Positions 1 through 41,699 of a stretch of 41,699 bases of DNA are shown piece by piece. Each line of letters opens with the position of its first letter. The stretch's first letter is position 1. This DNA comes from a virus. The stretch covers positions 1 through 41,699 of the IMG/VR virus record IMGVR_UViG_3300033150_002278; one strand, 5' to 3'. The translations under genes and the position numbers were made by a program. Below the pieces are notes generated by a model that worked only from the letters and a program-made list of their open reading frames with translations, searched no databases and was not told where the DNA came from.

Positions 1-114
1 GGTAAATTCATGATTGAAAAAATGATGTATGCAGCCATCGCGTTTGGATGGGCGGTCATCGTCTATTCCATCGTAGAAATCATTCGGGAGTGGACAGAGG
101 ATGAGTAAGTGGAT
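1..114. repeat. Terminal direct repeat, left copy (circle junction)
   Basis: Bases 1-114 are identical to 41586-41699. The repeat carries the whole 32-codon membrane microprotein gene and the first bases of the next gene. An exact repeat at both ends means the contig closes into a circle, either as an assembly overlap of a circular or permuted genome or as a true short terminal redundancy. Genes read smoothly across the junction. Sequence alone cannot separate the two explanations. Confidence 0.95.
10..108 (+). CDS. Single-pass membrane microprotein (32 aa)
   Basis: A 32-codon ORF starts with MIEKMMYAAIAFGWAVIVYS and ends in an acidic tail (REWTEDE). The middle, about residues 6-25, is a continuous hydrophobic stretch and probably one transmembrane helix. 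In the circular genome a GGGGG run lies 7 bases before the ATG and could serve as ribosome binding site, although it falls inside a small hairpin (41574-41591). The stop overlaps the next gene by 8 bases, which suggests translational coupling. Function is unknown. Small membrane proteins in this position could act on host metabolism or lysis, but nothing visible shows that. An identical copy lies at 41595-41693. Confidence 0.65.
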   Translation: MIEKMMYAAIAFGWAVIVYSIVEIIREWTEDE

Positions 115-361
115 ATACGAAGGTAATTACGGTTTGAGTGTGCGCACCCTTCGGGTCACGCCGTTCAACGAAGTCGTTCTCTTCGAGGTTCTCAGCCGGA
201 ACGGTAGACAAATGGGCGCGGTGGAACTCACTGTACGCAGAGCTCGTATGTTGGCCCGCGAGTTGGGACATTGGGCCGACAAACGGTCTGACAGGTGGAT
301 ACGAACGCAAAGGGACCGTAAGCGGGCGCGGCGGTCCACCCAAGGCGGAGGTATGGAATGA
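101..361 (+). CDS. Small basic hypothetical protein (86 aa)
   Basis: This 86-residue protein begins MSKWIYEGNYGLSVRTLRVT. Its C-terminal third is very basic (many Arg and Lys, ending RKRARRSTQGGGME), which would suit nucleic-acid binding. It starts inside the end of the membrane microprotein gene (8-base overlap) and its stop overlaps the next start as ATGA (358-361), so it sits in a tightly coupled operon. I recognise no family. The N-terminal half looks like a small beta-rich fold by hydrophobic pattern only. Confidence 0.7.
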   Translation: MSKWIYEGNYGLSVRTLRVTPFNEVVLFEVLSRNGRQMGAVELTVRRARMLARELGHWADKRSDRWIRTQRDRKRARRSTQGGGME

Positions 362-789
362 CAACGATTCAGAAACCACGGCCTGACTGTGTGAGGTCGT
401 TGACTTACAAGAAGCGGACGGGATGCGGGTCACTCTACGTTACCATCTCGCACCCGGATGAAGAGTACCGTGAGATATTCGCAACACTGGGCAAGACCGG
501 TGGCTGCGCTGCGGCGTATGCCCAGTCGCTGACTCGCATGATTACGTTGGCAGTGAACTGTGGGGCGCCGCTCGACCGGGTATGCAGGCAGCTCGATGGC
601 GTGCGTTGCCCCCAGGATTCATTCCACATTCCATCTTGTCCACAGGCTGTCGCGCAGGTTATCACGAAGGTGTGGATAAGGAAGGAGGTCGATAACGATG
701 TACGTCCTGCTGTACGGCCGACCGGGGTCGGGAAAGACGACGATGGCGGCCACATTCACGAAGCTGGGCCTGAGAGTGCACATCCTTGA
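358..789 (+). CDS. Stand-alone TSCPD-domain protein (ribonucleotide reductase-related)
   Basis: The first about 105 residues match the TSCPD domain, normally the C-terminal domain of class II ribonucleotide reductases. Visible motifs in order are TGCGSLYVTI (21-30), LGKTGGCAAA (44-53), GVRCP (81-85) and SCPQAVAQVI (93-102), the last being the name-giving motif. Cysteines in these motifs probably bind metal. GGAGG lies 6 bases before the ATG. No catalytic reductase subunit is visible in the genome, so the protein may help a host enzyme or have another role; this is inference. The last about 30 codons (after residue 112) overlap the next gene by 92 bases in another frame and look unlike the domain, so that tail may be non-conserved. 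Confidence 0.85.
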   Translation: MTTIQKPRPDCVRSLTYKKRTGCGSLYVTISHPDEEYREIFATLGKTGGCAAAYAQSLTRMITLAVNCGAPLDRVCRQLDGVRCPQDSFHIPSCPQAVAQVITKVWIRKEVDNDVRPAVRPTGVGKDDDGGHIHEAGPESAHP

Positions 790-1465
790 TGTCGACTGCA
801 AAGTCGGAACGATGGAAAATCTGAAGCCATTCTTCAAGGACGGACTCCTTGAGGTTACCGAAGTCAAAGAGCTGCTCACTCAGGCCAAGCTGGCAACGAA
901 AGTGAAGAGTCCACGAGCTGCAATCGCGGCGCAACCGCGGGGATACATGCGCATCGTTGAGTTTATCGACGACCTCGTCGCGAAGATGGACTCCGGTGAG
1001 GAGCCGCCTTTCGACGTCCTCGTTCTGGACTCACTCACCAGCGCGATTGAACACTTTAAACGGCTGCTGATGCATTTGGATAAGCCGAAAGAGGACCTTC
1101 GCCTCGAATTTGACCACTGGAATGCACTGCTCGCAAATCTCGAGGAACTGTTTACGACCTTGCAGTACCTGCACGGCTGGCTCAAACACATCGTTGTAAT
1201 TGCGCACGAGCGCATTGATTATGAGAGGTCAGGTGAGATGGCGTCTATCTCCGCAATTTTGCCTGCAATCGAAGGGTCGATGCGTGAGAAAGTGGGTAAG
1301 TACTTCGGTGAGGTATACAACCTGCAGGTGTCCCAAGTCGGAACGAAGGTTGAACGACGCGTGTTAACTCAACCCATTCGCAAATACGTAGCGCGAACGA
1401 GTCGTGACCTCGAAACCTTTGAGGTCGCTGACTTCAGTGTTATCCTATCCCGAGGAGCAAAGTGA
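698..1465 (+). CDS. Sak4-like RecA-fold ATPase (phage recombinase, AAA_24 type)
   Basis: The 255-residue protein opens with a Walker A motif GRPGSGKT (residues 7-14) and has a Walker B-like FDVLVLDSL near residue 105. Short RecA-core phage ATPases of this layout (AAA_24/Sak4) bind single-stranded DNA and promote strand annealing or exchange. Here it is followed by a RecB-like nuclease and a DUF669-like putative ssDNA-binding protein, the usual phage recombination and replication set. The start follows AAGGAGG (683-689) at good spacing and lies inside the end of the TSCPD gene. Family assignment rests on motif and context; exact subfamily is not certain. Confidence 0.85.
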   Translation: MYVLLYGRPGSGKTTMAATFTKLGLRVHILDVDCKVGTMENLKPFFKDGLLEVTEVKELLTQAKLATKVKSPRAAIAAQPRGYMRIVEFIDDLVAKMDSGEEPPFDVLVLDSLTSAIEHFKRLLMHLDKPKEDLRLEFDHWNALLANLEELFTTLQYLHGWLKHIVVIAHERIDYERSGEMASISAILPAIEGSMREKVGKYFGEVYNLQVSQVGTKVERRVLTQPIRKYVARTSRDLETFEVADFSVILSRGAK

Positions 1466-2319
1466 TGAGTAATGGCATCGTGATGAGTGATGAACGTATT
1501 CGGCTAAGCTGTGCATCGGTGGAGACCTATCTTACATGTCGCCAGAAGTATTATTGGCGATACGTCTGCAAGTTGGTTCCCAAACGGAAGCCCGTGCCGA
1601 TGCAGGTCGGTTCAATCTTGCATCACCTCCTATCCCTGCACATTCAAGGGATGTTGACCCCGGACGCGATAGGTTCACTTGATGAGCTGGTACAAATGAT
1701 TTCTCCATCGAACGAGGAAGTGGTCTCCATGGAAGTTGCCCATGAGGCTGCCCAACTCGTGTTGGGGTACATCGACAAGTATAGGAACGACCCTCTCAAT
1801 TTTGTGGCGACCGAAGTCCACGTCGAGTATGCACCACCGGATGAGGAGTTCAGCATTTACGGCCGCGTTGATGCTTTGGCAAGGTCACAGCGTGGGGACC
1901 TCTGGCGGGTTGAATTCAAAAGCGTGGGCCGCTACGATGCAGCGTTCCTGGCCGGACAGAAGTCGTCGTTACAACATGCGATTTACACCTATCTGCTGAG
2001 GCAAACGTCCCCCGAACCTGTGCGTGGAACGGTGTTTGACCTTATTATCAAGAGCCGGCCACCGCAGTACGAACGCGCATTCGTTCCTGTTAACCCTAAA
2101 TTGGTGGACATGGCACTGTCGGCGTTCCGGAACGTGGCACGCTCCATTCGGAGTGGAGAGCCGATATTCCCGTCCATGAAGTGTTGGAGCTGGAACAGGC
2201 AGTGCGATTACCACGTCCTATGCATGTACGACAGCCCGGAGAATAGGGAAGCGTTCTTCGAAAATGCGGACGTGGTTTTTGAAAGGGAAAGGATGCAACT
2301 AAACCCACACGTTGGGTAA
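1465..2319 (+). CDS. PD-(D/E)XK nuclease, RecB/Cas4-like
   Basis: The 284-residue protein has the RecB-nuclease pattern: an N-terminal YLTCRQKYYWRYV element, a histidine in GSILHHLLSLH, then GRVDAL (Asp, about residue 132) and the ExK motif in WRVEFKS. Cys25 plus three cysteines near the C-terminus (in KCWSWNRQCDYHVLC) resemble the four ligands of the Fe-S cluster in AddB/Cas4-type nucleases. It probably resects DNA ends for the Sak4-like recombinase. The ATG at 1465 shares one base with the previous stop and follows CGAGGAG at 7 bases; a GTG at 1462 is the alternative start. The Fe-S cluster is inference from cysteine positions. Confidence 0.87.
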   Translation: MSNGIVMSDERIRLSCASVETYLTCRQKYYWRYVCKLVPKRKPVPMQVGSILHHLLSLHIQGMLTPDAIGSLDELVQMISPSNEEVVSMEVAHEAAQLVLGYIDKYRNDPLNFVATEVHVEYAPPDEEFSIYGRVDALARSQRGDLWRVEFKSVGRYDAAFLAGQKSSLQHAIYTYLLRQTSPEPVRGTVFDLIIKSRPPQYERAFVPVNPKLVDMALSAFRNVARSIRSGEPIFPSMKCWSWNRQCDYHVLCMYDSPENREAFFENADVVFERERMQLNPHVG

Positions 2320-2335
2320 GAAAGGAGGTAGAACC

Positions 2336-2740
2336 ATGCGTATCATCATCCCTGAAGGCATCGGCGACCGTTTGCGAGTGATTCCGGCCGGGACGTACGA
2401 AGCGTCCCTCGAACGTGTTACCATCGGGATGAGCAAACGGGGTTTCCCGAAGGCAACCGTCCGTTGGATTATCACTTCGCAAAACCCTGAGAGCGAAGAG
2501 GAAACCGTAGGCGCCCCGGTGATTGACAGTTTTTCGCTCCAGGAACAGGCATTGTGGCGTCTCAACCGGTTGTACCGTGATGTCACGGGCGAAGACCTGC
2601 CTCACGGCGATTTCTCTCCCGAGGAATTTGCCGAGCTGCTTGAGCAGATGGTCGGTGCCAGCGCGAGGCTGGTCGTCGACATCGATGTGACGCCCGACGG
2701 TGAGGACATTAACCGCGTCGAGAGTTGGACCATCCTTTAA
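2336..2740 (+). CDS. DUF669-like putative ssDNA-binding protein
   Basis: The 134-residue protein has an opening typical of DUF669-type phage proteins: VIPAGTYEASLERVTIGMSK, then a conserved basic/aromatic strand, and a loop with DLPHGDFSPEEF. Such proteins usually sit beside AAA_24 recombinases and PD-(D/E)XK nucleases and are thought to bind single-stranded DNA, as seen here. The start is fixed by AAAGGAGG (2321-2328) 7 bases before ATG 2336; an in-frame TTG at 2312 is less likely. Family assignment is by pattern memory and context, not by a profile search. Confidence 0.65.
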   Translation: MRIIIPEGIGDRLRVIPAGTYEASLERVTIGMSKRGFPKATVRWIITSQNPESEEETVGAPVIDSFSLQEQALWRLNRLYRDVTGEDLPHGDFSPEEFAELLEQMVGASARLVVDIDVTPDGEDINRVESWTIL

Positions 2741-2758
2741 CCAGTAAACGCTGAGCGG

Positions 2759-2791
2759 GTGCGCCCGGTATCAGCCGCAGTCCGGGCGCAC
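2759..2791 (+). other. Intergenic RNA hairpin (10-bp stem)
   Basis: GTGCGCCCGG (2759-2768) pairs perfectly with CCGGGCGCAC (2782-2791) around a 13-base loop. It fills the 74-base gap between two rightward genes. No T-run follows, so it is more likely an attenuator, RNA-stabilising or processing element than a strong intrinsic terminator. Confidence 0.6.
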
Positions 2792-2814
2792 TCCCGTATG
2801 CATGGGAGGCAACA

Positions 2815-3171
2815 ATGGAACGGGTGGAACGGTATGATTCTGCAGGACAGAACCTGTTGAACCGTGAGGTTGCAATAATCGGTATCGTTACAACTGCGAC
2901 CATATCAAACGTTATGACTATGAACCGTGGAAAGCATCCGGCCGGCTCGTGGATGGACGTAAGCCCGGCTGAACACATCAGAGCGGCCGCACGACACATT
3001 ATGCGTTGGATGAACGGGGTTCATGAGTCGGACGGGGAATACCACTTGGACAACGCGCTGTGCCGGCTGGCAATGGCAGCCACGGTCAACCTGATTGACC
3101 CGGTGCTCGCAACGTTGGTAAAAGACCAAATTGAAGGAGAATACGAGGATGAGTTTGATGACGGGACCTAA
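2815..3171 (+). CDS. DUF5664-like protein (dATP/dGTP diphosphohydrolase N-terminal-like)
   Basis: The 118-residue protein contains PAEHIRAAARHIMRWMNG followed by an acidic ESDGEYHLDNALCRLAMAA segment. This is the pattern of DUF5664 proteins: two helices with H/R and D/E residues that recall nucleotide hydrolase folds. The annotation dATP/dGTP diphosphohydrolase is used for relatives, mainly by homology; here the reaction is unproven. GGGAGG lies 6 bases upstream of the ATG. Its end overlaps the polymerase gene by 23 bases, placing it in the replication operon, where a nucleotide-pool role would fit. Confidence 0.6.
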   Translation: MERVERYDSAGQNLLNREVAIIGIVTTATISNVMTMNRGKHPAGSWMDVSPAEHIRAAARHIMRWMNGVHESDGEYHLDNALCRLAMAATVNLIDPVLATLVKDQIEGEYEDEFDDGT

Positions 3172-5419
3172 GTGCGAAGAGTGTACGTTGGACAGGGCAA
3201 AGTTCGTACCGCCACAGATACCGGATTACGCTCAGCATCCCATCCTCTTCGTGGGGCAGGCGCCCGGAAAGGTTGAGGTTACGACCGGTATTCCGTTCAC
3301 GGGACCGGCTGGCCGTATGTTATTTAGGCTGATGAGTGACGCCGGTCTGAATAAGAAGTATGCGAACATTACGAACGCTGTGATGTGTATGCCGCCCGGC
3401 GACAGGCGACCGACTCCTGAGGAGCTGGCATGCTGTCGTCCCATATTGGCCGACGTCATCCGGCGGGTTCGACCTAAGGTTATCGTTGCATTGGGGTTGC
3501 CCGCTCTTGAGGCGCTGACCATCCGGGGTTTCGCACAGCCAATGGAGCAGTTGCGCGGCACCGTCTTCAAGTTGAACGAGCTGTTCGGGCACGATTGCCC
3601 CGTTTTGGTTACGTATCACCCTGCATTCGTAATGCGGCAACGCCAATGGATTGAGATTGTCGTAAACGACTTACGCAAGGCCGTGGCAATAGCGCGTGGC
3701 GATTCGGTGTCCGTCGGCGATGAGTGGAATCCGAACATGATTCTAAATCCGTCACCGACATTTTTGGCCGACTGGCTGGGTCGGTCATTCGACGGAGCGA
3801 CCGTCGTCTTCGACATTGAAACTACCGGGCTGAACCCGTTTGAGGACAAGATTCTGGGAATTGCGTACTGTTACAGCGGTAGTGAGGCAGTTGCCATAAC
3901 CTTCGACCCGGACGTGAAGGACGAGCGGTTTGAAGTTGTTCGCCGGTTTCAGGAGGACCCGCATGTACGTAAATGTGCCCAGAACGCATCATTCGACGTG
4001 TCCTTCCTGGATATGGCCGGCATACGGACGGAAGGCATCGCCTGGGACACGCGCTGCGCTGAGACCGTGCTACATCCCGACCTGCCCAAAGACCTGCAAA
4101 GTATGCGGACTCTCTATACAACGATTCCTCCGTATAAGCCTACCAAACGCGAGATGGCTATGATTTCGTCGATGCCGGAACCGCGTGTCCTCGAAATGGC
4201 GTGCTGGGACGTGATTACAACGTGGGCCGTTATGGAAGAGCAGCGCCGAATGATGGGCGAAACTGAACTCAAACTGATGAATGACTTGCTCATACCACTC
4301 ATCGAACCGTTGTGGCGCATGCAAAAAGTCGGCGTCCGCGTTGACGTACCGCTCCTTGCAGTCATCTACAAACGTGAGTTGCCGAAGGTCGTCGAAATCG
4401 AACATGAATTCATGTCGGAGGTGGGCATAAATCCGGCATCACCGGCGCAGATATGCGAGCGCTTCGGGTTGAGGAACTCGACGGAGGAATTACTCAAAGC
4501 GGAGATTCGACGGTTGCATCCAGACGCGAAGTGGTTTGAAAAAATATTGACGTACCGCAAAAAGCGGTTTGTGTTGGACACCGTACTCCGTGGTGTGTAC
4601 GACAGACTGATTGGTGACCGAGTTCATACGTCCTTCCTTCTTGAGGGCACGGCAACCGGCAGGCTCGCGAGCAGAAATCCTAACCTGCAGAATATACCAC
4701 GCTGGCTGCGGCAGATTTTCATTCCGGACGACCCGGAGCGGTACTGGTTCTGTGAGGCCGACTTCAAACAACAAGAGCTGAGGGTTGGGGCGCTGCTCGC
4801 ACCGGAGCCGACGTTGCTCAATGAGCTTGAAACCGGTAAGAGCGTGTATAAAACGCTCCACCGTGAGATATTCGGTAGCCCGGAAGGGCGCGACCCATTT
4901 CAGGTCGAGCGTGAGATAACGCAGACGAAGGGCGTTGTGTTTGGAACGTTGTATGGCCGCACAGCGCGTTCCATTGCGATGGAATTCGGCGTTCCAGTTG
5001 CAGTTGCGGAGAGGTGGCAGGCAATCTGTATTAACCGATTTCCCGGCCTGCTCGAATATAAGCGCAGGTGTGAAAGGGATGCCTTAGGAAAGGGATATGT
5101 CCAAACCCCGTTCGGTCGTAAGCGGTATGTAACGACGCTGACGCAGGCGTATAATACACCCATTCAATCTACGTCTGCTGACGTGGGTTTAACGGCTTTG
5201 TTACGAGTGTACCGTGCCGGGTTCGACCTCAGGCTGACGGTATACGATTCGCTTTTGGTACAACTGCCGAAGGGCGACTTGGAGGCAGTGAGGGAGTTTA
5301 AGAAAACGTGCGAACAACCGATTGAACAGCTTGGCGGCTATGGATTCGCGGTCGACGTGAAGGTCGGCAAAAGTTGGGGCGAGCACGACCTGGAGAAGCT
5401 GGACTTGGACAATGGATGA
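3149..5419 (+). CDS. Uracil-DNA glycosylase / family A DNA polymerase fusion
   Basis: One 756-residue protein joins three modules. Residues 1-185 are a family-4 uracil-DNA glycosylase: Cys9 and Cys12, Cys80 (MCMPPGDRRPTPEE) and a Cys at 95-96 match the four Fe-S ligands, with GQAPG (36-40) and YHPAFVMR (156-163) as active-site motifs. Residues from about 215 form a 3'-5' exonuclease with FDIETTG (221-227), NASFD and WDVITTW. The polymerase follows, with GRLASRNPNLQNIPRW, motif A DFKQQELR (about 535), motif B KGVVFGTLYG (about 593) and motif C as VYDS (about 697) rather than VHDE. The start follows GAAGGAGA at 8 bases. It is the replicative polymerase with a built-in uracil-binding or repair module. 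The usual GEAPG acid is Gln here, so glycosylase activity is uncertain. Confidence 0.93.
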   Translation: MSLMTGPKCEECTLDRAKFVPPQIPDYAQHPILFVGQAPGKVEVTTGIPFTGPAGRMLFRLMSDAGLNKKYANITNAVMCMPPGDRRPTPEELACCRPILADVIRRVRPKVIVALGLPALEALTIRGFAQPMEQLRGTVFKLNELFGHDCPVLVTYHPAFVMRQRQWIEIVVNDLRKAVAIARGDSVSVGDEWNPNMILNPSPTFLADWLGRSFDGATVVFDIETTGLNPFEDKILGIAYCYSGSEAVAITFDPDVKDERFEVVRRFQEDPHVRKCAQNASFDVSFLDMAGIRTEGIAWDTRCAETVLHPDLPKDLQSMRTLYTTIPPYKPTKREMAMISSMPEPRVLEMACWDVITTWAVMEEQRRMMGETELKLMNDLLIPLIEPLWRMQKVGVRVDVPLLAVIYKRELPKVVEIEHEFMSEVGINPASPAQICERFGLRNSTEELLKAEIRRLHPDAKWFEKILTYRKKRFVLDTVLRGVYDRLIGDRVHTSFLLEGTATGRLASRNPNLQNIPRWLRQIFIPDDPERYWFCEADFKQQELRVGALLAPEPTLLNELETGKSVYKTLHREIFGSPEGRDPFQVEREITQTKGVVFGTLYGRTARSIAMEFGVPVAVAERWQAICINRFPGLLEYKRRCERDALGKGYVQTPFGRKRYVTTLTQAYNTPIQSTSADVGLTALLRVYRAGFDLRLTVYDSLLVQLPKGDLEAVREFKKTCEQPIEQLGGYGFAVDVKVGKSWGEHDLEKLDLDNG

Positions 5420-6629
5420 CAGGGACGCAATCCGGGAGTTTTTGCCCCAAACGGGCTGGCTCGCGGACTACATTCGGTTGACGGACGGAGTCGCAGCATG
5501 TCCGCGATTCCGATTTTTCAGCGCTGCCTGCGTGGTGGGCGCGGCTGTAAATAACAAAGTGTGGATAACGCGCGGGACGACGGGCTCGCTACTCCCGCCG
5601 CTGTTCCCGAACCCTTGGGTAATTCTTCTCGCACCGCCTGGCCGTGGGTACAAAACGTCCACGATAAACATGGCCGTGAACATTCTGAAGGCAGCATGCC
5701 CCGAGGCAAGGGTGCTGAGCGACCGAATTACGCCTGAAGCGATAACGCAGGCACTCAGCGAACCAAAGACTCCGAAGGAGATGATTCGTATCGGGCCGCG
5801 CGATGCCACCGGTCTCATCAAAGCACCTGAGCTCAGCGTGTTCTTCGGTAAGCAACAGTACAACGCATCGCTAATTTCATTGATAACCGACCTGTATGAT
5901 TATAGAGAAACGTGGCGTAGTGAGACCATTGCTCGTGGCAGGGACATCCTACGCAACGTGTGCATTTCAATCATCGGTGGCTCAACTCCGGCTTGGCTTC
6001 AGTCCATGTTGCCACACGATGCATTTACGGGCGGCTTCATGTCGAGGTTTATTCTCGTTGAGATGCCGCCCACATATTACAAGCGGGTAGCGTTCCCCGT
6101 TGAGCCCGACAAGAAGGAGTGGGGCGAACTGGTTAATCGGTTGTCAATGATTGGGCGAATACGCGGTGAGATGACGTGGGCTGATGAAGTAGCACGAAGG
6201 CGATACCGGGATATGTACGAATCGTACGTTCCGACCGGGGATGAACAGATTGATGCATACAGGGAGCGCGAAACCGAACAGATTCTGCGCATTGCGATGT
6301 TGATAGCGTTGACGAACGATAGGATGACTGTGTCGGTTGAGGACCTGAACACGGCAAACAACTTGATTCGACTACTTGAGCGGGAGACCTCGCCGAGAAT
6401 TGAGCGGTTGGGAACGCATCCGCGGATGGAGTTGGTACAGCGCATTTGCGACATTCTGAGAATGCACGGTGAACTGAGTGAGGCAGACCTGCTGCGGATG
6501 GTATATCGGTCCCTTACTTATGGCGAAGCTCAGTTTTACGAAGCCCTTGGGATACTACGCAAAACTGGGATGATAACCGTAAACGGGCGTCCAGGTGCAT
6601 GGCGCTTCAGTTTGAGGGAAAGGCGATGA
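5412..6629 (+). CDS. DUF3987-like replication ATPase/helicase-like protein
   Basis: The 405-residue protein has a P-loop-like APPGRGYKTST at about residues 74-84, with one residue more than a standard Walker A between PPG and KT. A long segment SIIGGSTPAWLQSMLPHDAF and GGFMSRFILVEMPP is typical of DUF3987 proteins, which replace or accompany helicase-primase genes in phages. The C-terminus (about 340-400) reads as a winged-helix (LRMHGELSEADLLRMVY). It overlaps the polymerase gene by 8 bases. A role as replicative helicase or loader is inferred from position; ATPase activity depends on whether the odd P-loop works. Confidence 0.7.
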   Translation: MDDRDAIREFLPQTGWLADYIRLTDGVAACPRFRFFSAACVVGAAVNNKVWITRGTTGSLLPPLFPNPWVILLAPPGRGYKTSTINMAVNILKAACPEARVLSDRITPEAITQALSEPKTPKEMIRIGPRDATGLIKAPELSVFFGKQQYNASLISLITDLYDYRETWRSETIARGRDILRNVCISIIGGSTPAWLQSMLPHDAFTGGFMSRFILVEMPPTYYKRVAFPVEPDKKEWGELVNRLSMIGRIRGEMTWADEVARRRYRDMYESYVPTGDEQIDAYRERETEQILRIAMLIALTNDRMTVSVEDLNTANNLIRLLERETSPRIERLGTHPRMELVQRICDILRMHGELSEADLLRMVYRSLTYGEAQFYEALGILRKTGMITVNGRPGAWRFSLRERR

Positions 6630-7048
6630 TTGACATCGAAGCCGTTCGCAGAAAGTTGGCGGACATGTACGGTGAGGACGGCTCCTTCGCGGAGCTGTTT
6701 GAACGTGCGTATTGGCAGTTTACGAATGCGGAGCTTGCGCGGACACTGGGAGTTTCGGAGTTTTGGATTAGAGAGAAGGTCAGGGCGCTCGGAGTGAAGC
6801 GTAAAATGCGTGGCAGGCACAGTGGTAGAATTTTCTTCACTGAGGACGAATTCAAGATTTACGGTCCGCGTGAGCTTGCCCTGAGATTTGCAACGACTCC
6901 GCAGTACATCCGAAAGAAGGCCCGCAGACTGGGATTTACGGGTTCGGATGATACAACCGTCGAATGTCCTCACGGTACCGCTCAATCACCTTTCGCCGCT
7001 CTTCGGGTGAAGTCGCCCGACGAAGGTCGCGACGAAACTGACTGCTAA
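6626..7048 (+). CDS. Double helix-turn-helix DNA-binding protein
   Basis: The 140-residue protein shows two helix-turn-helix units: FTNAELARTLGVSEFWIREK with KVRALGVKRKMRG (about 32-62), and PRELALRFATTPQYIRKKA with RRLGF (about 77-102). Both end in a basic R-x-LG-F/V tail, so the units look like an internal duplication. A sequence-specific DNA-binding or transcription role is likely. ATG 6626 overlaps the previous stop as ATGA, with AGGGAAAGG upstream; an in-frame ATG at 6599 lies inside the previous gene. The last about 36 residues lie antisense to the end of the large virion gene and look non-conserved. Confidence 0.7.
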   Translation: MIDIEAVRRKLADMYGEDGSFAELFERAYWQFTNAELARTLGVSEFWIREKVRALGVKRKMRGRHSGRIFFTEDEFKIYGPRELALRFATTPQYIRKKARRLGFTGSDDTTVECPHGTAQSPFAALRVKSPDEGRDETDC

Positions 7049-10000
7049 TTTCCTGCTCGTAAATCTTCTCTACAGCAATCGCCCGCCTGCGCAAGGCCGT
7101 CCTGTCAATTGGGGTGACACGGAAGCCCATTTGTGATGCGAGAACCTCCATTGGGGTCTGCGCATCTGGACGGCCTGCCAGCATGTCTTCTGCTAACTTC
7201 CAATCCACTCCACCCGGCGCAGGAGCCGGAGCCCACCACTTCCACAGGAATGATAGTGCCTTCGCAGCTTTAGTCGTCGGTTTCTCCCACTCGTACCAAA
7301 TAGGAGCGCCCACCTCACTGTGGCGCGTCAACAGAGCTGCGGCCCCGCCTACGATGGGTGACTGTACGAAAAGGCCCCAGGGATTCGTAACACCGCGCTG
7401 GTATAATTCGGCAATATCGCCGATTCCCGGGATCATCCACGTCAGGTTAAGGAGACGGATACGTCCTTTCTCATCCCTGAACGGAACCAGCAGCCACAGG
7501 CCCGACTGCATGTGTTTGGGGAGATCCTGCTTGATTGCTTGCCACTCGGTCTCGGATAGCCCGTTTGTTTCAAGAGCGTATGCCATTATGGCTTCACCGA
7601 AGGCCACCCACTTTGCAACCCTGAGCGGATGTTTGACGCATGTTTCGATGAAGAGAGGAATGGACTTAGTCCACCACGTAAAGAATGGGACGCCCAACAC
7701 GTGGCTGCGGACCGCGGCGACCAAGGGTGTAACTTCACCGTAGTTGAACGTCCATTTCATTGCATCCACTACCGCGTCGTGTTTGGTCATTCCGCGTTCA
7801 AGGTTGTGGATGTACTTTGAAAGTTTTGCCCACGTTTCCATTGCGCTGTAAATGCCACGCGCCGGATGAGTGAAGGTATCGTACAGGCGTCCCAACTTAT
7901 CGAAAATGTTCTCGCCGTGCTGCGCCGTTCGCACAAATTCGGCAAGCTCGGCGTCACTGAACCGACCGGAGCGACCGCCCAACTCAATGAATTCACGGTA
8001 CAGCGGCGACTTACTATACATTTCGCGGAGTGCTTTGTTGTAGACGTCCAGGCGGTAGAAGGGCAGCCCGCCGAAATCGTTCAGTATGATGTTTGAGTAC
8101 AGATTCCGCGCCCAAGCAGAGGGTCGCAGAAGAACTTTGTTAACCTTCCACCGCGAGATGAACATTCGTGTGTACGTCCGTCTTGCGTAGCGGGGCAGTT
8201 GCTTGATTGCATCTAACTCAAGCTCGACATCCCTGTGCACATACAGGCCCCGGAATTGCGGATGTTTGGAGAAAACGAACCCTTCGCGCGGTTTCAATGA
8301 AACGAGCAGTCCCTCCCTCAACATTTCCGACGAAATGTAGTCGAGCATCCCTTTGGTGGACGCACGGCGGACGGCCGACGGAAACGTCGCCGGCAGATTG
8401 TAGAGGTGCAACAGGTACTTTTTGACCGGTTCGGGAGTGAGGGGATTACGAATTTCCTCAGAGATTAACTTAAGGGCCTTCTTCGTGTCAGAGCCGGCTG
8501 CCTCACGCAGTTTGTCAACAACGCGGTCAACGATTGCCTTCGCCGTTTCAAACGCCCGCTCCGCACTCTCCTCTTCCGGAAACATTGCGGCCAAGTTCTC
8601 GAGCGGACCTGTGATGAACTTGTGCAATTCGTTTGTGAGTGCAGAACGGTACACGAACTCGGGATCGCGCCCTGCACCTGCCGACGCAAATAGTTGTATG
8701 TCATTCAGAGCGGCCTCAACGCGTGGAGTCACATCGCCCCTGATACCACTTTGCAACGATTTGATAAGTTGGTGACGCTCAGTCGGATTCAACTCTTTGA
8801 GCTTGCGCGACAGTTCAGCGGCTATCTCACCGGTAGTGTACCGCAGTGATTGACCGATGTCAAATATACGGCCTACTGGTGGAGTGTGTCGCCGTATCCG
8901 TTCGACACCGCGCTGAAACAGCTCACGCGTGGTCTTATCGGTCAGTGGCAGCCGGACGTCGACGATGAGTGTGGCCTTGTCCCACAGCTTGTTCGCGATG
9001 GGCGCCCAGTACTTGTCCGAGAGATGGCGAAGCGGGCGGGACACTGCAACGTCGGTCGCGCGCATCAGACCTTTCGCAGTTTTACCCACTGCTCTACCTG
9101 TGAGGGACAGGGCCGGCGGAAACAGTCCCCACGCCAGCGCTTCATGTGCAATTCTCTCGCGTGGTGTAAGCCTGGCTTCGTCGCCCTCAAATTCAACCAA
9201 GCCCAACGAATGCAGCAGCTCGCGCTCGGTCTGGAACAGAGCGCCCGAAACAAATGCTTCGGCCGTCAGCATTGGCAGTGAACGGGCAAGGATATTCAAA
9301 GCATGCAGACCGAAACGGCTCAACAGCATCCGTGTGCCAGCGTGGACAATGCCGCCCGTACCAAATGCGAGAGCCCACTCGGGCAGTGAAAGTCCGAGAA
9401 TGCGCGGGCCCAGACCTTTCTCCTCTGCCGAACGAACCAACTCCGTCTCGAGTTCGCCCAGCTCAAAGGGAGTGTCCGGTCGCACGCCGTAGCGTTCTGA
9501 GATGTATTCCTCAAGCCGGCGCTGCACTTCCTCCTGCTTCTCGGTTCCCCATGCGGCTTCAGCAGTACCGGCCGTTGCACCGAGGGCAGCACCGGTAACA
9601 AGGCCCGCGCCAGTCAGGAGTTCCACTGGAATACCTCGCTCAGCGGCCTCCTCCTGCAGTTTCTTGAGACTCTCTTCGAACGGGGGCCAACCCCTGGCCT
9701 TTCTTTCGGCTTGTAAGAACTCCAATTCTCGGAGAGCCCGATCGTACTTCTTGGACCAGGCAAGAAACTCAGGGTTGTCAGCAAGCTGTTTCGGGTCTGC
9801 GGTGTTTACACCTTTGGCCTCCAGTCTTTCGATTAACTCCTCACCCTCGTCTTCCAGCTTTTTGATGACGTTCTTCCAGTACTCTTCCGAGACGAACGCA
9901 CTGGCATCAACCTCAACCTTCTTAATACGAGCCCCGCTTGTGGTCAAGTAGTGGTCAGGGTGATGCTCAACAACGTCCACGGGATCCCAGTGCTCGATGT

Positions 10001-11324
10001 GGAGGCGAATCGGATAGTCCCAACCCTCAGTTCTGCTGATACTGCTACCTCTCTTCAGCCCTGACTTCAGAATTTGGCGGGCCTCCTCTGGGTCAAGTAC
10101 CCCATGTATGAACTTCCTCATTCCTGAGATTCTTAACGGAGTTTTTGCCTCCGCTTTGTCAGGGGCCAGCGTACTGAGGGCAGCACCGGTAGCGAGGCCT
10201 GCACCACCGATTATCTTCCAATACGGTCCGTATTTGGCAAGGACGTTGCCCGGCTTGAGTTGAATCAATTCGCCAAGGCGGGCCAGAAAATCGTAGTCAG
10301 TGAGGTCACGTCCGGTCATCGCCGTAGCAATCTTCGCGCCCGGCCGCGTTACTCCCACGATTGTCCGAGTGCCGTACCTGTGATACGGTGGTAGGAATGA
10401 GAGGTCGTCGATTTCCGGGCAGGTCGCCCAGTACAGTCCGGGCACATCGCGTGTAGCGGCCTCGTCTGCATACCCAAGCTCTCTCCACATACCCTCGGGC
10501 AAGCCGTGCTTCTGAAAGTGGCGCACCTGCTCGGGAGTAAACCCGCGTTCAATCAACATGTCTTCGACGAAACCTGTGAAGGGACCTCTGCGCGGAGGAA
10601 TGAACCCAGTCTGCATCAACGTTTTGGGGTCCGTCGTAACGCGCATAACCCTACCGAACGCTCCCTCGCTCGGATGCCAGGAGTCAATGCGTTGGTAGGC
10701 CCAACCTACGTTGTTGAGTATTTCCTCAAGCGCGCTCTTGTCAATGTCGTGGAGTTTTCCTGAGAATGCACGCCTAAGCACGCGGGCGACCGGCCGTTCG
10801 GGGAGTGGGCCGGCTTCGGCCGGCGTGGGTCCGATGAATTCACCAACCTTTTCGCCCAGCCATTCAATGAACGATGGCGTGTGTTCACCCCATCCACTCT
10901 TCCCGGACTGCTCCGCGCCCTGCGTCTCCCCCAGCAATGAGCGCGCGAGACGAATGCGTTTTTCGTAGTTGGGTTTGCCTGGTCGCTCGTAATGCCGGGC
11001 GAATAGGACTGTGGCTTCCTCCGGCGTGCCCGCCCGTTGGAGTAGTTCGAACGCACGGCGTTCATCGGTCTGCAATTCATGGAGGACGAAATCCAGTTGG
11101 GTGTCCAACGCCTTCCAGTCCCGTTTTGTGTTGCGGGCAAACTGCCGGAGTTTGGCAAGCCGTGGACCACGCCACTGAGCTACGCCGAATGCGGTGCCCT
11201 TATCGCCGACAGCCATTGGGTCGAGCTGCGATTCAGCGAGGAGGTTTGCAACGATACCGGTGGCAACGTGCGAGGGCAAACCGCGTTGTTCAAAATATCT
11301 GATGACCTCAGCCGGAGTAGACAT
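6936..11324 (-). CDS. Giant internal virion protein with N-terminal lysozyme domain
   Basis: The 1,462-residue protein is the last gene of the leftward virion unit, the place of T7 gene 16. Residues 1-135 fit the phage tail lysozyme fold: GIVANLLAESQLDP, with its Glu (about 31) as likely catalytic acid, then AFGVAQW and LDTQLDFVLHEL. The middle has two Gly/Ala-rich hydrophobic segments with a shared AGLxTGAAL motif, each before an AEA end, and a basic C-terminal half (FISRWKVNKVLLRPSAWARN and later helices). It is probably ejected with the DNA, cuts peptidoglycan locally and forms part of the transfer channel. ATG 11324 follows GAGGAG at 5 bases and shares one base with the previous stop. The 3' end overlaps the rightward HTH gene by 113 bases. 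Confidence 0.88.
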   Translation of the reverse strand: MSTPAEVIRYFEQRGLPSHVATGIVANLLAESQLDPMAVGDKGTAFGVAQWRGPRLAKLRQFARNTKRDWKALDTQLDFVLHELQTDERRAFELLQRAGTPEEATVLFARHYERPGKPNYEKRIRLARSLLGETQGAEQSGKSGWGEHTPSFIEWLGEKVGEFIGPTPAEAGPLPERPVARVLRRAFSGKLHDIDKSALEEILNNVGWAYQRIDSWHPSEGAFGRVMRVTTDPKTLMQTGFIPPRRGPFTGFVEDMLIERGFTPEQVRHFQKHGLPEGMWRELGYADEAATRDVPGLYWATCPEIDDLSFLPPYHRYGTRTIVGVTRPGAKIATAMTGRDLTDYDFLARLGELIQLKPGNVLAKYGPYWKIIGGAGLATGAALSTLAPDKAEAKTPLRISGMRKFIHGVLDPEEARQILKSGLKRGSSISRTEGWDYPIRLHIEHWDPVDVVEHHPDHYLTTSGARIKKVEVDASAFVSEEYWKNVIKKLEDEGEELIERLEAKGVNTADPKQLADNPEFLAWSKKYDRALRELEFLQAERKARGWPPFEESLKKLQEEAAERGIPVELLTGAGLVTGAALGATAGTAEAAWGTEKQEEVQRRLEEYISERYGVRPDTPFELGELETELVRSAEEKGLGPRILGLSLPEWALAFGTGGIVHAGTRMLLSRFGLHALNILARSLPMLTAEAFVSGALFQTERELLHSLGLVEFEGDEARLTPRERIAHEALAWGLFPPALSLTGRAVGKTAKGLMRATDVAVSRPLRHLSDKYWAPIANKLWDKATLIVDVRLPLTDKTTRELFQRGVERIRRHTPPVGRIFDIGQSLRYTTGEIAAELSRKLKELNPTERHQLIKSLQSGIRGDVTPRVEAALNDIQLFASAGAGRDPEFVYRSALTNELHKFITGPLENLAAMFPEEESAERAFETAKAIVDRVVDKLREAAGSDTKKALKLISEEIRNPLTPEPVKKYLLHLYNLPATFPSAVRRASTKGMLDYISSEMLREGLLVSLKPREGFVFSKHPQFRGLYVHRDVELELDAIKQLPRYARRTYTRMFISRWKVNKVLLRPSAWARNLYSNIILNDFGGLPFYRLDVYNKALREMYSKSPLYREFIELGGRSGRFSDAELAEFVRTAQHGENIFDKLGRLYDTFTHPARGIYSAMETWAKLSKYIHNLERGMTKHDAVVDAMKWTFNYGEVTPLVAAVRSHVLGVPFFTWWTKSIPLFIETCVKHPLRVAKWVAFGEAIMAYALETNGLSETEWQAIKQDLPKHMQSGLWLLVPFRDEKGRIRLLNLTWMIPGIGDIAELYQRGVTNPWGLFVQSPIVGGAAALLTRHSEVGAPIWYEWEKPTTKAAKALSFLWKWWAPAPAPGGVDWKLAEDMLAGRPDAQTPMEVLASQMGFRVTPIDRTALRRRAIAVEKIYEQEISSQFRRDLRRATSPEERRKVIERYREDIRRLYHPNP

Positions 11325-12154
11325 CACTGCTCCTCAACTATGCGTAACATACGCTCAAGAACTTCGGCGACCTGCGGGTTCCTACGTTTGAACTCCGTGG
11401 GGTTAGCGTACCACTTGCGAAAGCAGAAGACGTAGTAGTCCTTTGGGAACGGATACATCTTCCGGATATTGCCGTGTGCAAAGTTGAGTAGATTGCGCCA
11501 CACCTTCGTCAATTCGCGTGTACTGCCGAAGCCCTCGGCGGCGGACTTCCAAATACTCTCGGCAACCGCAGCCTGTTTGATAACTTCCTCAGTTTTCGGG
11601 CGCACAGTCTCGCCATGCTCCTGACGGAGGTATTTGACGAGTGGCACGCGAATGTCCTCGGGAAGGATTCCGCGTCTTTCGGCCGCTCTGGCGGCACGCT
11701 CGGCCTCCTCACTTCGCCTGACCGTCCGTACTGTCCGCTGAAGGCCGGCCGGCAACCTAAACGGGCGTAGCTTAATTCGTTCGTATGCAATGCCTCGCGC
11801 TGCCTCCTCGCCCATCGGTTGTTTGCCAAGCATTGGCTCAACACCGACGCGCCGTATTTCCGTACTTGGAACGGAATACTCGGCAACGTACTTCTCGGGT
11901 TCGGATACGTAGCGGGACAGAGCTTCATCGTAGTCCAATAACAACGGGCGCAAATAGTATTCAGCCGGGGATGACGGATCAAGGTAGTGTTTTTCGAACA
12001 AACGCGTTAACGTTCTTTCGACTGGCGGCTCATATCGTTCGAGAATTTCCGTCGCTGCCTTATCCGTAAGACTACCTTCGCGCTGCAAAATCCGTTTTAC
12101 GATTTGTGCCCACTGCTTCCGCGTTAGTCGAAGTAAGGGACGAATTGGCGGCAT
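11324..12154 (-). CDS. Putative internal virion protein (276 aa)
   Basis: A 276-residue, helical and strongly charged protein (many Arg and Glu, for example RRSEEAERAARAAERRG in the middle). No family was recognised. It lies between two internal-virion-type genes in the leftward unit and is coupled to the giant virion gene through a one-base stop/start overlap, so a role inside the capsid or in DNA ejection is likely by context. The start follows GAGGAG, which lies within the end of the preceding gene. Confidence 0.75.
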   Translation of the reverse strand: MPPIRPLLRLTRKQWAQIVKRILQREGSLTDKAATEILERYEPPVERTLTRLFEKHYLDPSSPAEYYLRPLLLDYDEALSRYVSEPEKYVAEYSVPSTEIRRVGVEPMLGKQPMGEEAARGIAYERIKLRPFRLPAGLQRTVRTVRRSEEAERAARAAERRGILPEDIRVPLVKYLRQEHGETVRPKTEEVIKQAAVAESIWKSAAEGFGSTRELTKVWRNLLNFAHGNIRKMYPFPKDYYVFCFRKWYANPTEFKRRNPQVAEVLERMLRIVEEQ

Positions 12155-12156
12155 AG

Positions 12157-13425
12157 CTATCTCCTCGGCCGAATATAACCTTTCCTAATTCCGAGCTGGA
12201 CGAATTCGTCCAAGTCTTCCTCGGGCATGTTTATTTTAACTGCCTCGGACAGCGCATCTATGTAATGGCGTCGCATCTTCCGGTCGGGCACCGTACGCTC
12301 GACGAGCCCCATTACATTGCGTACTATCTGCTCGGTTATGTACTGCGGACGGTCGGGACCTAACCCTACAGCGAGGTTTGCCAACAGGTCGGCAGCGCGC
12401 TTGAACACGGGTTGCCACTCAGGTACGTAACGCTCACTGCCGAGGTATCCGACTACCTTGTATTGGTTTTCGGGCATGCCCGAGAGAACGGAAGCAACTG
12501 AGAGGACTTCGTTCGTTGCGGCGGTGACATTCGGATCCTGCGGGTTCAGGTTGAGTGCGCGCAGAGCGTGGATGCTGCCCGCAACGGTTGAACCAAACTG
12601 GAGCATTGCTTGCGCACGCTCAACTGGAGTCTGACGTGGGTCGAACTTGAGCAGGTCGCGTGCTTTCTTGATGTTATCGTAAATTGACTTCACTGCTTGT
12701 TGCGTGAGTTTGTCCTGTGGTGTTTCCGGTATTTCGGGCGGCGTCTTTCCGAGGTACTCTGTCTGGGCTTGGAAGTAACCTGCATGCGCTTTCTCTTTCG
12801 CAGCCTGCGCTTTAGCTTTCTCGACCTCGGCCTGCTGGCGGTGTAGGTAGACCTCACCGAGGCGTTGCCCAGCCCTGGGCGGTATAACGTCAAGAATGTC
12901 GGGCGAACGGACCGTACCACCCGGCAAAGCTTGCAACATTCTCTGACGCGCCTGCTCGCCGTACGCTCCGGTAACCGCGCCGTGGATGGTCGGCTGCGTC
13001 CCGAACATACGCGCACCGGCTACCATTCCGGGGTCCAAACGCCACTCGACCGGTTTTGGGAATGTGAGATATCCGTCCTCGGTCTGCATAACCGGGTAGC
13101 CGACGTCTCGGAACTTCCGCATCATTGCCTGACTGACGGGGTCGCGCAGAAACGTGTTTGCCTGCTCCGGATCCGAGCTCAGATAAGTTTTGTGCCACTC
13201 CTTCGCGAGCTCGCGCATCTTTTCGGGCGGCTGGTCGATGATTCCGAATCGCTCAAGTGCGTTGAGGATACCGCCGACGTCAACCTCTGCGCGAAACTGC
13301 GTCCGTTGCTCTGTCCCAAGCATGGGGCGGCCGCCGTACACAACCGGCCTACTCACAGTGAGTGGTATGTCCTGCCTGGCAGCCGCTATTGACTGTGCAA
13401 GCAGTGTTTTGTAGTCGGTCCTCAT
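12157..13425 (-). CDS. Putative internal virion protein (422 aa)
   Basis: The 422-residue protein is mostly helical, with a Lys/Ala-rich segment in the middle (VEKAKAQAAKEKAHAGYFQA) likely to form a coiled coil. It holds the place of T7 gene 15 in the virion order. No enzymatic motif is visible. ATG 13425 follows GGAGA at 5 bases; a GTG at 13437 in frame overlaps the upstream stop and is less likely. It probably forms part of the ejectosome. The name rests on position and composition. Confidence 0.7.
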   Translation of the reverse strand: MRTDYKTLLAQSIAAARQDIPLTVSRPVVYGGRPMLGTEQRTQFRAEVDVGGILNALERFGIIDQPPEKMRELAKEWHKTYLSSDPEQANTFLRDPVSQAMMRKFRDVGYPVMQTEDGYLTFPKPVEWRLDPGMVAGARMFGTQPTIHGAVTGAYGEQARQRMLQALPGGTVRSPDILDVIPPRAGQRLGEVYLHRQQAEVEKAKAQAAKEKAHAGYFQAQTEYLGKTPPEIPETPQDKLTQQAVKSIYDNIKKARDLLKFDPRQTPVERAQAMLQFGSTVAGSIHALRALNLNPQDPNVTAATNEVLSVASVLSGMPENQYKVVGYLGSERYVPEWQPVFKRAADLLANLAVGLGPDRPQYITEQIVRNVMGLVERTVPDRKMRRHYIDALSEAVKINMPEEDLDEFVQLGIRKGYIRPRR

Positions 13426-13436
13426 TGTTTTCTCCA

Positions 13437-14222
13437 CTAAATCTTGATGCCAATACTGAATTCGCCCGAAGTGCTTCTGCCTTCGGTTGCGACAACGTAC
13501 GGGTTAAGTCCAAGTACGGCGAATGCGAGACGCATGAACGGGTTGTACTGCCATGGTATCACACCGCCAACCTGCTCGCCCATCAGCCAGCGCTGCAGCT
13601 GAGAGAACGTCCGTTCCTGCTCTATCGTCCGCTCGAGCTCGCCGGCCCCGGCAAGCTGGCCGTACCCGAGCTGCTCAGCACCGAGCCCCGCCCCGGCCGC
13701 ACGTTGTGCAAGGTCGGTGAGCGCTTTCCTGCGTGCCAACTCGTCGGAGTACGCCAACTCGGCCCGGCGCTGTGATAGAGTTAACGCCAACCGTTCGGCG
13801 GCATCCGCTTCGGCTTCCGCTCTGGCGGAACCGTAGAACCCCGGCCCAACAAACGATTCGCGCACCTGCGGAAGTGTCACATTTCTGAATTCGTACAAGG
13901 CTGGTGCACGAATACCGCGTTGGTAGAATTCCTCGGTCGCCTGAGGATTAACCTCGTACGCTGGCTGCGTCAACGAGCGGGTCAATGCTCGCGAGCGTGC
14001 CATTATATCGGGCAACATTCCCTGAACGTACCACAAGTACTGTTGCTCAGCTTCAGTCGTCGGTACGTACATACGGCCGGGATAAGCGGGCGCCGGTCCA
14101 CTCATTCCTCTCTGAATGAGTGGAACCAAACGACGGAACGTTGACCATTGTCCGGGCGCCCACACGTTCACCCTTGTTGGCCTGTATGACGACTTCGAAC
14201 TGCTTCCACCTATGGAAATCAT
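13437..14222 (-). CDS. Putative internal virion protein (261 aa)
   Basis: The 261-residue protein has an alanine/arginine/glutamate-rich helical centre (GSARAEAEADAAERLALTLS, about residues 127-146) and a hydrophobic C-terminal patch (NPFMRLAFAVLGLNPYVV). It holds the place of T7 gene 14, a membrane-associating ejection protein. The Gly/Ala segment RAAGAGLGAEQLGYGQLAGA could be flexible or membrane-active. ATGA overlaps join it to the gene before it. Function is inferred from position; the sequence itself is not family-diagnostic. Confidence 0.7.
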   Translation of the reverse strand: MISIGGSSSKSSYRPTRVNVWAPGQWSTFRRLVPLIQRGMSGPAPAYPGRMYVPTTEAEQQYLWYVQGMLPDIMARSRALTRSLTQPAYEVNPQATEEFYQRGIRAPALYEFRNVTLPQVRESFVGPGFYGSARAEAEADAAERLALTLSQRRAELAYSDELARRKALTDLAQRAAGAGLGAEQLGYGQLAGAGELERTIEQERTFSQLQRWLMGEQVGGVIPWQYNPFMRLAFAVLGLNPYVVATEGRSTSGEFSIGIKI

Positions 14223-14659
14223 TTCACGACCTCTATCACCGAAGTGTCAGCGAGCCGAATTCTGTCGCCAAGTTTGCGTATGAACACATGTGGTCTGTCT
14301 GTCATCCAAATGACGCGTTCGGCCCTGTAAGTCCTCGCAAGCTTTACTATTTCGTCTAACATCGCGTCCACAATCCAACCGCGCACACTGAATGTCTTGG
14401 GATGCGCGGATATACGCATTACGATTGTCAGGTGCTCGATAGGGCATGACAGCCCCCACGCAACGCATATGATTTCGCCGTCACCATTCAGTGCGACAAT
14501 GTTCCAGTAAGCGAACTTCATACGGTGCGCCAACCGTATGTATTCCGTCGAATCAATTCCGGCAATCTGCATAATAAAGCTGTGCGGTATCTGCTCGAAC
14601 GGAACATTCCACACGAATTCGATGTCTACCGGACTACGCGCTTGCGCCCTACCATCCAT
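14219..14659 (-). CDS. Putative internal virion protein A-like, GNAT-like fold
   Basis: The 146-residue protein has an alternating strand/helix pattern: NIVALNGDGEIICVAWGLS, then LTIVMRISAHPKTFSVRGWI and a helix DAMLDEIVKLARTY before RVIWMTD. This resembles a small acetyltransferase (GNAT) fold without a clear acetyl-CoA signature. T7-like phages carry a similar small protein (gene 13) at exactly this place, between the nozzle and the other internal proteins, where it seems structural or chaperone-like. ATG 14659 is preferred over GTG 14671. It overlaps the end of the nozzle-like gene by 34 bases. Confidence 0.6.
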   Translation of the reverse strand: MDGRAQARSPVDIEFVWNVPFEQIPHSFIMQIAGIDSTEYIRLAHRMKFAYWNIVALNGDGEIICVAWGLSCPIEHLTIVMRISAHPKTFSVRGWIVDAMLDEIVKLARTYRAERVIWMTDRPHVFIRKLGDRIRLADTSVIEVVK

Positions 14660-16125
14660 GGTTCCACCCACTTCACCTCAAAGATTTCGGCCGTGGAGAA
14701 CAGTTTTACACGGAATTTCCGTGTGGTTGTGTTAAGGTAGACCACACCCTCAGTCCACTCATCAGCCTGTTCCAACGTTTTCGGTTCGGGATCCGACCAT
14801 GACTCACCACCGTCAGTTGAGTACTGTACGCTGAGCGGTCCGCCCTTATACTGCACATGGACTTCCACAATGCGTGCACCCAGACCGAGAATCCAATCTT
14901 TCGTTTGAAACTCCGCGTACGAACTGTCCCGGTTGGTTCTGTCGTCTTCATATACATTTCCCTGTGAGTCACCCTTCAGTGTAGTGGGTGCACCAGACCG
15001 CAGCGACGTCGTCAACCATGGCCCGACTTGGTTTGCCCACGTACCCGGTTGGTCAATCCAGGCGACGCCGACGTCCACTGAGGAGAACCCGTATGCGGTA
15101 ACTTCTTCATACCTCTTGGTCCACGCACGTGACTGAAAACTGTATTTGAACACGAGGTCCGGGATTTCGCCTTCAGTAGGGACGCAAATCCAGTATTCGC
15201 CCAACTCTTCCACGAAGACGGCAGGTACTCTAACCAATTTGTCCGCATTGACTATCTTTTGGTCGCTCTCATAGAGCAGTGGGTAGATAGCGTCGCCTAT
15301 CGACTCAAGGTTGTGACCGTCGTAAATGTAAACATTGTCCGAGCCGAAGAACAGCACCGCATCACCCAACTCGACCAAGCTCTTCGGCGAGAAAGTACCG
15401 ATAGCGTCAATGCGTCTGACGGGCGTAAAAACGGTTGAGCCGCCAACGTAAGCCAGTTCCCAAATAGACCGTTCTTTAAACACAAGAAGCCGGTCCTTCA
15501 GCCTTGCAAACCCAGTGATGAAGTCAGGGCTATCGGCGATATCCACAAACCCCGAACCTTCATTTGCCCAATCCTCAGGGTCACCCGCAACTGACCATCG
15601 TACACGGAACGGATTGTCCTCACCACCTTCGATGGTATAACCCAGTATCAGCCGGTTCTTGAAAGTGTAAACATACTTTGCCTTAGTAGTACCTATCCCA
15701 CCAAGGTTAGCGAAGTTGGCACCACCGCCGTCCCACTTCAGGATAGGGTCAACCCCGTTGGTTACTACGTAGAGGTCACTCCCATTTGCGTCGTAGGTAA
15801 TGGTCGAGAACCACGACGCGTCGAGGTTAGCACTTGCGTTGGCGTACTTCTCAACCCAGTTTCCGTTATCCTTTTTGTGTATCTTCGTGTCGGTGAATAC
15901 TAACAGGTGTACATCACCGCTCTTACGTGGGAAGTTATCAATCAGTAGGATTGGCCCGCCGAAATTACTTGCATAGTTAGCCCACCCCAAATCCTTTTTG
16001 ATGAGGCCTCTGTGGAACCACACGTTGGTCAGATTGGCGCTTTCCTGGTCTGCAATGAAGACCGGGTCATAGTCAATTCTCAGACCCTTGTCAATCTTAG
16101 CTACCGTGTGCGGCTGTTTACGCAC
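14626..16125 (-). CDS. Tail nozzle / DNA stabilisation-like protein (beta-propeller type)
   Basis: The 499-residue protein is rich in beta strands, Trp and Gly-Asp turns. The segment FKNRLILGYTIEGGEDNPFR with VRWSVAGDPEDW and later LKDRLLVFKERSIWELAYVG is the hallmark pattern of short-tail nozzle or head-completion proteins (T7 gp12-like; similar annotations include stabilisation protein). It would close the tail tube and hold back the packaged DNA. The start is GTG at 16125 with GAGAGG 8 bases upstream. Its order, after fibres and before gp13-like, agrees with a podovirus. Confidence 0.82.
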   Translation of the reverse strand: MRKQPHTVAKIDKGLRIDYDPVFIADQESANLTNVWFHRGLIKKDLGWANYASNFGGPILLIDNFPRKSGDVHLLVFTDTKIHKKDNGNWVEKYANASANLDASWFSTITYDANGSDLYVVTNGVDPILKWDGGGANFANLGGIGTTKAKYVYTFKNRLILGYTIEGGEDNPFRVRWSVAGDPEDWANEGSGFVDIADSPDFITGFARLKDRLLVFKERSIWELAYVGGSTVFTPVRRIDAIGTFSPKSLVELGDAVLFFGSDNVYIYDGHNLESIGDAIYPLLYESDQKIVNADKLVRVPAVFVEELGEYWICVPTEGEIPDLVFKYSFQSRAWTKRYEEVTAYGFSSVDVGVAWIDQPGTWANQVGPWLTTSLRSGAPTTLKGDSQGNVYEDDRTNRDSSYAEFQTKDWILGLGARIVEVHVQYKGGPLSVQYSTDGGESWSDPEPKTLEQADEWTEGVVYLNTTTRKFRVKLFSTAEIFEVKWVEPWMVGRKRVVR

Positions 16126-16484
16126 CTTTCGTACCTCTCCTTCAGTTTCCGGAGCGCGGTATCAAGACCGGTGACGACAATACCCAGCTCGCTTGCGACC
16201 ACCTTTCTCAGAATCAGAGGCGCTGCCGCCTCAAGGTAGACTTCAAGAGGGTCGTCGCTGGTAAGTACTTCATATTCAAACTCTCCGATAGGCTCCTTAC
16301 GCCTGACCAACTTTCCGTCTTCGACAATCCAGTGAGTAGTGAGGTCTCTGGGCAGGTCCTCGGTTTCCACCTCAACAAAATAGTCGGTCGCCGGACACTC
16401 ACCGAAATCGGAATCCGGCGCACCAGTCGCGATGACAACACCGCCCATCGGAGTGTTCCTAACCATAAGCTTAAATCGTTTCAT
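16101..16484 (-). CDS. Small tail-region protein (127 aa)
   Basis: The protein starts MKRFKLMVRNTPMGGVVIAT at ATG 16484, whose first base is the last base of the previous stop (TAATG), with AGGAAGGTGG upstream. It is strand-rich at the N-terminus and helical and basic at the C-terminus (LRKLKERYERCVNSRTR). No family is recognised. It lies between an appendage protein and the nozzle-like protein and overlaps the latter by 25 bases, so a tail assembly or fibre-attachment role is possible by context. Confidence 0.72.
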   Translation of the reverse strand: MKRFKLMVRNTPMGGVVIATGAPDSDFGECPATDYFVEVETEDLPRDLTTHWIVEDGKLVRRKEPIGEFEYEVLTSDDPLEVYLEAAAPLILRKVVASELGIVVTGLDTALRKLKERYERCVNSRTR

Positions 16485-17530
16485 TATCCCACCTTCCTGA
16501 ATTCCGCAAGCAGGTAAATCTCGTCGCTTCCCGTGTTTGCCGCACGGCCGAGACCATCCCCAGCCCTGTTCGCGCTGCAATAGTACTGAACACCCACGTT
16601 TGCTTGGTTTGCAAGGGTAAACCGCCCGACCAGGTGCCCTGTAGTTCCTACAGCATAAGTACTGAGGGCATGGCCCGTCAGACCATCCAGCAGAACCTGT
16701 GAGGCCGTGTGGTCATAAACCCTCAACTTGTATGAGTTCACCCGGAAGAACATTGCCCTGACATCGCATTCGTAGGTCCCGGCCGGAAGGGTCACCTTGT
16801 TCGCCGAAACCGTAGCAATGTTAGACGGGTCTGCCTCTTTGGTGTTGATAGGTCTATCACGCCACGCCCCTTTGGTCGCCGTGCCCCCGTTGGCGCCGTT
16901 AGCAACCTTGTAGGAGACCAGAACGTAGGCTCCACCTGCCTTACTGTCCACATACTTTTTCCGGGCAAGTTGGTTGTCTTCAGTGGGATCCTGGTCCGGC
17001 CCGACCGGGATTCGGTCGAACTCTACCACTCTGTTGGCACTGTGAACGTAGAGCACGGCCAGCCAACCGTAGTTAGCATGGTGCTGATAAAGGCGAAGGT
17101 CATGGTCAGGGTCAGTTCTATGCGCAAACTGCCAGCCCCATGCCCCGGTCTCATCAGCAAGAGTAAGTGTAGAGTAACAGTAGTTATCACCAACCCCATA
17201 CAGCCAGGCCTCGGCACGAACGTCATGCGTCACTTCAAGTTTGGACCCGTACAACCCATCCTCAAAAGTCTTGACGTCGCTGACCGTCTGATTGCCCGTC
17301 AACTTAACGCAGTTAGCAACCTCGTTGCTAAGGTTCGCAATATTGGAAGAGTGATTCGCGGATTCGTTTGACAACTCCTGAAGGTCCAGGTAAACCTTCT
17401 GATGTAGTTCTTCGAGGACGGAAGCATGGGCTTTCCGCCAAGCCCTCTGTTTCTCCTCATCGTTGCTGTCTTTACCGATTGGAATCGGAGGTAACTTCGC
17501 TTCCCTCTCGGTGTTCAATACATCTGGCAT
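16484..17530 (-). CDS. Tail appendage/fibre protein with coiled coil and C1q-like end
   Basis: The 348-residue protein begins with a charged helix and a likely coiled coil with Asn-rich heptads (ELSNESANHSSNIANLSNEV, about residues 59-78), typical of trimeric fibres. A beta-rich middle follows. The C-terminal about 140 residues (from AYVLVSYKVANGANGGTATK on, with PAGTYECDVRAMFF and LLAEFRKV) resemble the C1q/TNF-like receptor-binding fold found on phage fibres. It probably contacts the host surface. ATG 17530 follows AGGAGG at 8 bases; a TTG at 17548 is the longer alternative. Confidence 0.75.
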   Translation of the reverse strand: MPDVLNTEREAKLPPIPIGKDSNDEEKQRAWRKAHASVLEELHQKVYLDLQELSNESANHSSNIANLSNEVANCVKLTGNQTVSDVKTFEDGLYGSKLEVTHDVRAEAWLYGVGDNYCYSTLTLADETGAWGWQFAHRTDPDHDLRLYQHHANYGWLAVLYVHSANRVVEFDRIPVGPDQDPTEDNQLARKKYVDSKAGGAYVLVSYKVANGANGGTATKGAWRDRPINTKEADPSNIATVSANKVTLPAGTYECDVRAMFFRVNSYKLRVYDHTASQVLLDGLTGHALSTYAVGTTGHLVGRFTLANQANVGVQYYCSANRAGDGLGRAANTGSDEIYLLAEFRKVG

Positions 17531-17798
17531 CCGCAGGACCTCCTGCAAGTACTACAATTCCCTTAACCAGTTCGTTCCTCAAACTCTCAATCGCTGCAGT
17601 CGGTCTGTTGCTCGCTTTAATAACCTCAATCAAGCCGGTGATTAACATTTCCGCTGCACAGTGTTTAACAACCTCTTCACCGGTCGCCGTATTGCGCCAG
17701 ATGATGCCATCGGTCCAGAACGGACAAAACCACGGTGTATTGCCATGTGGGTTGTTCGTCCTGGGACATTCCCTTCCGGTCAATGCGCACTTAGCCAT
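17472..17798 (-). CDS. Cys-rich small protein in tail-fibre cluster (108 aa)
   Basis: The 108-residue protein starts MAKCALTGRECPRTNNPHGN and has cysteines at 4, 11 and 25 in the first 25 residues, with a His nearby (18), so zinc binding at the N-terminus is possible. The rest is a helix-rich stretch. An AAGGA lies before the ATG. Its 3' end overlaps the appendage gene by 59 bases, which is long but leaves both reading frames intact. No function can be given beyond its place between two fibre genes. Confidence 0.65.
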   Translation of the reverse strand: MAKCALTGRECPRTNNPHGNTPWFCPFWTDGIIWRNTATGEEVVKHCAAEMLITGLIEVIKASNRPTAAIESLRNELVKGIVVLAGGPADARCIEHREGSEVTSDSNR

Positions 17799-17802
17799 AA
17801 TT

Positions 17803-18471
17803 CTAATCCTTTGAGCATACTATTACGTCTAAGTAGGCCGGGCGCCACGAACCATCATGGGAGATGTCGTGACTATGAGGTTGACCGCCGCCTACTTCGG
17901 AGGTCGTGGTCTCACCTTTGTCAACCCGCGCACCCGGATAACTCCCGGCATCCCTCTGGATTGACTGTAGGGTGAGGGTGTGACTGTGGGCCGGTATCTC
18001 ATCAATGGTCAGGGCATGTCCCTCAACCGTAAGGCCCGATATGGTCCACGACCCACCAGTTGCACCGCCGTTGGCATTGACCACCCTCAAAACCCTGTCG
18101 TGCCATGTGGTGTCCAGTGTCCAACCCGCAGGGGCGCTCTGCTGGGCAAACAGCATTTTGGTACCTGCAGGGAACGGTTCACGCCGGACCCAACCATTGG
18201 CACTGTCGTAGACCTTGAAGGCATACAACTGGGTGTCGAAGGCAATACCGCCTTGCACGCCCGAAAGGTTGGCTATGCTGGAACTGTTCCCGACGTAACA
18301 GACTGCGCACTCCCCCGCCTTGTGCGAGGGCGACCCTCCCTGCTTGAAGTTGTGTTCCAGCTCAAGGCGCTCGCTGATAGCGCCCTTCAACTCCCGAATC
18401 TTGCTGGCACCATATTTAAAATCGTCCTGGTCATCCGGGCTGGCTTCGAAAGCGTCGTCCCATACAGTCAT
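17803..18471 (-). CDS. Tail collar-domain fibre protein
   Basis: The 222-residue protein starts with a typical fibre N-terminus (MTVWDDAFEASPDDQDDFKY), which probably anchors it to the tail. The segment FPAGTKMLFAQQSAPAGWTL, followed by HDRVLRVVNANGGATGGSW and HSHTLTL, is the phage tail collar domain (PF07484 type), with His-rich ends (GGGQPHSHDISHDGSWRPAY) as in collar fibres. ATG 18471 follows AAGGAAGGAG at 8 bases. It lies directly behind the adaptor genes and ahead of the other fibre genes. Confidence 0.85.
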   Translation of the reverse strand: MTVWDDAFEASPDDQDDFKYGASKIRELKGAISERLELEHNFKQGGSPSHKAGECAVCYVGNSSSIANLSGVQGGIAFDTQLYAFKVYDSANGWVRREPFPAGTKMLFAQQSAPAGWTLDTTWHDRVLRVVNANGGATGGSWTISGLTVEGHALTIDEIPAHSHTLTLQSIQRDAGSYPGARVDKGETTTSEVGGGQPHSHDISHDGSWRPAYLDVIVCSKD

Positions 18472-18473
18472 GT

Positions 18474-19175
18474 CTACGGCTCCTTCCTTATCCACGGATT
18501 AAGCCAGTACTTTCCAACTGGCTCGCCCGCAGCTGAAAACGGACGCGCAACAAGGAACCTGTCCGGCCTGCGCATATCATCACTTATTGCCAATCCGAGC
18601 AATGCCGACGCGCGGGCTGTCCACGAAGTGGCGGCACCACCCTCAAGGATTGACGTTGCAATCTCCGTGGCCAACGTGCATATTACGTCATCGAGGTTGC
18701 TGTACGGAGTCGTGTCACTGTCGTTCGAGAGTGTAGCCGGCCACTGCGTGTGTAGAATGTACAACGGCTTTGCCTCGTCCGGAATACGAAACAACTCAAT
18801 GTACATCCCGCGGCGTGTGTAATACGACGGCTTGCCCGTTCCGAACAGTTCCGTATACGGAATTCGTTCGTCCAGCTCCCTCACTGGAACGTACGTTAGC
18901 TTACGGGAATTCGCTTCGTCCATGTACCGGATGGTGAGAATGTCCTTTGGCCGCGCCAGCCCGAGGTCGTCGATTATGTGGTACAAACTCTGATTCGCAA
19001 CCGTGGACGCGTTTGCCGTATCCAGCACCGTAAGTTCGTCAAAGTCGCGGACACGTGCAATAGCCTTATGTGCTTCGTTGATACCCTGCTCGACTGCAAG
19101 GATGGTCTTACCGTCTCCGGGGTCGGGCATCCTCAACAATACTTGGCGTTTGAGTTCGCCGAACGTTGTACTCAT
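18474..19175 (-). CDS. Tail adaptor (gp11/SU10 adaptor-like), paralogue 2
   Basis: The 233-residue protein begins MSTTFGELKRQVLLRMPDPG and has the helix-rich fold of portal-to-tail adaptors. It closely resembles its upstream neighbour: QWPATLSNDSDTTPYSNLDD here against QYPAVLSDDADELSFGGYDS there, both followed by a Cys-containing helix and EG near its end. The two genes overlap by 4 bases (ATGA). Podovirus adaptors form a 12-mer ring under the portal. Duplication suggests two specialised rings or a mixed ring. Confidence 0.75.
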   Translation of the reverse strand: MSTTFGELKRQVLLRMPDPGDGKTILAVEQGINEAHKAIARVRDFDELTVLDTANASTVANQSLYHIIDDLGLARPKDILTIRYMDEANSRKLTYVPVRELDERIPYTELFGTGKPSYYTRRGMYIELFRIPDEAKPLYILHTQWPATLSNDSDTTPYSNLDDVICTLATEIATSILEGGAATSWTARASALLGLAISDDMRRPDRFLVARPFSAAGEPVGKYWLNPWIRKEP

Positions 19176-19807
19176 TGTTTTGCTACCTCTTTCTTCAACG
19201 CAAACTCGTACCCTTCGAGCAGCTCCTTCTCTCTGGCACTGAGTTGCAGCGGGACGTTAAAGTATTCTGCAACGTTCTTCATTATGTCAGCGCTCTCACC
19301 CTCTTCAAGACAGGCAAACACCACACCTGAGGCAACCGAACAGATGACAGAGTCGTAGCCGCCGAACGAAAGCTCATCGGCATCGTCTGAGAGTACGGCG
19401 GGATACTGATGGTGCGAAATCTCAAGTGTCTGCTCGTTACTTGGTGCCTCATTGAAGTACATTACCGAGCCGAAGATTGTGTAGAACTTCAAGCCCTGAT
19501 TCGCTGGAATGACGTGATCCCACAACTCATAATCAATGGGGTACAGCGGACTGCTTGCAGTACTGTTGTACACACTTCTCACCTTCAACCACCTGGTCAG
19601 GTTGTTCAAATCCAGCGTCGACACATTTGCACCAAGCGTGAGGTTGGCCTTAGTCATCAGTTCGGTCGGTTTGTAAACCGACGCAACGAGCAGCGCCGAC
19701 CAGTTGATGGCCTCCTTAGCCAGGGTGCTGGTTACCGAATCTTCGCGGCCTACAGCCTTGAGAACTATACCTTTCAGGTCGCCCAGTGTTTTCTTTGGGT
19801 ATAGCAT
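19172..19807 (-). CDS. Tail adaptor (gp11/SU10 adaptor-like), paralogue 1
   Basis: The 211-residue protein begins MLYPKKTLGDLKGIVLKAVG. It shares with the next gene the YP or WP AxLSxDxD motif (HHQYPAVLSDDADEL), the following VICSVASGVV helix and the EEGESADIM end. The C-terminal LSAREKELLEGYEFALKKEV is helical. An adaptor or head-closure role is inferred from its position before fibre and nozzle genes and its length. GAGGTGAG lies 7 bases upstream of the ATG. Confidence 0.75.
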   Translation of the reverse strand: MLYPKKTLGDLKGIVLKAVGREDSVTSTLAKEAINWSALLVASVYKPTELMTKANLTLGANVSTLDLNNLTRWLKVRSVYNSTASSPLYPIDYELWDHVIPANQGLKFYTIFGSVMYFNEAPSNEQTLEISHHQYPAVLSDDADELSFGGYDSVICSVASGVVFACLEEGESADIMKNVAEYFNVPLQLSAREKELLEGYEFALKKEVAKQ

Positions 19808-19902
19808 GTTGACTCACCTCTGGGGTACTCCCCACAGATAAACTTCATCCCACCCTTTAACCAATGCCCCAACTCATGCGTCAGAACGAAAACCGCCTGC
19901 AT
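19774..19902 (-). CDS. Short ORF with HELGH metallopeptidase-like motif (42 aa)
   Basis: This 42-codon ORF reads MQAVFVLTHELGHWLKGGMK and then FICGEYPRGESTCYTQRKHW-AT. THELGHW is a classic HExxH zinc-protease helix, as in ImmA/IrrE-like or M48-type enzymes, but there is little room for the rest of a fold. The frame stays open for 11 codons upstream of the ATG and is -1 relative to the end of the 19911-20156 gene, where GAG AAA AAG occurs just before its stop. It may be a minimal protein, a remnant, or a frameshift product. The ribosome binding site is weak. It overlaps the adaptor start by 34 bases. Confidence 0.4.
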   Translation of the reverse strand: MQAVFVLTHELGHWLKGGMKFICGEYPRGESTCYTQRKHWAT

Positions 19903-19910
19903 GTATCCAC

Positions 19911-20156
19911 TTAGGCCTTTTTCTCTCGAACAGAATCAGACCCATCTACAAGTCCCCTGTTGTAGGCTTTCTCAACCTGTGACCTAACTATACTGCATTG
20001 CTCAGCGATAGGGCAGTTAAATTGAAAGTCAAAGTCCGCCATCACACGGAAAGCGTCCGCAACTAACTGCTCCAACTGCTGAGCAGTCAACCTCAACTCA
20101 GATTCGCCGTATCTGATGACCACGTCAGACTCAATACCATGTTCAACGGATATCAT
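19911..20156 (-). CDS. Small hypothetical protein (81 aa)
   Basis: The protein starts MISVEHGIESDVVIRYGESE at ATG 20156 with GGAGAG 7 bases before it; GTG 20162 is the longer option. A strand-rich start is followed by helices (LTAQQLEQLVADAFRVM) and two Cys (NCPIAEQC), then a basic and acidic end. No family is recognised. It is in the leftward unit between unknown small genes. Its last codons include a possible slippery run leading into the HELGH frame. Confidence 0.6.
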   Translation of the reverse strand: MISVEHGIESDVVIRYGESELRLTAQQLEQLVADAFRVMADFDFQFNCPIAEQCSIVRSQVEKAYNRGLVDGSDSVREKKA

Positions 20157-20168
20157 ACTCACTCTCCA

Positions 20169-20519
20169 TTACCGAAACCCGAAAATCCTTGCATAGCAGG
20201 TAATTGAAGCGTTAGCGCCAGCATTGGCGTTCAAAGTTGCCTTCACAACTACACCTTCAAGGGGCAGCAACTGGTCAACCCACTCTGCGTCCTCATCCAG
20301 ATTGTAAGCCGCATTAGCAGTCTTAGCGGCAGATGTCCAAAGCGTTTTACCGCCCGAGTTCTCAACCGTAAAGGTAGCGTTGGCAACCCCACTAATCGCT
20401 GGAATGTCAACGTGCAAGTGCTTCAACTGCCCGGTACACACCAAGTTAGCACTGCCAGAGTTGCTCCCCGACTCAATGTCAATCGTAAACTCCTCAGTTA
20501 CAACCTGTCCATACAGCAT
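20169..20519 (-). CDS. Beta-rich small protein, possible virion decoration (116 aa)
   Basis: The 116-residue protein begins MLYGQVVTEEFTIDIESGSN and is made of short Ser/Thr/Asn-rich strands (ISGVANATFTVENSGGKTL, LNANAGANASITCYARIFGF). The composition resembles beta-sandwich or jelly-roll decoration domains and the other Asn/Ala-rich head protein at 25723-26481. No domain was recognised with confidence. Its place between lysis genes and adaptors does not fix its role. A decoration or receptor-facing function is only an inference. Confidence 0.65.
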   Translation of the reverse strand: MLYGQVVTEEFTIDIESGSNSGSANLVCTGQLKHLHVDIPAISGVANATFTVENSGGKTLWTSAAKTANAAYNLDEDAEWVDQLLPLEGVVVKATLNANAGANASITCYARIFGFR

Positions 20520-20532
20520 GCCAAACTCCTTT

Positions 20533-20775
20533 TCAACCAGTTTGTGGACATGAGCGCCTGTGCTTCAGCGCCCACTCATGGTCCTTCAAGAGCGGCCTCC
20601 TAGCCGGCAACCTAAGCCACACTCCCTTCTCCGACTGCCGAGGGAAGGCCAATTCATTTATCAGGCTCTGCCGGTCCATCTTGATAGGTCCGCCCCTATC
20701 GCCCGGAGGATACTCAATGTTCAGAAGCACCGACTCTTCATCCTCGTGTTTCAAACAAAGAACCGGTCTGTCCAT
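20533..20775 (-). CDS. Hypothetical protein (80 aa)
   Basis: An 80-residue protein starts MDRPVLCLKHEDEESVLLNI at ATG 20775, which shares one base with the preceding stop (TGATG), so the two genes are coupled. It is charged, with a basic end (LKDHEWALKHRRSCPQTG). No family is recognised. Two pairs of Cys/His are too far apart to argue for zinc. It is accepted as a gene because it fills the gap exactly and joins its neighbour. Confidence 0.55.
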   Translation of the reverse strand: MDRPVLCLKHEDEESVLLNIEYPPGDRGGPIKMDRQSLINELAFPRQSEKGVWLRLPARRPLLKDHEWALKHRRSCPQTG

Positions 20776-21122
20776 CAGTGCAAAACTCCCTGTTCCTCAT
20801 CTGGTCTACCAATATAACTGTCGAAGCCAACTACCAGGCTGAATGCAAAGTGCAAAACGTCATGCACTCTGCGTGCCACCTCTGCAGTAACTGGTCTATA
20901 GAACCTGAACTGAGTCCCTTTCATCAGAGCTTCGACTTGGTCCCTGTGGCGGATTGAACCCAGGAAGGCTACAATCGCCCTCATTACAAACCCGGCCAAA
21001 GCCTCATGCTCCTCAAGGCTGAACCGGGTTGGGTCCACGACGACCGCCACGTCAATCCCCTCGAACTCGTTTGAGTTCGAGACCAACCTCTTTCCATCTG
21101 GTAAGTTCAAAACATGTTCCAT
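20775..21122 (-). CDS. Hypothetical protein (115 aa)
   Basis: The 115-residue protein starts MEHVLNLPDGKRLVSNSNEF. It has a helical middle (SLEEHEALAGFVMRAIVAFL) and a later hydrophobic helix (VHDVLHFAFSLVVGF), neither clearly transmembrane. AAGG lies 9 bases upstream of ATG 21122. It follows the small zinc-ribbon gene and is joined to the next gene by a one-base overlap. Function is unknown. Confidence 0.65.
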   Translation of the reverse strand: MEHVLNLPDGKRLVSNSNEFEGIDVAVVVDPTRFSLEEHEALAGFVMRAIVAFLGSIRHRDQVEALMKGTQFRFYRPVTAEVARRVHDVLHFAFSLVVGFDSYIGRPDEEQGVLH

Positions 21123-21123
21123 G

Positions 21124-21291
21124 TTAAAATACCTTAAAAGTTTCCAGAATGCGGCCGGTCAACCGGTAACACAAAGGACAAACCGGCCATATCTTGATGC
21201 TTGGTATTGTCCATCGATGGCCGCAGTGACTACATTCCATCCTTGCACCAACCGTGTACTTTACACCCTTAAACGGTTCCCTGATTATCAT
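21124..21291 (-). CDS. Small zinc-ribbon protein (55 aa)
   Basis: A 55-residue ORF runs MIIREPFKGVKYTVGARMEC, then SHCGHRWTIPSIKIWPVCPL and CYRLTGRILETFKVF. Cys20-x2-Cys23 and Cys38-x2-Cys41 form a clear zinc ribbon with the usual CGHRW turn. GAAGG lies 7 bases upstream of the ATG and the ORF fills the gap between its neighbours with only a few bases to spare. It would be missed by any 60-codon cutoff. Such ribbons bind nucleic acid or protein; the partner is unknown. Confidence 0.8.
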   Translation of the reverse strand: MIIREPFKGVKYTVGARMECSHCGHRWTIPSIKIWPVCPLCYRLTGRILETFKVF

Positions 21292-21294
21292 TAC

Positions 21295-21537
21295 TTAACC
21301 TTCACGCCTCTCTACGAGTTTCTGTAATGACTTCTTAGCCGTATTCAAAATGAGAGCCACTTCCCGAAGGTCAGCCAAATTCCCAGCGGCTTGCCTATAA
21401 AGGGAGGGGTTAAACAATGGCCCTGCGGCCTCGGCCATCTCAATACGGTTTAGAAATTCTGGCAAATCCAGGTCGAGGAGCATGCTGGCCAAAAGCAGTA
21501 TTTGCTCCTGTGTTCGCAAATATTCTGTATCATTCAT
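21295..21537 (-). CDS. Helical small protein (80 aa)
   Basis: An 80-residue protein starts MNDTEYLRTQEQILLLASML and consists of amphipathic helices (LDLPEFLNRIEMAEAAG, ADLREVALILNTAKKSLQKL). It looks like a small alpha-helical bundle or hairpin with no cysteine. It overlaps the previous gene by 8 bases. No family is recognised. It sits with other small helical genes just behind the lysis genes. Confidence 0.65.
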   Translation of the reverse strand: MNDTEYLRTQEQILLLASMLLDLDLPEFLNRIEMAEAAGPLFNPSLYRQAAGNLADLREVALILNTAKKSLQKLVERREG

Positions 21538-21949
21538 AGTCCCTCCGACTCAGCCTTTGTACCACCTCGTGATATTCTGCCGAAAGCCTTTCCAACTCCC
21601 GGCGCAGCCTCTCGGCCTCAAGCTCCAGCCTACGCCTTCCTGCCTCCGTAAGGTGTACTGGCTTACTTTTGAGTTCCTGGGCTAAATGCCACAGTCTGAC
21701 CCACTCATCTCTAACCCCTGAATAGACTTCACCAAGCTCTTTCTGTGAGATTATCCCCTTGTAGTACAACTGCCACAAGTAATCGTGGAAATAGGTTTCT
21801 AATTCCGCTTCGAATTCATGGGCTAACCACTCATAATCGCCCGGCTCGGACTCAGCGTACTCCAACATTCTGGCCTCCCAGTGTTTACGCCACTCGGCCG
21901 CCTTGCGAAGGAGCTCTTGTTTCCACCTCTCTTTGTTTTCTATGGTCAT
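21530..21949 (-). CDS. Coiled-coil protein (139 aa)
   Basis: The 139-residue protein starts MTIENKERWKQELLRKAAEW and is nearly all charged helix. The C-terminal third (EAGRRRLELEAERLRRELER) is a strong coiled coil. AGGAGAAGG lies 6 bases before ATG 21949; a longer in-frame start at 22006 runs into the gene before it and is not supported. There is no membrane segment, so it is not a spanin by itself. It could be a scaffold-like or lysis-associated oligomer. Function is unknown. Confidence 0.7.
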   Translation of the reverse strand: MTIENKERWKQELLRKAAEWRKHWEARMLEYAESEPGDYEWLAHEFEAELETYFHDYLWQLYYKGIISQKELGEVYSGVRDEWVRLWHLAQELKSKPVHLTEAGRRRLELEAERLRRELERLSAEYHEVVQRLSRRDYE

Positions 21950-22085
21950 AATGGACCTTCTCCTGAACAGCGGAAAGAGTGTCCAGGGCCTCTTCCAGTT
22001 TCTCAATGGCCTCTTTCACCATGAACATGGCCCACCTAAACTCCGTCTTCACATGTTCGTCGTTAACAAATTCCTTACCAGGCAT
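21885..22085 (-). CDS. Helical small protein coupled to holin (66 aa)
   Basis: A 66-residue protein starts MPGKEFVNDEHVKTEFRWAM at ATG 22085, whose first base is the last base of the holin stop (TAATG). A helix FMVKEAIEKLEEALDTLSAV follows, with a basic end. The tail overlaps the next gene by 65 bases in another frame, so the last about 20 residues may not be conserved. Coupling to the holin hints at lysis timing, but no family is known to me. Confidence 0.55.
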   Translation of the reverse strand: MPGKEFVNDEHVKTEFRWAMFMVKEAIEKLEEALDTLSAVQEKVHYDHRKQREVETRAPSQGGRVA

Positions 22086-22507
22086 TAGTGCCTCCACTGA
22101 ATACCCTTCAACTTTTCCCAACTTCTGAAAGCCCCAAATCCAAGCATGGTCATAACCACAGGGTACAAACCCTCAACAGGAATCATTGGAGGAAGGGGCA
22201 TTCCGGGTCTAAACATTGTTATCAACCAAACCGCAAATGAGTGACCTATAAAATGCCACGCAATGGCCGCACCACAAACCCAACCAATGAACGGCCGCCA
22301 CCCGGCAACAAACACCGAAGGGTGCTGGGCCTCAATTTTGTTTATCTCAGCCTGTGCCTTGGCAGCTTGGGCCTCCAATTCGGCCAATTTGAGTTCAAGC
22401 TCCGGGTTCTCACCGGTAACAGCCTCCCGGATATCCTTCGCCAACTGACCGATTCCGCCAAGGAGGTTACCCACACCTCCAGTAAGGATTGAACTGACAA
22501 CGTCCAT
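22085..22507 (-). CDS. Holin, 3-TM family (GTA-holin-like)
   Basis: The 140-residue protein has an N-terminal amphipathic helix and a charged Ala/Glu helix (ELELKLAELEAQAAKAQAEI), then the diagnostic block AGWRPFIGWVCGAAIAWHFI, a second membrane stretch (HSFAVWLITMF) and a third (EGLYPVVMTMLGFGAF) before RSWEKLKG. This layout is that of 3-TM holins of gene-transfer-agent type, which form pores to release the endolysin. GGAGGAAGG stands upstream of ATG 22507. It directly follows the endolysin gene, as expected for a lysis cassette. Confidence 0.88.
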   Translation of the reverse strand: MDVVSSILTGGVGNLLGGIGQLAKDIREAVTGENPELELKLAELEAQAAKAQAEINKIEAQHPSVFVAGWRPFIGWVCGAAIAWHFIGHSFAVWLITMFRPGMPLPPMIPVEGLYPVVMTMLGFGAFRSWEKLKGIQWRH

Positions 22508-22508
22508 A

Positions 22509-23258
22509 TCACGCCTTCCTCCTGGACCCGGCCAAAGCCTTCCTGACCTCTTTACAAGCTTTCCAAACTCGGTAAGCGTAATCGCCCCCGGTAGTCATCA
22601 CACTAACCTCAAGGAGGTAAAGTTGAGGGTTATCGTCAAACCTCACGGGCAACACGGGAACGCGGCCGGCCCAGCAGTTATAACCTGCAACGGCCGCCCA
22701 CTTAATCTCATCTCCAGTAGCCGGAATGCCTTGTTCCTGCACCTTTCTCTGAATGTAGAGGTAAGAATCCTCAAGGATAGCCGCTCCCGTCGCAATCGAC
22801 CACACATCCGAGTGCCACCACTTCGGGAACTTCGGGTCGAACAACTTACCCCAAGTGCGGCCATCCACCTGCATGAGGCCGTGACCATGTCCTCCATCGC
22901 CTCTGTAATCACCATCCAGGAGTGGGCTCGTACCCATTCGAGTTTCCACCATGGCAATTCCGGCCAAGACGTAAGGGTCGTGAGGTTTGCGCTCTTTGGC
23001 GGCCACAACAAAGACGGGCCAGAGTTCCTTCAGCCTTTCCTCTGGTGTGGGTCTCGACTCAACCAACTCCCCGACTAAGGCAGCCCAAGTCTGTGGGCCC
23101 GCAACGCCGTCCACCAGGAGGCCCATATCCCTCTGGAACTGTCTGACTGCTCTGTCAGTCTCAGGACCGAAAATTCCGTCCACCTCGACGGGGTAACCAG
23201 CTTGAACCAGCCTTTCCTGTAATTGCCTTATCTTACTACCCCTGTGCCCTATTCTCAT
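22509..23258 (-). CDS. Endolysin: peptidoglycan-binding domain plus lysozyme/transglycosylase
   Basis: The 249-residue protein has an N-terminal peptidoglycan-binding domain (residues 1-62: KIRQLQERLVQAGYPVEVDG, FGPETDRAVRQFQRDMGLLV, VAGPQTWAAL). From about 95 follows a goose-type lysozyme/SLT-like domain with likely catalytic Glu105 (AMVETRMGTSPLL), the GHGLMQVDGRTWGK motif, and WAAVAGYNCWAG at about 190. No signal peptide is seen, so export through the holin is expected. GGAAGG lies about 10 bases upstream of the ATG. It cleaves the glycan strand of the cell wall for release of progeny. Confidence 0.92.
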   Translation of the reverse strand: MRIGHRGSKIRQLQERLVQAGYPVEVDGIFGPETDRAVRQFQRDMGLLVDGVAGPQTWAALVGELVESRPTPEERLKELWPVFVVAAKERKPHDPYVLAGIAMVETRMGTSPLLDGDYRGDGGHGHGLMQVDGRTWGKLFDPKFPKWWHSDVWSIATGAAILEDSYLYIQRKVQEQGIPATGDEIKWAAVAGYNCWAGRVPVLPVRFDDNPQLYLLEVSVMTTGGDYAYRVWKACKEVRKALAGSRRKA

Positions 23259-23466
23259 AGGAGTTCATCCTTCCCTTGAGTCTGCCTATGTCTTCGGCAA
23301 TCTCTCGGTGTACTTCCGAGCACCTCCTTTGGTCTTCTTCCCGTTGTTTGCGCAACTCCACGATATCACGGCGGACGCCAACCAAAATCCACAACACAAG
23401 ACCGCCAATAGCGCTTGCGCCAAGGGAAGCCAGAGAACTAAGGAAAATCCACACATCTCCGTGCAC
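23236..23466 (-). CDS. Membrane-anchored coiled-coil protein, possible spanin-like/lysis protein
   Basis: The 76-residue protein starts with a hydrophobic segment (VWIFLSSLASLGASAIGGLV, about residues 5-24) followed by a charged coiled coil (VELRKQREEDQRRCSEVHRE). One N-terminal membrane helix with a long helical periplasmic part is the plan of an inner-membrane spanin or a small accessory holin. No lipoprotein partner is seen. The start is GTG 23466 after GGGGGAAG. Its end overlaps the endolysin start by 23 bases, consistent with a lysis cassette. Confidence 0.6.
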   Translation of the reverse strand: MHGDVWIFLSSLASLGASAIGGLVLWILVGVRRDIVELRKQREEDQRRCSEVHREIAEDIGRLKGRMNSYENRAQG

Positions 23467-23468
23467 AT

Positions 23469-23636
23469 CTACTTCCCCCGTCTCACTTGAAAGGCAATGG
23501 CGACCGCCATCTTCCTGGCTTTAGCCAACGATTTGGGATGTGCTCTACCAATCGTACCTTTCCTCTTGTAACTCCTTATTAACTCTGCCACGTTTTTCTC
23601 GAAGGCCTCTTTGGTCCTCTCCTTAATTAAAGGCAT
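23469..23636 (-). CDS. Small basic protein with AHPKSLAKA motif (55 aa)
   Basis: A 55-residue ORF reads MPLIKERTKEAFEKNVAELI, then RSYKRKGTIGRAHPKSLAKA and RKMAVAIAFQVRRGK. Small phage proteins of this pattern (K-x2-AFExNV, then AVAIA near the C-terminus) are common beside structural genes and have no assigned function. It is below a 60-codon cutoff but fits exactly between the radical SAM gene (10-base overlap) and the next start (2-base gap). GGATG-type upstream bases give only a weak ribosome site, so coupling is likely. Confidence 0.75.
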   Translation of the reverse strand: MPLIKERTKEAFEKNVAELIRSYKRKGTIGRAHPKSLAKARKMAVAIAFQVRRGK

Positions 23637-24559
23637 CCGTACCTCTCCTTCAACCCCTCAAAGATTTGCCCCGGCTCTATCCGCCTCCCGACGTAAACCG
23701 GCGTGCAGAACTTCTGCTCGTTCAGAACAAGGTAAATACCATACCTCGCAGCAACTCGCTGGCGATACCCCATATCCTTGTAAGCCGCCATCTCTTGAGG
23801 TCTTTCCACCATCTTCAAGTCCGAAATGACGAACTTACCCCGCTTCAACTTCTTCGACCGCCAGTGCAATGCATCAAACATTCCTGGGGAAATGTCGTCC
23901 CTGCCATCAGTCGACCTCCTACGGGGCAGCGGTAGTGCACAACCACACTTCGGACACCACCGTTCAACCTGTTCGGTAAAATCCTTCGGCGTCCTAGCCC
24001 ACCAGTACGGCTCCACAGGCCACCCGCCCGGACCACCAAACAACAAATCCAGCGCTGCGGCAACCTCACAGAAGAATGCACCCTTCGGGTTGATGCTGGC
24101 CGACCAATTGTTCTGTAGCCAGCAGTGGTCAATCAAATAAAACATCTTACGCCTATCGGGCACAACCTCTTCCGCAGCGACCAGAACGGGACAGTGGTAA
24201 ACATCGTCCCTGGTGTGGTCATTGATAAAGATATGCCCGAAGGTATCGCAGATTAGCCTTGCATAGTGTTCATACCCTTTCGGAAGGGATGTCCACAATC
24301 CCAACCTTCCAGGCTCAATCTTCGAGGAAGCGTACTTGCAGATTTCCTCAAACTGGGGATGCAGCAGGGGCTCGCCACCCATAATCCCCGTCATCTTGGG
24401 GTACTCGACCATAGTGTCCAGCGCCCGCCTAAACTCGTCCAGGGACATAAAGTAAGGCTTCTCATGGTGCCCGCAGAACCTGGTGCAGTTGCTACACGAG
24501 TTCATACAAGCGTTGGTGACCTCAATCTGGATGGTGTCCATGTCCAACAGAGCTCGCAT
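23627..24559 (-). CDS. Radical SAM protein
   Basis: The 310-residue protein has the radical SAM Cx3Cx2C cluster at Cys18, Cys22 and Cys25 (NACMNSCSNC), which binds the 4Fe-4S cluster that splits S-adenosylmethionine, and the GGEP motif in GIMGGEPLLHP near 61-64. Extra cysteines (CEVAAAL and WCPKCGCALP) could hold a second, SPASM-like cluster. It begins 1 base after the glycosyltransferase stop (TAAATG), so the two are co-translated. The substrate is not known. A joint modification of a virion protein or surface glycan is one guess. Confidence 0.88.
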   Translation of the reverse strand: MRALLDMDTIQIEVTNACMNSCSNCTRFCGHHEKPYFMSLDEFRRALDTMVEYPKMTGIMGGEPLLHPQFEEICKYASSKIEPGRLGLWTSLPKGYEHYARLICDTFGHIFINDHTRDDVYHCPVLVAAEEVVPDRRKMFYLIDHCWLQNNWSASINPKGAFFCEVAAALDLLFGGPGGWPVEPYWWARTPKDFTEQVERWCPKCGCALPLPRRRSTDGRDDISPGMFDALHWRSKKLKRGKFVISDLKMVERPQEMAAYKDMGYRQRVAARYGIYLVLNEQKFCTPVYVGRRIEPGQIFEGLKERYGCL

Positions 24560-25243
24560 TTATAACCCCCATGCCTTCAGTACCTTCCTCATTTCGATAG
24601 CCTTCGCCTCCGGCGGAATGAGGTACTGGTGGTAAAAGTAACCCAAGGCCCACTCCATATTCAAATCCTTAAACAACTGCCTCAGCGAGATGAACTTCAG
24701 ACCGTACTTGGCAATATTCCTGGAGCAAGTGTAATCGTCAATCAGGTGCTCCGGCTCAATAACCCCCGAGTTCAGCTCCTGCACCGTGGGCCTTATCCTC
24801 TTGACCGCCTCCTCAAAAGTCAGGTCGTCCAACGGCTTCCACAACTCAATGCACCAGTCTGACCCAATGGTGAACCAGTTACCAGAGCCAATGTGCCTGC
24901 CATCCCTAAGGAAGAATCTATCATATTTCCACCGGATAGGTGCAAAGTCACAGCCGTGGTGCAAGACCGTGTCCTTCTTCAAGAGGAGGGTTACGTCAGG
25001 CAGGTCGGGGTGAATCAGAGCATCGGAGTCGATGTAAATGTTCCAGTCATTACTCATCACTTGGCCCAACTCATAAATTTGGAACTTCTCGTAGACAACG
25101 GGCCAGCCATAAAACTTTCGCTCCCTAATTACATAAAATTCCGCGCCAATCTTATCGGCGTAGGCCCTCAGGAGCGGATAAGTCAACTCGCAAACCTGCG
25201 GGGCAAAGTCGCCTATGTTAAGAGTGAAGATACACTTTTTCAT
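24560..25243 (-). CDS. GT-A type glycosyltransferase
   Basis: The 227-residue protein starts MKKCIFTLNIGDFAPQVCEL and has a Rossmann-like opening, YADKIGAEFYVIRERKFYGW, then KFQIYEL and the DxD motif in WNIYIDSDALIHPDLP, which binds a metal and a sugar nucleotide. This is the pattern of GMA12/GT34-like and related glycosyltransferases. It follows GGAGG at 5 bases and is directly coupled to the radical SAM gene. Sugar donor and acceptor cannot be told from sequence. Placement behind head genes suggests a capsid or host-surface target. Confidence 0.82.
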   Translation of the reverse strand: MKKCIFTLNIGDFAPQVCELTYPLLRAYADKIGAEFYVIRERKFYGWPVVYEKFQIYELGQVMSNDWNIYIDSDALIHPDLPDVTLLLKKDTVLHHGCDFAPIRWKYDRFFLRDGRHIGSGNWFTIGSDWCIELWKPLDDLTFEEAVKRIRPTVQELNSGVIEPEHLIDDYTCSRNIAKYGLKFISLRQLFKDLNMEWALGYFYHQYLIPPEAKAIEMRKVLKAWGL

Positions 25244-25254
25244 ATTCGCCTCCG

Positions 25255-25446
25255 TCACCACCCTCTGAAGTAAAAGGTAGGATAGTTCAGACAATTCTCT
25301 CTGCCGGCAGCATTCCAGAAACGCAGTCCGGGAAACAACTTTGACTCTCCCACCTCACCAATCCTCACGACAGTCCCGGACTTCGCATCATACCTCACTG
25401 CATGCCGAAGCAGTTCCCTCGCCTCCTCATCGTTCAAGAACTTCAT
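25255..25446 (-). CDS. Small hypothetical protein (63 aa)
   Basis: The 63-residue protein starts MKFLNDEEARELLRHAVRYD and has an N-terminal helix followed by short strands ending in PTFYFRGW. AGGAG lies 9 bases before ATG 25446. The gap to the next gene is 11 bases. No family is recognised. It lies between head genes and the glycosyltransferase, so it may be a minor head or regulatory protein. Confidence 0.65.
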   Translation of the reverse strand: MKFLNDEEARELLRHAVRYDAKSGTVVRIGEVGESKLFPGLRFWNAAGRENCLNYPTFYFRGW

Positions 25447-25457
25447 AACCGATACTC

Positions 25458-25664
25458 CTAAGCGTTAATCTTCACCAACGTTGTATTGGCTACGGTGCAG
25501 ATGTACGCATTGTCGGTGGCCGGATCCCAGATTAGGGTACCGACCGGACAGGGATCGGGCACATTGCTGGCTGCATTCGCAACGACCATCACATGCGGTC
25601 GTCCAACCGCAATACGTTTGTTACCGTAAAATGCTTTGTCTACGATTGCTCCCCAAGCGCTCAT
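25458..25664 (-). CDS. Small structural-region protein (68 aa)
   Basis: The 68-residue protein starts MSAWGAIVDKAFYGNKRIAV, then has a Val/Ala-rich strand region (PHVMVVANAASNVPDP) and WDPATDNAYICTVANT. Start ATG 25664 follows GGAGG at 9 bases; an in-frame start at 25679 is less likely. It stands just behind the head protein gene and an RNA hairpin. No domain is recognised; a virion surface role is possible from composition. Confidence 0.65.
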   Translation of the reverse strand: MSAWGAIVDKAFYGNKRIAVGRPHVMVVANAASNVPDPCPVGTLIWDPATDNAYICTVANTTLVKINA

Positions 25665-25681
25665 CCCACAAACCTCCAAAC

Positions 25682-25715
25682 CGGGCGGGCCCAGCTCGAC
25701 GACCGAACCCGCCCG
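25682..25715 (-). other. Intergenic hairpin behind head protein gene
   Basis: On the minus strand CGGGCGGG pairs with CCCGCCCG (8 bp, 18-base loop, plus coordinates 25708-25715 and 25682-25689). It follows the stop of the 25723-26481 gene. Only a short T-run follows, so partial termination or mRNA end protection is likelier than a full stop. Confidence 0.55.
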
Positions 25716-25722
25716 TCCAAAG

Positions 25723-26481
25723 TTACAGTTTCAGGTCAACCAGACCGTAGTGCTGATTCGCATCCACGGTGATGACATGCCCAACCGCTTGCTCCTTAAC
25801 CATATCCGCCGCATTGCCGCTGGACGGCATCACTGCACCATCCACCGCTGCGGACGGATACACCCTATCCCCGGCAACAACCGTTCCGTCAATCAGAACC
25901 GCCGCCGGCCCCTTGCACTGGCACCAGAAGTACTGGTTGGCCGTGATGTTCGCAGGGGCAACCCCGACGAGCGCCCCGGTAGGCGGAGACGGATGTTTAA
26001 TCACACCCTTGCACGGATGCGGGGAAAGGGTTGCCTTTGAAGTATTGGCCGCCAAGGCAGTTCTAAGTTTATCGTACAGAGTAACGGTGACGTTGGCGTT
26101 GGCATTGGCAGCCGGATGAGCCTTAATCTTATACATCCGGCCACCACCGTTCGCCAGCGGAGTGTTAATATGTAGGAACCCCTCGGCATAGGCGTTGGCC
26201 GTCAAGTCGGCATCCCCGAGGGTCACCGTTACCTGGTAATCCCCCGCATTGGCAGCCGTCGGAATGTTGCAATTGGCATGGTTCGCCTCATGCACAGGCA
26301 TCTGGCACAGCTGGCCAGCATTAATGTTGGCCCCCGCCTGGCAGTAGACAAACTCCCTACCATCGCTCAGAATCCGTTTGGTACCAATGCGGTGCTTGGC
26401 AGTGTTGGATGCCTCGAACAAGCCTTGCAGGTAAATAGTGGGGATTCCCTCAAGGAAGGACGCATACTTTTCGTTGCTCAT
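25723..26481 (-). CDS. Asn/Ala-rich head protein, putative decoration or capsid-associated
   Basis: The 252-residue protein starts MSNEKYASFLEGIPTIYLQG and then is rich in Asn, Ala and Val with many short strands (DADLTANAYAEGFLHINTP, AHPAANANANVTVTLYDK), as in head decoration or fibre-like proteins. It follows the major capsid gene directly, behind an 11-bp hairpin, where decoration proteins usually sit. ATG 26481 follows GGGAG; a longer in-frame start at 26526 lies in the hairpin and is unlikely. The exact role is inferred from place and composition. Confidence 0.75.
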   Translation of the reverse strand: MSNEKYASFLEGIPTIYLQGLFEASNTAKHRIGTKRILSDGREFVYCQAGANINAGQLCQMPVHEANHANCNIPTAANAGDYQVTVTLGDADLTANAYAEGFLHINTPLANGGGRMYKIKAHPAANANANVTVTLYDKLRTALAANTSKATLSPHPCKGVIKHPSPPTGALVGVAPANITANQYFWCQCKGPAAVLIDGTVVAGDRVYPSAAVDGAVMPSSGNAADMVKEQAVGHVITVDANQHYGLVDLKL

Positions 26482-26509
26482 AGCTTTGGTCTCCCTTTGG
26501 CTATGGAGT

Positions 26510-26537
26510 CCCTCGGGGCAACTCAATGCCCCGAGGG
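26510..26537 (-). other. Intergenic hairpin after major capsid gene
   Basis: CCCTCGGGGCA (26510-26520) and TGCCCCGAGGG (26527-26537) form a perfect 11-bp stem with a 6-base loop, 16 bases behind the major capsid stop. No U-run follows on the minus strand. Such hairpins often cap or stabilise the abundant capsid mRNA and lower read-through to later genes. Confidence 0.7.
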
Positions 26538-26553
26538 TTTAGAGTTAACAGTA

Positions 26554-27519
26554 CTAAGCAGTGATGTCAGTCAGCACCTTGAGGGCAACGGGCCGACTGG
26601 TTACGAGGTTCATGGTGCACACAATCTGGGCAACGCGGTCGTTCGGCTGGTCGGGAATTGCCTTCCAGTCGGTCATTTGCATGAAGTAGTCCTCATCAAC
26701 CACCAGCTTCAGATAGTTGGGATTGATGAAGTACATCTTGGCCGACGGAGCGGAAGGCGACCAGACAAGCGGCCGACCACGGAAGGTTACGTTGTCAAAA
26801 CCAGCATCCGCGAGGCGTCTCTCAGTGAGCACCTTCATCTCAAGGTTGACGTCCTCGTACAGCTCGTACGAGGTCTGATCCGTGATGATGAAGATGTCCC
26901 TCAAGTCGCTCCGCGAATACTTGATGATGTCGTTCAGACAGGTCCGCATGTCGGAGACCAGATATACGGCAGCAGCCCCCGTTGCGCTCTTGGTCTGGTT
27001 ACGCCACCACGTGTACGTGGCGCGGTTCAGACCGTGGACCGTCCCGGTAGTCGGGTCGTCCGCAATCAGGTTGCGCAGGCCGTTCGGTTCATTCTCACCG
27101 CTCCCATCAGCGAACACAACGCGCTCCAGCTCTTCCCACAACGTCCGCTCAGCCGCAGTAATCTTCCTGTCGACTAGGTTAATCATTGCAGCCTGACCGC
27201 GGTTTTGCTGGTCATCCTGGAACCAGCGCACGATGGACACGGCACAATACTTCCAGTCCTCGTACGCCATGGTCAGGATTTCGCTGTCCTGAATGGGAAC
27301 GGTCGTGCCCTTGGTCAACCAGCGCAGCGTTTCGTTGCTACCGTAATCCAGGGGGATTTCAATCCGACGATGACCACGAACTCTGTCGACACGACCGGCC
27401 TCGCGCAACCAGAAGATGAACGGCGTCTTCAGAAACGCCTGCTCAATTGCTTCCCTGCGCCGATAGGCCCAAGTCGTGGTAAAGAGGTTGTCAACCTGCT
27501 GAGTCCAGCTGGGCGGCAT
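26554..27519 (-). CDS. Major capsid protein
   Basis: The 321-residue protein starts MPPSWTQQVDNLFTTTWAYR, and its core has the features of HK97-fold coat proteins: an N-terminal arm, a long helix (INLVDRKITAAERTLWEELE), a strand-rich P-domain, and SAKMYFINPNYLKLVVDEDY toward the end. It follows a Glu-rich scaffold gene and has a very strong ribosome site (GAGGAGGTG) before its ATG, in keeping with high expression. The fold class is inferred from order and pattern; no delta-domain is needed because the scaffold is separate. Confidence 0.88.
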   Translation of the reverse strand: MPPSWTQQVDNLFTTTWAYRRREAIEQAFLKTPFIFWLREAGRVDRVRGHRRIEIPLDYGSNETLRWLTKGTTVPIQDSEILTMAYEDWKYCAVSIVRWFQDDQQNRGQAAMINLVDRKITAAERTLWEELERVVFADGSGENEPNGLRNLIADDPTTGTVHGLNRATYTWWRNQTKSATGAAAVYLVSDMRTCLNDIIKYSRSDLRDIFIITDQTSYELYEDVNLEMKVLTERRLADAGFDNVTFRGRPLVWSPSAPSAKMYFINPNYLKLVVDEDYFMQMTDWKAIPDQPNDRVAQIVCTMNLVTSRPVALKVLTDITA

Positions 27520-27522
27520 GGC

Positions 27523-28221
27523 CTACACCTCCTCTTTGAACACCTCCTGCCATGCCCGTGCCGCTGCTTCCTTCGTCGTAGCCGGTCCCTTCTCCTGTGT
27601 GGCTTCGGCCGATACCGTAGAAGGTCGTTCGCCGGCCGGCTGCCTGCGCGGCCGCGGGGGAAGGTCGTAAATCAACCGGTCGCGATCTTGCCGCACTCCT
27701 TTCTCAGCCTTGCCTTCGCCACGCTCTGCCTTCGCAAGTTTGTAAGCCTGCTCGATAGAGAGGCTGGGGTTGTTCATCACAATACGCTGAACTTCCTCAG
27801 CGTACTCGTTGAAATCCGAGTACTTCGCCTCACACTTATCAATCTCTCGCAACACCTTCAACAATTCCAGCTCCTCAACAATCGGCCGTGCAGCCTTATT
27901 CACTTCAGAGATAATGTAATTTACCAACTCCGTTTGCGTCATTGACTCCACGTCCGGCACACCAGTGTCCTTCACTGGTCCGGCCGATTCCTCGGTCTGA
28001 AACCCGGATTTCGGACGACCCACTCCTTCGTACGCCAAGTCGTCAACGGTGAATACACTACGCCCCTTGAGGGCAACCTCTTCAAGCTCGGCAATCCTGT
28101 CAAGCAGCCGCTCATACTGCTCGGCAGTCAACGTGACAGTGTCCTGCCGGTCCTCTGTCTGCTGCTCCCGTTGACCCTCAGCCTGCTCTTCGCCCTTAAC
28201 CTTTTCGTTCTCCTCACTCAT
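27523..28221 (-). CDS. Scaffolding protein
   Basis: The 232-residue protein begins with a Glu/Gln-rich disordered stretch (MSEENEKVKGEEQAEGQREQ) and then a coiled coil (LTAEQYERLLDRIAELEEVA). A helical middle (NKAARPIVEELELLKVLREI) precedes a low-complexity stretch and a final basic-acidic helix (KEAAARAWQEVFKEEV). This composition and the place right before the major capsid gene are those of podovirus scaffolds, which shape the procapsid and then leave. AGGAGAGAAG lies before the ATG. Confidence 0.85.
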   Translation of the reverse strand: MSEENEKVKGEEQAEGQREQQTEDRQDTVTLTAEQYERLLDRIAELEEVALKGRSVFTVDDLAYEGVGRPKSGFQTEESAGPVKDTGVPDVESMTQTELVNYIISEVNKAARPIVEELELLKVLREIDKCEAKYSDFNEYAEEVQRIVMNNPSLSIEQAYKLAKAERGEGKAEKGVRQDRDRLIYDLPPRPRRQPAGERPSTVSAEATQEKGPATTKEAAARAWQEVFKEEV

Positions 28222-28438
28222 CGCTTCTCTCCTTCACCAACTCCTTCGTAATCATCCGTTTTGCTTCCTTCATCACGGCAGCGAAAGAAACTTCCAGCTC
28301 CCGTCTTGACCACATTCCCTCAACACGTACTTGGACGGCCGTCCCATCACGCATTTCAACCACAATGCGTTTGGACGACTCACCTTCCCGTCGCACGTCG
28401 AAACTCGACTCGTCGTACAAATTTGCCGTCTTCTTCAT
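28214..28438 (-). CDS. Small protein between portal and scaffold (74 aa)
   Basis: The 74-residue protein starts MKKTANLYDESSFDVRREGE and shows a strand pair (KRIVVEMRDGTAVQVRVEGM) and a helix. GGAG lies 6 bases before the ATG. It overlaps the scaffold start by 8 bases and the previous gene by 59 bases, so it is tightly coupled. No family is recognised; it may be a minor head assembly factor. Confidence 0.65.
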   Translation of the reverse strand: MKKTANLYDESSFDVRREGESSKRIVVEMRDGTAVQVRVEGMWSRRELEVSFAAVMKEAKRMITKELVKERSDE

Positions 28439-28601
28439 ACCAGTCTCCGACTGCTGTGAGTCCGCACATGAACAAAATCCTGCGTAAAAGCTTGGTTGGA
28501 GTCACGCCCGCGGTGGACACAATCCTATCGCGGTACACAACCAAATCCTTCGCCAAGTACAACGCTCCGTCGACACAGTTTGAATCTTTACTTGCCACCA
28601 T
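28380..28601 (-). CDS. Small protein behind zinc-ribbon gene (73 aa)
   Basis: The 73-residue protein starts MVASKDSNCVDGALYLAKDL at ATG 28601, whose first base is the last base of the previous stop (TGATG), with TGGAG upstream. It continues with two short helices (GVTPTKLLRRILFMCGL) and an acidic-basic end. No family is recognised. The 59-base overlap with the next gene is long but both frames are open with normal codon use. Confidence 0.55.
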   Translation of the reverse strand: MVASKDSNCVDGALYLAKDLVVYRDRIVSTAGVTPTKLLRRILFMCGLTAVGDWYEEDGKFVRRVEFRRATGR

Positions 28602-28879
28602 CACGCTCCACGTCTGTCGTCAATCGGCCCAAGCGCCTTTGAGTAAACGCCATAATCCTTACACAACTCCTTAAAATGCTCTTTCGTCCGTACGTATATC
28701 GGCTCCAGGTCAAAATTCTCGTTCCAATGCGGACGAAACCAATCCCGGCAGCGCCAGTTCGTGGGAATTAGCCTGCCCGTTCCGCCGCACTGACAAGGGT
28801 GTGTCCACCGCTCGTCAACCCTCTTCAACGCCTCGAAACGCTTACCACACTGCTCACATTCGTACTCGTACAGTATCAT
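28601..28879 (-). CDS. FmdB-type zinc ribbon protein
   Basis: The 92-residue protein begins MILYEYECEQCGKRFEALKR, matching the N-terminus of FmdB-type zinc ribbons (PLYEYxCxxCGxxFE), with the second pair in HPCQCGGTGRLIP. It is a nucleic-acid- or protein-binding ribbon found in many phages near head genes. The rest is unassigned and basic. The gene starts 3 bases after the portal stop, so it belongs to the head assembly block. The role is unknown. Confidence 0.8.
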   Translation of the reverse strand: MILYEYECEQCGKRFEALKRVDERWTHPCQCGGTGRLIPTNWRCRDWFRPHWNENFDLEPIYVRTKEHFKELCKDYGVYSKALGPIDDRRGA

Positions 28880-28882
28880 CCG

Positions 28883-30640
28883 TTATGCCCGTCCGCTCTC
28901 AAGCATCTTGCGACGCATTTCCTCAATTGAAATGGGATTTGTCGGTGAGCCGCCGACGCCTGCGGCCATTCTACCCGTCCGGCCGACTCCCGCCGGATGC
29001 GGCTGTCGCATTTGGGCTGCGACGTCCTCAAGAGGCATCTCAGCCGCAGGCGGAACCGGTTTAAGCAATTGGTCAGCCAGCGGGTCGACCGATGCATAAT
29101 GATTCAACAACATCTTACGCAACAACATCTGGTCAATCATCGGGTCGCCGCCCAGCAGCTGGAACAGCTCTTTGGTGAGCTGATACTTGAGCATGCGTGT
29201 CATCGGTATGGCGCTGTCAGGGTCGATGTGCAAGTGGTATTCTCCGGCAAGTTCATCGCCAGTATACCGCATCCAGAACGGCTCACCCTGAGGCGAAACA
29301 ATCCGAATTACCCGCTCCTCAGTCCAAAACTTGAATATAAACTGATTCCACTTTCGTACAATGTTTACGAGAACGTCTGCTACAATATCCTTCCGCTCAT
29401 CAATCCGCAACTCAAACGCCTGCTCAACTATCATTGACTCCGTCGCGGTTTTCCCGTGGTACGGCGAAATCTGCCCGGCTTGATTTGTACCGAAGCCCAA
29501 CTCTTCACGCATATCCTGGATTATCGTAAGCGCTTCATGGTACAGCTCCTGAGGCATCGTGGGCTTCAGTTCCATTATCGCATTTGCCAGAACCTCAACA
29601 TCTTCTTCCACGGCAACTGCCGGGCCGACCACTCCACTCAAAAATGCCTGGAGCTGGTCCTCCCGAATCGCACCGCGCCTGTAAAGGTATTTTATCAACA
29701 GAATGCGCCTGTGCTGCGATATCTGCGATTTCACTTCATTAAGCTCGCGCTGCCTCGGAGCAATAATCCGTGCGTCGGGAATGCCCCAGAAGTATTCGGG
29801 GTCACGGTTGAATATCACAAATTCATACGGTAACGCCTCAATTTGCAATTCGTCTTCCTGGTCAAGTAACAGCTTGTCTTCACAGATGACGTACACACGT
29901 CCGGCTCTGAAATCACGAATTTCCCACAACTCAGCATATTCCTCTTCAGCATGGTCGGGCCCGCGCCAATGCTGCTCTCCCTCTAACTTCTGCATTGGAG
30001 TCCGTGTCCCGACGAGGGCTCCCGTATTCCGGTATTTCTGGTCCTCTTTAACGTCACGCAACGGCCGGAGGACGTAATGCGCAATCCAACTCAGACTGTT
30101 GGGATCGGACGCACCCCACGGCACCACTATGCTCAGCGGATGCACACGCGCAGCCCACGGCATTCCCGGCTTTACATACGACCGATATTCAATGCGCTCA
30201 CCGGTCTTGCGCGACACCTGAGTTACGGTTTCACCATCCGGCAACACGCTCTGCGCCGGGGTGTAACCATACTCCGAATCATACCCCAGCTTGATTACTC
30301 CGGTGCCGCACAGTAGCCCGTCGAGGCATGCCATCTTCAACGTGTCCTTCAACATCGCTTCGCGGATGAGCATGTTGTCAATCGCCTCGACGACCTTTGC
30401 GTGCCACACCATCTCCGGACGCGTTGCCGTGACGGACACGCGGGGCGCCCCAAAGTAAACACGCGGGATCATTGAACGGACATACGAGAACATCTTGTTC
30501 ACGGGCGTAATATTATCACGCCAATCGCCCCTGTACATCCGTTCGTGCTCACGCCAGTCGTCCGACTTGCCGTACTGCTTCCTGTACTTTACCCCCCGCT
30601 TTATCCGTGACATCCACTCGTTGACAAATTCGGTCGCCAT
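28883..30640 (-). CDS. Portal protein
   Basis: The 585-residue protein starts MATEFVNEWMSRIKRGVKYR and is the portal by size and order, between terminase and scaffold. A typical early portal pattern is seen: WREHERMYRGDWRDNITPVN and later LCGTGVIKLGYDS, as in the P22/T7-like portal families. The Cys/Leu-rich stem region and RQRELNEVKSQISQHRRILL fit the clip and stem. It forms the 12-fold ring through which DNA enters and leaves. ATG 30640 is preferred over GTG 30649. Confidence 0.85.
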   Translation of the reverse strand: MATEFVNEWMSRIKRGVKYRKQYGKSDDWREHERMYRGDWRDNITPVNKMFSYVRSMIPRVYFGAPRVSVTATRPEMVWHAKVVEAIDNMLIREAMLKDTLKMACLDGLLCGTGVIKLGYDSEYGYTPAQSVLPDGETVTQVSRKTGERIEYRSYVKPGMPWAARVHPLSIVVPWGASDPNSLSWIAHYVLRPLRDVKEDQKYRNTGALVGTRTPMQKLEGEQHWRGPDHAEEEYAELWEIRDFRAGRVYVICEDKLLLDQEDELQIEALPYEFVIFNRDPEYFWGIPDARIIAPRQRELNEVKSQISQHRRILLIKYLYRRGAIREDQLQAFLSGVVGPAVAVEEDVEVLANAIMELKPTMPQELYHEALTIIQDMREELGFGTNQAGQISPYHGKTATESMIVEQAFELRIDERKDIVADVLVNIVRKWNQFIFKFWTEERVIRIVSPQGEPFWMRYTGDELAGEYHLHIDPDSAIPMTRMLKYQLTKELFQLLGGDPMIDQMLLRKMLLNHYASVDPLADQLLKPVPPAAEMPLEDVAAQMRQPHPAGVGRTGRMAAGVGGSPTNPISIEEMRRKMLESGRA

Positions 30641-30645
30641 GCCAG

Positions 30646-31197
30646 TCACTTTCCGCGTTTCTTTATCCGAATGACACCATGCTTTTCAAGTATTTCGGCG
30701 TAGGCTTTAGGCAAATACAACCGCTCCGACTCCACCCACACGTATTCCGGCAACTCCTCTCCACTCTTCAACGCTCGAAAATACTTCTCATGCATCTTGC
30801 GGAAGTGGGTTTTCATCAACTTGGTGTCCATGGGATGTTGCATCCGCTTGCGCCGCTCAAGGGACGTGAGCGCCCGTTTGAGTTTTGCCTCTTCGGGTAA
30901 CCCAGCAAATTCATCCACATACCGTTTTGCACCAATACCGCGGACCAGCTCGCGCAACACCTCCTTCCGCACGGGCAACTCATGACCGTCTTCGAAAAGG
31001 ATTGCACGCCACTGGGGACCGAGAACTACCACATCCTTCACAACGCGTCCTTCTATGGTACGCCCAACCAGCACGTCGGCCGTTCGCGAGCGCGGCCCGG
31101 ACGAAGCACCCCGCCTTATCGCACGCGCTAGGGCCCTGCCAACCGGAACCCAGTCCGCCGCATGCGCTTCACCTACGAACAGTTCGCTCAGATCCAT
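30646..31197 (-). CDS. Hypothetical protein upstream of portal (183 aa)
   Basis: The 183-residue protein starts MDLSELFVGEAHAADWVPVG. A strand-rich middle (IEGRVVKDVVVLGPQWRAIL) is followed by a very basic helical segment (KLKRALTSLERRKRMQHPMD) and ends KKRGK. The N-terminus contains AHAADWVP, which looks like a small helix but not a clear signal peptide. It overlaps the ATP-grasp gene by 10 bases, so it is in the terminase-portal block. No family is recognised. Confidence 0.65.
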   Translation of the reverse strand: MDLSELFVGEAHAADWVPVGRALARAIRRGASSGPRSRTADVLVGRTIEGRVVKDVVVLGPQWRAILFEDGHELPVRKEVLRELVRGIGAKRYVDEFAGLPEEAKLKRALTSLERRKRMQHPMDTKLMKTHFRKMHEKYFRALKSGEELPEYVWVESERLYLPKAYAEILEKHGVIRIKKRGK

Positions 31198-32441
31198 CCC
31201 CAGTGCCTCAGGCGCATGTACTTACTTTCAAAGTCCTGGCCGATGTCACTCCTGTACTGCACATCGTTGTGGATGACAATATTCTTCACCGTCCGGTACG
31301 CGCGACGTCTACACTCGCGGACGTCCCTGCCCCGTGCGGTAACACAACCAATTACACCGTCGACACCGGCAAGCACGGGCAGCCGCCCATCAAACATGAC
31401 GTCGGATAACCAAACGTGCGACATTGCGGGCTCAGGCACATCCAATACCTGTACACCCTCAAGCAGCCGCATGTCTGACTCCGCGGGCCAAGGGGCCATG
31501 CTCAGGCGCACGGCAATGGAGAAGCCGCTCCCCGCACGGAATTTATCTACGCCGATGGCGACCCCGTAGAGATAGTCGAACAGCGGGTGTAACAAAAGCT
31601 CGGCCCACGCCTGAATTGCATCGTACCCAAACCGGGCGGTAAATTCCAGGAAATACAGCTCATCCTTCGTTGCAATGCAATTGACGTCGATGGGCCCAAC
31701 GTATTCCACCTTGCGCAGTAACTCAGTAAGCGGGACCAACGCGCGCTCAACAATTTCATCGCGCTCGGCTACCCACACAACGTTCCCCATACACCCAGTG
31801 TTCGGTCCCTTGTCCCCTTCCATAAACCGCTTGTGCTCTATCGTATGGTTGAACGGCTCAATCCACTTTTCGCCGTCAAACCAGCCCTCAGTCGAGATTT
31901 CGACTCCGTCTTCAATGACTTCCTGAACGATACAGGGCGTCAATTCGACTCTGTGTACCATACTCAGTATCGTCCTGTTGTGCCGGTCGGCCGATACAAG
32001 TGTGAGACTGGGCGGCTTGTTACCAATGGGTTTCACCGCAAGGGGACGCCCCTTTCCCAATTCTGAAATTAACTCAGCCTTCGTCTTACAAGCCTTACTG
32101 GGCGGAATCTTCACCTTCGTCTGTGACTGCACCACTTTCAATGCATAGTTTCTGTCCAACTCAAGTTTGTCCGCAAACCGGCCGCCCCCCAACACTGTTT
32201 TCCCCTTCTCCTTAAGGGGATCAATGATTTCACCGCATCCTACCATATCGGCGACAACCAGGTCGTATTGGTCAAGGAGCCGCCGGTAATCCGTAATAAC
32301 AGTCGGGTTCTTCGAGCCCTGCAAACTGTTACGCGCCACCCGTTCTTTAATCCACATCTTGACGATGTGTCCTTCCCCGGCCAACCGCAGCGCAACCGGA
32401 ATTCCGTCACCACTCTTGCTTATGAATAGTACCGTCGCCAT
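31188..32441 (-). CDS. PurD-like ATP-grasp protein
   Basis: The 417-residue protein resembles phosphoribosylamine-glycine ligase (PurD): an N-terminal Rossmann-like part (MATVLFISKSGDGIPVALRL), ATP-grasp core with PLAVKPIGN, GVEISTEGWFDGEKW and GPNTGCMG (PurD-like), and FLEFTARFGYDAIQAW. In PurD the last block is NxRFGDPExQ; here Asn is Thr, GDP is GYD and E is A, so substrate or metal binding has probably changed. It sits between large terminase and portal, an unusual place for a purine gene. A modified-nucleotide, peptide or capsid ligase role is possible; a simple host purine-boosting role is also possible. Confidence 0.82.
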   Translation of the reverse strand: MATVLFISKSGDGIPVALRLAGEGHIVKMWIKERVARNSLQGSKNPTVITDYRRLLDQYDLVVADMVGCGEIIDPLKEKGKTVLGGGRFADKLELDRNYALKVVQSQTKVKIPPSKACKTKAELISELGKGRPLAVKPIGNKPPSLTLVSADRHNRTILSMVHRVELTPCIVQEVIEDGVEISTEGWFDGEKWIEPFNHTIEHKRFMEGDKGPNTGCMGNVVWVAERDEIVERALVPLTELLRKVEYVGPIDVNCIATKDELYFLEFTARFGYDAIQAWAELLLHPLFDYLYGVAIGVDKFRAGSGFSIAVRLSMAPWPAESDMRLLEGVQVLDVPEPAMSHVWLSDVMFDGRLPVLAGVDGVIGCVTARGRDVRECRRRAYRTVKNIVIHNDVQYRSDIGQDFESKYMRLRHWGWI

Positions 32442-32462
32442 ACGTCGCTTCCAACCAACTGA

Positions 32463-34046
32463 TTAGTGCAACCACGGCCCGCTCCACGACCTTTCCCATT
32501 CCTCCCTACGGCCAGCCCGCTTGCCGATATTATCAAGGATTTCGTCGAGTGTGTAATACATGTAGTTGTCCGGCTTCGGGACGTCCTTCTCCGGGAGCGG
32601 CTGCGGCTCAAGATGCCTGCCGCGCAACGATTCGAATTTAATCAACCCGAGAATGGCAAGTCCCGTCGCTATCACAAGGTTGTCGGACCGACCCCGGAAT
32701 TTGCCTTCCTCAACCTCTTCATACGAAATAAGTTCTGACACGGTCATGGAATCGTAGAGGGTCACATTCCCAAGGTAATCCTGCATCGTATCGACGAGCA
32801 TATGTTTGGTCTGCTTCGAATTGAGCCAGCCGTACCGGGGCGCCGTCCGCATGGTTGCCGGCCTACTCTTATAAAGCCGATTGCGTGGATAATTAGTTTT
32901 GAGATATTCCACGACTGCGACACCGTGGTTGTTCGCTTCACAGACTACGAAGGCCTCATTATAATGCCTTGCAACGCGGCATACGAAATCTGCCAACGCA
33001 ATGGGCTGAATCGTGTTGTTCGCAAACCGGAAGACCTGCTCACCGGTTTCGCAACAGAAGATTACGACCGCGGCGTCATCGTTGCCGGTGCCGCCTGCTG
33101 GGTCGACGCCCACAACGTAGTTGAAGCCGGGGCGCGGGTGCCCCAAGAGGAATGAACAGAACTGGCCAAACAGCCGTTGTGAATCCATCCATTCGGACGA
33201 CTCCGCAAGCTCGACGTTCGTGAATAGGGCACCCCCCGATGCTTGGAAACAGTCCTCGGGCGAGGACGGATATTCCTGATTCATCAACTTCAGGTTCTCG
33301 CGCAACTCGCGGAACTTGTGCTCCCACCACGCCATTTGCTGGTTGCTCAAACGGAACCGCTCTTGCATTTCACGCATTACATGGTTGAATCCCGGCGTAT
33401 CAGGCTGCCACGACCCAACAGGTAGCGTGTACTCATCATCGGCGTACCACGGATAAAACAGGCGCGTATACCCCATCTTGTCGGCATTGAGCCAGATGAA
33501 GTAGAAGTCATTCGCTCGGCCGTTGCCCGTCGATTCAATTACAATACGCCCGGCGAGGGGTACAGCCTGGAAGACGCCCGCATGATGTAATTCGGCCTTT
33601 TCCCACCAAGCATACTCCGAACAATGGAGGTCCGTAATGGTATCGCCGCGGCCGAACGCTTTGGAACCGGCCGTGCCTATGTAAAACGATGATTCCGTCT
33701 TCTTAAAATACATTTCATTCCGCGAATGGCGTCCGAAGCTGGGGCGTGGCCCACGGATGTGGCGTAGGTAGAAATCAGCGCGGTCCAACAACCTTTGCGT
33801 CGCCTGCGCTTCATGACTCATTACAACAGCATGCGTACCGGGGATGCCCAAACACCGAGCTGCGAATTCGGCAAGAATGTACGAGGAAAACCCTTTTTGC
33901 CGCGCCTTTGCAATGATTGTCCGATTTGTCCGATTCCTGACGAAGAACCGTTGTGCATCGTTGAGAATGAAGGGAACCTGCCGCCCCGACTTCGTCTGGA
34001 TGGAGAACAGTGATTCTATTACAAGCGGTATGCGGTCCATGTTCAT
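32463..34046 (-). CDS. Terminase large subunit
   Basis: The 527-residue protein has a terminase ATPase: KARQKGFSSYILAEFAARC (P-loop-like, about 48-66) with an acidic pair in TDLHCSEYAWW (Walker B-like), and a C-terminal nuclease with VGVDPAGGTGNDDAAVVI, VCEANNHGVAVVEYL and SDNLVIATGLAIL. It cuts the DNA concatemer and drives packaging into the portal. ATG 34046 overlaps the small terminase stop as ATGA. The P-loop lacks a standard GxxxxGK[ST], as in many large terminases. Confidence 0.93.
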   Translation of the reverse strand: MNMDRIPLVIESLFSIQTKSGRQVPFILNDAQRFFVRNRTNRTIIAKARQKGFSSYILAEFAARCLGIPGTHAVVMSHEAQATQRLLDRADFYLRHIRGPRPSFGRHSRNEMYFKKTESSFYIGTAGSKAFGRGDTITDLHCSEYAWWEKAELHHAGVFQAVPLAGRIVIESTGNGRANDFYFIWLNADKMGYTRLFYPWYADDEYTLPVGSWQPDTPGFNHVMREMQERFRLSNQQMAWWEHKFRELRENLKLMNQEYPSSPEDCFQASGGALFTNVELAESSEWMDSQRLFGQFCSFLLGHPRPGFNYVVGVDPAGGTGNDDAAVVIFCCETGEQVFRFANNTIQPIALADFVCRVARHYNEAFVVCEANNHGVAVVEYLKTNYPRNRLYKSRPATMRTAPRYGWLNSKQTKHMLVDTMQDYLGNVTLYDSMTVSELISYEEVEEGKFRGRSDNLVIATGLAILGLIKFESLRGRHLEPQPLPEKDVPKPDNYMYYTLDEILDNIGKRAGRREEWERSWSGPWLH

Positions 34047-34564
34047 CGCTCGTCCGTCGGGTTGAAGTTAGGGTTGGAATTGAAGTTGGGATTAGGGTTG
34101 GAGTTAAAGTTGGGGTTAAAGTTGGGGGTTGCGCTCATCCCCTGACTCTGACCTTGACCCTGATTAAGTATTTGGAGCACAACGTCTTCGGCAGTGATAT
34201 TTATCTGCTGCTGGCCGGTGTCGCGATACTTTCCGTGTGACCGCAGCCACTTGTCGGCTGCGTCGAGGCGCATGCGCATATCGGGATGTGTGAGCCCGTC
34301 GCGGATGGTTTCTATGACGAGTGGATACAGTGAGGCGAACTGAGTGTCCAGTCCGGCGAGCAGTGTTTGGCGGAGTTTAATGGAAAGGTCGCTTGCCAGA
34401 ATGCGGGACACCGACGCTGGTTGGTATCCCGTGAGTTCGGCTATCTCCTGGTTGGTGTACCCCGAAAGGGCCAATTGAATGACATACACCCACCGATGCG
34501 TACGTTTATCGGTGTACCGCCCGGTTTTGAGTATGGGCTGATCCGTGTTTGATAAGTAGTGCAT
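34043..34564 (-). CDS. Terminase small subunit-like protein with Asn/Pro-rich tail
   Basis: The 173-residue protein has an HTH in YTNQEIAELTGYQPASVSRI (about residues 36-55), a central helical region (DTQFASLYPLVIETIRDGLT), and a Gln/Gly then Asn/Pro/Phe low-complexity tail (NPNFNSNPNPNFNSNPNF), which matches the 34058-34131 repeat. It lies just before the large terminase with an ATGA overlap, the usual order, and probably recognises the packaging site. The start is ATG 34564; a GTG at 34567 is the alternative. Confidence 0.78.
   Translation of the reverse strand: MHYLSNTDQPILKTGRYTDKRTHRWVYVIQLALSGYTNQEIAELTGYQPASVSRILASDLSIKLRQTLLAGLDTQFASLYPLVIETIRDGLTHPDMRMRLDAADKWLRSHGKYRDTGQQQINITAEDVVLQILNQGQGQSQGMSATPNFNPNFNSNPNPNFNSNPNFNPTDER
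34058..34131 (-). repeat. Low-complexity repeat in terminase small gene (G-quadruplex-prone)
   Basis: The end of the small terminase gene is a short tandem repeat coding Asn-Pro/Phe/Ser units (AAC-TTT-AAC-CCC type). The plus strand is G/T-rich with many GGG and GGGG runs a few bases apart, a telomere-like pattern able to form a G-quadruplex. It sits at the terminase junction, close to where a packaging signal might lie. Confidence 0.75.
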
Positions 34565-34644
34565 CACCCCGCCGTTGATAAGTAGCGCACCACTTGTTGT
34601 TGTTTCGTCGCTTCCTCCGCTGAGTAGTGCGTCGCCCGTTGATG
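34551..34644. repeat. Three imperfect direct repeats at the terminase start
   Basis: On the minus strand the motif GCRCTACTTATCAA occurs at the small terminase start codon (ATGCACTACTTATCAAA), again 26 bases upstream (GCGCTACTTATCAACGGCG), and in a degenerate form (GCACTACTCA) 45 bases further. Short repeats here could be the small terminase binding site (pac/cos-like) or an operator of the leftward unit. Confidence 0.5.
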
Positions 34645-34669
34645 GTTGTGTGTAAAGCTATTTTCGCGT

Positions 34670-34698
34670 AGTGTATCATATGTTTTGGGTAAATTCAA
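34670..34698 (-). promoter_or_regulatory. Candidate promoter of the leftward (late) unit
   Basis: On the minus strand TTGAAT (plus 34693-34698) and TACACT (34670-34675) are 17 bases apart, and a TG one base before the -10 makes an extended -10 (TGATACACT). It lies about 105 bases upstream of the small terminase start in the divergent gap. The -35 and -10 match the sigma70 consensus moderately, so this is a candidate only. It lacks the 19-bp boxes of the rightward promoters. Confidence 0.45.
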
Positions 34699-34782
34699 GG
34701 GATATTTGTTGGGGGTTGAGGCCGATTGAAGGGGGTGACATGCACGCACCCAACCACGCATTTACCCCCACCCCATCACCCC

Positions 34783-34801
34783 ACAAACCCCTGAAATTAC
34801 T
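34783..34801 (+). repeat. 19-bp promoter box, distal copy of promoter 1
   Basis: The sequence ends in TGAAATTACT, the conserved core of the box, and starts 28 bases before the proximal copy (34811). The first half is degenerate (ACAAACCCC). The same 28-base distance separates distal and proximal boxes at promoters 2 and 3. Confidence 0.6.
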
Positions 34802-34810
34802 AACTTTTCG

Positions 34811-34829
34811 ATAACTATTCGAAATCACT
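34811..34829 (+). repeat. 19-bp promoter box, proximal copy of promoter 1
   Basis: ATAACTATTCGAAATCACT; begins exactly 33 bases before the -35 of promoter 1 and ends 14 bases before it, the same as at promoters 2 and 3. Confidence 0.75.
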
Positions 34830-34843
34830 CATAAAATTCATAC

Positions 34844-34871
34844 TTGATTTTCAAAACTGTCGTGCTATAAT
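34844..34871 (+). promoter_or_regulatory. Rightward promoter 1 (TTGATT-16-TATAAT)
   Basis: TTGATT (34844-34849), a 16-base spacer and TATAAT (34866-34871) make a host-type promoter with a perfect -10. The spacer (TTCAAAACTGTCGTGC) is almost the same as that of promoter 3 (TTCAAATTTGTTGTGC). It starts the small-gene operon beginning at 34905. The two upstream boxes suggest a phage- or host-encoded activator or repressor. Confidence 0.85.
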
Positions 34872-34904
34872 ACGAGTAAAATAAAACAGAGAGGGGTAAG
34901 CAAA

Positions 34905-35066
34905 ATGAAAAACAAACCGAACGAACTCAAGGGACTTACAGACGAGCAAATCTACGAATTGGCCCGACTGGGTCTGCGCGTGCGCGAACAACGGCGCAAA
35001 GCGAACCGTAAGCGCGCGGCGCTCCTGAAAGCCGCAAAAGCGGCCAATCTCAAAATCGACGAGTAA
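34905..35066 (+). CDS. Small basic protein (53 aa)
   Basis: A 53-residue ORF starts MKNKPNELKGLTDEQIYELA, has GAGAGGGG 8 bases before the ATG, and ends in a strongly basic helix RRKANRKRAALLKAAKAANL. This helix resembles the C-terminal part of the proteins at 36328-36564 and 41226-41525 (RRxAxxxR-LLxKAxEAG), so the three form a small paralogous family. The helix could bind DNA or RNA. It is the first gene behind promoter 1 and therefore probably early. Confidence 0.7.
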   Translation: MKNKPNELKGLTDEQIYELARLGLRVREQRRKANRKRAALLKAAKAANLKIDE

Positions 35067-35111
35067 CCCAACAATAGGGCAGGGCGGGCGGGACCAGAAA
35101 GGAGCGAAGGA

Positions 35112-35369
35112 ATGGAATGGCACGAACTACCTTACGAAGTCCGAAAAGACCTTGTAGCCGCCGTCACAAACGACTGGCGGGCCGCCGACCGGCTCCTCAA
35201 GTGGGCATGGCGCACTAAACTCACCCAGGCCCGCGCCAAGGACTACGTCTACCCCGAAGCGGTAGCCCTGACAAACCTGAAGATGACTCTCACCGGCGAG
35301 CGCGGCCGAAACACGGGCCGAGCAATCTACGAGGAAGCCATCCGCACCCTAAATCTCCAACCCGAGTAA
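35112..35369 (+). CDS. Hypothetical early protein (85 aa)
   Basis: The 85-residue protein starts MEWHELPYEVRKDLVAAVTN and is helical (DRLLKWAWRTKLTQARAKDY, then RAIYEEAIRTLNLQPE). A strong AGAAAGGAGCGAAGG precedes the ATG. It follows the small basic gene in the same operon, driven by promoter 1. Trp-rich and charged but with no known family. It could be a host-takeover protein. Confidence 0.7.
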   Translation: MEWHELPYEVRKDLVAAVTNDWRAADRLLKWAWRTKLTQARAKDYVYPEAVALTNLKMTLTGERGRNTGRAIYEEAIRTLNLQPE

Positions 35370-35383
35370 CCCACACACGCACA

Positions 35384-35422
35384 GGGCTCAGCCCACGAAC
35401 CCCCAAACCGTGGGCTGAGTCC
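35384..35422 (+). terminator. Probable terminator of first early operon
   Basis: GGGCTCAGCCCACG (35384-35397) pairs with CGTGGGCTGAGTCC (35409-35422) over 14 positions including one G-U pair, with an 11-base loop, 14 bases after the stop of the 35112 gene. No T-run follows, so it is a candidate terminator or 3'-end protector rather than a textbook one. Confidence 0.5.
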
Positions 35423-35530
35423 AACCACACCGTCCACTCAACCATCGCCCATCATCTACCCAACCGATTACACGCACACACGCATTCGCGCAGCCACGCA
35501 TTCACACCGATGCGATGTACGTACAACAAA

Positions 35531-35567
35531 CATATGCGCGCACGCGTGCATGCATACGCGCACACAC
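35531..35567. repeat. 37-bp strict pyrimidine-purine alternation (Z-DNA-prone)
   Basis: From CATATGCGCGCACGCG onwards every base alternates pyrimidine and purine for 37 bases (35531-35567), mostly CG and CA/TG steps. Such tracts switch to left-handed Z-DNA under negative supercoiling and can mark origins or control regions. It directly precedes the AGTACTTA repeats. Confidence 0.85.
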
Positions 35568-35577
35568 CGAAAATTTT

Positions 35578-35592
35578 AAGTACTTAAGTACT
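35578..35592. repeat. AGTACTTA repeat cluster 1
   Basis: AAGTACTTAAGTACT holds nearly two AGTACTTA units; bases 35579-35592 form a perfect 14-bp palindrome (AGTACTTAAGTACT). Confidence 0.85.
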
Positions 35593-35603
35593 ATAAATTT
35601 GAC

Positions 35604-35622
35604 ATTTTTGTGACACAAAAAT
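35604..35622. promoter_or_regulatory. 19-bp perfect palindrome (operator-like)
   Basis: ATTTTTGTG-A-CACAAAAAT has two perfect 9-base arms around one central base. A TTGACA (35599-35604) runs into its left arm, so the palindrome would cover the spacer of a possible weak promoter. A dimeric repressor or initiator site is a fair reading. Confidence 0.6.
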
Positions 35623-35624
35623 CG

Positions 35625-35643
35625 ATAAATATTTGAAATCACT
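35625..35643 (+). repeat. 19-bp promoter box, free copy
   Basis: ATAAATATTTGAAATCACT is the best match to the box consensus but has no recognisable promoter 33 bases downstream; repeat cluster 2 begins there instead. Confidence 0.7.
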
Positions 35644-35657
35644 AAATTTTTAAATCT

Positions 35658-35679
35658 AGTACTTAAGTACTTAAGTACT
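35658..35679. repeat. AGTACTTA repeat cluster 2
   Basis: Two full and one partial (AGTACT) tandem AGTACTTA units, 22 bases, forming two overlapping palindromes. Confidence 0.9.
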
Positions 35680-35701
35680 ATATGGGGTCTTATATTTATT
35701 T

Positions 35702-35752
35702 TTGCTCGCAGCTCTTTGCTGGTTGTGCGTTTGCTCGTTGCGCTCTTGCTGG
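35702..35752 (+). repeat. Four TTGCTSG heptamers at 14-15 bp spacing
   Basis: TTGCTCG (35702), TTGCTGG (35716), TTGCTCG (35731) and TTGCTGG (35746) alternate C and G at the sixth position. The spacing of 14, 15 and 15 bases is regular. Short, evenly spaced repeats beside AT-rich DNA recall iterons. Confidence 0.65.
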
Positions 35753-35839
35753 CGCGTTGGTATGTTTAAAAAATTAATATCTCTTATTCACACACTTCCT
35801 TTACAAATTCCCCAAGAATCAAAAAGAAAGACATGAGTT

Positions 35840-35863
35840 AGTACTTAAGTACTTAAGTACTTA
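35840..35863. repeat. AGTACTTA repeat cluster 3
   Basis: Three exact tandem AGTACTTA units (24 bases), preceded by an A-rich stretch. The largest of the three clusters. Confidence 0.9.
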
Positions 35864-35950
35864 ATTCACCCAACGCGGGGCGCTCACCACCTCACCGGGC
35901 GGTGCCACTACCACTATCGGCGTCCACCCACCGAGCGTCCACTCTCCTCC

Positions 35951-35969
35951 ATAAATATCTAATTTTACT
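35951..35969 (+). repeat. 19-bp promoter box, distal copy of promoter 2
   Basis: ATAAATATCTAATTTTACT keeps the first half but a degenerate core; starts 28 bases before the proximal copy. Confidence 0.55.
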
Positions 35970-35978
35970 GGCTTTTTT

Positions 35979-35997
35979 ATAAATATCTGAAATCATT
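35979..35997 (+). repeat. 19-bp promoter box, proximal copy of promoter 2
   Basis: ATAAATATCTGAAATCATT, beginning exactly 33 bases before the -35 of promoter 2. Confidence 0.75.
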
Positions 35998-36011
35998 AAA
36001 AAATTTTACCC

Positions 36012-36039
36012 TTGATTTTTGTCGTGGATATGCTAAAAT
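36012..36039 (+). promoter_or_regulatory. Rightward promoter 2 (TTGATT-16-TAAAAT)
   Basis: TTGATT (36012-36017), 16 bases, TAAAAT (36034-36039); the spacer ends GTGGATATGC. Followed by an AAAACAGAGAGGG leader also seen behind promoter 1 (AAAACAGAGAGGG). It drives the genes from 36064 on. Confidence 0.8.
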
Positions 36040-36063
36040 AAAATAAAAACAGAGAGGGAAACC

Positions 36064-36276
36064 GTGAAACAGACATCACAACGGGAAATGGTCTGTCCGC
36101 GATGTGGTAAAAGACATCGAACGCTCAAAGCGGCTCAGCAATGTCTCAGCGGCAGGATCCACGACTATAACTACGCAGCCATCGCCGGTTGGCGCAACCG
36201 CCACCCACAGGCATTCGCCGAACGTAGAAAAGCATTCGAAGAAGCGAAGAAGTACCTGGACTCCCTCAAGCAGTAA
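36064..36276 (+). CDS. Small zinc-finger-like protein (70 aa)
   Basis: The 70-residue protein starts with GTG at 36064 (MKQTSQREMVCPRCGKRHRT) after GAGAGGG. CPRCGKRHRTLKAAQQC carries a CxxC, a His and a further Cys, giving a likely zinc site. A helical basic and acidic C-terminus (RRKAFEEAKKYLDSLKQ) follows. It is the first gene behind promoter 2. A DNA- or RNA-binding early regulator is possible; no family is recognised. Confidence 0.7.
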   Translation: MKQTSQREMVCPRCGKRHRTLKAAQQCLSGRIHDYNYAAIAGWRNRHPQAFAERRKAFEEAKKYLDSLKQ

Positions 36277-36327
36277 AACGCCGACCATCGGCCGGCACGG
36301 AACAACAAACGGAAAGGAGGCACTCTC

Positions 36328-36564
36328 ATGGCAAAGGAAACCAAAAACACCATCAACCTCACTTTCGGCAACTCAAGCTTCGAGGTGCCCGACAATTACG
36401 GAATCAACCACCTTACCGCCGACCAAGTTGCGGCAGCGGCATCCCGGTACATGAATATCCTCAGACAACGCCGGTTCGCTGCCAAAAAACGTCAACTCCT
36501 CATCCGCAAAGCGGTCGAAGCCGGACTCGACCGCGAATTGCGGTACGAAGACCTAACGCCGTAA
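36328..36564 (+). CDS. Small basic-helix protein (78 aa), paralogue
   Basis: The 78-residue protein starts MAKETKNTINLTFGNSSFEV after AAAGGAGG. Its second half has RRFAAKKRQLLIRKAVEAGL, the same basic helix as in the proteins at 34905-35066 and 41226-41525. A strand-rich N-terminus distinguishes it. Basic, helical early protein; DNA or RNA binding is a guess. Followed by a 13-bp hairpin. Confidence 0.72.
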   Translation: MAKETKNTINLTFGNSSFEVPDNYGINHLTADQVAAAASRYMNILRQRRFAAKKRQLLIRKAVEAGLDRELRYEDLTP

Positions 36565-36578
36565 CCGCCACACTACGA

Positions 36579-36621
36579 CCGGCCGGTCGGCTGCCTCACC
36601 AATCACTGGCCGACCGGCCGG
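36579..36621 (+). other. Intergenic hairpin (13-bp stem)
   Basis: CCGGCCGGTCGGC (36579-36591) pairs perfectly with GCCGACCGGCCGG (36609-36621), 17-base loop. No T-run. It lies between two small early genes, and the ribosome site of the next gene (CAGGAGGG) follows directly, so it may influence its translation. Confidence 0.65.
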
Positions 36622-36639
36622 CACCAGGAGGGAACGCAA

Positions 36640-36822
36640 ATGGAAACGCGAGTAGCCGACCTTTGCGACATGCTTAACACAGCGATTGACCGTATCGTAT
36701 GGGCCCTCGAACGGATACCGTTCGTGCGTGCTGACTCAGCCAACAAGAAGGAAGCAGGGAGAATGATGGTCGAGGCAGTAAGGCTCCTAGCGTCCGCTAG
36801 GAACCTTCTCCGGATGTCGTAA
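36640..36822 (+). CDS. Small helical early protein (60 aa)
   Basis: The 60-residue protein starts METRVADLCDMLNTAIDRIV after CAGGAGGG and is made of two amphipathic helices with a charged loop (RADSANKKEAGRMMVEAVRL). No zinc motif. A small helical bundle that could dimerise. No family is recognised. Confidence 0.65.
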   Translation: METRVADLCDMLNTAIDRIVWALERIPFVRADSANKKEAGRMMVEAVRLLASARNLLRMS

Positions 36823-36871
36823 CAAAAGAGATGCACGTTGGCTGCTCACTCGCCCAAGGAGGGACACTGAA

Positions 36872-37093
36872 ATGGAACTGAAATCCAACTCTAACTCCAA
36901 GCTCAAAGTTGAGTGCTGTCGGACGTTCTACCATCAGACCGTCTACTACGTCCGACTGCTGGAAGGCAATGACTGGCCCACAAACCGGGAGCTCCTCGAA
37001 TTTTGTGATGCCCCGTTCGGAGCACCATTCGGCGGTCGGGTCACTCCGACAAGTGACCCGCGCGTCCGAGTCGTCACCGTTTATACGGACTGA
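36872..37093 (+). CDS. Small early protein (73 aa)
   Basis: The 73-residue protein starts MELKSNSNSKLKVECCRTFY after AAGGAGGG and is strand-rich (QTVYYVRLLEG, PRVRVVTVYTD) with one Cys pair at 15-16. Trp, Phe and Pro-rich loop in the middle. No family is recognised. Confidence 0.65.
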   Translation: MELKSNSNSKLKVECCRTFYHQTVYYVRLLEGNDWPTNRELLEFCDAPFGAPFGGRVTPTSDPRVRVVTVYTD

Positions 37094-37115
37094 CCGACTA
37101 AAAGGAGGTCGCTGA

Positions 37116-37499
37116 ATGTCCGAAATTACCGAAACTACTGAAGTCACTGAGCTCGCCGTGGACGAGTACATGCGGCTGCTCAACCTGCAGTACCGGCTCA
37201 TCATACTTAAACTCCTCGCAATGAACCGGCTTCCACCACCGGAGCGTGAGGGCGTCCCAATCGACCCGTACCTATTCGTTGCCGGAACCACCGCACCGCC
37301 ACCTTTCAAGTGTGAGCGCACGCGTCCGCGGGACGACGTCCTCGAAATAACACACTTCAGCAACGTACCCTGTTTTGCACTTGAACCCGAAGACGAAGTA
37401 AACTGCTATGCTGTCGCTCTGAAGAGCGATGGAACCTTCGGGTTCTACCGGGCGCGCCACAAAGTCGGTGCGTGTCCCTGGAAACTACCACTCCCGTAA
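37116..37499 (+). CDS. Early protein with ARHKxGxCP motif (127 aa)
   Basis: The 127-residue protein starts MSEITETTEVTELAVDEYMR after AAAAGGAGG. A helical N-terminal half is followed by a strand-rich part and the C-terminal motif FYRARHKVGACPWKLP. The same motif (HKARHKKGECPFRRYP) ends the protein at 38649-39023, so the two share a domain. The two Cys in CERTRPRDDV and CPW are far apart. The role is unknown. Confidence 0.7.
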   Translation: MSEITETTEVTELAVDEYMRLLNLQYRLIILKLLAMNRLPPPEREGVPIDPYLFVAGTTAPPPFKCERTRPRDDVLEITHFSNVPCFALEPEDEVNCYAVALKSDGTFGFYRARHKVGACPWKLPLP

Positions 37500-37504
37500 T
37501 CTAT

Positions 37505-37555
37505 AGCCGTGCACCGCCGGCGCCTAACGCCAACGCCCGGCGCGAGTGCACGGCT
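37505..37555 (+). terminator. Probable terminator after early block 2
   Basis: AGCCGTGCAC (37505-37514) pairs with GTGCACGGCT (37546-37555), and inside it CGCCGG (37515-37520) with CCGGCG (37537-37542). CATTTTAT follows, a weak U-run. It lies 5 bases behind the 37116 gene stop. A terminator of the promoter 2 block is likely. Confidence 0.6.
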
Positions 37556-37625
37556 CATTTTATAGTTAACAAACCGTGCGGCCGCGCAGCGACACAAAAA
37601 GGCGGGATCCATGCCCAAACTTTTT

Positions 37626-37644
37626 ATAAATATTTGAAATTACT
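37626..37644 (+). repeat. 19-bp promoter box, distal copy of promoter 3
   Basis: ATAAATATTTGAAATTACT, 28 bases before the proximal copy. Confidence 0.75.
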
Positions 37645-37653
37645 TAATTTTTT

Positions 37654-37672
37654 ATAACTTATTGAAATTATT
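37654..37672 (+). repeat. 19-bp promoter box, proximal copy of promoter 3
   Basis: ATAACTTATTGAAATTATT, beginning exactly 33 bases before the -35 of promoter 3. Confidence 0.75.
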
Positions 37673-37686
37673 AAAAAATTTTTCAC

Positions 37687-37714
37687 TTGATTTTCAAATT
37701 TGTTGTGCTATAAT
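37687..37714 (+). promoter_or_regulatory. Rightward promoter 3 (TTGATT-16-TATAAT)
   Basis: TTGATT (37687-37692), 16 bases, TATAAT (37709-37714), almost identical to promoter 1. It drives the genes from 37743, probably through the HIT, ligase and replication genes. Confidence 0.85.
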
Positions 37715-37742
37715 AATGAAAATCTAAAAGGGAGCACCCAAG

Positions 37743-38147
37743 ATGACTATAACCGCAAGAGAGTGGCAAGTAATGGACGTGTTAGGGAAAATGTCCAGGG
37801 ACATTGAGTGGTTGGAACGGACATTCCAAGAGATGGGCCAACGGAAACTTGCGCGGCTAACCCGAGAGGCCAGATACCACATCTGGGGCCTTCGCGAGGA
37901 CACTGCCGAGGCCTTTGAAACCGATGACAATTCCATACATACGGCCGTAGGTAGGGAAGCGGCACAGAAAGTAATTATCGCTCCCGAGGGTGTGGAAATC
38001 CACCGGGAAAGCGGAGTGGAGATCCTCCACCCGTCGGAGGTCCGTTTAATCATGCCCGACGGAAAGTCCCTCGACATAAGGGAAGCCGTAGAAATGTTGA
38101 AGGAACACCTTGCCGGAGGCAGCCCACATGTGGCACGACATTTGTAG
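37743..38147 (+). CDS. Hypothetical early protein (134 aa)
   Basis: The 134-residue protein starts MTITAREWQVMDVLGKMSRD after AAAGGGAGC and is the first gene behind promoter 3. The first half is helical and basic (QKLARL-type), the second is strand-rich (GVEIHRESGVEILHPSEVRL, then IMPDGKSLDIREAVEMLKEH). No family is recognised. It may be an early host-modifying protein. Confidence 0.68.
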   Translation: MTITAREWQVMDVLGKMSRDIEWLERTFQEMGQRKLARLTREARYHIWGLREDTAEAFETDDNSIHTAVGREAAQKVIIAPEGVEIHRESGVEILHPSEVRLIMPDGKSLDIREAVEMLKEHLAGGSPHVARHL

Positions 38148-38233
38148 TTTCACCAAGAGTGGCTCGCGACTCCTCGCATGTTAGTTCCTGTTCTCGACAT
38201 AATGTTACCAACCTTCGAAAAGGACTCACTGCC

Positions 38234-38656
38234 ATGAAGTATAGCGACAAGCATCCCAACCCGAAACACCTCCGCGAAGTGGAGCCGGGCGTCATATACT
38301 GCGAAGGCGAACCAACTCCTTGCTGGAACTGCGGCAGTCCCACAAACTTCTGGGATTTGGACTTCCAGGCCCCGCTGTGCTCCGAGGAGTGTTTAAAGGT
38401 AAGGTACGAGGAATACCTCAAAGCCCTCGCTGCCGAAGGAGAAGAAGTCTGTAAATACTGCTCCTCCAGGATGGACACCCTCGCAGTGCAAGAGGCTGGA
38501 AACACGGTAGCCTGGTGCCCAGAGTGTGGCTCCGTCGTACTCATTTCCTACTCAGGTCCCAACCCTCCAGACTGGCGACAACCAAAGGCCTTGAGAGAGG
38601 TCTACAAGAGGAAGTGGCCTCCACTTACGACCCAGGAAGGAGGGGGAGATGACTAA
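38234..38656 (+). CDS. Two-zinc-ribbon protein (140 aa)
   Basis: The 140-residue protein starts MKYSDKHPNPKHLREVEPGV at ATG 38234; the in-frame extension to 38159 lacks a good ribosome site. It has CWNCGSPTNFWDLDFQAPLC followed by SEEC, and CKYCSSRMDTLAV with WCPECGSVV, giving two CxxC...CxxC zinc ribbons. AAGGA lies 9 bases before the start. A nucleic-acid or protein binding role is likely, partner unknown. The gene overlaps the next by 8 bases. Confidence 0.78.
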   Translation: MKYSDKHPNPKHLREVEPGVIYCEGEPTPCWNCGSPTNFWDLDFQAPLCSEECLKVRYEEYLKALAAEGEEVCKYCSSRMDTLAVQEAGNTVAWCPECGSVVLISYSGPNPPDWRQPKALREVYKRKWPPLTTQEGGGDD

Positions 38657-39023
38657 CACGGAGAAAGCCTGGAAATGGGCCCGAAAGGCAGTTCGACCTT
38701 TCGGGTCGACCACTGTCGGCAGCGGATTGAAAAAGCTAACAGATTTTGCTGAAAAGTACCTCTACGGCAAACAGGTCCCGACTTGGAAAGAAGTGGAAGA
38801 AGCTGCTGACCTCACCCTCACACCGTTCGTCCAGGTCACAACCTTTCGGGTGAAGGACGGATATAAGGAAGTAGCCCACTTCTCTTTCCAACGGTGCACT
38901 CTGCAAGGCAGAACAGTGTCCTTCGCTCTGACCAAAAGCGGAGAGGTACACAAAGCGAGGCATAAGAAGGGCGAATGCCCTTTCCGTCGTTATCCACAAA
39001 CGGAGGGTAACAATGCAGTGTGA
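38649..39023 (+). CDS. Early protein with ARHKxGxCP motif (124 aa), paralogue
   Basis: The 124-residue protein starts MTNTEKAWKWARKAVRPFGS after AAGGAGGGGG. Its end KSGEVHKARHKKGECPFRRY resembles KSDGTFGFYRARHKVGACPW in the gene at 37116-37499. The N-terminal half is helical and basic. It overlaps the HIT gene by 11 bases. Function unknown. Confidence 0.7.
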   Translation: MTNTEKAWKWARKAVRPFGSTTVGSGLKKLTDFAEKYLYGKQVPTWKEVEEAADLTLTPFVQVTTFRVKDGYKEVAHFSFQRCTLQGRTVSFALTKSGEVHKARHKKGECPFRRYPQTEGNNAV

Positions 39024-39654
39024 GTGGTGTAAGAACATTGCCAACCCGGTTGAGGAACACGACATCCCACTTGCCCAGTCAAAGTTCGGCAACTTCATCG
39101 CGTGGGTGTCAGTCGGGGCGCTGGTGCCCGGCTACATGCTGGTCCTGCCGCGCAGGTGCTACACCGCGATGGCAGCCGTTCCACGGTACCTGCGCCTCGA
39201 ACTGGCGCAGTTCACCTACGATGTAGCCTGGCAGGTAAAGCGACTCTGGGGACCGGACGTGGTCCTCTTCGAGCACGGCCCCATCTGTAAACGCGACGAT
39301 ACGGTGGACGGCGCATGCGTCGCATGTGTTGACCACGCACACATTCACATAGTTCCCATACCGCATACATTCAACGTCGCGATGAAGACTGCAGAGCAGC
39401 TCCGGAGCGTACCGTCACGCCGCGTAACGGTCACAACTTTGTCCACCCTCATGGGCTGGGACTACCTCTTCATCGAGCAACCCTCATTCGGCGTCGGTCT
39501 CGCGTTCCTTAAGACCGACGACGCCCAAGGGTTTCGCTCCCAGCTCATTCGCAACGTCATTGCGGATGAGTTCGGGCTGGGCGACTACAACTGGCGGACC
39601 GAACCGCGTTTCGAGAACGTAGCGAAAACAATTGAGAAATGGAGGCAGCGATGA
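39013..39654 (+). CDS. HIT-family (histidine triad) protein
   Basis: The 213-residue protein has an N-terminal CxxC (MQCEWCKNIA) and the histidine triad DHAHIHIVPIP (about residues 107-117), the mark of HIT nucleotide hydrolases/transferases. Before it lie PGYMLVLPRRCYTAM and CKRDDTVDGACVACVDHAH with more cysteines, possibly a zinc site. It probably removes a nucleoside-linked group (as in Fhit/GalT relatives) and could act in nucleotide or RNA metabolism. GGAGG lies upstream. The ligase follows two genes later. Confidence 0.85.
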   Translation: MQCEWCKNIANPVEEHDIPLAQSKFGNFIAWVSVGALVPGYMLVLPRRCYTAMAAVPRYLRLELAQFTYDVAWQVKRLWGPDVVLFEHGPICKRDDTVDGACVACVDHAHIHIVPIPHTFNVAMKTAEQLRSVPSRRVTVTTLSTLMGWDYLFIEQPSFGVGLAFLKTDDAQGFRSQLIRNVIADEFGLGDYNWRTEPRFENVAKTIEKWRQR

Positions 39655-40094
39655 GCCCGCGGTCGAAACTAAATTTAAAGGACAACACGATTGAGGTGGC
39701 CAGGCGCGCAGCGTCGGCCATAAAACGGATTAGTGCTGGCGAAAGCGTGGACGTTACGGAGTTGGACGTTCCGGCCGAAGTAGCAAACGCCATTCGGCTC
39801 TATGCTACAATAGATTCGCACACGGATGACGAACTCCAATTCGCACTGGCCGCAGCCGTTACGCAGAACATACTGCGGGCAATGCCCATTATCATGGGCC
39901 TCACGACACTGCTGAAGCCGTGGACAAGGCACGCTGAGTACGTAGCGAGAACGGCACTCATCTTCCAACTGCTCACACCACCCGACGTCGAACTCCCCTT
40001 CGGCAAGGGTTTCGAGGGGCGGCTGATAAAAGAGTTGGTCCACGAAGCGGTGAGGCGTACTGAGGAGGCACTGGCATGCGGCAAAGGAACGTAA
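39651..40094 (+). CDS. Hypothetical protein between HIT and ligase genes (147 aa)
   Basis: The 147-residue protein starts MSPRSKLNLKDNTIEVARRA at ATG 39651, which overlaps the HIT stop as ATGA, with GGAGG 5 bases upstream. Largely helical (AAAVTQNILRAMPIIMGLTT), with a hydrophobic middle that is too short for a clear membrane helix. It overlaps the ligase start by 19 bases. No family is recognised. Confidence 0.68.
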   Translation: MSPRSKLNLKDNTIEVARRAASAIKRISAGESVDVTELDVPAEVANAIRLYATIDSHTDDELQFALAAAVTQNILRAMPIIMGLTTLLKPWTRHAEYVARTALIFQLLTPPDVELPFGKGFEGRLIKELVHEAVRRTEEALACGKGT

Positions 40095-40903
40095 TGTTAG
40101 CGAACGTGCTGACCGAATCACGGATTGCACGATGGGAGCCGCCCTACATTGTGCAACCGAAGTATGACGGTCATCGCGCGGTAGCGGTCGTTGGAAAGGA
40201 CGACGTAACCCTACTCAGCGCAACCGGACGGCAAATCACGTCGGTTCCGCATATTGCCGCGGCGTTACACAAACAGACGGGCGGCCGTGAGGTCATCCTG
40301 GACGGTGAGCTCTACTGTGGTTCCAAATTTGGGGCGCTCTCGTTTCAGCGAGTGGCCTCATTCGTTCTCTCGAAGTGGCCGGCCCCCGGCTATGAAGCGG
40401 TCCAGTACGCAGCATTCGACGTTATTAGTGAGGACATACAGACCGAACGGCTGACCGACCTCCTCGACGTACTCGGCGAGTGTAAGCCGCCCATTCACAT
40501 TGCGCCCACCCTGATGTGCTACTCGCTTGACGAGGCATTGAAGCTGCTGGGCGAATGGCAATGTGAGGGACTGATTCTTCGTAATAAGAACGGCCTGTAC
40601 GTCCCGCGCCGGTCGCTTGACATCCTTAAGGTGAAGCCGACCATGACTGACGTGTTTACGGTAGTCGGCTTCCAAGAGGAGATTGCGAAAGACGGTCGCG
40701 CAAAAGGGCGGTTGGGTGCTCTCATTGTTTCGGACGACGAGGGCCGAATCTTCTCAGTCGGCTCCGGACTCACAGATGCCGAGAAGGAAGGCTGTTGGGC
40801 TGAGCGCGACCGTCTTATTCACCGTAGGGTAACCGTGAGGTTCCAAGAATTGAGCACACACGGCATCCCGCGGTTTCCTGTTTTCGTAGGGTTCAAGGAG
40901 TGA
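40076..40903 (+). CDS. ATP-dependent DNA ligase
   Basis: The 275-residue protein shows ligase motifs in order: I (KYDGHRA, active Lys29 in QPKYDGHR), III-like (AFDVIS), IV (CEGLILRNKNGL, about 163) and V (DILKVKP, about 182). A short OB-like end follows (FTVVGFQEEI and RRVTVRFQEL). It is shorter than cellular ligases, as in many phages. It seals nicks after replication and repair. GAGGAGG lies 7 bases before ATG 40076. Confidence 0.92.
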   Translation: MRQRNVMLANVLTESRIARWEPPYIVQPKYDGHRAVAVVGKDDVTLLSATGRQITSVPHIAAALHKQTGGREVILDGELYCGSKFGALSFQRVASFVLSKWPAPGYEAVQYAAFDVISEDIQTERLTDLLDVLGECKPPIHIAPTLMCYSLDEALKLLGEWQCEGLILRNKNGLYVPRRSLDILKVKPTMTDVFTVVGFQEEIAKDGRAKGRLGALIVSDDEGRIFSVGSGLTDAEKEGCWAERDRLIHRRVTVRFQELSTHGIPRFPVFVGFKE

Positions 40904-40906
40904 GCC

Positions 40907-41239
40907 GTGTCCAGGCTGCGCAGAGAGTTCATTACATGGGTACGAGCCATGGGCTACACCGAGTTCCGTACGCGGGACGTCGTGTGGTGGTATCAGCAGA
41001 ACAAAAAGACGCCACAGACACCGGCGGACTACACGAATATGTACCGGCTCATTTTGCACCCGCTCGAAGCAAGCGGACACATTCGCCGCGTGACACACGG
41101 GATTTACAGATTGGTCGAGGGATTACCGGAGCCCGATGACCACACTCCCGCTGTTGCCGAAGAAGAGGATGAATTTCTCCGCTATGTAGCGGAGAAGACT
41201 AAACAAAAAAGGGAGGTTTCTCACAATGGCGAAGGTTGA
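40907..41239 (+). CDS. Winged-helix protein (110 aa)
   Basis: The 110-residue protein starts with GTG 40907 (MSRLRREFITWVRAMGYTEF) after AAGGAGTG. RDVVWWYQQNKKTPQTPADY with YRLILHPLEASGHIRRVTHG and IYRLV reads as a winged helix. The C-terminus is acidic (PAVAEEEDEFLRYVAEKTKQ). A DNA-binding regulator is possible. It overlaps the next gene by 14 bases. Confidence 0.7.
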   Translation: MSRLRREFITWVRAMGYTEFRTRDVVWWYQQNKKTPQTPADYTNMYRLILHPLEASGHIRRVTHGIYRLVEGLPEPDDHTPAVAEEEDEFLRYVAEKTKQKREVSHNGEG

Positions 41240-41525
41240 CGAACTGGTTAAGGGTTACAGCCCCGAAGAGGTGGCCGAAGGTCTCAAGCTTCTGAAAAAG
41301 AAGCGGGAGCGCCTGGAGAAGATTAAGCGCGGCGAGCTGAAGGGCTCTGTCCCGCTCAGTGTGCTCCGCGAGACCAACCCTGAGGCGTACCGCAAGCGCG
41401 TTGAGCAGAACCGGCGGAACGCCATCCGGAACCGGCTACTGATGAAGAAGGCCATCGAAGCCGGCATTACTGTAACGCCGGAAGAGGTTGAGGCCGCCAT
41501 GCGGGGCGCCGGCACCGGCAAGTAG
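41226..41525 (+). CDS. Small basic-helix protein (99 aa), paralogue
   Basis: The 99-residue protein starts MAKVDELVKGYSPEEVAEGL after AAAAAGGGAGG. A charged helix (KKKRERLEKIKRGELKGSVP) is followed by RRNAIRNRLLMKKAIEAGI, which matches the basic helix of the proteins at 34905-35066 and 36328-36564, and then TVTPEEVEAAMRGAG. Last gene before the junction terminator. Probably nucleic-acid binding; unproven. Confidence 0.75.
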   Translation: MAKVDELVKGYSPEEVAEGLKLLKKKRERLEKIKRGELKGSVPLSVLRETNPEAYRKRVEQNRRNAIRNRLLMKKAIEAGITVTPEEVEAAMRGAGTGK

Positions 41526-41539
41526 CGTGCACCTTTGAC

Positions 41540-41565
41540 GGACGGCCCACTCTACCGGGCCGTCC
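41540..41565 (+). terminator. Probable terminator before the circle junction
   Basis: GGACGGCCC (41540-41548) and GGGCCGTCC (41557-41565) form a perfect 9-bp stem with an 8-base loop, followed by AAAAAATTTTT. The T-run begins 6 bases after the stem, so it is a slightly unusual intrinsic terminator. It stands between the early and replication blocks of the rightward unit. Confidence 0.6.
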
Positions 41566-41573
41566 AAAAAATT

Positions 41574-41591
41574 TTTACCCTCGGGGGTAAA
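41574..41591 (+). promoter_or_regulatory. Small hairpin over the microprotein ribosome site
   Basis: TTTACCC (41574-41580) pairs with GGGTAAA (41585-41591) around TCGG. The right arm contains the G-run that is the only ribosome-site candidate of the membrane microprotein gene, so translation could be held down until the hairpin opens. Confidence 0.5.
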
Positions 41592-41699
41592 TTCATGATT
41601 GAAAAAATGATGTATGCAGCCATCGCGTTTGGATGGGCGGTCATCGTCTATTCCATCGTAGAAATCATTCGGGAGTGGACAGAGGATGAGTAAGTGGAT
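41586..41699. repeat. Terminal direct repeat, right copy
   Basis: Exact copy of bases 1-114. Confidence 0.95.
41595..41693 (+). CDS. Membrane microprotein, right-hand copy (same gene as 10-108)
   Basis: Identical to 10-108; in the circular genome this is one gene seen twice. Here its own upstream bases are present: a G-run 7 bases before the ATG and the preceding terminator. The first bases of the following gene (101-361) also reappear at 41686-41699. Confidence 0.65.
   Translation: MIEKMMYAAIAFGWAVIVYSIVEIIREWTEDE

Follow-up and report, generated by a model that had tools for sequence, protein, structure and literature searches.

Background

The gp205 protein of Pseudomonas phage PaBG combines an N-terminal uracil-DNA glycosylase (UDG), a 3'-5' exonuclease and a polymerase (PMC7412058). 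This three-domain order, which is also that of the protein described here, recurs in the polymerases of the Lupandier group and of SPO1-type, Gordonia, Serratia, and Brevundimonas phages. A structure has been solved for the family-A polymerase of phage phiLo with a modified template (PDB 9QHS), whose N-terminal part matched our UDG domain (sequence E 2.6e-13; Foldseek E 8e-10; Z 17.4). The phiLo polymerase is larger (1142 aa) and shares 28-29% identity over the UDG. No description of this structure was found in the open-access literature searched. Likewise, no biochemical study of a phage UDG-polymerase fusion was found in open-access literature, with most subscription journals falling outside the search.

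The UDGs of poxviruses (D4) and herpesviruses (UNG) belong to another UDG family, the family 1 type. These are separate proteins of eukaryotic viruses, whereas the UDG studied here is fused to its polymerase. They are alike in that the glycosylase is physically part of the viral replication machinery (PMC10253040; PMC5934625).

Relatives of the domain itself include the family 4 enzymes (UDGa), for which we use the residue numbering of Tth UDGa (PMC5387724). Substitution of the motif 1 glutamate in this enzyme (E41Q) lowered k2/Km 888-fold and abolished measurable binding of uracil-containing DNA (U-DNA). Substitution of the motif 3 asparagine (N89A) lowered k2 several-fold, and N89 was proposed to position the attacking water. 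In contrast, H155S left Km nearly unchanged while k2 fell more than 1000-fold (PMC5387724). In UdgX, the equivalent of E41 is Glu52, which activates the nucleophile (PMC10359453).

A three-domain polymerase encoded by a single frame

The viral contig analyzed here over its full 41.7 kb (the window) is that of a tailed-phage type and carries genes for terminase, portal, major head, and tape-measure proteins. A single uninterrupted frame on the + strand (3149-5419; ATG at 3149, TGA at 5419) encodes a protein of 756 aa, and GAGG precedes its start codon. All positions given below for this gene refer to the same strand. The family-4-type UDG domain comprises residues 9-182 (3173-3694), with PF03167 matching residues 29-166 (1e-28). 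It is followed by a DEDD 3'-5' exonuclease domain, with the Pfam match at 3776-4114 (DNA_pol_A_exo1, PF01612, residues 210-322, 1.3e-7), and a family-A polymerase domain at 4499-5383 (DNA_pol_A, PF00476, residues 451-745, 2e-48). Against the family 4 model TIGR00758 (UDG_fam4), the UDG domain scored 119 bits, just under the curated cut-off of 125.3.

Structure prediction and alignment, proposed as a check in an earlier note made from the sequence of this DNA, supported the domain assignments. AlphaFold2 modeled the whole fusion from 29 sequences with a pLDDT of 92.1 and a pTM of 0.89, and the Klenow fragment (1kfs) matched residues 192-749 of this model at Z 37.1. The first 189 residues, modeled separately (pLDDT 94.2), matched family 4 UDGs at Z 23-25, including Z 24-25 for T. 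maritima TM0511 (1vk2, 25.1) and Tth UDGa (1ui0, 24.2). The enzyme of Sulfolobus tokodaii shares this fold as well.

Relatives and distribution of the fusion

A single-protein search of viral contigs returned no relatives; these were instead located through degenerate DNA motif searches. The same protein was found at 40-42% identity over ~740 aa in six contigs (L013, L016, L017, L018, L023, and L025). As L017 and L023 scored alike, we counted five distinct relatives, plus a partial one in L012. Gene order around the fusion was kept in the relatives' contigs. The earlier note had described a UDG fused to an exonuclease and a family-A polymerase, and named a sequencing error joining two genes as one finding that would overturn this. 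The fusion was confirmed by the single frame, the three Pfam domains, and relatives of the same architecture. A sequencing error or frameshift was ruled out because independent contigs at 40-42% identity share both the fused architecture and the gene neighborhood.

Fusion of a UDG to PolA is ordinary and widespread among phages. Motif searches of viral contigs found it in 16 of 18 GQAPG proteins (that of the window included) and in 78 of the 120 GEAPG proteins examined. Isolated phages with such fusions include an SPO1-like phage and phages of Gordonia, Serratia, Yersinia, and Brevundimonas. None of the isolates was close to the window, the best full-length matches sharing 25-28% identity. The annotation of phage ctLwi270 (L004:1727-4364) has one gene for the UDG-exonuclease portion followed by another for the polymerase, which is possibly a natural split of the fusion.

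Active site of the glycosylase domain

The UDG domain retains most of the residues expected of family 4. As the earlier note had stated, the four Fe-S-type cysteines are all present in the alignments: C9 and C12 (3173-3184), C80 (3386-3388), and C95/C96 (3431-3436). The equivalents of Tth E47, F54, N80, and H155 are Glu43, Phe50, Asn76, and His157. Of these, Asn76 (3374-3376) corresponds to the residue contacting uracil N3/O4 and His157 (3617-3619) to the stabilizer of the leaving group. The fold, the cysteines, the uracil-contact Asn, and the motif 2 His are as in family 4.

Two positions depart from the family. Motif 1 reads GQAPG (residues 36-40, 3254-3268) rather than the consensus GE(A/G)PG, so that Gln37 takes the place of Tth Glu41. 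In motif 3, Asp85 (3401-3403) stands at the water-positioning Asn89. Other phage fusions carry GEAPG with Asn, or degraded pockets, whereas the clade of the window combines GQAPG with the motif 3 Asp. Within the glycosylase, the earlier note had reported the Glu-to-Gln change of motif 1. The Gln is indeed present, but it does not stand alone; its companion Asp85 had been overlooked.

The fold is also shared with UdgX (Z up to 24.1), whose GEQPG is another variant of the family 4 motif 1. However, its Gln occupies the residue after the Glu, while that of the window replaces the Glu itself. UdgX is further defined by a KRRIH R-loop with the nucleophilic His109; the loop after motif 3 in the window reads PPGDRRPT and lacks both the KRRIH sequence and the nucleophilic His.

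Coupled exchange of motif 1 and motif 3

The two departures occur together. Among fused phage proteins, Asp was found at position 89 in 17 of 18 with Q-A in motif 1 (the Q-type sequences having been sought by pattern), but in only 1 of 34 with E-A, a sample taken among the matches listed. It was likewise found in 1 of 25 with Q-N. Because the loop contains insertions, a conserved Pro lying three residues further along served to fix position 89, an anchor chosen after the loops had been seen. Cellular GQAPG proteins showed the same association, with Asp at position 89 in 97 of 108.

When only the polymerase portion was used for tree building (FastTree, with long branches), the Q-A-D combination appeared in about six separate clades. 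On this polymerase-domain tree, a model of dependent evolution was favored over independence (LR 24.3, 4 df, p 7e-5). A strict test on independent pairs, of which too few were informative for adequate power, gave a non-significant 3.2 against 0.7 pairs with a median p of 0.375.

Exceptions were also observed. Asp was absent from five motif 1 Gln proteins with an adjacent Ala or Gly, and Micrarchaeota GQAPG proteins carry Asn at the motif 3 position. In other Q lineages, the residue after the motif 1 Gln is Asn, Ser, or Cys (e.g. GQNPG and GQSPG). These lineages fit a model in which the lost Glu would usually be made up elsewhere. Gln37 looks to be compensated by Asp85, as part of a recurrent coupled exchange of E/N for Q/D. 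The fusion itself was already known; as far as could be found within the open-access literature searched, the coupled Gln/Asp form is an undescribed variant. No report of an Asp at position 89 rescuing E41Q was found in the same literature.

In a large stand-alone cellular GQAPG group (L257-L372) from Verrucomicrobia, Gammaproteobacteria, Chloroflexi, and Myxococcales, the uracil-contact Asn80 is replaced by Ala or Ser, and motif 3 contains a conserved GDR. We also considered GQAPG as a signature of polymerase-fused sensors. This was rejected because the motif is common in stand-alone cellular proteins, while GEAPG is kept in many fusions.

Selection on the glycosylase domain

The UDG domain of the window clade is under purifying selection. 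In this clade of ~40% identity, the UDG is the best conserved domain, at 48-54% between the window and the others, compared with 38-47% for the exonuclease and 41-43% for the palm and fingers. Four-fold synonymous sites are near saturation in the same clade. Apart from the two motif changes, the uracil pocket residues and the cysteines are invariant. Across 141 non-redundant fused proteins, Asn80 was kept in 136 and His155 in 137, both residues lying outside the patterns used for searching.

Eroded pockets were seen in four isolated phages: Gordonia phage Cleo, the SPO1-like phage, Serratia phage Serbin, and Yersinia phage P744. Some phages can thus retain the domain as a shell, which is not the case for the window clade. 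The fused UDGs with eroded pockets (L005:3031-5388, L006:1926-4700, L007:2953-5571, and L008:2983-5586) occur in the SPO1-like phage and in phages whose adjacent genes (for a thymidylate synthase, a pyrimidine HMase, a dUTPase or a dCMP deaminase) hint at an altered pyrimidine metabolism. Erosion of the pocket may go along with uracil-type bases in phage DNA. Such pyrimidine genes are also present in L003, which nonetheless keeps GEAPG.

Proposed function

With a probability of about 0.5, we favor a reading of the domain as a family-4-type uracil glycosylase, kept by selection on a replicative PolA, that removes uracil using a rearranged Gln37/Asp85 water-handling pair. We infer catalytic activity, a chemical role for Asp85, and action at the fork. 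Uracil arising from deamination or dUTP misincorporation would be removed from the DNA handled by the phage replisome, with the polymerase tether putting the glycosylase beside the replicative polymerase. Asn76 would read the uracil and His157 would stabilize the departing uracilate. With the canonical Glu of motif 1 and Asn of motif 3 exchanged for Gln37 and Asp85, the carboxylate that positions or activates the attacking water would be supplied by motif 3 rather than motif 1. Repair during synthesis, one of the roles suggested in the earlier note, appears compatible with the sequence. It is somewhat short of an even bet that phage polymerase-fused glycosylases have repeatedly swapped the motif 1 carboxylate and the motif 3 amide to give a working enzyme with an undescribed catalytic configuration. 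The coupled pair offers a clean hypothesis for separating repair enzyme, sensor, and tether, and would enrich the correlated-mutation network of the UDG superfamily with a solution that is natural and recurrent.

The domain could instead serve mainly as a tether, with the UDG fold holding the polymerase on DNA and catalysis being secondary. In vaccinia virus, D4 acts as a processivity factor as well as a UDG (PMC10253040; PMC1936997), and in gammaherpesviruses UNG forms a structural part of the replisome (PMC5934625). Fusions that lack a uracil pocket (L005, L006, L007, and L008) still keep the domain, and no sliding clamp was recognized among the window genes searched. We nevertheless regard this reading as rather unlikely, as a pure tether would not need a pocket, and the pocket is invariant in the window clade.

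A sensing role, proposed in the earlier note, is rather unlikely. Here the domain, running in front of the polymerase, would bind uracil in the template but leave it uncut and stall synthesis, amounting to read-ahead through a UDG fold. The tether to the polymerase, the loss of the motif 1 Glu, and the retained uracil-contact residues speak for such a role. Binding alone could also help, as an abasic site would result if uracil were cleaved from a single-stranded template. The earlier note had likened this to archaeal read-ahead sensing, which is similarly a polymerase-linked response to template uracil. The archaeal response, however, resides in the family-B polymerase and involves no UDG domain (PMC8596578). 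The Gln had also been suggested as a change that may turn the domain into a sensor that binds without cleaving. However, since Tth E41Q loses U-DNA binding along with catalysis, Gln at this position is not an expected route to such a sensor. By analogy with the Tth mutants, binding without cleavage would rather resemble loss of His155, whose substitution spares Km (PMC5387724); the window retains this residue as His157. The pairing of Gln37 with Asp85 suggests compensation, not loss.

It is improbable that the Gln/Asp form has shifted from uracil to another base, e.g. a modified phage or host pyrimidine. For Brig3, a glycosylase acting on a modified phage base, divergence from the UDG superfamily has been proposed (PMC13160076), and cellular GQAPG proteins also have position 80 changed to Ala or Ser. 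In the window, however, Asn76, Phe50, and Glu43 are kept, and their equivalents define the fit of uracil in Tth UDGa (PMC5387724). An inactive, drifting relic is very improbable: two motif residues do depart from canonical family 4, and Gordonia phage Cleo has a truly degenerate copy, but in the window clade this is the best conserved domain despite near-saturated synonymous sites, with the other pocket residues and the cysteines invariant.

Polymerase and exonuclease residues

The polymerase portion carries motif A as DFKQQELR (residues 538-545, 4760-4783) and motif C as VYDS (residues 698-701, 5240-5251). These letters, like GQAPG, read in the translation as the earlier note had given them. 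That note had regarded both polymerase motifs as altered; they proved to be mostly typical of the clade. Four close relatives have VHDS as motif C and the fifth has VHDE, VHDS/VHDA is common in phage PolA, and motif A DFKQ is common to the window and L016. Only Tyr699, replacing the motif C His of most relatives, is peculiar to the window; the Ser is not. The case for VYDS as a sign of altered polymerase chemistry was accordingly weakened, given the frequency of VHDS in relatives and the retention of the catalytic Asp.

The catalytic Asp pair and the O-helix Lys that define family A (Asp538, Asp700, and Lys594) are invariant over an alignment of 29 fused proteins, and D538, K594, Y602, and D700 are all kept in the window. 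Ile590 stands at the R754-like position, where most relatives have a fingers Arg or Lys. In the exonuclease, D222, E224, and D283 are kept, as is D354 further on. Met350 occupies the position of the DEDDy Tyr, and L016 has Phe there. Judged from these residues, there is no reason to suppose that the polymerase would be inactive. Met350 (4196-4198), Ile590 (4916-4918), and Tyr699 (5243-5245) were seen solely in this contig.

Gene neighborhood

The polymerase gene is part of a replication module. Its conserved neighbors, all on the + strand and identified by profile match and synteny, encode a Sak4-like recombinase (698-1465; phrog_124), a PD-(D/E)XK (Cas4-like) exonuclease (1462-2319; PF12705), and, downstream, a DUF3987 primase/helicase-like protein (5412-6629). 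An ATP-dependent ligase gene lies close to the right end of the contig. Neither a dUTPase nor an AP endonuclease was recognized among the window genes searched.

Other genes were observed in the window. A small gene overlapping the polymerase start (2815-3171, +) matches PF18909, the dATP/dGTP diphosphohydrolase N-terminal family, at 31.4 bits, and possibly encodes a nucleotide-pool enzyme. A stand-alone TSCPD-domain protein (358-789, +; PF12637, 8e-16) has a weak match to large subunits of ribonucleotide reductase, at their end. A weakly radical-SAM-like gene (23627-24559, -; phrog_13987) sits amid lysis and head genes, and a tape-measure-like protein of 1463 aa (6936-11327, -) bears an N-terminal tail lysozyme domain (PF18013).

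Follow-up and report, generated by a model that had tools for sequence, protein, structure and literature searches.

The helicases Rep of SaPI and Cch2 of SCCmec use a C-terminal domain to bind short iterons located in non-coding DNA; another SCCmec helicase, Cch, is MCM-like (PMC7581432). The corresponding origins, those of SaPI (Rep) and SCCmec (Cch, Cch2), are non-coding, carry short direct and inverted repeats and adjoin the helicase gene (PMC7581432). The origin of the PLE satellite, whose genome is phage-related, is a gene-free region with several repeat types, one of them palindromic; it is bound by the initiator RepA_N and has direct genetic and binding evidence (PMC7145576).

Here, we describe a gene-free gap of 694 bp (positions 35370-36063), a genuine and conserved feature of a group of uncultured phages, which had not been assigned before and whose function we infer. 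The best single reading of it, to which we give about an even chance, is the replication origin of the phage. Like the SaPI and SCCmec origins, the gap is non-coding and contains short direct and inverted repeats; as in those elements, the helicase is MCM-like or D5-like and has a DNA-binding domain at its C-terminus (predicted in the phage), and the locus is a single-copy element inside a mobile genome (PMC7581432). Unlike in those elements, the helicase gene is not adjacent, lying ~11 kb from the gap on the circular map, and the long dyad and the non-B tracts of the gap fall outside the SaPI/SCC description. With the PLE origin the gap shares the absence of genes, the several repeat types including a palindromic one, and the phage-related genome (PMC7145576), whereas family searches found no RepA_N gene here.

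The window, i.e. the whole stretch of DNA analysed, is a virus record from IMG/VR; it is 41,699 bp long and its ends share a 114-bp repeat, so that its map is circular (~41.6 kb). A minus-strand block from 34.6 to 6.9 kb holds terS, terL, portal and other structural genes, while a plus-strand block, which starts at 34.9 kb and continues across the end of the record as far as 6.6 kb, encodes a ligase, a Sak4-like protein, a PD-(D/E)XK exonuclease, a UDG-PolA fusion and a primase/helicase. The gap stands at the head of this plus-strand early block and is the longest stretch without genes in the window genome. Around it lie the following features:

34043-34564, minus strand: terS, small terminase subunit (HTH), the presumed binder if the gap were a packaging site
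34783-34871, plus strand: promoter module P1 (motif search), with GAAAT boxes at 34783 and 34811 (28 bp apart), TTGATT at 34844-34849 and extended -10 TATAAT at 34866-34871
34905-35066, plus strand: small ORF of 53 aa; relatives have a comparable small basic protein in this position (by phmmer in G006 only, elsewhere by eye)
35384-35422, unstranded: hairpin GGGCTCAGCCCACG / CGTGGGCTGAGTCC, ending the P1 unit (inverted-repeat listing; relatives by eye)
35951-36039, plus strand: promoter module P2 (motif search), with GAAAT boxes at 35951 and 35979, TTGATT at 36012-36017 and extended -10 TAAAAT at 36034-36039
37626-37714, plus strand: promoter module P3, third exact copy of the pattern (motif search)

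The first-pass annotation had stated that no gene fits the gap, and this holds: no ORF between 35369 and 36064 passes the codon-usage gene model, and 35370-36063 gave no tblastx matches to relatives. A DNA similarity search against phage records returned no matches. The strong hairpin at 35384-35422, which that annotation did not mention, has terminator-like counterparts at the same place in relatives, with a T-run in most (by eye). The gap is thus bracketed, with the hairpin/terminator on one side and the early promoter P2 on the other.

Small basic proteins with a similar end motif, at 34905-35066 and 36328-36564, look like paralogues on both sides of the gap, and paralogue-like small basic proteins with a similar end motif also flank it in L021 (11773 and 10948, G003 coordinates). 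A terminator-like RNA of conserved shape follows the small ORF in L010 (2800-2866), L013 (940-1010) and L021 (7460-7510 and 8300-8360); it has a G-rich stem, an AAGUGA-type internal loop, a CAGGA apical loop and, by eye, compensating stem changes, and its loop resembles a CsrA site, with no Rfam match. An uncalled gene may lie in a second long gap of the window (14073-14625, 553 bp), which separates minus-strand genes.

The gap itself is made up as follows:

35476-35622, plus strand: left arm of a long imperfect inverted repeat (self reverse-complement alignment)
35530-35567, unstranded: alternating purine-pyrimidine tract of 38 bp (Z-DNA type), within the left arm (run-length scan against shuffles)
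35576-35593, unstranded: AGTACTTA cluster 1 (repeat and inverted-repeat listings)
35604-35622, unstranded: 19-bp palindrome ATTTTTGTGACACAAAAAT, centre of the inverted repeat (palindrome scan)
35625-35643, plus strand: single GAAAT box ATAAATATTTGAAATCACT with no promoter of its own; together with cluster 2, homologous to L039
35629-35765, plus strand: right arm of the long imperfect inverted repeat (self reverse-complement alignment)
35657-35680, unstranded: AGTACTTA cluster 2, a 24-bp perfect palindrome (inverted-repeat and palindrome scan)
35701-35753, plus strand: TTGCTSG tract with a period of 14-15, pairing with the alternating tract (motif count, self reverse-complement alignment)
35840-35864, unstranded: AGTACTTA cluster 3, alternative partner of cluster 2 (inverted-repeat listing)

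Several of these elements had been named in the first-pass annotation. Its pure pyrimidine-purine alternation is borne out by the 38-bp run, the longest in 100 genome shuffles being 21 bp; its three clusters are located as above, and its four regularly spaced TTGCTSG heptamers stand at 35702, 35716, 35731 and 35746 (spacing 14, 15 and 15), being four of the 11 forward copies in the genome. AT-rich DNA is indeed present, with 60-mers as low as 17% G+C, though the most AT-rich 50-mers of the genome are found at 37.6 kb, inside a promoter and not in the gap. The longest perfect palindromes of the genome (24, 22, 20 and 19 bp) all fall within 35370-36063; the 19-bp palindrome singled out earlier is there, but taken alone it is within chance because shuffled genomes reach 15-22 bp. 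As for the perfect promoter box, the hexamer TTGACA does occur at 35599, yet it has no good -10 at 16-18 bp and was therefore ruled out as a promoter and regarded as an isolated hexamer; where the region does have a convincing promoter is at 36012-36039. A AGTACTTA 22-mer also turned up in other collections, namely in an unrelated viral contig (L007) and at the end of a bacterial MAG contig (L138), and these occurrences were judged coincidental.

What had gone unnoticed is that the elements pair with each other, and the gap is therefore one imperfect inverted repeat instead of a set of independent features. The left arm, with the alternating tract and cluster 1, pairs with the right arm, with cluster 2 and the TTGCTSG tract, the 19-bp palindrome being central; the inverted-repeat score is 62, against 30.2 +/- 4.5 and a maximum of 45 in 60 shuffles. 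An alternative pairing joins clusters 2 and 3 (arms 35653-35691 and 35828-35866, 82%). The gap ranks first of 207 genome intervals by inverted-repeat score and is the most extreme of 276 by fold z-score. The longest non-B tract of its kind in the genome falls in the gap in the window (38-bp alternating), in G001 (42-bp pyrimidine) and in G003 (38-bp pyrimidine).

A fold of this strength, with energy z-scores of -4 to -9 in most relatives, might betray a transcribed long-hairpin RNA with a regulatory or anti-defence role. The excess is, however, much alike on both strands, strand-wise z-scores differing without consistency, and there is thus no sign of selection on one RNA strand; moreover, an Rfam search of the window and eight relatives gave no matches, and the hairpin/terminator before the gap and the promoter after it argue against transcription. 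Mismatches (51 A-C versus 23 G-U) were left aside as an RNA test because the strand is C-rich, which confounds the asymmetry. An RNA is accordingly the reading we hold to be very improbable.

The relatives are viral contigs collected by terminase alignment (TerL identity 49-58%). Their layout, as read by eye in contigs with enough flank and not complete in every contig, consists of terS and terL in one direction and, divergently, a family promoter, a small ORF (missing in G002), a terminator-like hairpin, a gene-free stretch, a second family promoter and the early genes. The syntenic gap, 0.66-1.07 kb in size among relatives, is the longest gene-free gap in all five of the complete or near-complete genomes: 694 bp in the window, 696 in G001, 1066 in G002, 664 in G003 and 948 in G006. 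In eight of ten cases its inverted repeat outranks all others of the genome or contig, namely across the whole genome for the window, G001, G002 and G003, and across the partial contig for G007, L010, L011 and L013; at the gap of G006 and L009 no significant long inverted repeat was found, and L008, whose contig stops near the gap start, is excluded from the count. In the TerL relatives below 40% identity (L043-L053), the gene order upstream of terS is different in those looked at, and the feature therefore seems confined to the closer group.

The contents of the gap differ among phages, with CT tracts, TA repeats and other iterons: (CT)n tracts occur in L011, L017, L021 and G012, long alternating tracts in the window, L010 and L055, and L055 has an array of 39-bp repeats. 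Clear sequence homology to the window gap is confined to L039 (GAAAT box and AGTACT repeats, score 49 against a shuffle maximum of 31), while L011 and L021 give weaker matches to the promoter box or AT-rich repeats. The search for the same repeat set in related genomes, suggested by the first-pass annotation as a check, hence has a divided outcome: the exact set is absent from nearly all of them and partly present in L039, whereas position and dyad architecture are kept. The arms thus match within each phage while the letters change between phages; the gap is conserved in place and in dyad architecture, not in sequence. Large sequence turnover and CT and TA microsatellites are also what might be seen in neutral low-complexity DNA, i.e. 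an insertion-tolerant place where simple repeats and palindromes grow by slippage. Against this, a compact phage keeps 0.66-1.07 kb gene-free at one place in every genome, with a significant long dyad in eight of ten cases, and slippage yields direct repeats, not long arms of mixed sequence that pair; we regard neutrality as decidedly unlikely, although less so than an RNA.

The promoters at both ends of this layout deserve separate treatment. The pattern GAAATYAYT-N14-TTGATTTT-N12-GCTAWAAT, absent from the first-pass annotation, has three copies in the window (34821, 35989 and 37664) and none in 100 shuffles; as it was derived from these same three copies, the shuffle test speaks for a real repeated module and not for an independent prediction. 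In each of P1, P2 and P3 a second GAAAT box lies 28 bp upstream, sometimes degenerate, and similar modules occur in L010, L011, L013, L017, L021 and L039. The modules are a family trait, which accounts for the right edge of the gap (P2) but not for the inverted repeat; P2 probably drives the early genes starting at 36064. One may then take the whole gap as an early regulatory array, its repeats being operators for a phage regulator of P1, P2 and P3 and the dyad a by-product. The family promoter modules around the gap, their GAAAT boxes at activator or operator distance, and the single GAAAT box inside the inverted repeat of both the window and L039 agree with such an array. But P1 and P3 have neither AGTACTTA nor a dyad region nearby, so the module does not need the dyad, and 500-700 bp of dyad before one of three equal promoters would be excessive. 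We consider this reading unlikely, if less so than neutral DNA. What survives of the master switch once proposed for the gap is at most the P2 module (35951-36039), which shares its design with two other modules and is not peculiar to the gap.

The first-pass annotation had also remarked that no initiator gene was assigned, and for this a plausible candidate can now be put forward:

5412-6629, plus strand: candidate initiator, a primase/helicase of the DUF3987 family predicted to adopt an MCM-like AAA+ fold and to end in a winged helix (C-terminal, residues 337-405; model and PDB fold search)

Few replication proteins of the group are as well conserved as this one (54-65% identity). Its model, built with twelve homologues, is of medium confidence (pLDDT 74.6, pTM 0.73, low at residues 118-150); a first one from five sequences was too weak (pLDDT 49) and had winged-helix regulators among its matches. 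The model has 67 PDB matches at E <= 1e-3, of which the best 50 are all MCM subunits (top E 6.8e-7), with TM-scores to the query that are modest, 0.35-0.50 among the matches listed. The predicted winged helix comprises H337-352, H357-367, H372-385, E388-391 and E398-401 at a pLDDT of about 80-90. The helicase is predicted to combine an MCM-like AAA+ fold with a winged helix at its C-terminus, its likeness to MCM being a resemblance of predicted fold.

Replication origin is the best single reading because a conserved, insulated, non-coding and repeat-rich locus heads the early operon of a phage that encodes a helicase of self-loading type. Much of what an iteron origin served by a self-loading Rep (MCM-like/D5-like) calls for is found here, namely several short direct repeats (the palindromic, iteron-like AGTACTTA clusters) beside AT-rich DNA in a non-coding gap and, by prediction, an encoded MCM-like helicase with a C-terminal winged helix. 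The architecture of the gap, kept by relatives in other letters, suggests, without proving, a replication start served by the phage's own MCM-like helicase. Transcription from P1 and P2 would lead to the production of replication proteins; the helicase, or a partner, may then bind repeated sites on either side of the dyad, whose centre the alternating and AT-rich tract might help to open by absorbing negative supercoiling; two hexamers would load, and the UDG-PolA polymerase could begin bidirectional synthesis.

Several observations temper the origin proposed earlier, for which the conserved place, the dyad and the candidate initiator speak. One is the GC-skew profile suggested as a check: GC3/AT3 skew corrected for gene direction places the origin at the gap in none of five genomes, and at a different place in each, and raw cumulative skew fits the gap only in G002 and roughly in G003; skew may not record replication in such phages. 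Also weighing against an origin are the ~11 kb between gap and helicase gene, the want of a significant long inverted repeat in G006 and L009, and the modest MCM TM-scores of a model of medium confidence. A further point is that the exact repeats are not kept. A conserved winged helix sits badly with fully changing repeats if binding were simply iteron-specific, and therefore either another protein reads the repeats, or their shape is read, or the gap has another purpose, such as packaging. In the second case a conserved MCM-like initiator would recognise the form of the DNA, a dyad or cruciform beside a Z- or H-DNA-prone tract, and not its sequence, leaving the letters of the origin free to turn over between phages while position and architecture are kept; we think such a shape-addressed origin improbable, a place below the regulatory array and above neutral DNA.

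Packaging is the third case. In phage P1, pac is ~160 bp long and lies inside pacA, with two short-repeat clusters flanking a centre, and the pac sites of known phages mostly lie within terS or directly against it. By analogy, the small terminase, whose gene is 0.8-1.5 kb off, could bind motifs on either side of the dyad and start headful packaging. The gap is always near terS in relatives, and its short-repeat clusters flanking a centre recall the P1 site; TerS is far more variable (30-43% identity) than the helicase, as the partner of a changing site could be, which keeps this reading alive; the assemblies of the window and G002 have repeated ends, as circularly permuted DNA could give, and the G012 record ends within the CT tract of the gap. 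Yet the gap, unlike the usual pac sites, is outside terS, from which promoter, small gene and terminator separate it (where present in relatives), and a dyad of 0.7-1 kb with AT-rich DNA is larger than P1 pac and exceeds what pac needs. A packaging site is unlikely, though it comes before every other alternative to an origin. A protelomerase telomere of the N15 type and a prophage attachment site were ruled out, as PF16684 and the tyrosine integrase PF00589, respectively, are absent from six records.

To our knowledge, an origin has been recognised in few lytic phages whose hosts are uncultured. If the gap is an origin, the pairing of an MCM-like helicase with a dyad that is long and evolves fast would link phage replication to the self-loading helicases of SaPI and SCCmec and to archaeal and eukaryotic MCM. 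The comparative signature, i.e. the longest gene-free gap coinciding with the strongest inverted repeat, syntenic despite turnover, could be used on other metagenomic phages, in particular those whose origins escape sequence similarity or skew.

Some further observations concern the relatives and the remainder of the genome. The G012 record (43,982 bp) ends within the CT tract of its gap and its other end starts at P2-like sequence (L132, which is G012:1-4000, and L133), as though the assembly had been interrupted by the hairpin or the genome ended there. In L042 and L055 the TerL match begins only at residue 140/143, after >1 kb of other coding-like sequence, which resembles an intein or insertion placed identically in the two. 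By N-terminal sequence, G003 and G006 (L111-L113) have genes resembling QueC, QueE and FolE (e.g. G006:37465-38106, 41403-41993 and 41977-42468), with a QueD-like gene in addition in G006; such preQ0 pathway genes, none of which was recognised in the window, suggest deazaguanine-modified DNA. A GARS/PurD-like ATP-grasp protein (31188-32441), an odd partner for packaging genes, is found near TerL and portal in all relatives checked, and in the structural block a radical SAM protein (23627-24559) and its neighbour of unknown family (24560-25243) are strongly conserved in all four relatives compared (E 1e-93 to 1e-145). At 3149-5419, a uracil-DNA-glycosylase domain is fused before a family A DNA polymerase, an arrangement that the group conserves (41-43% identity in three relatives).
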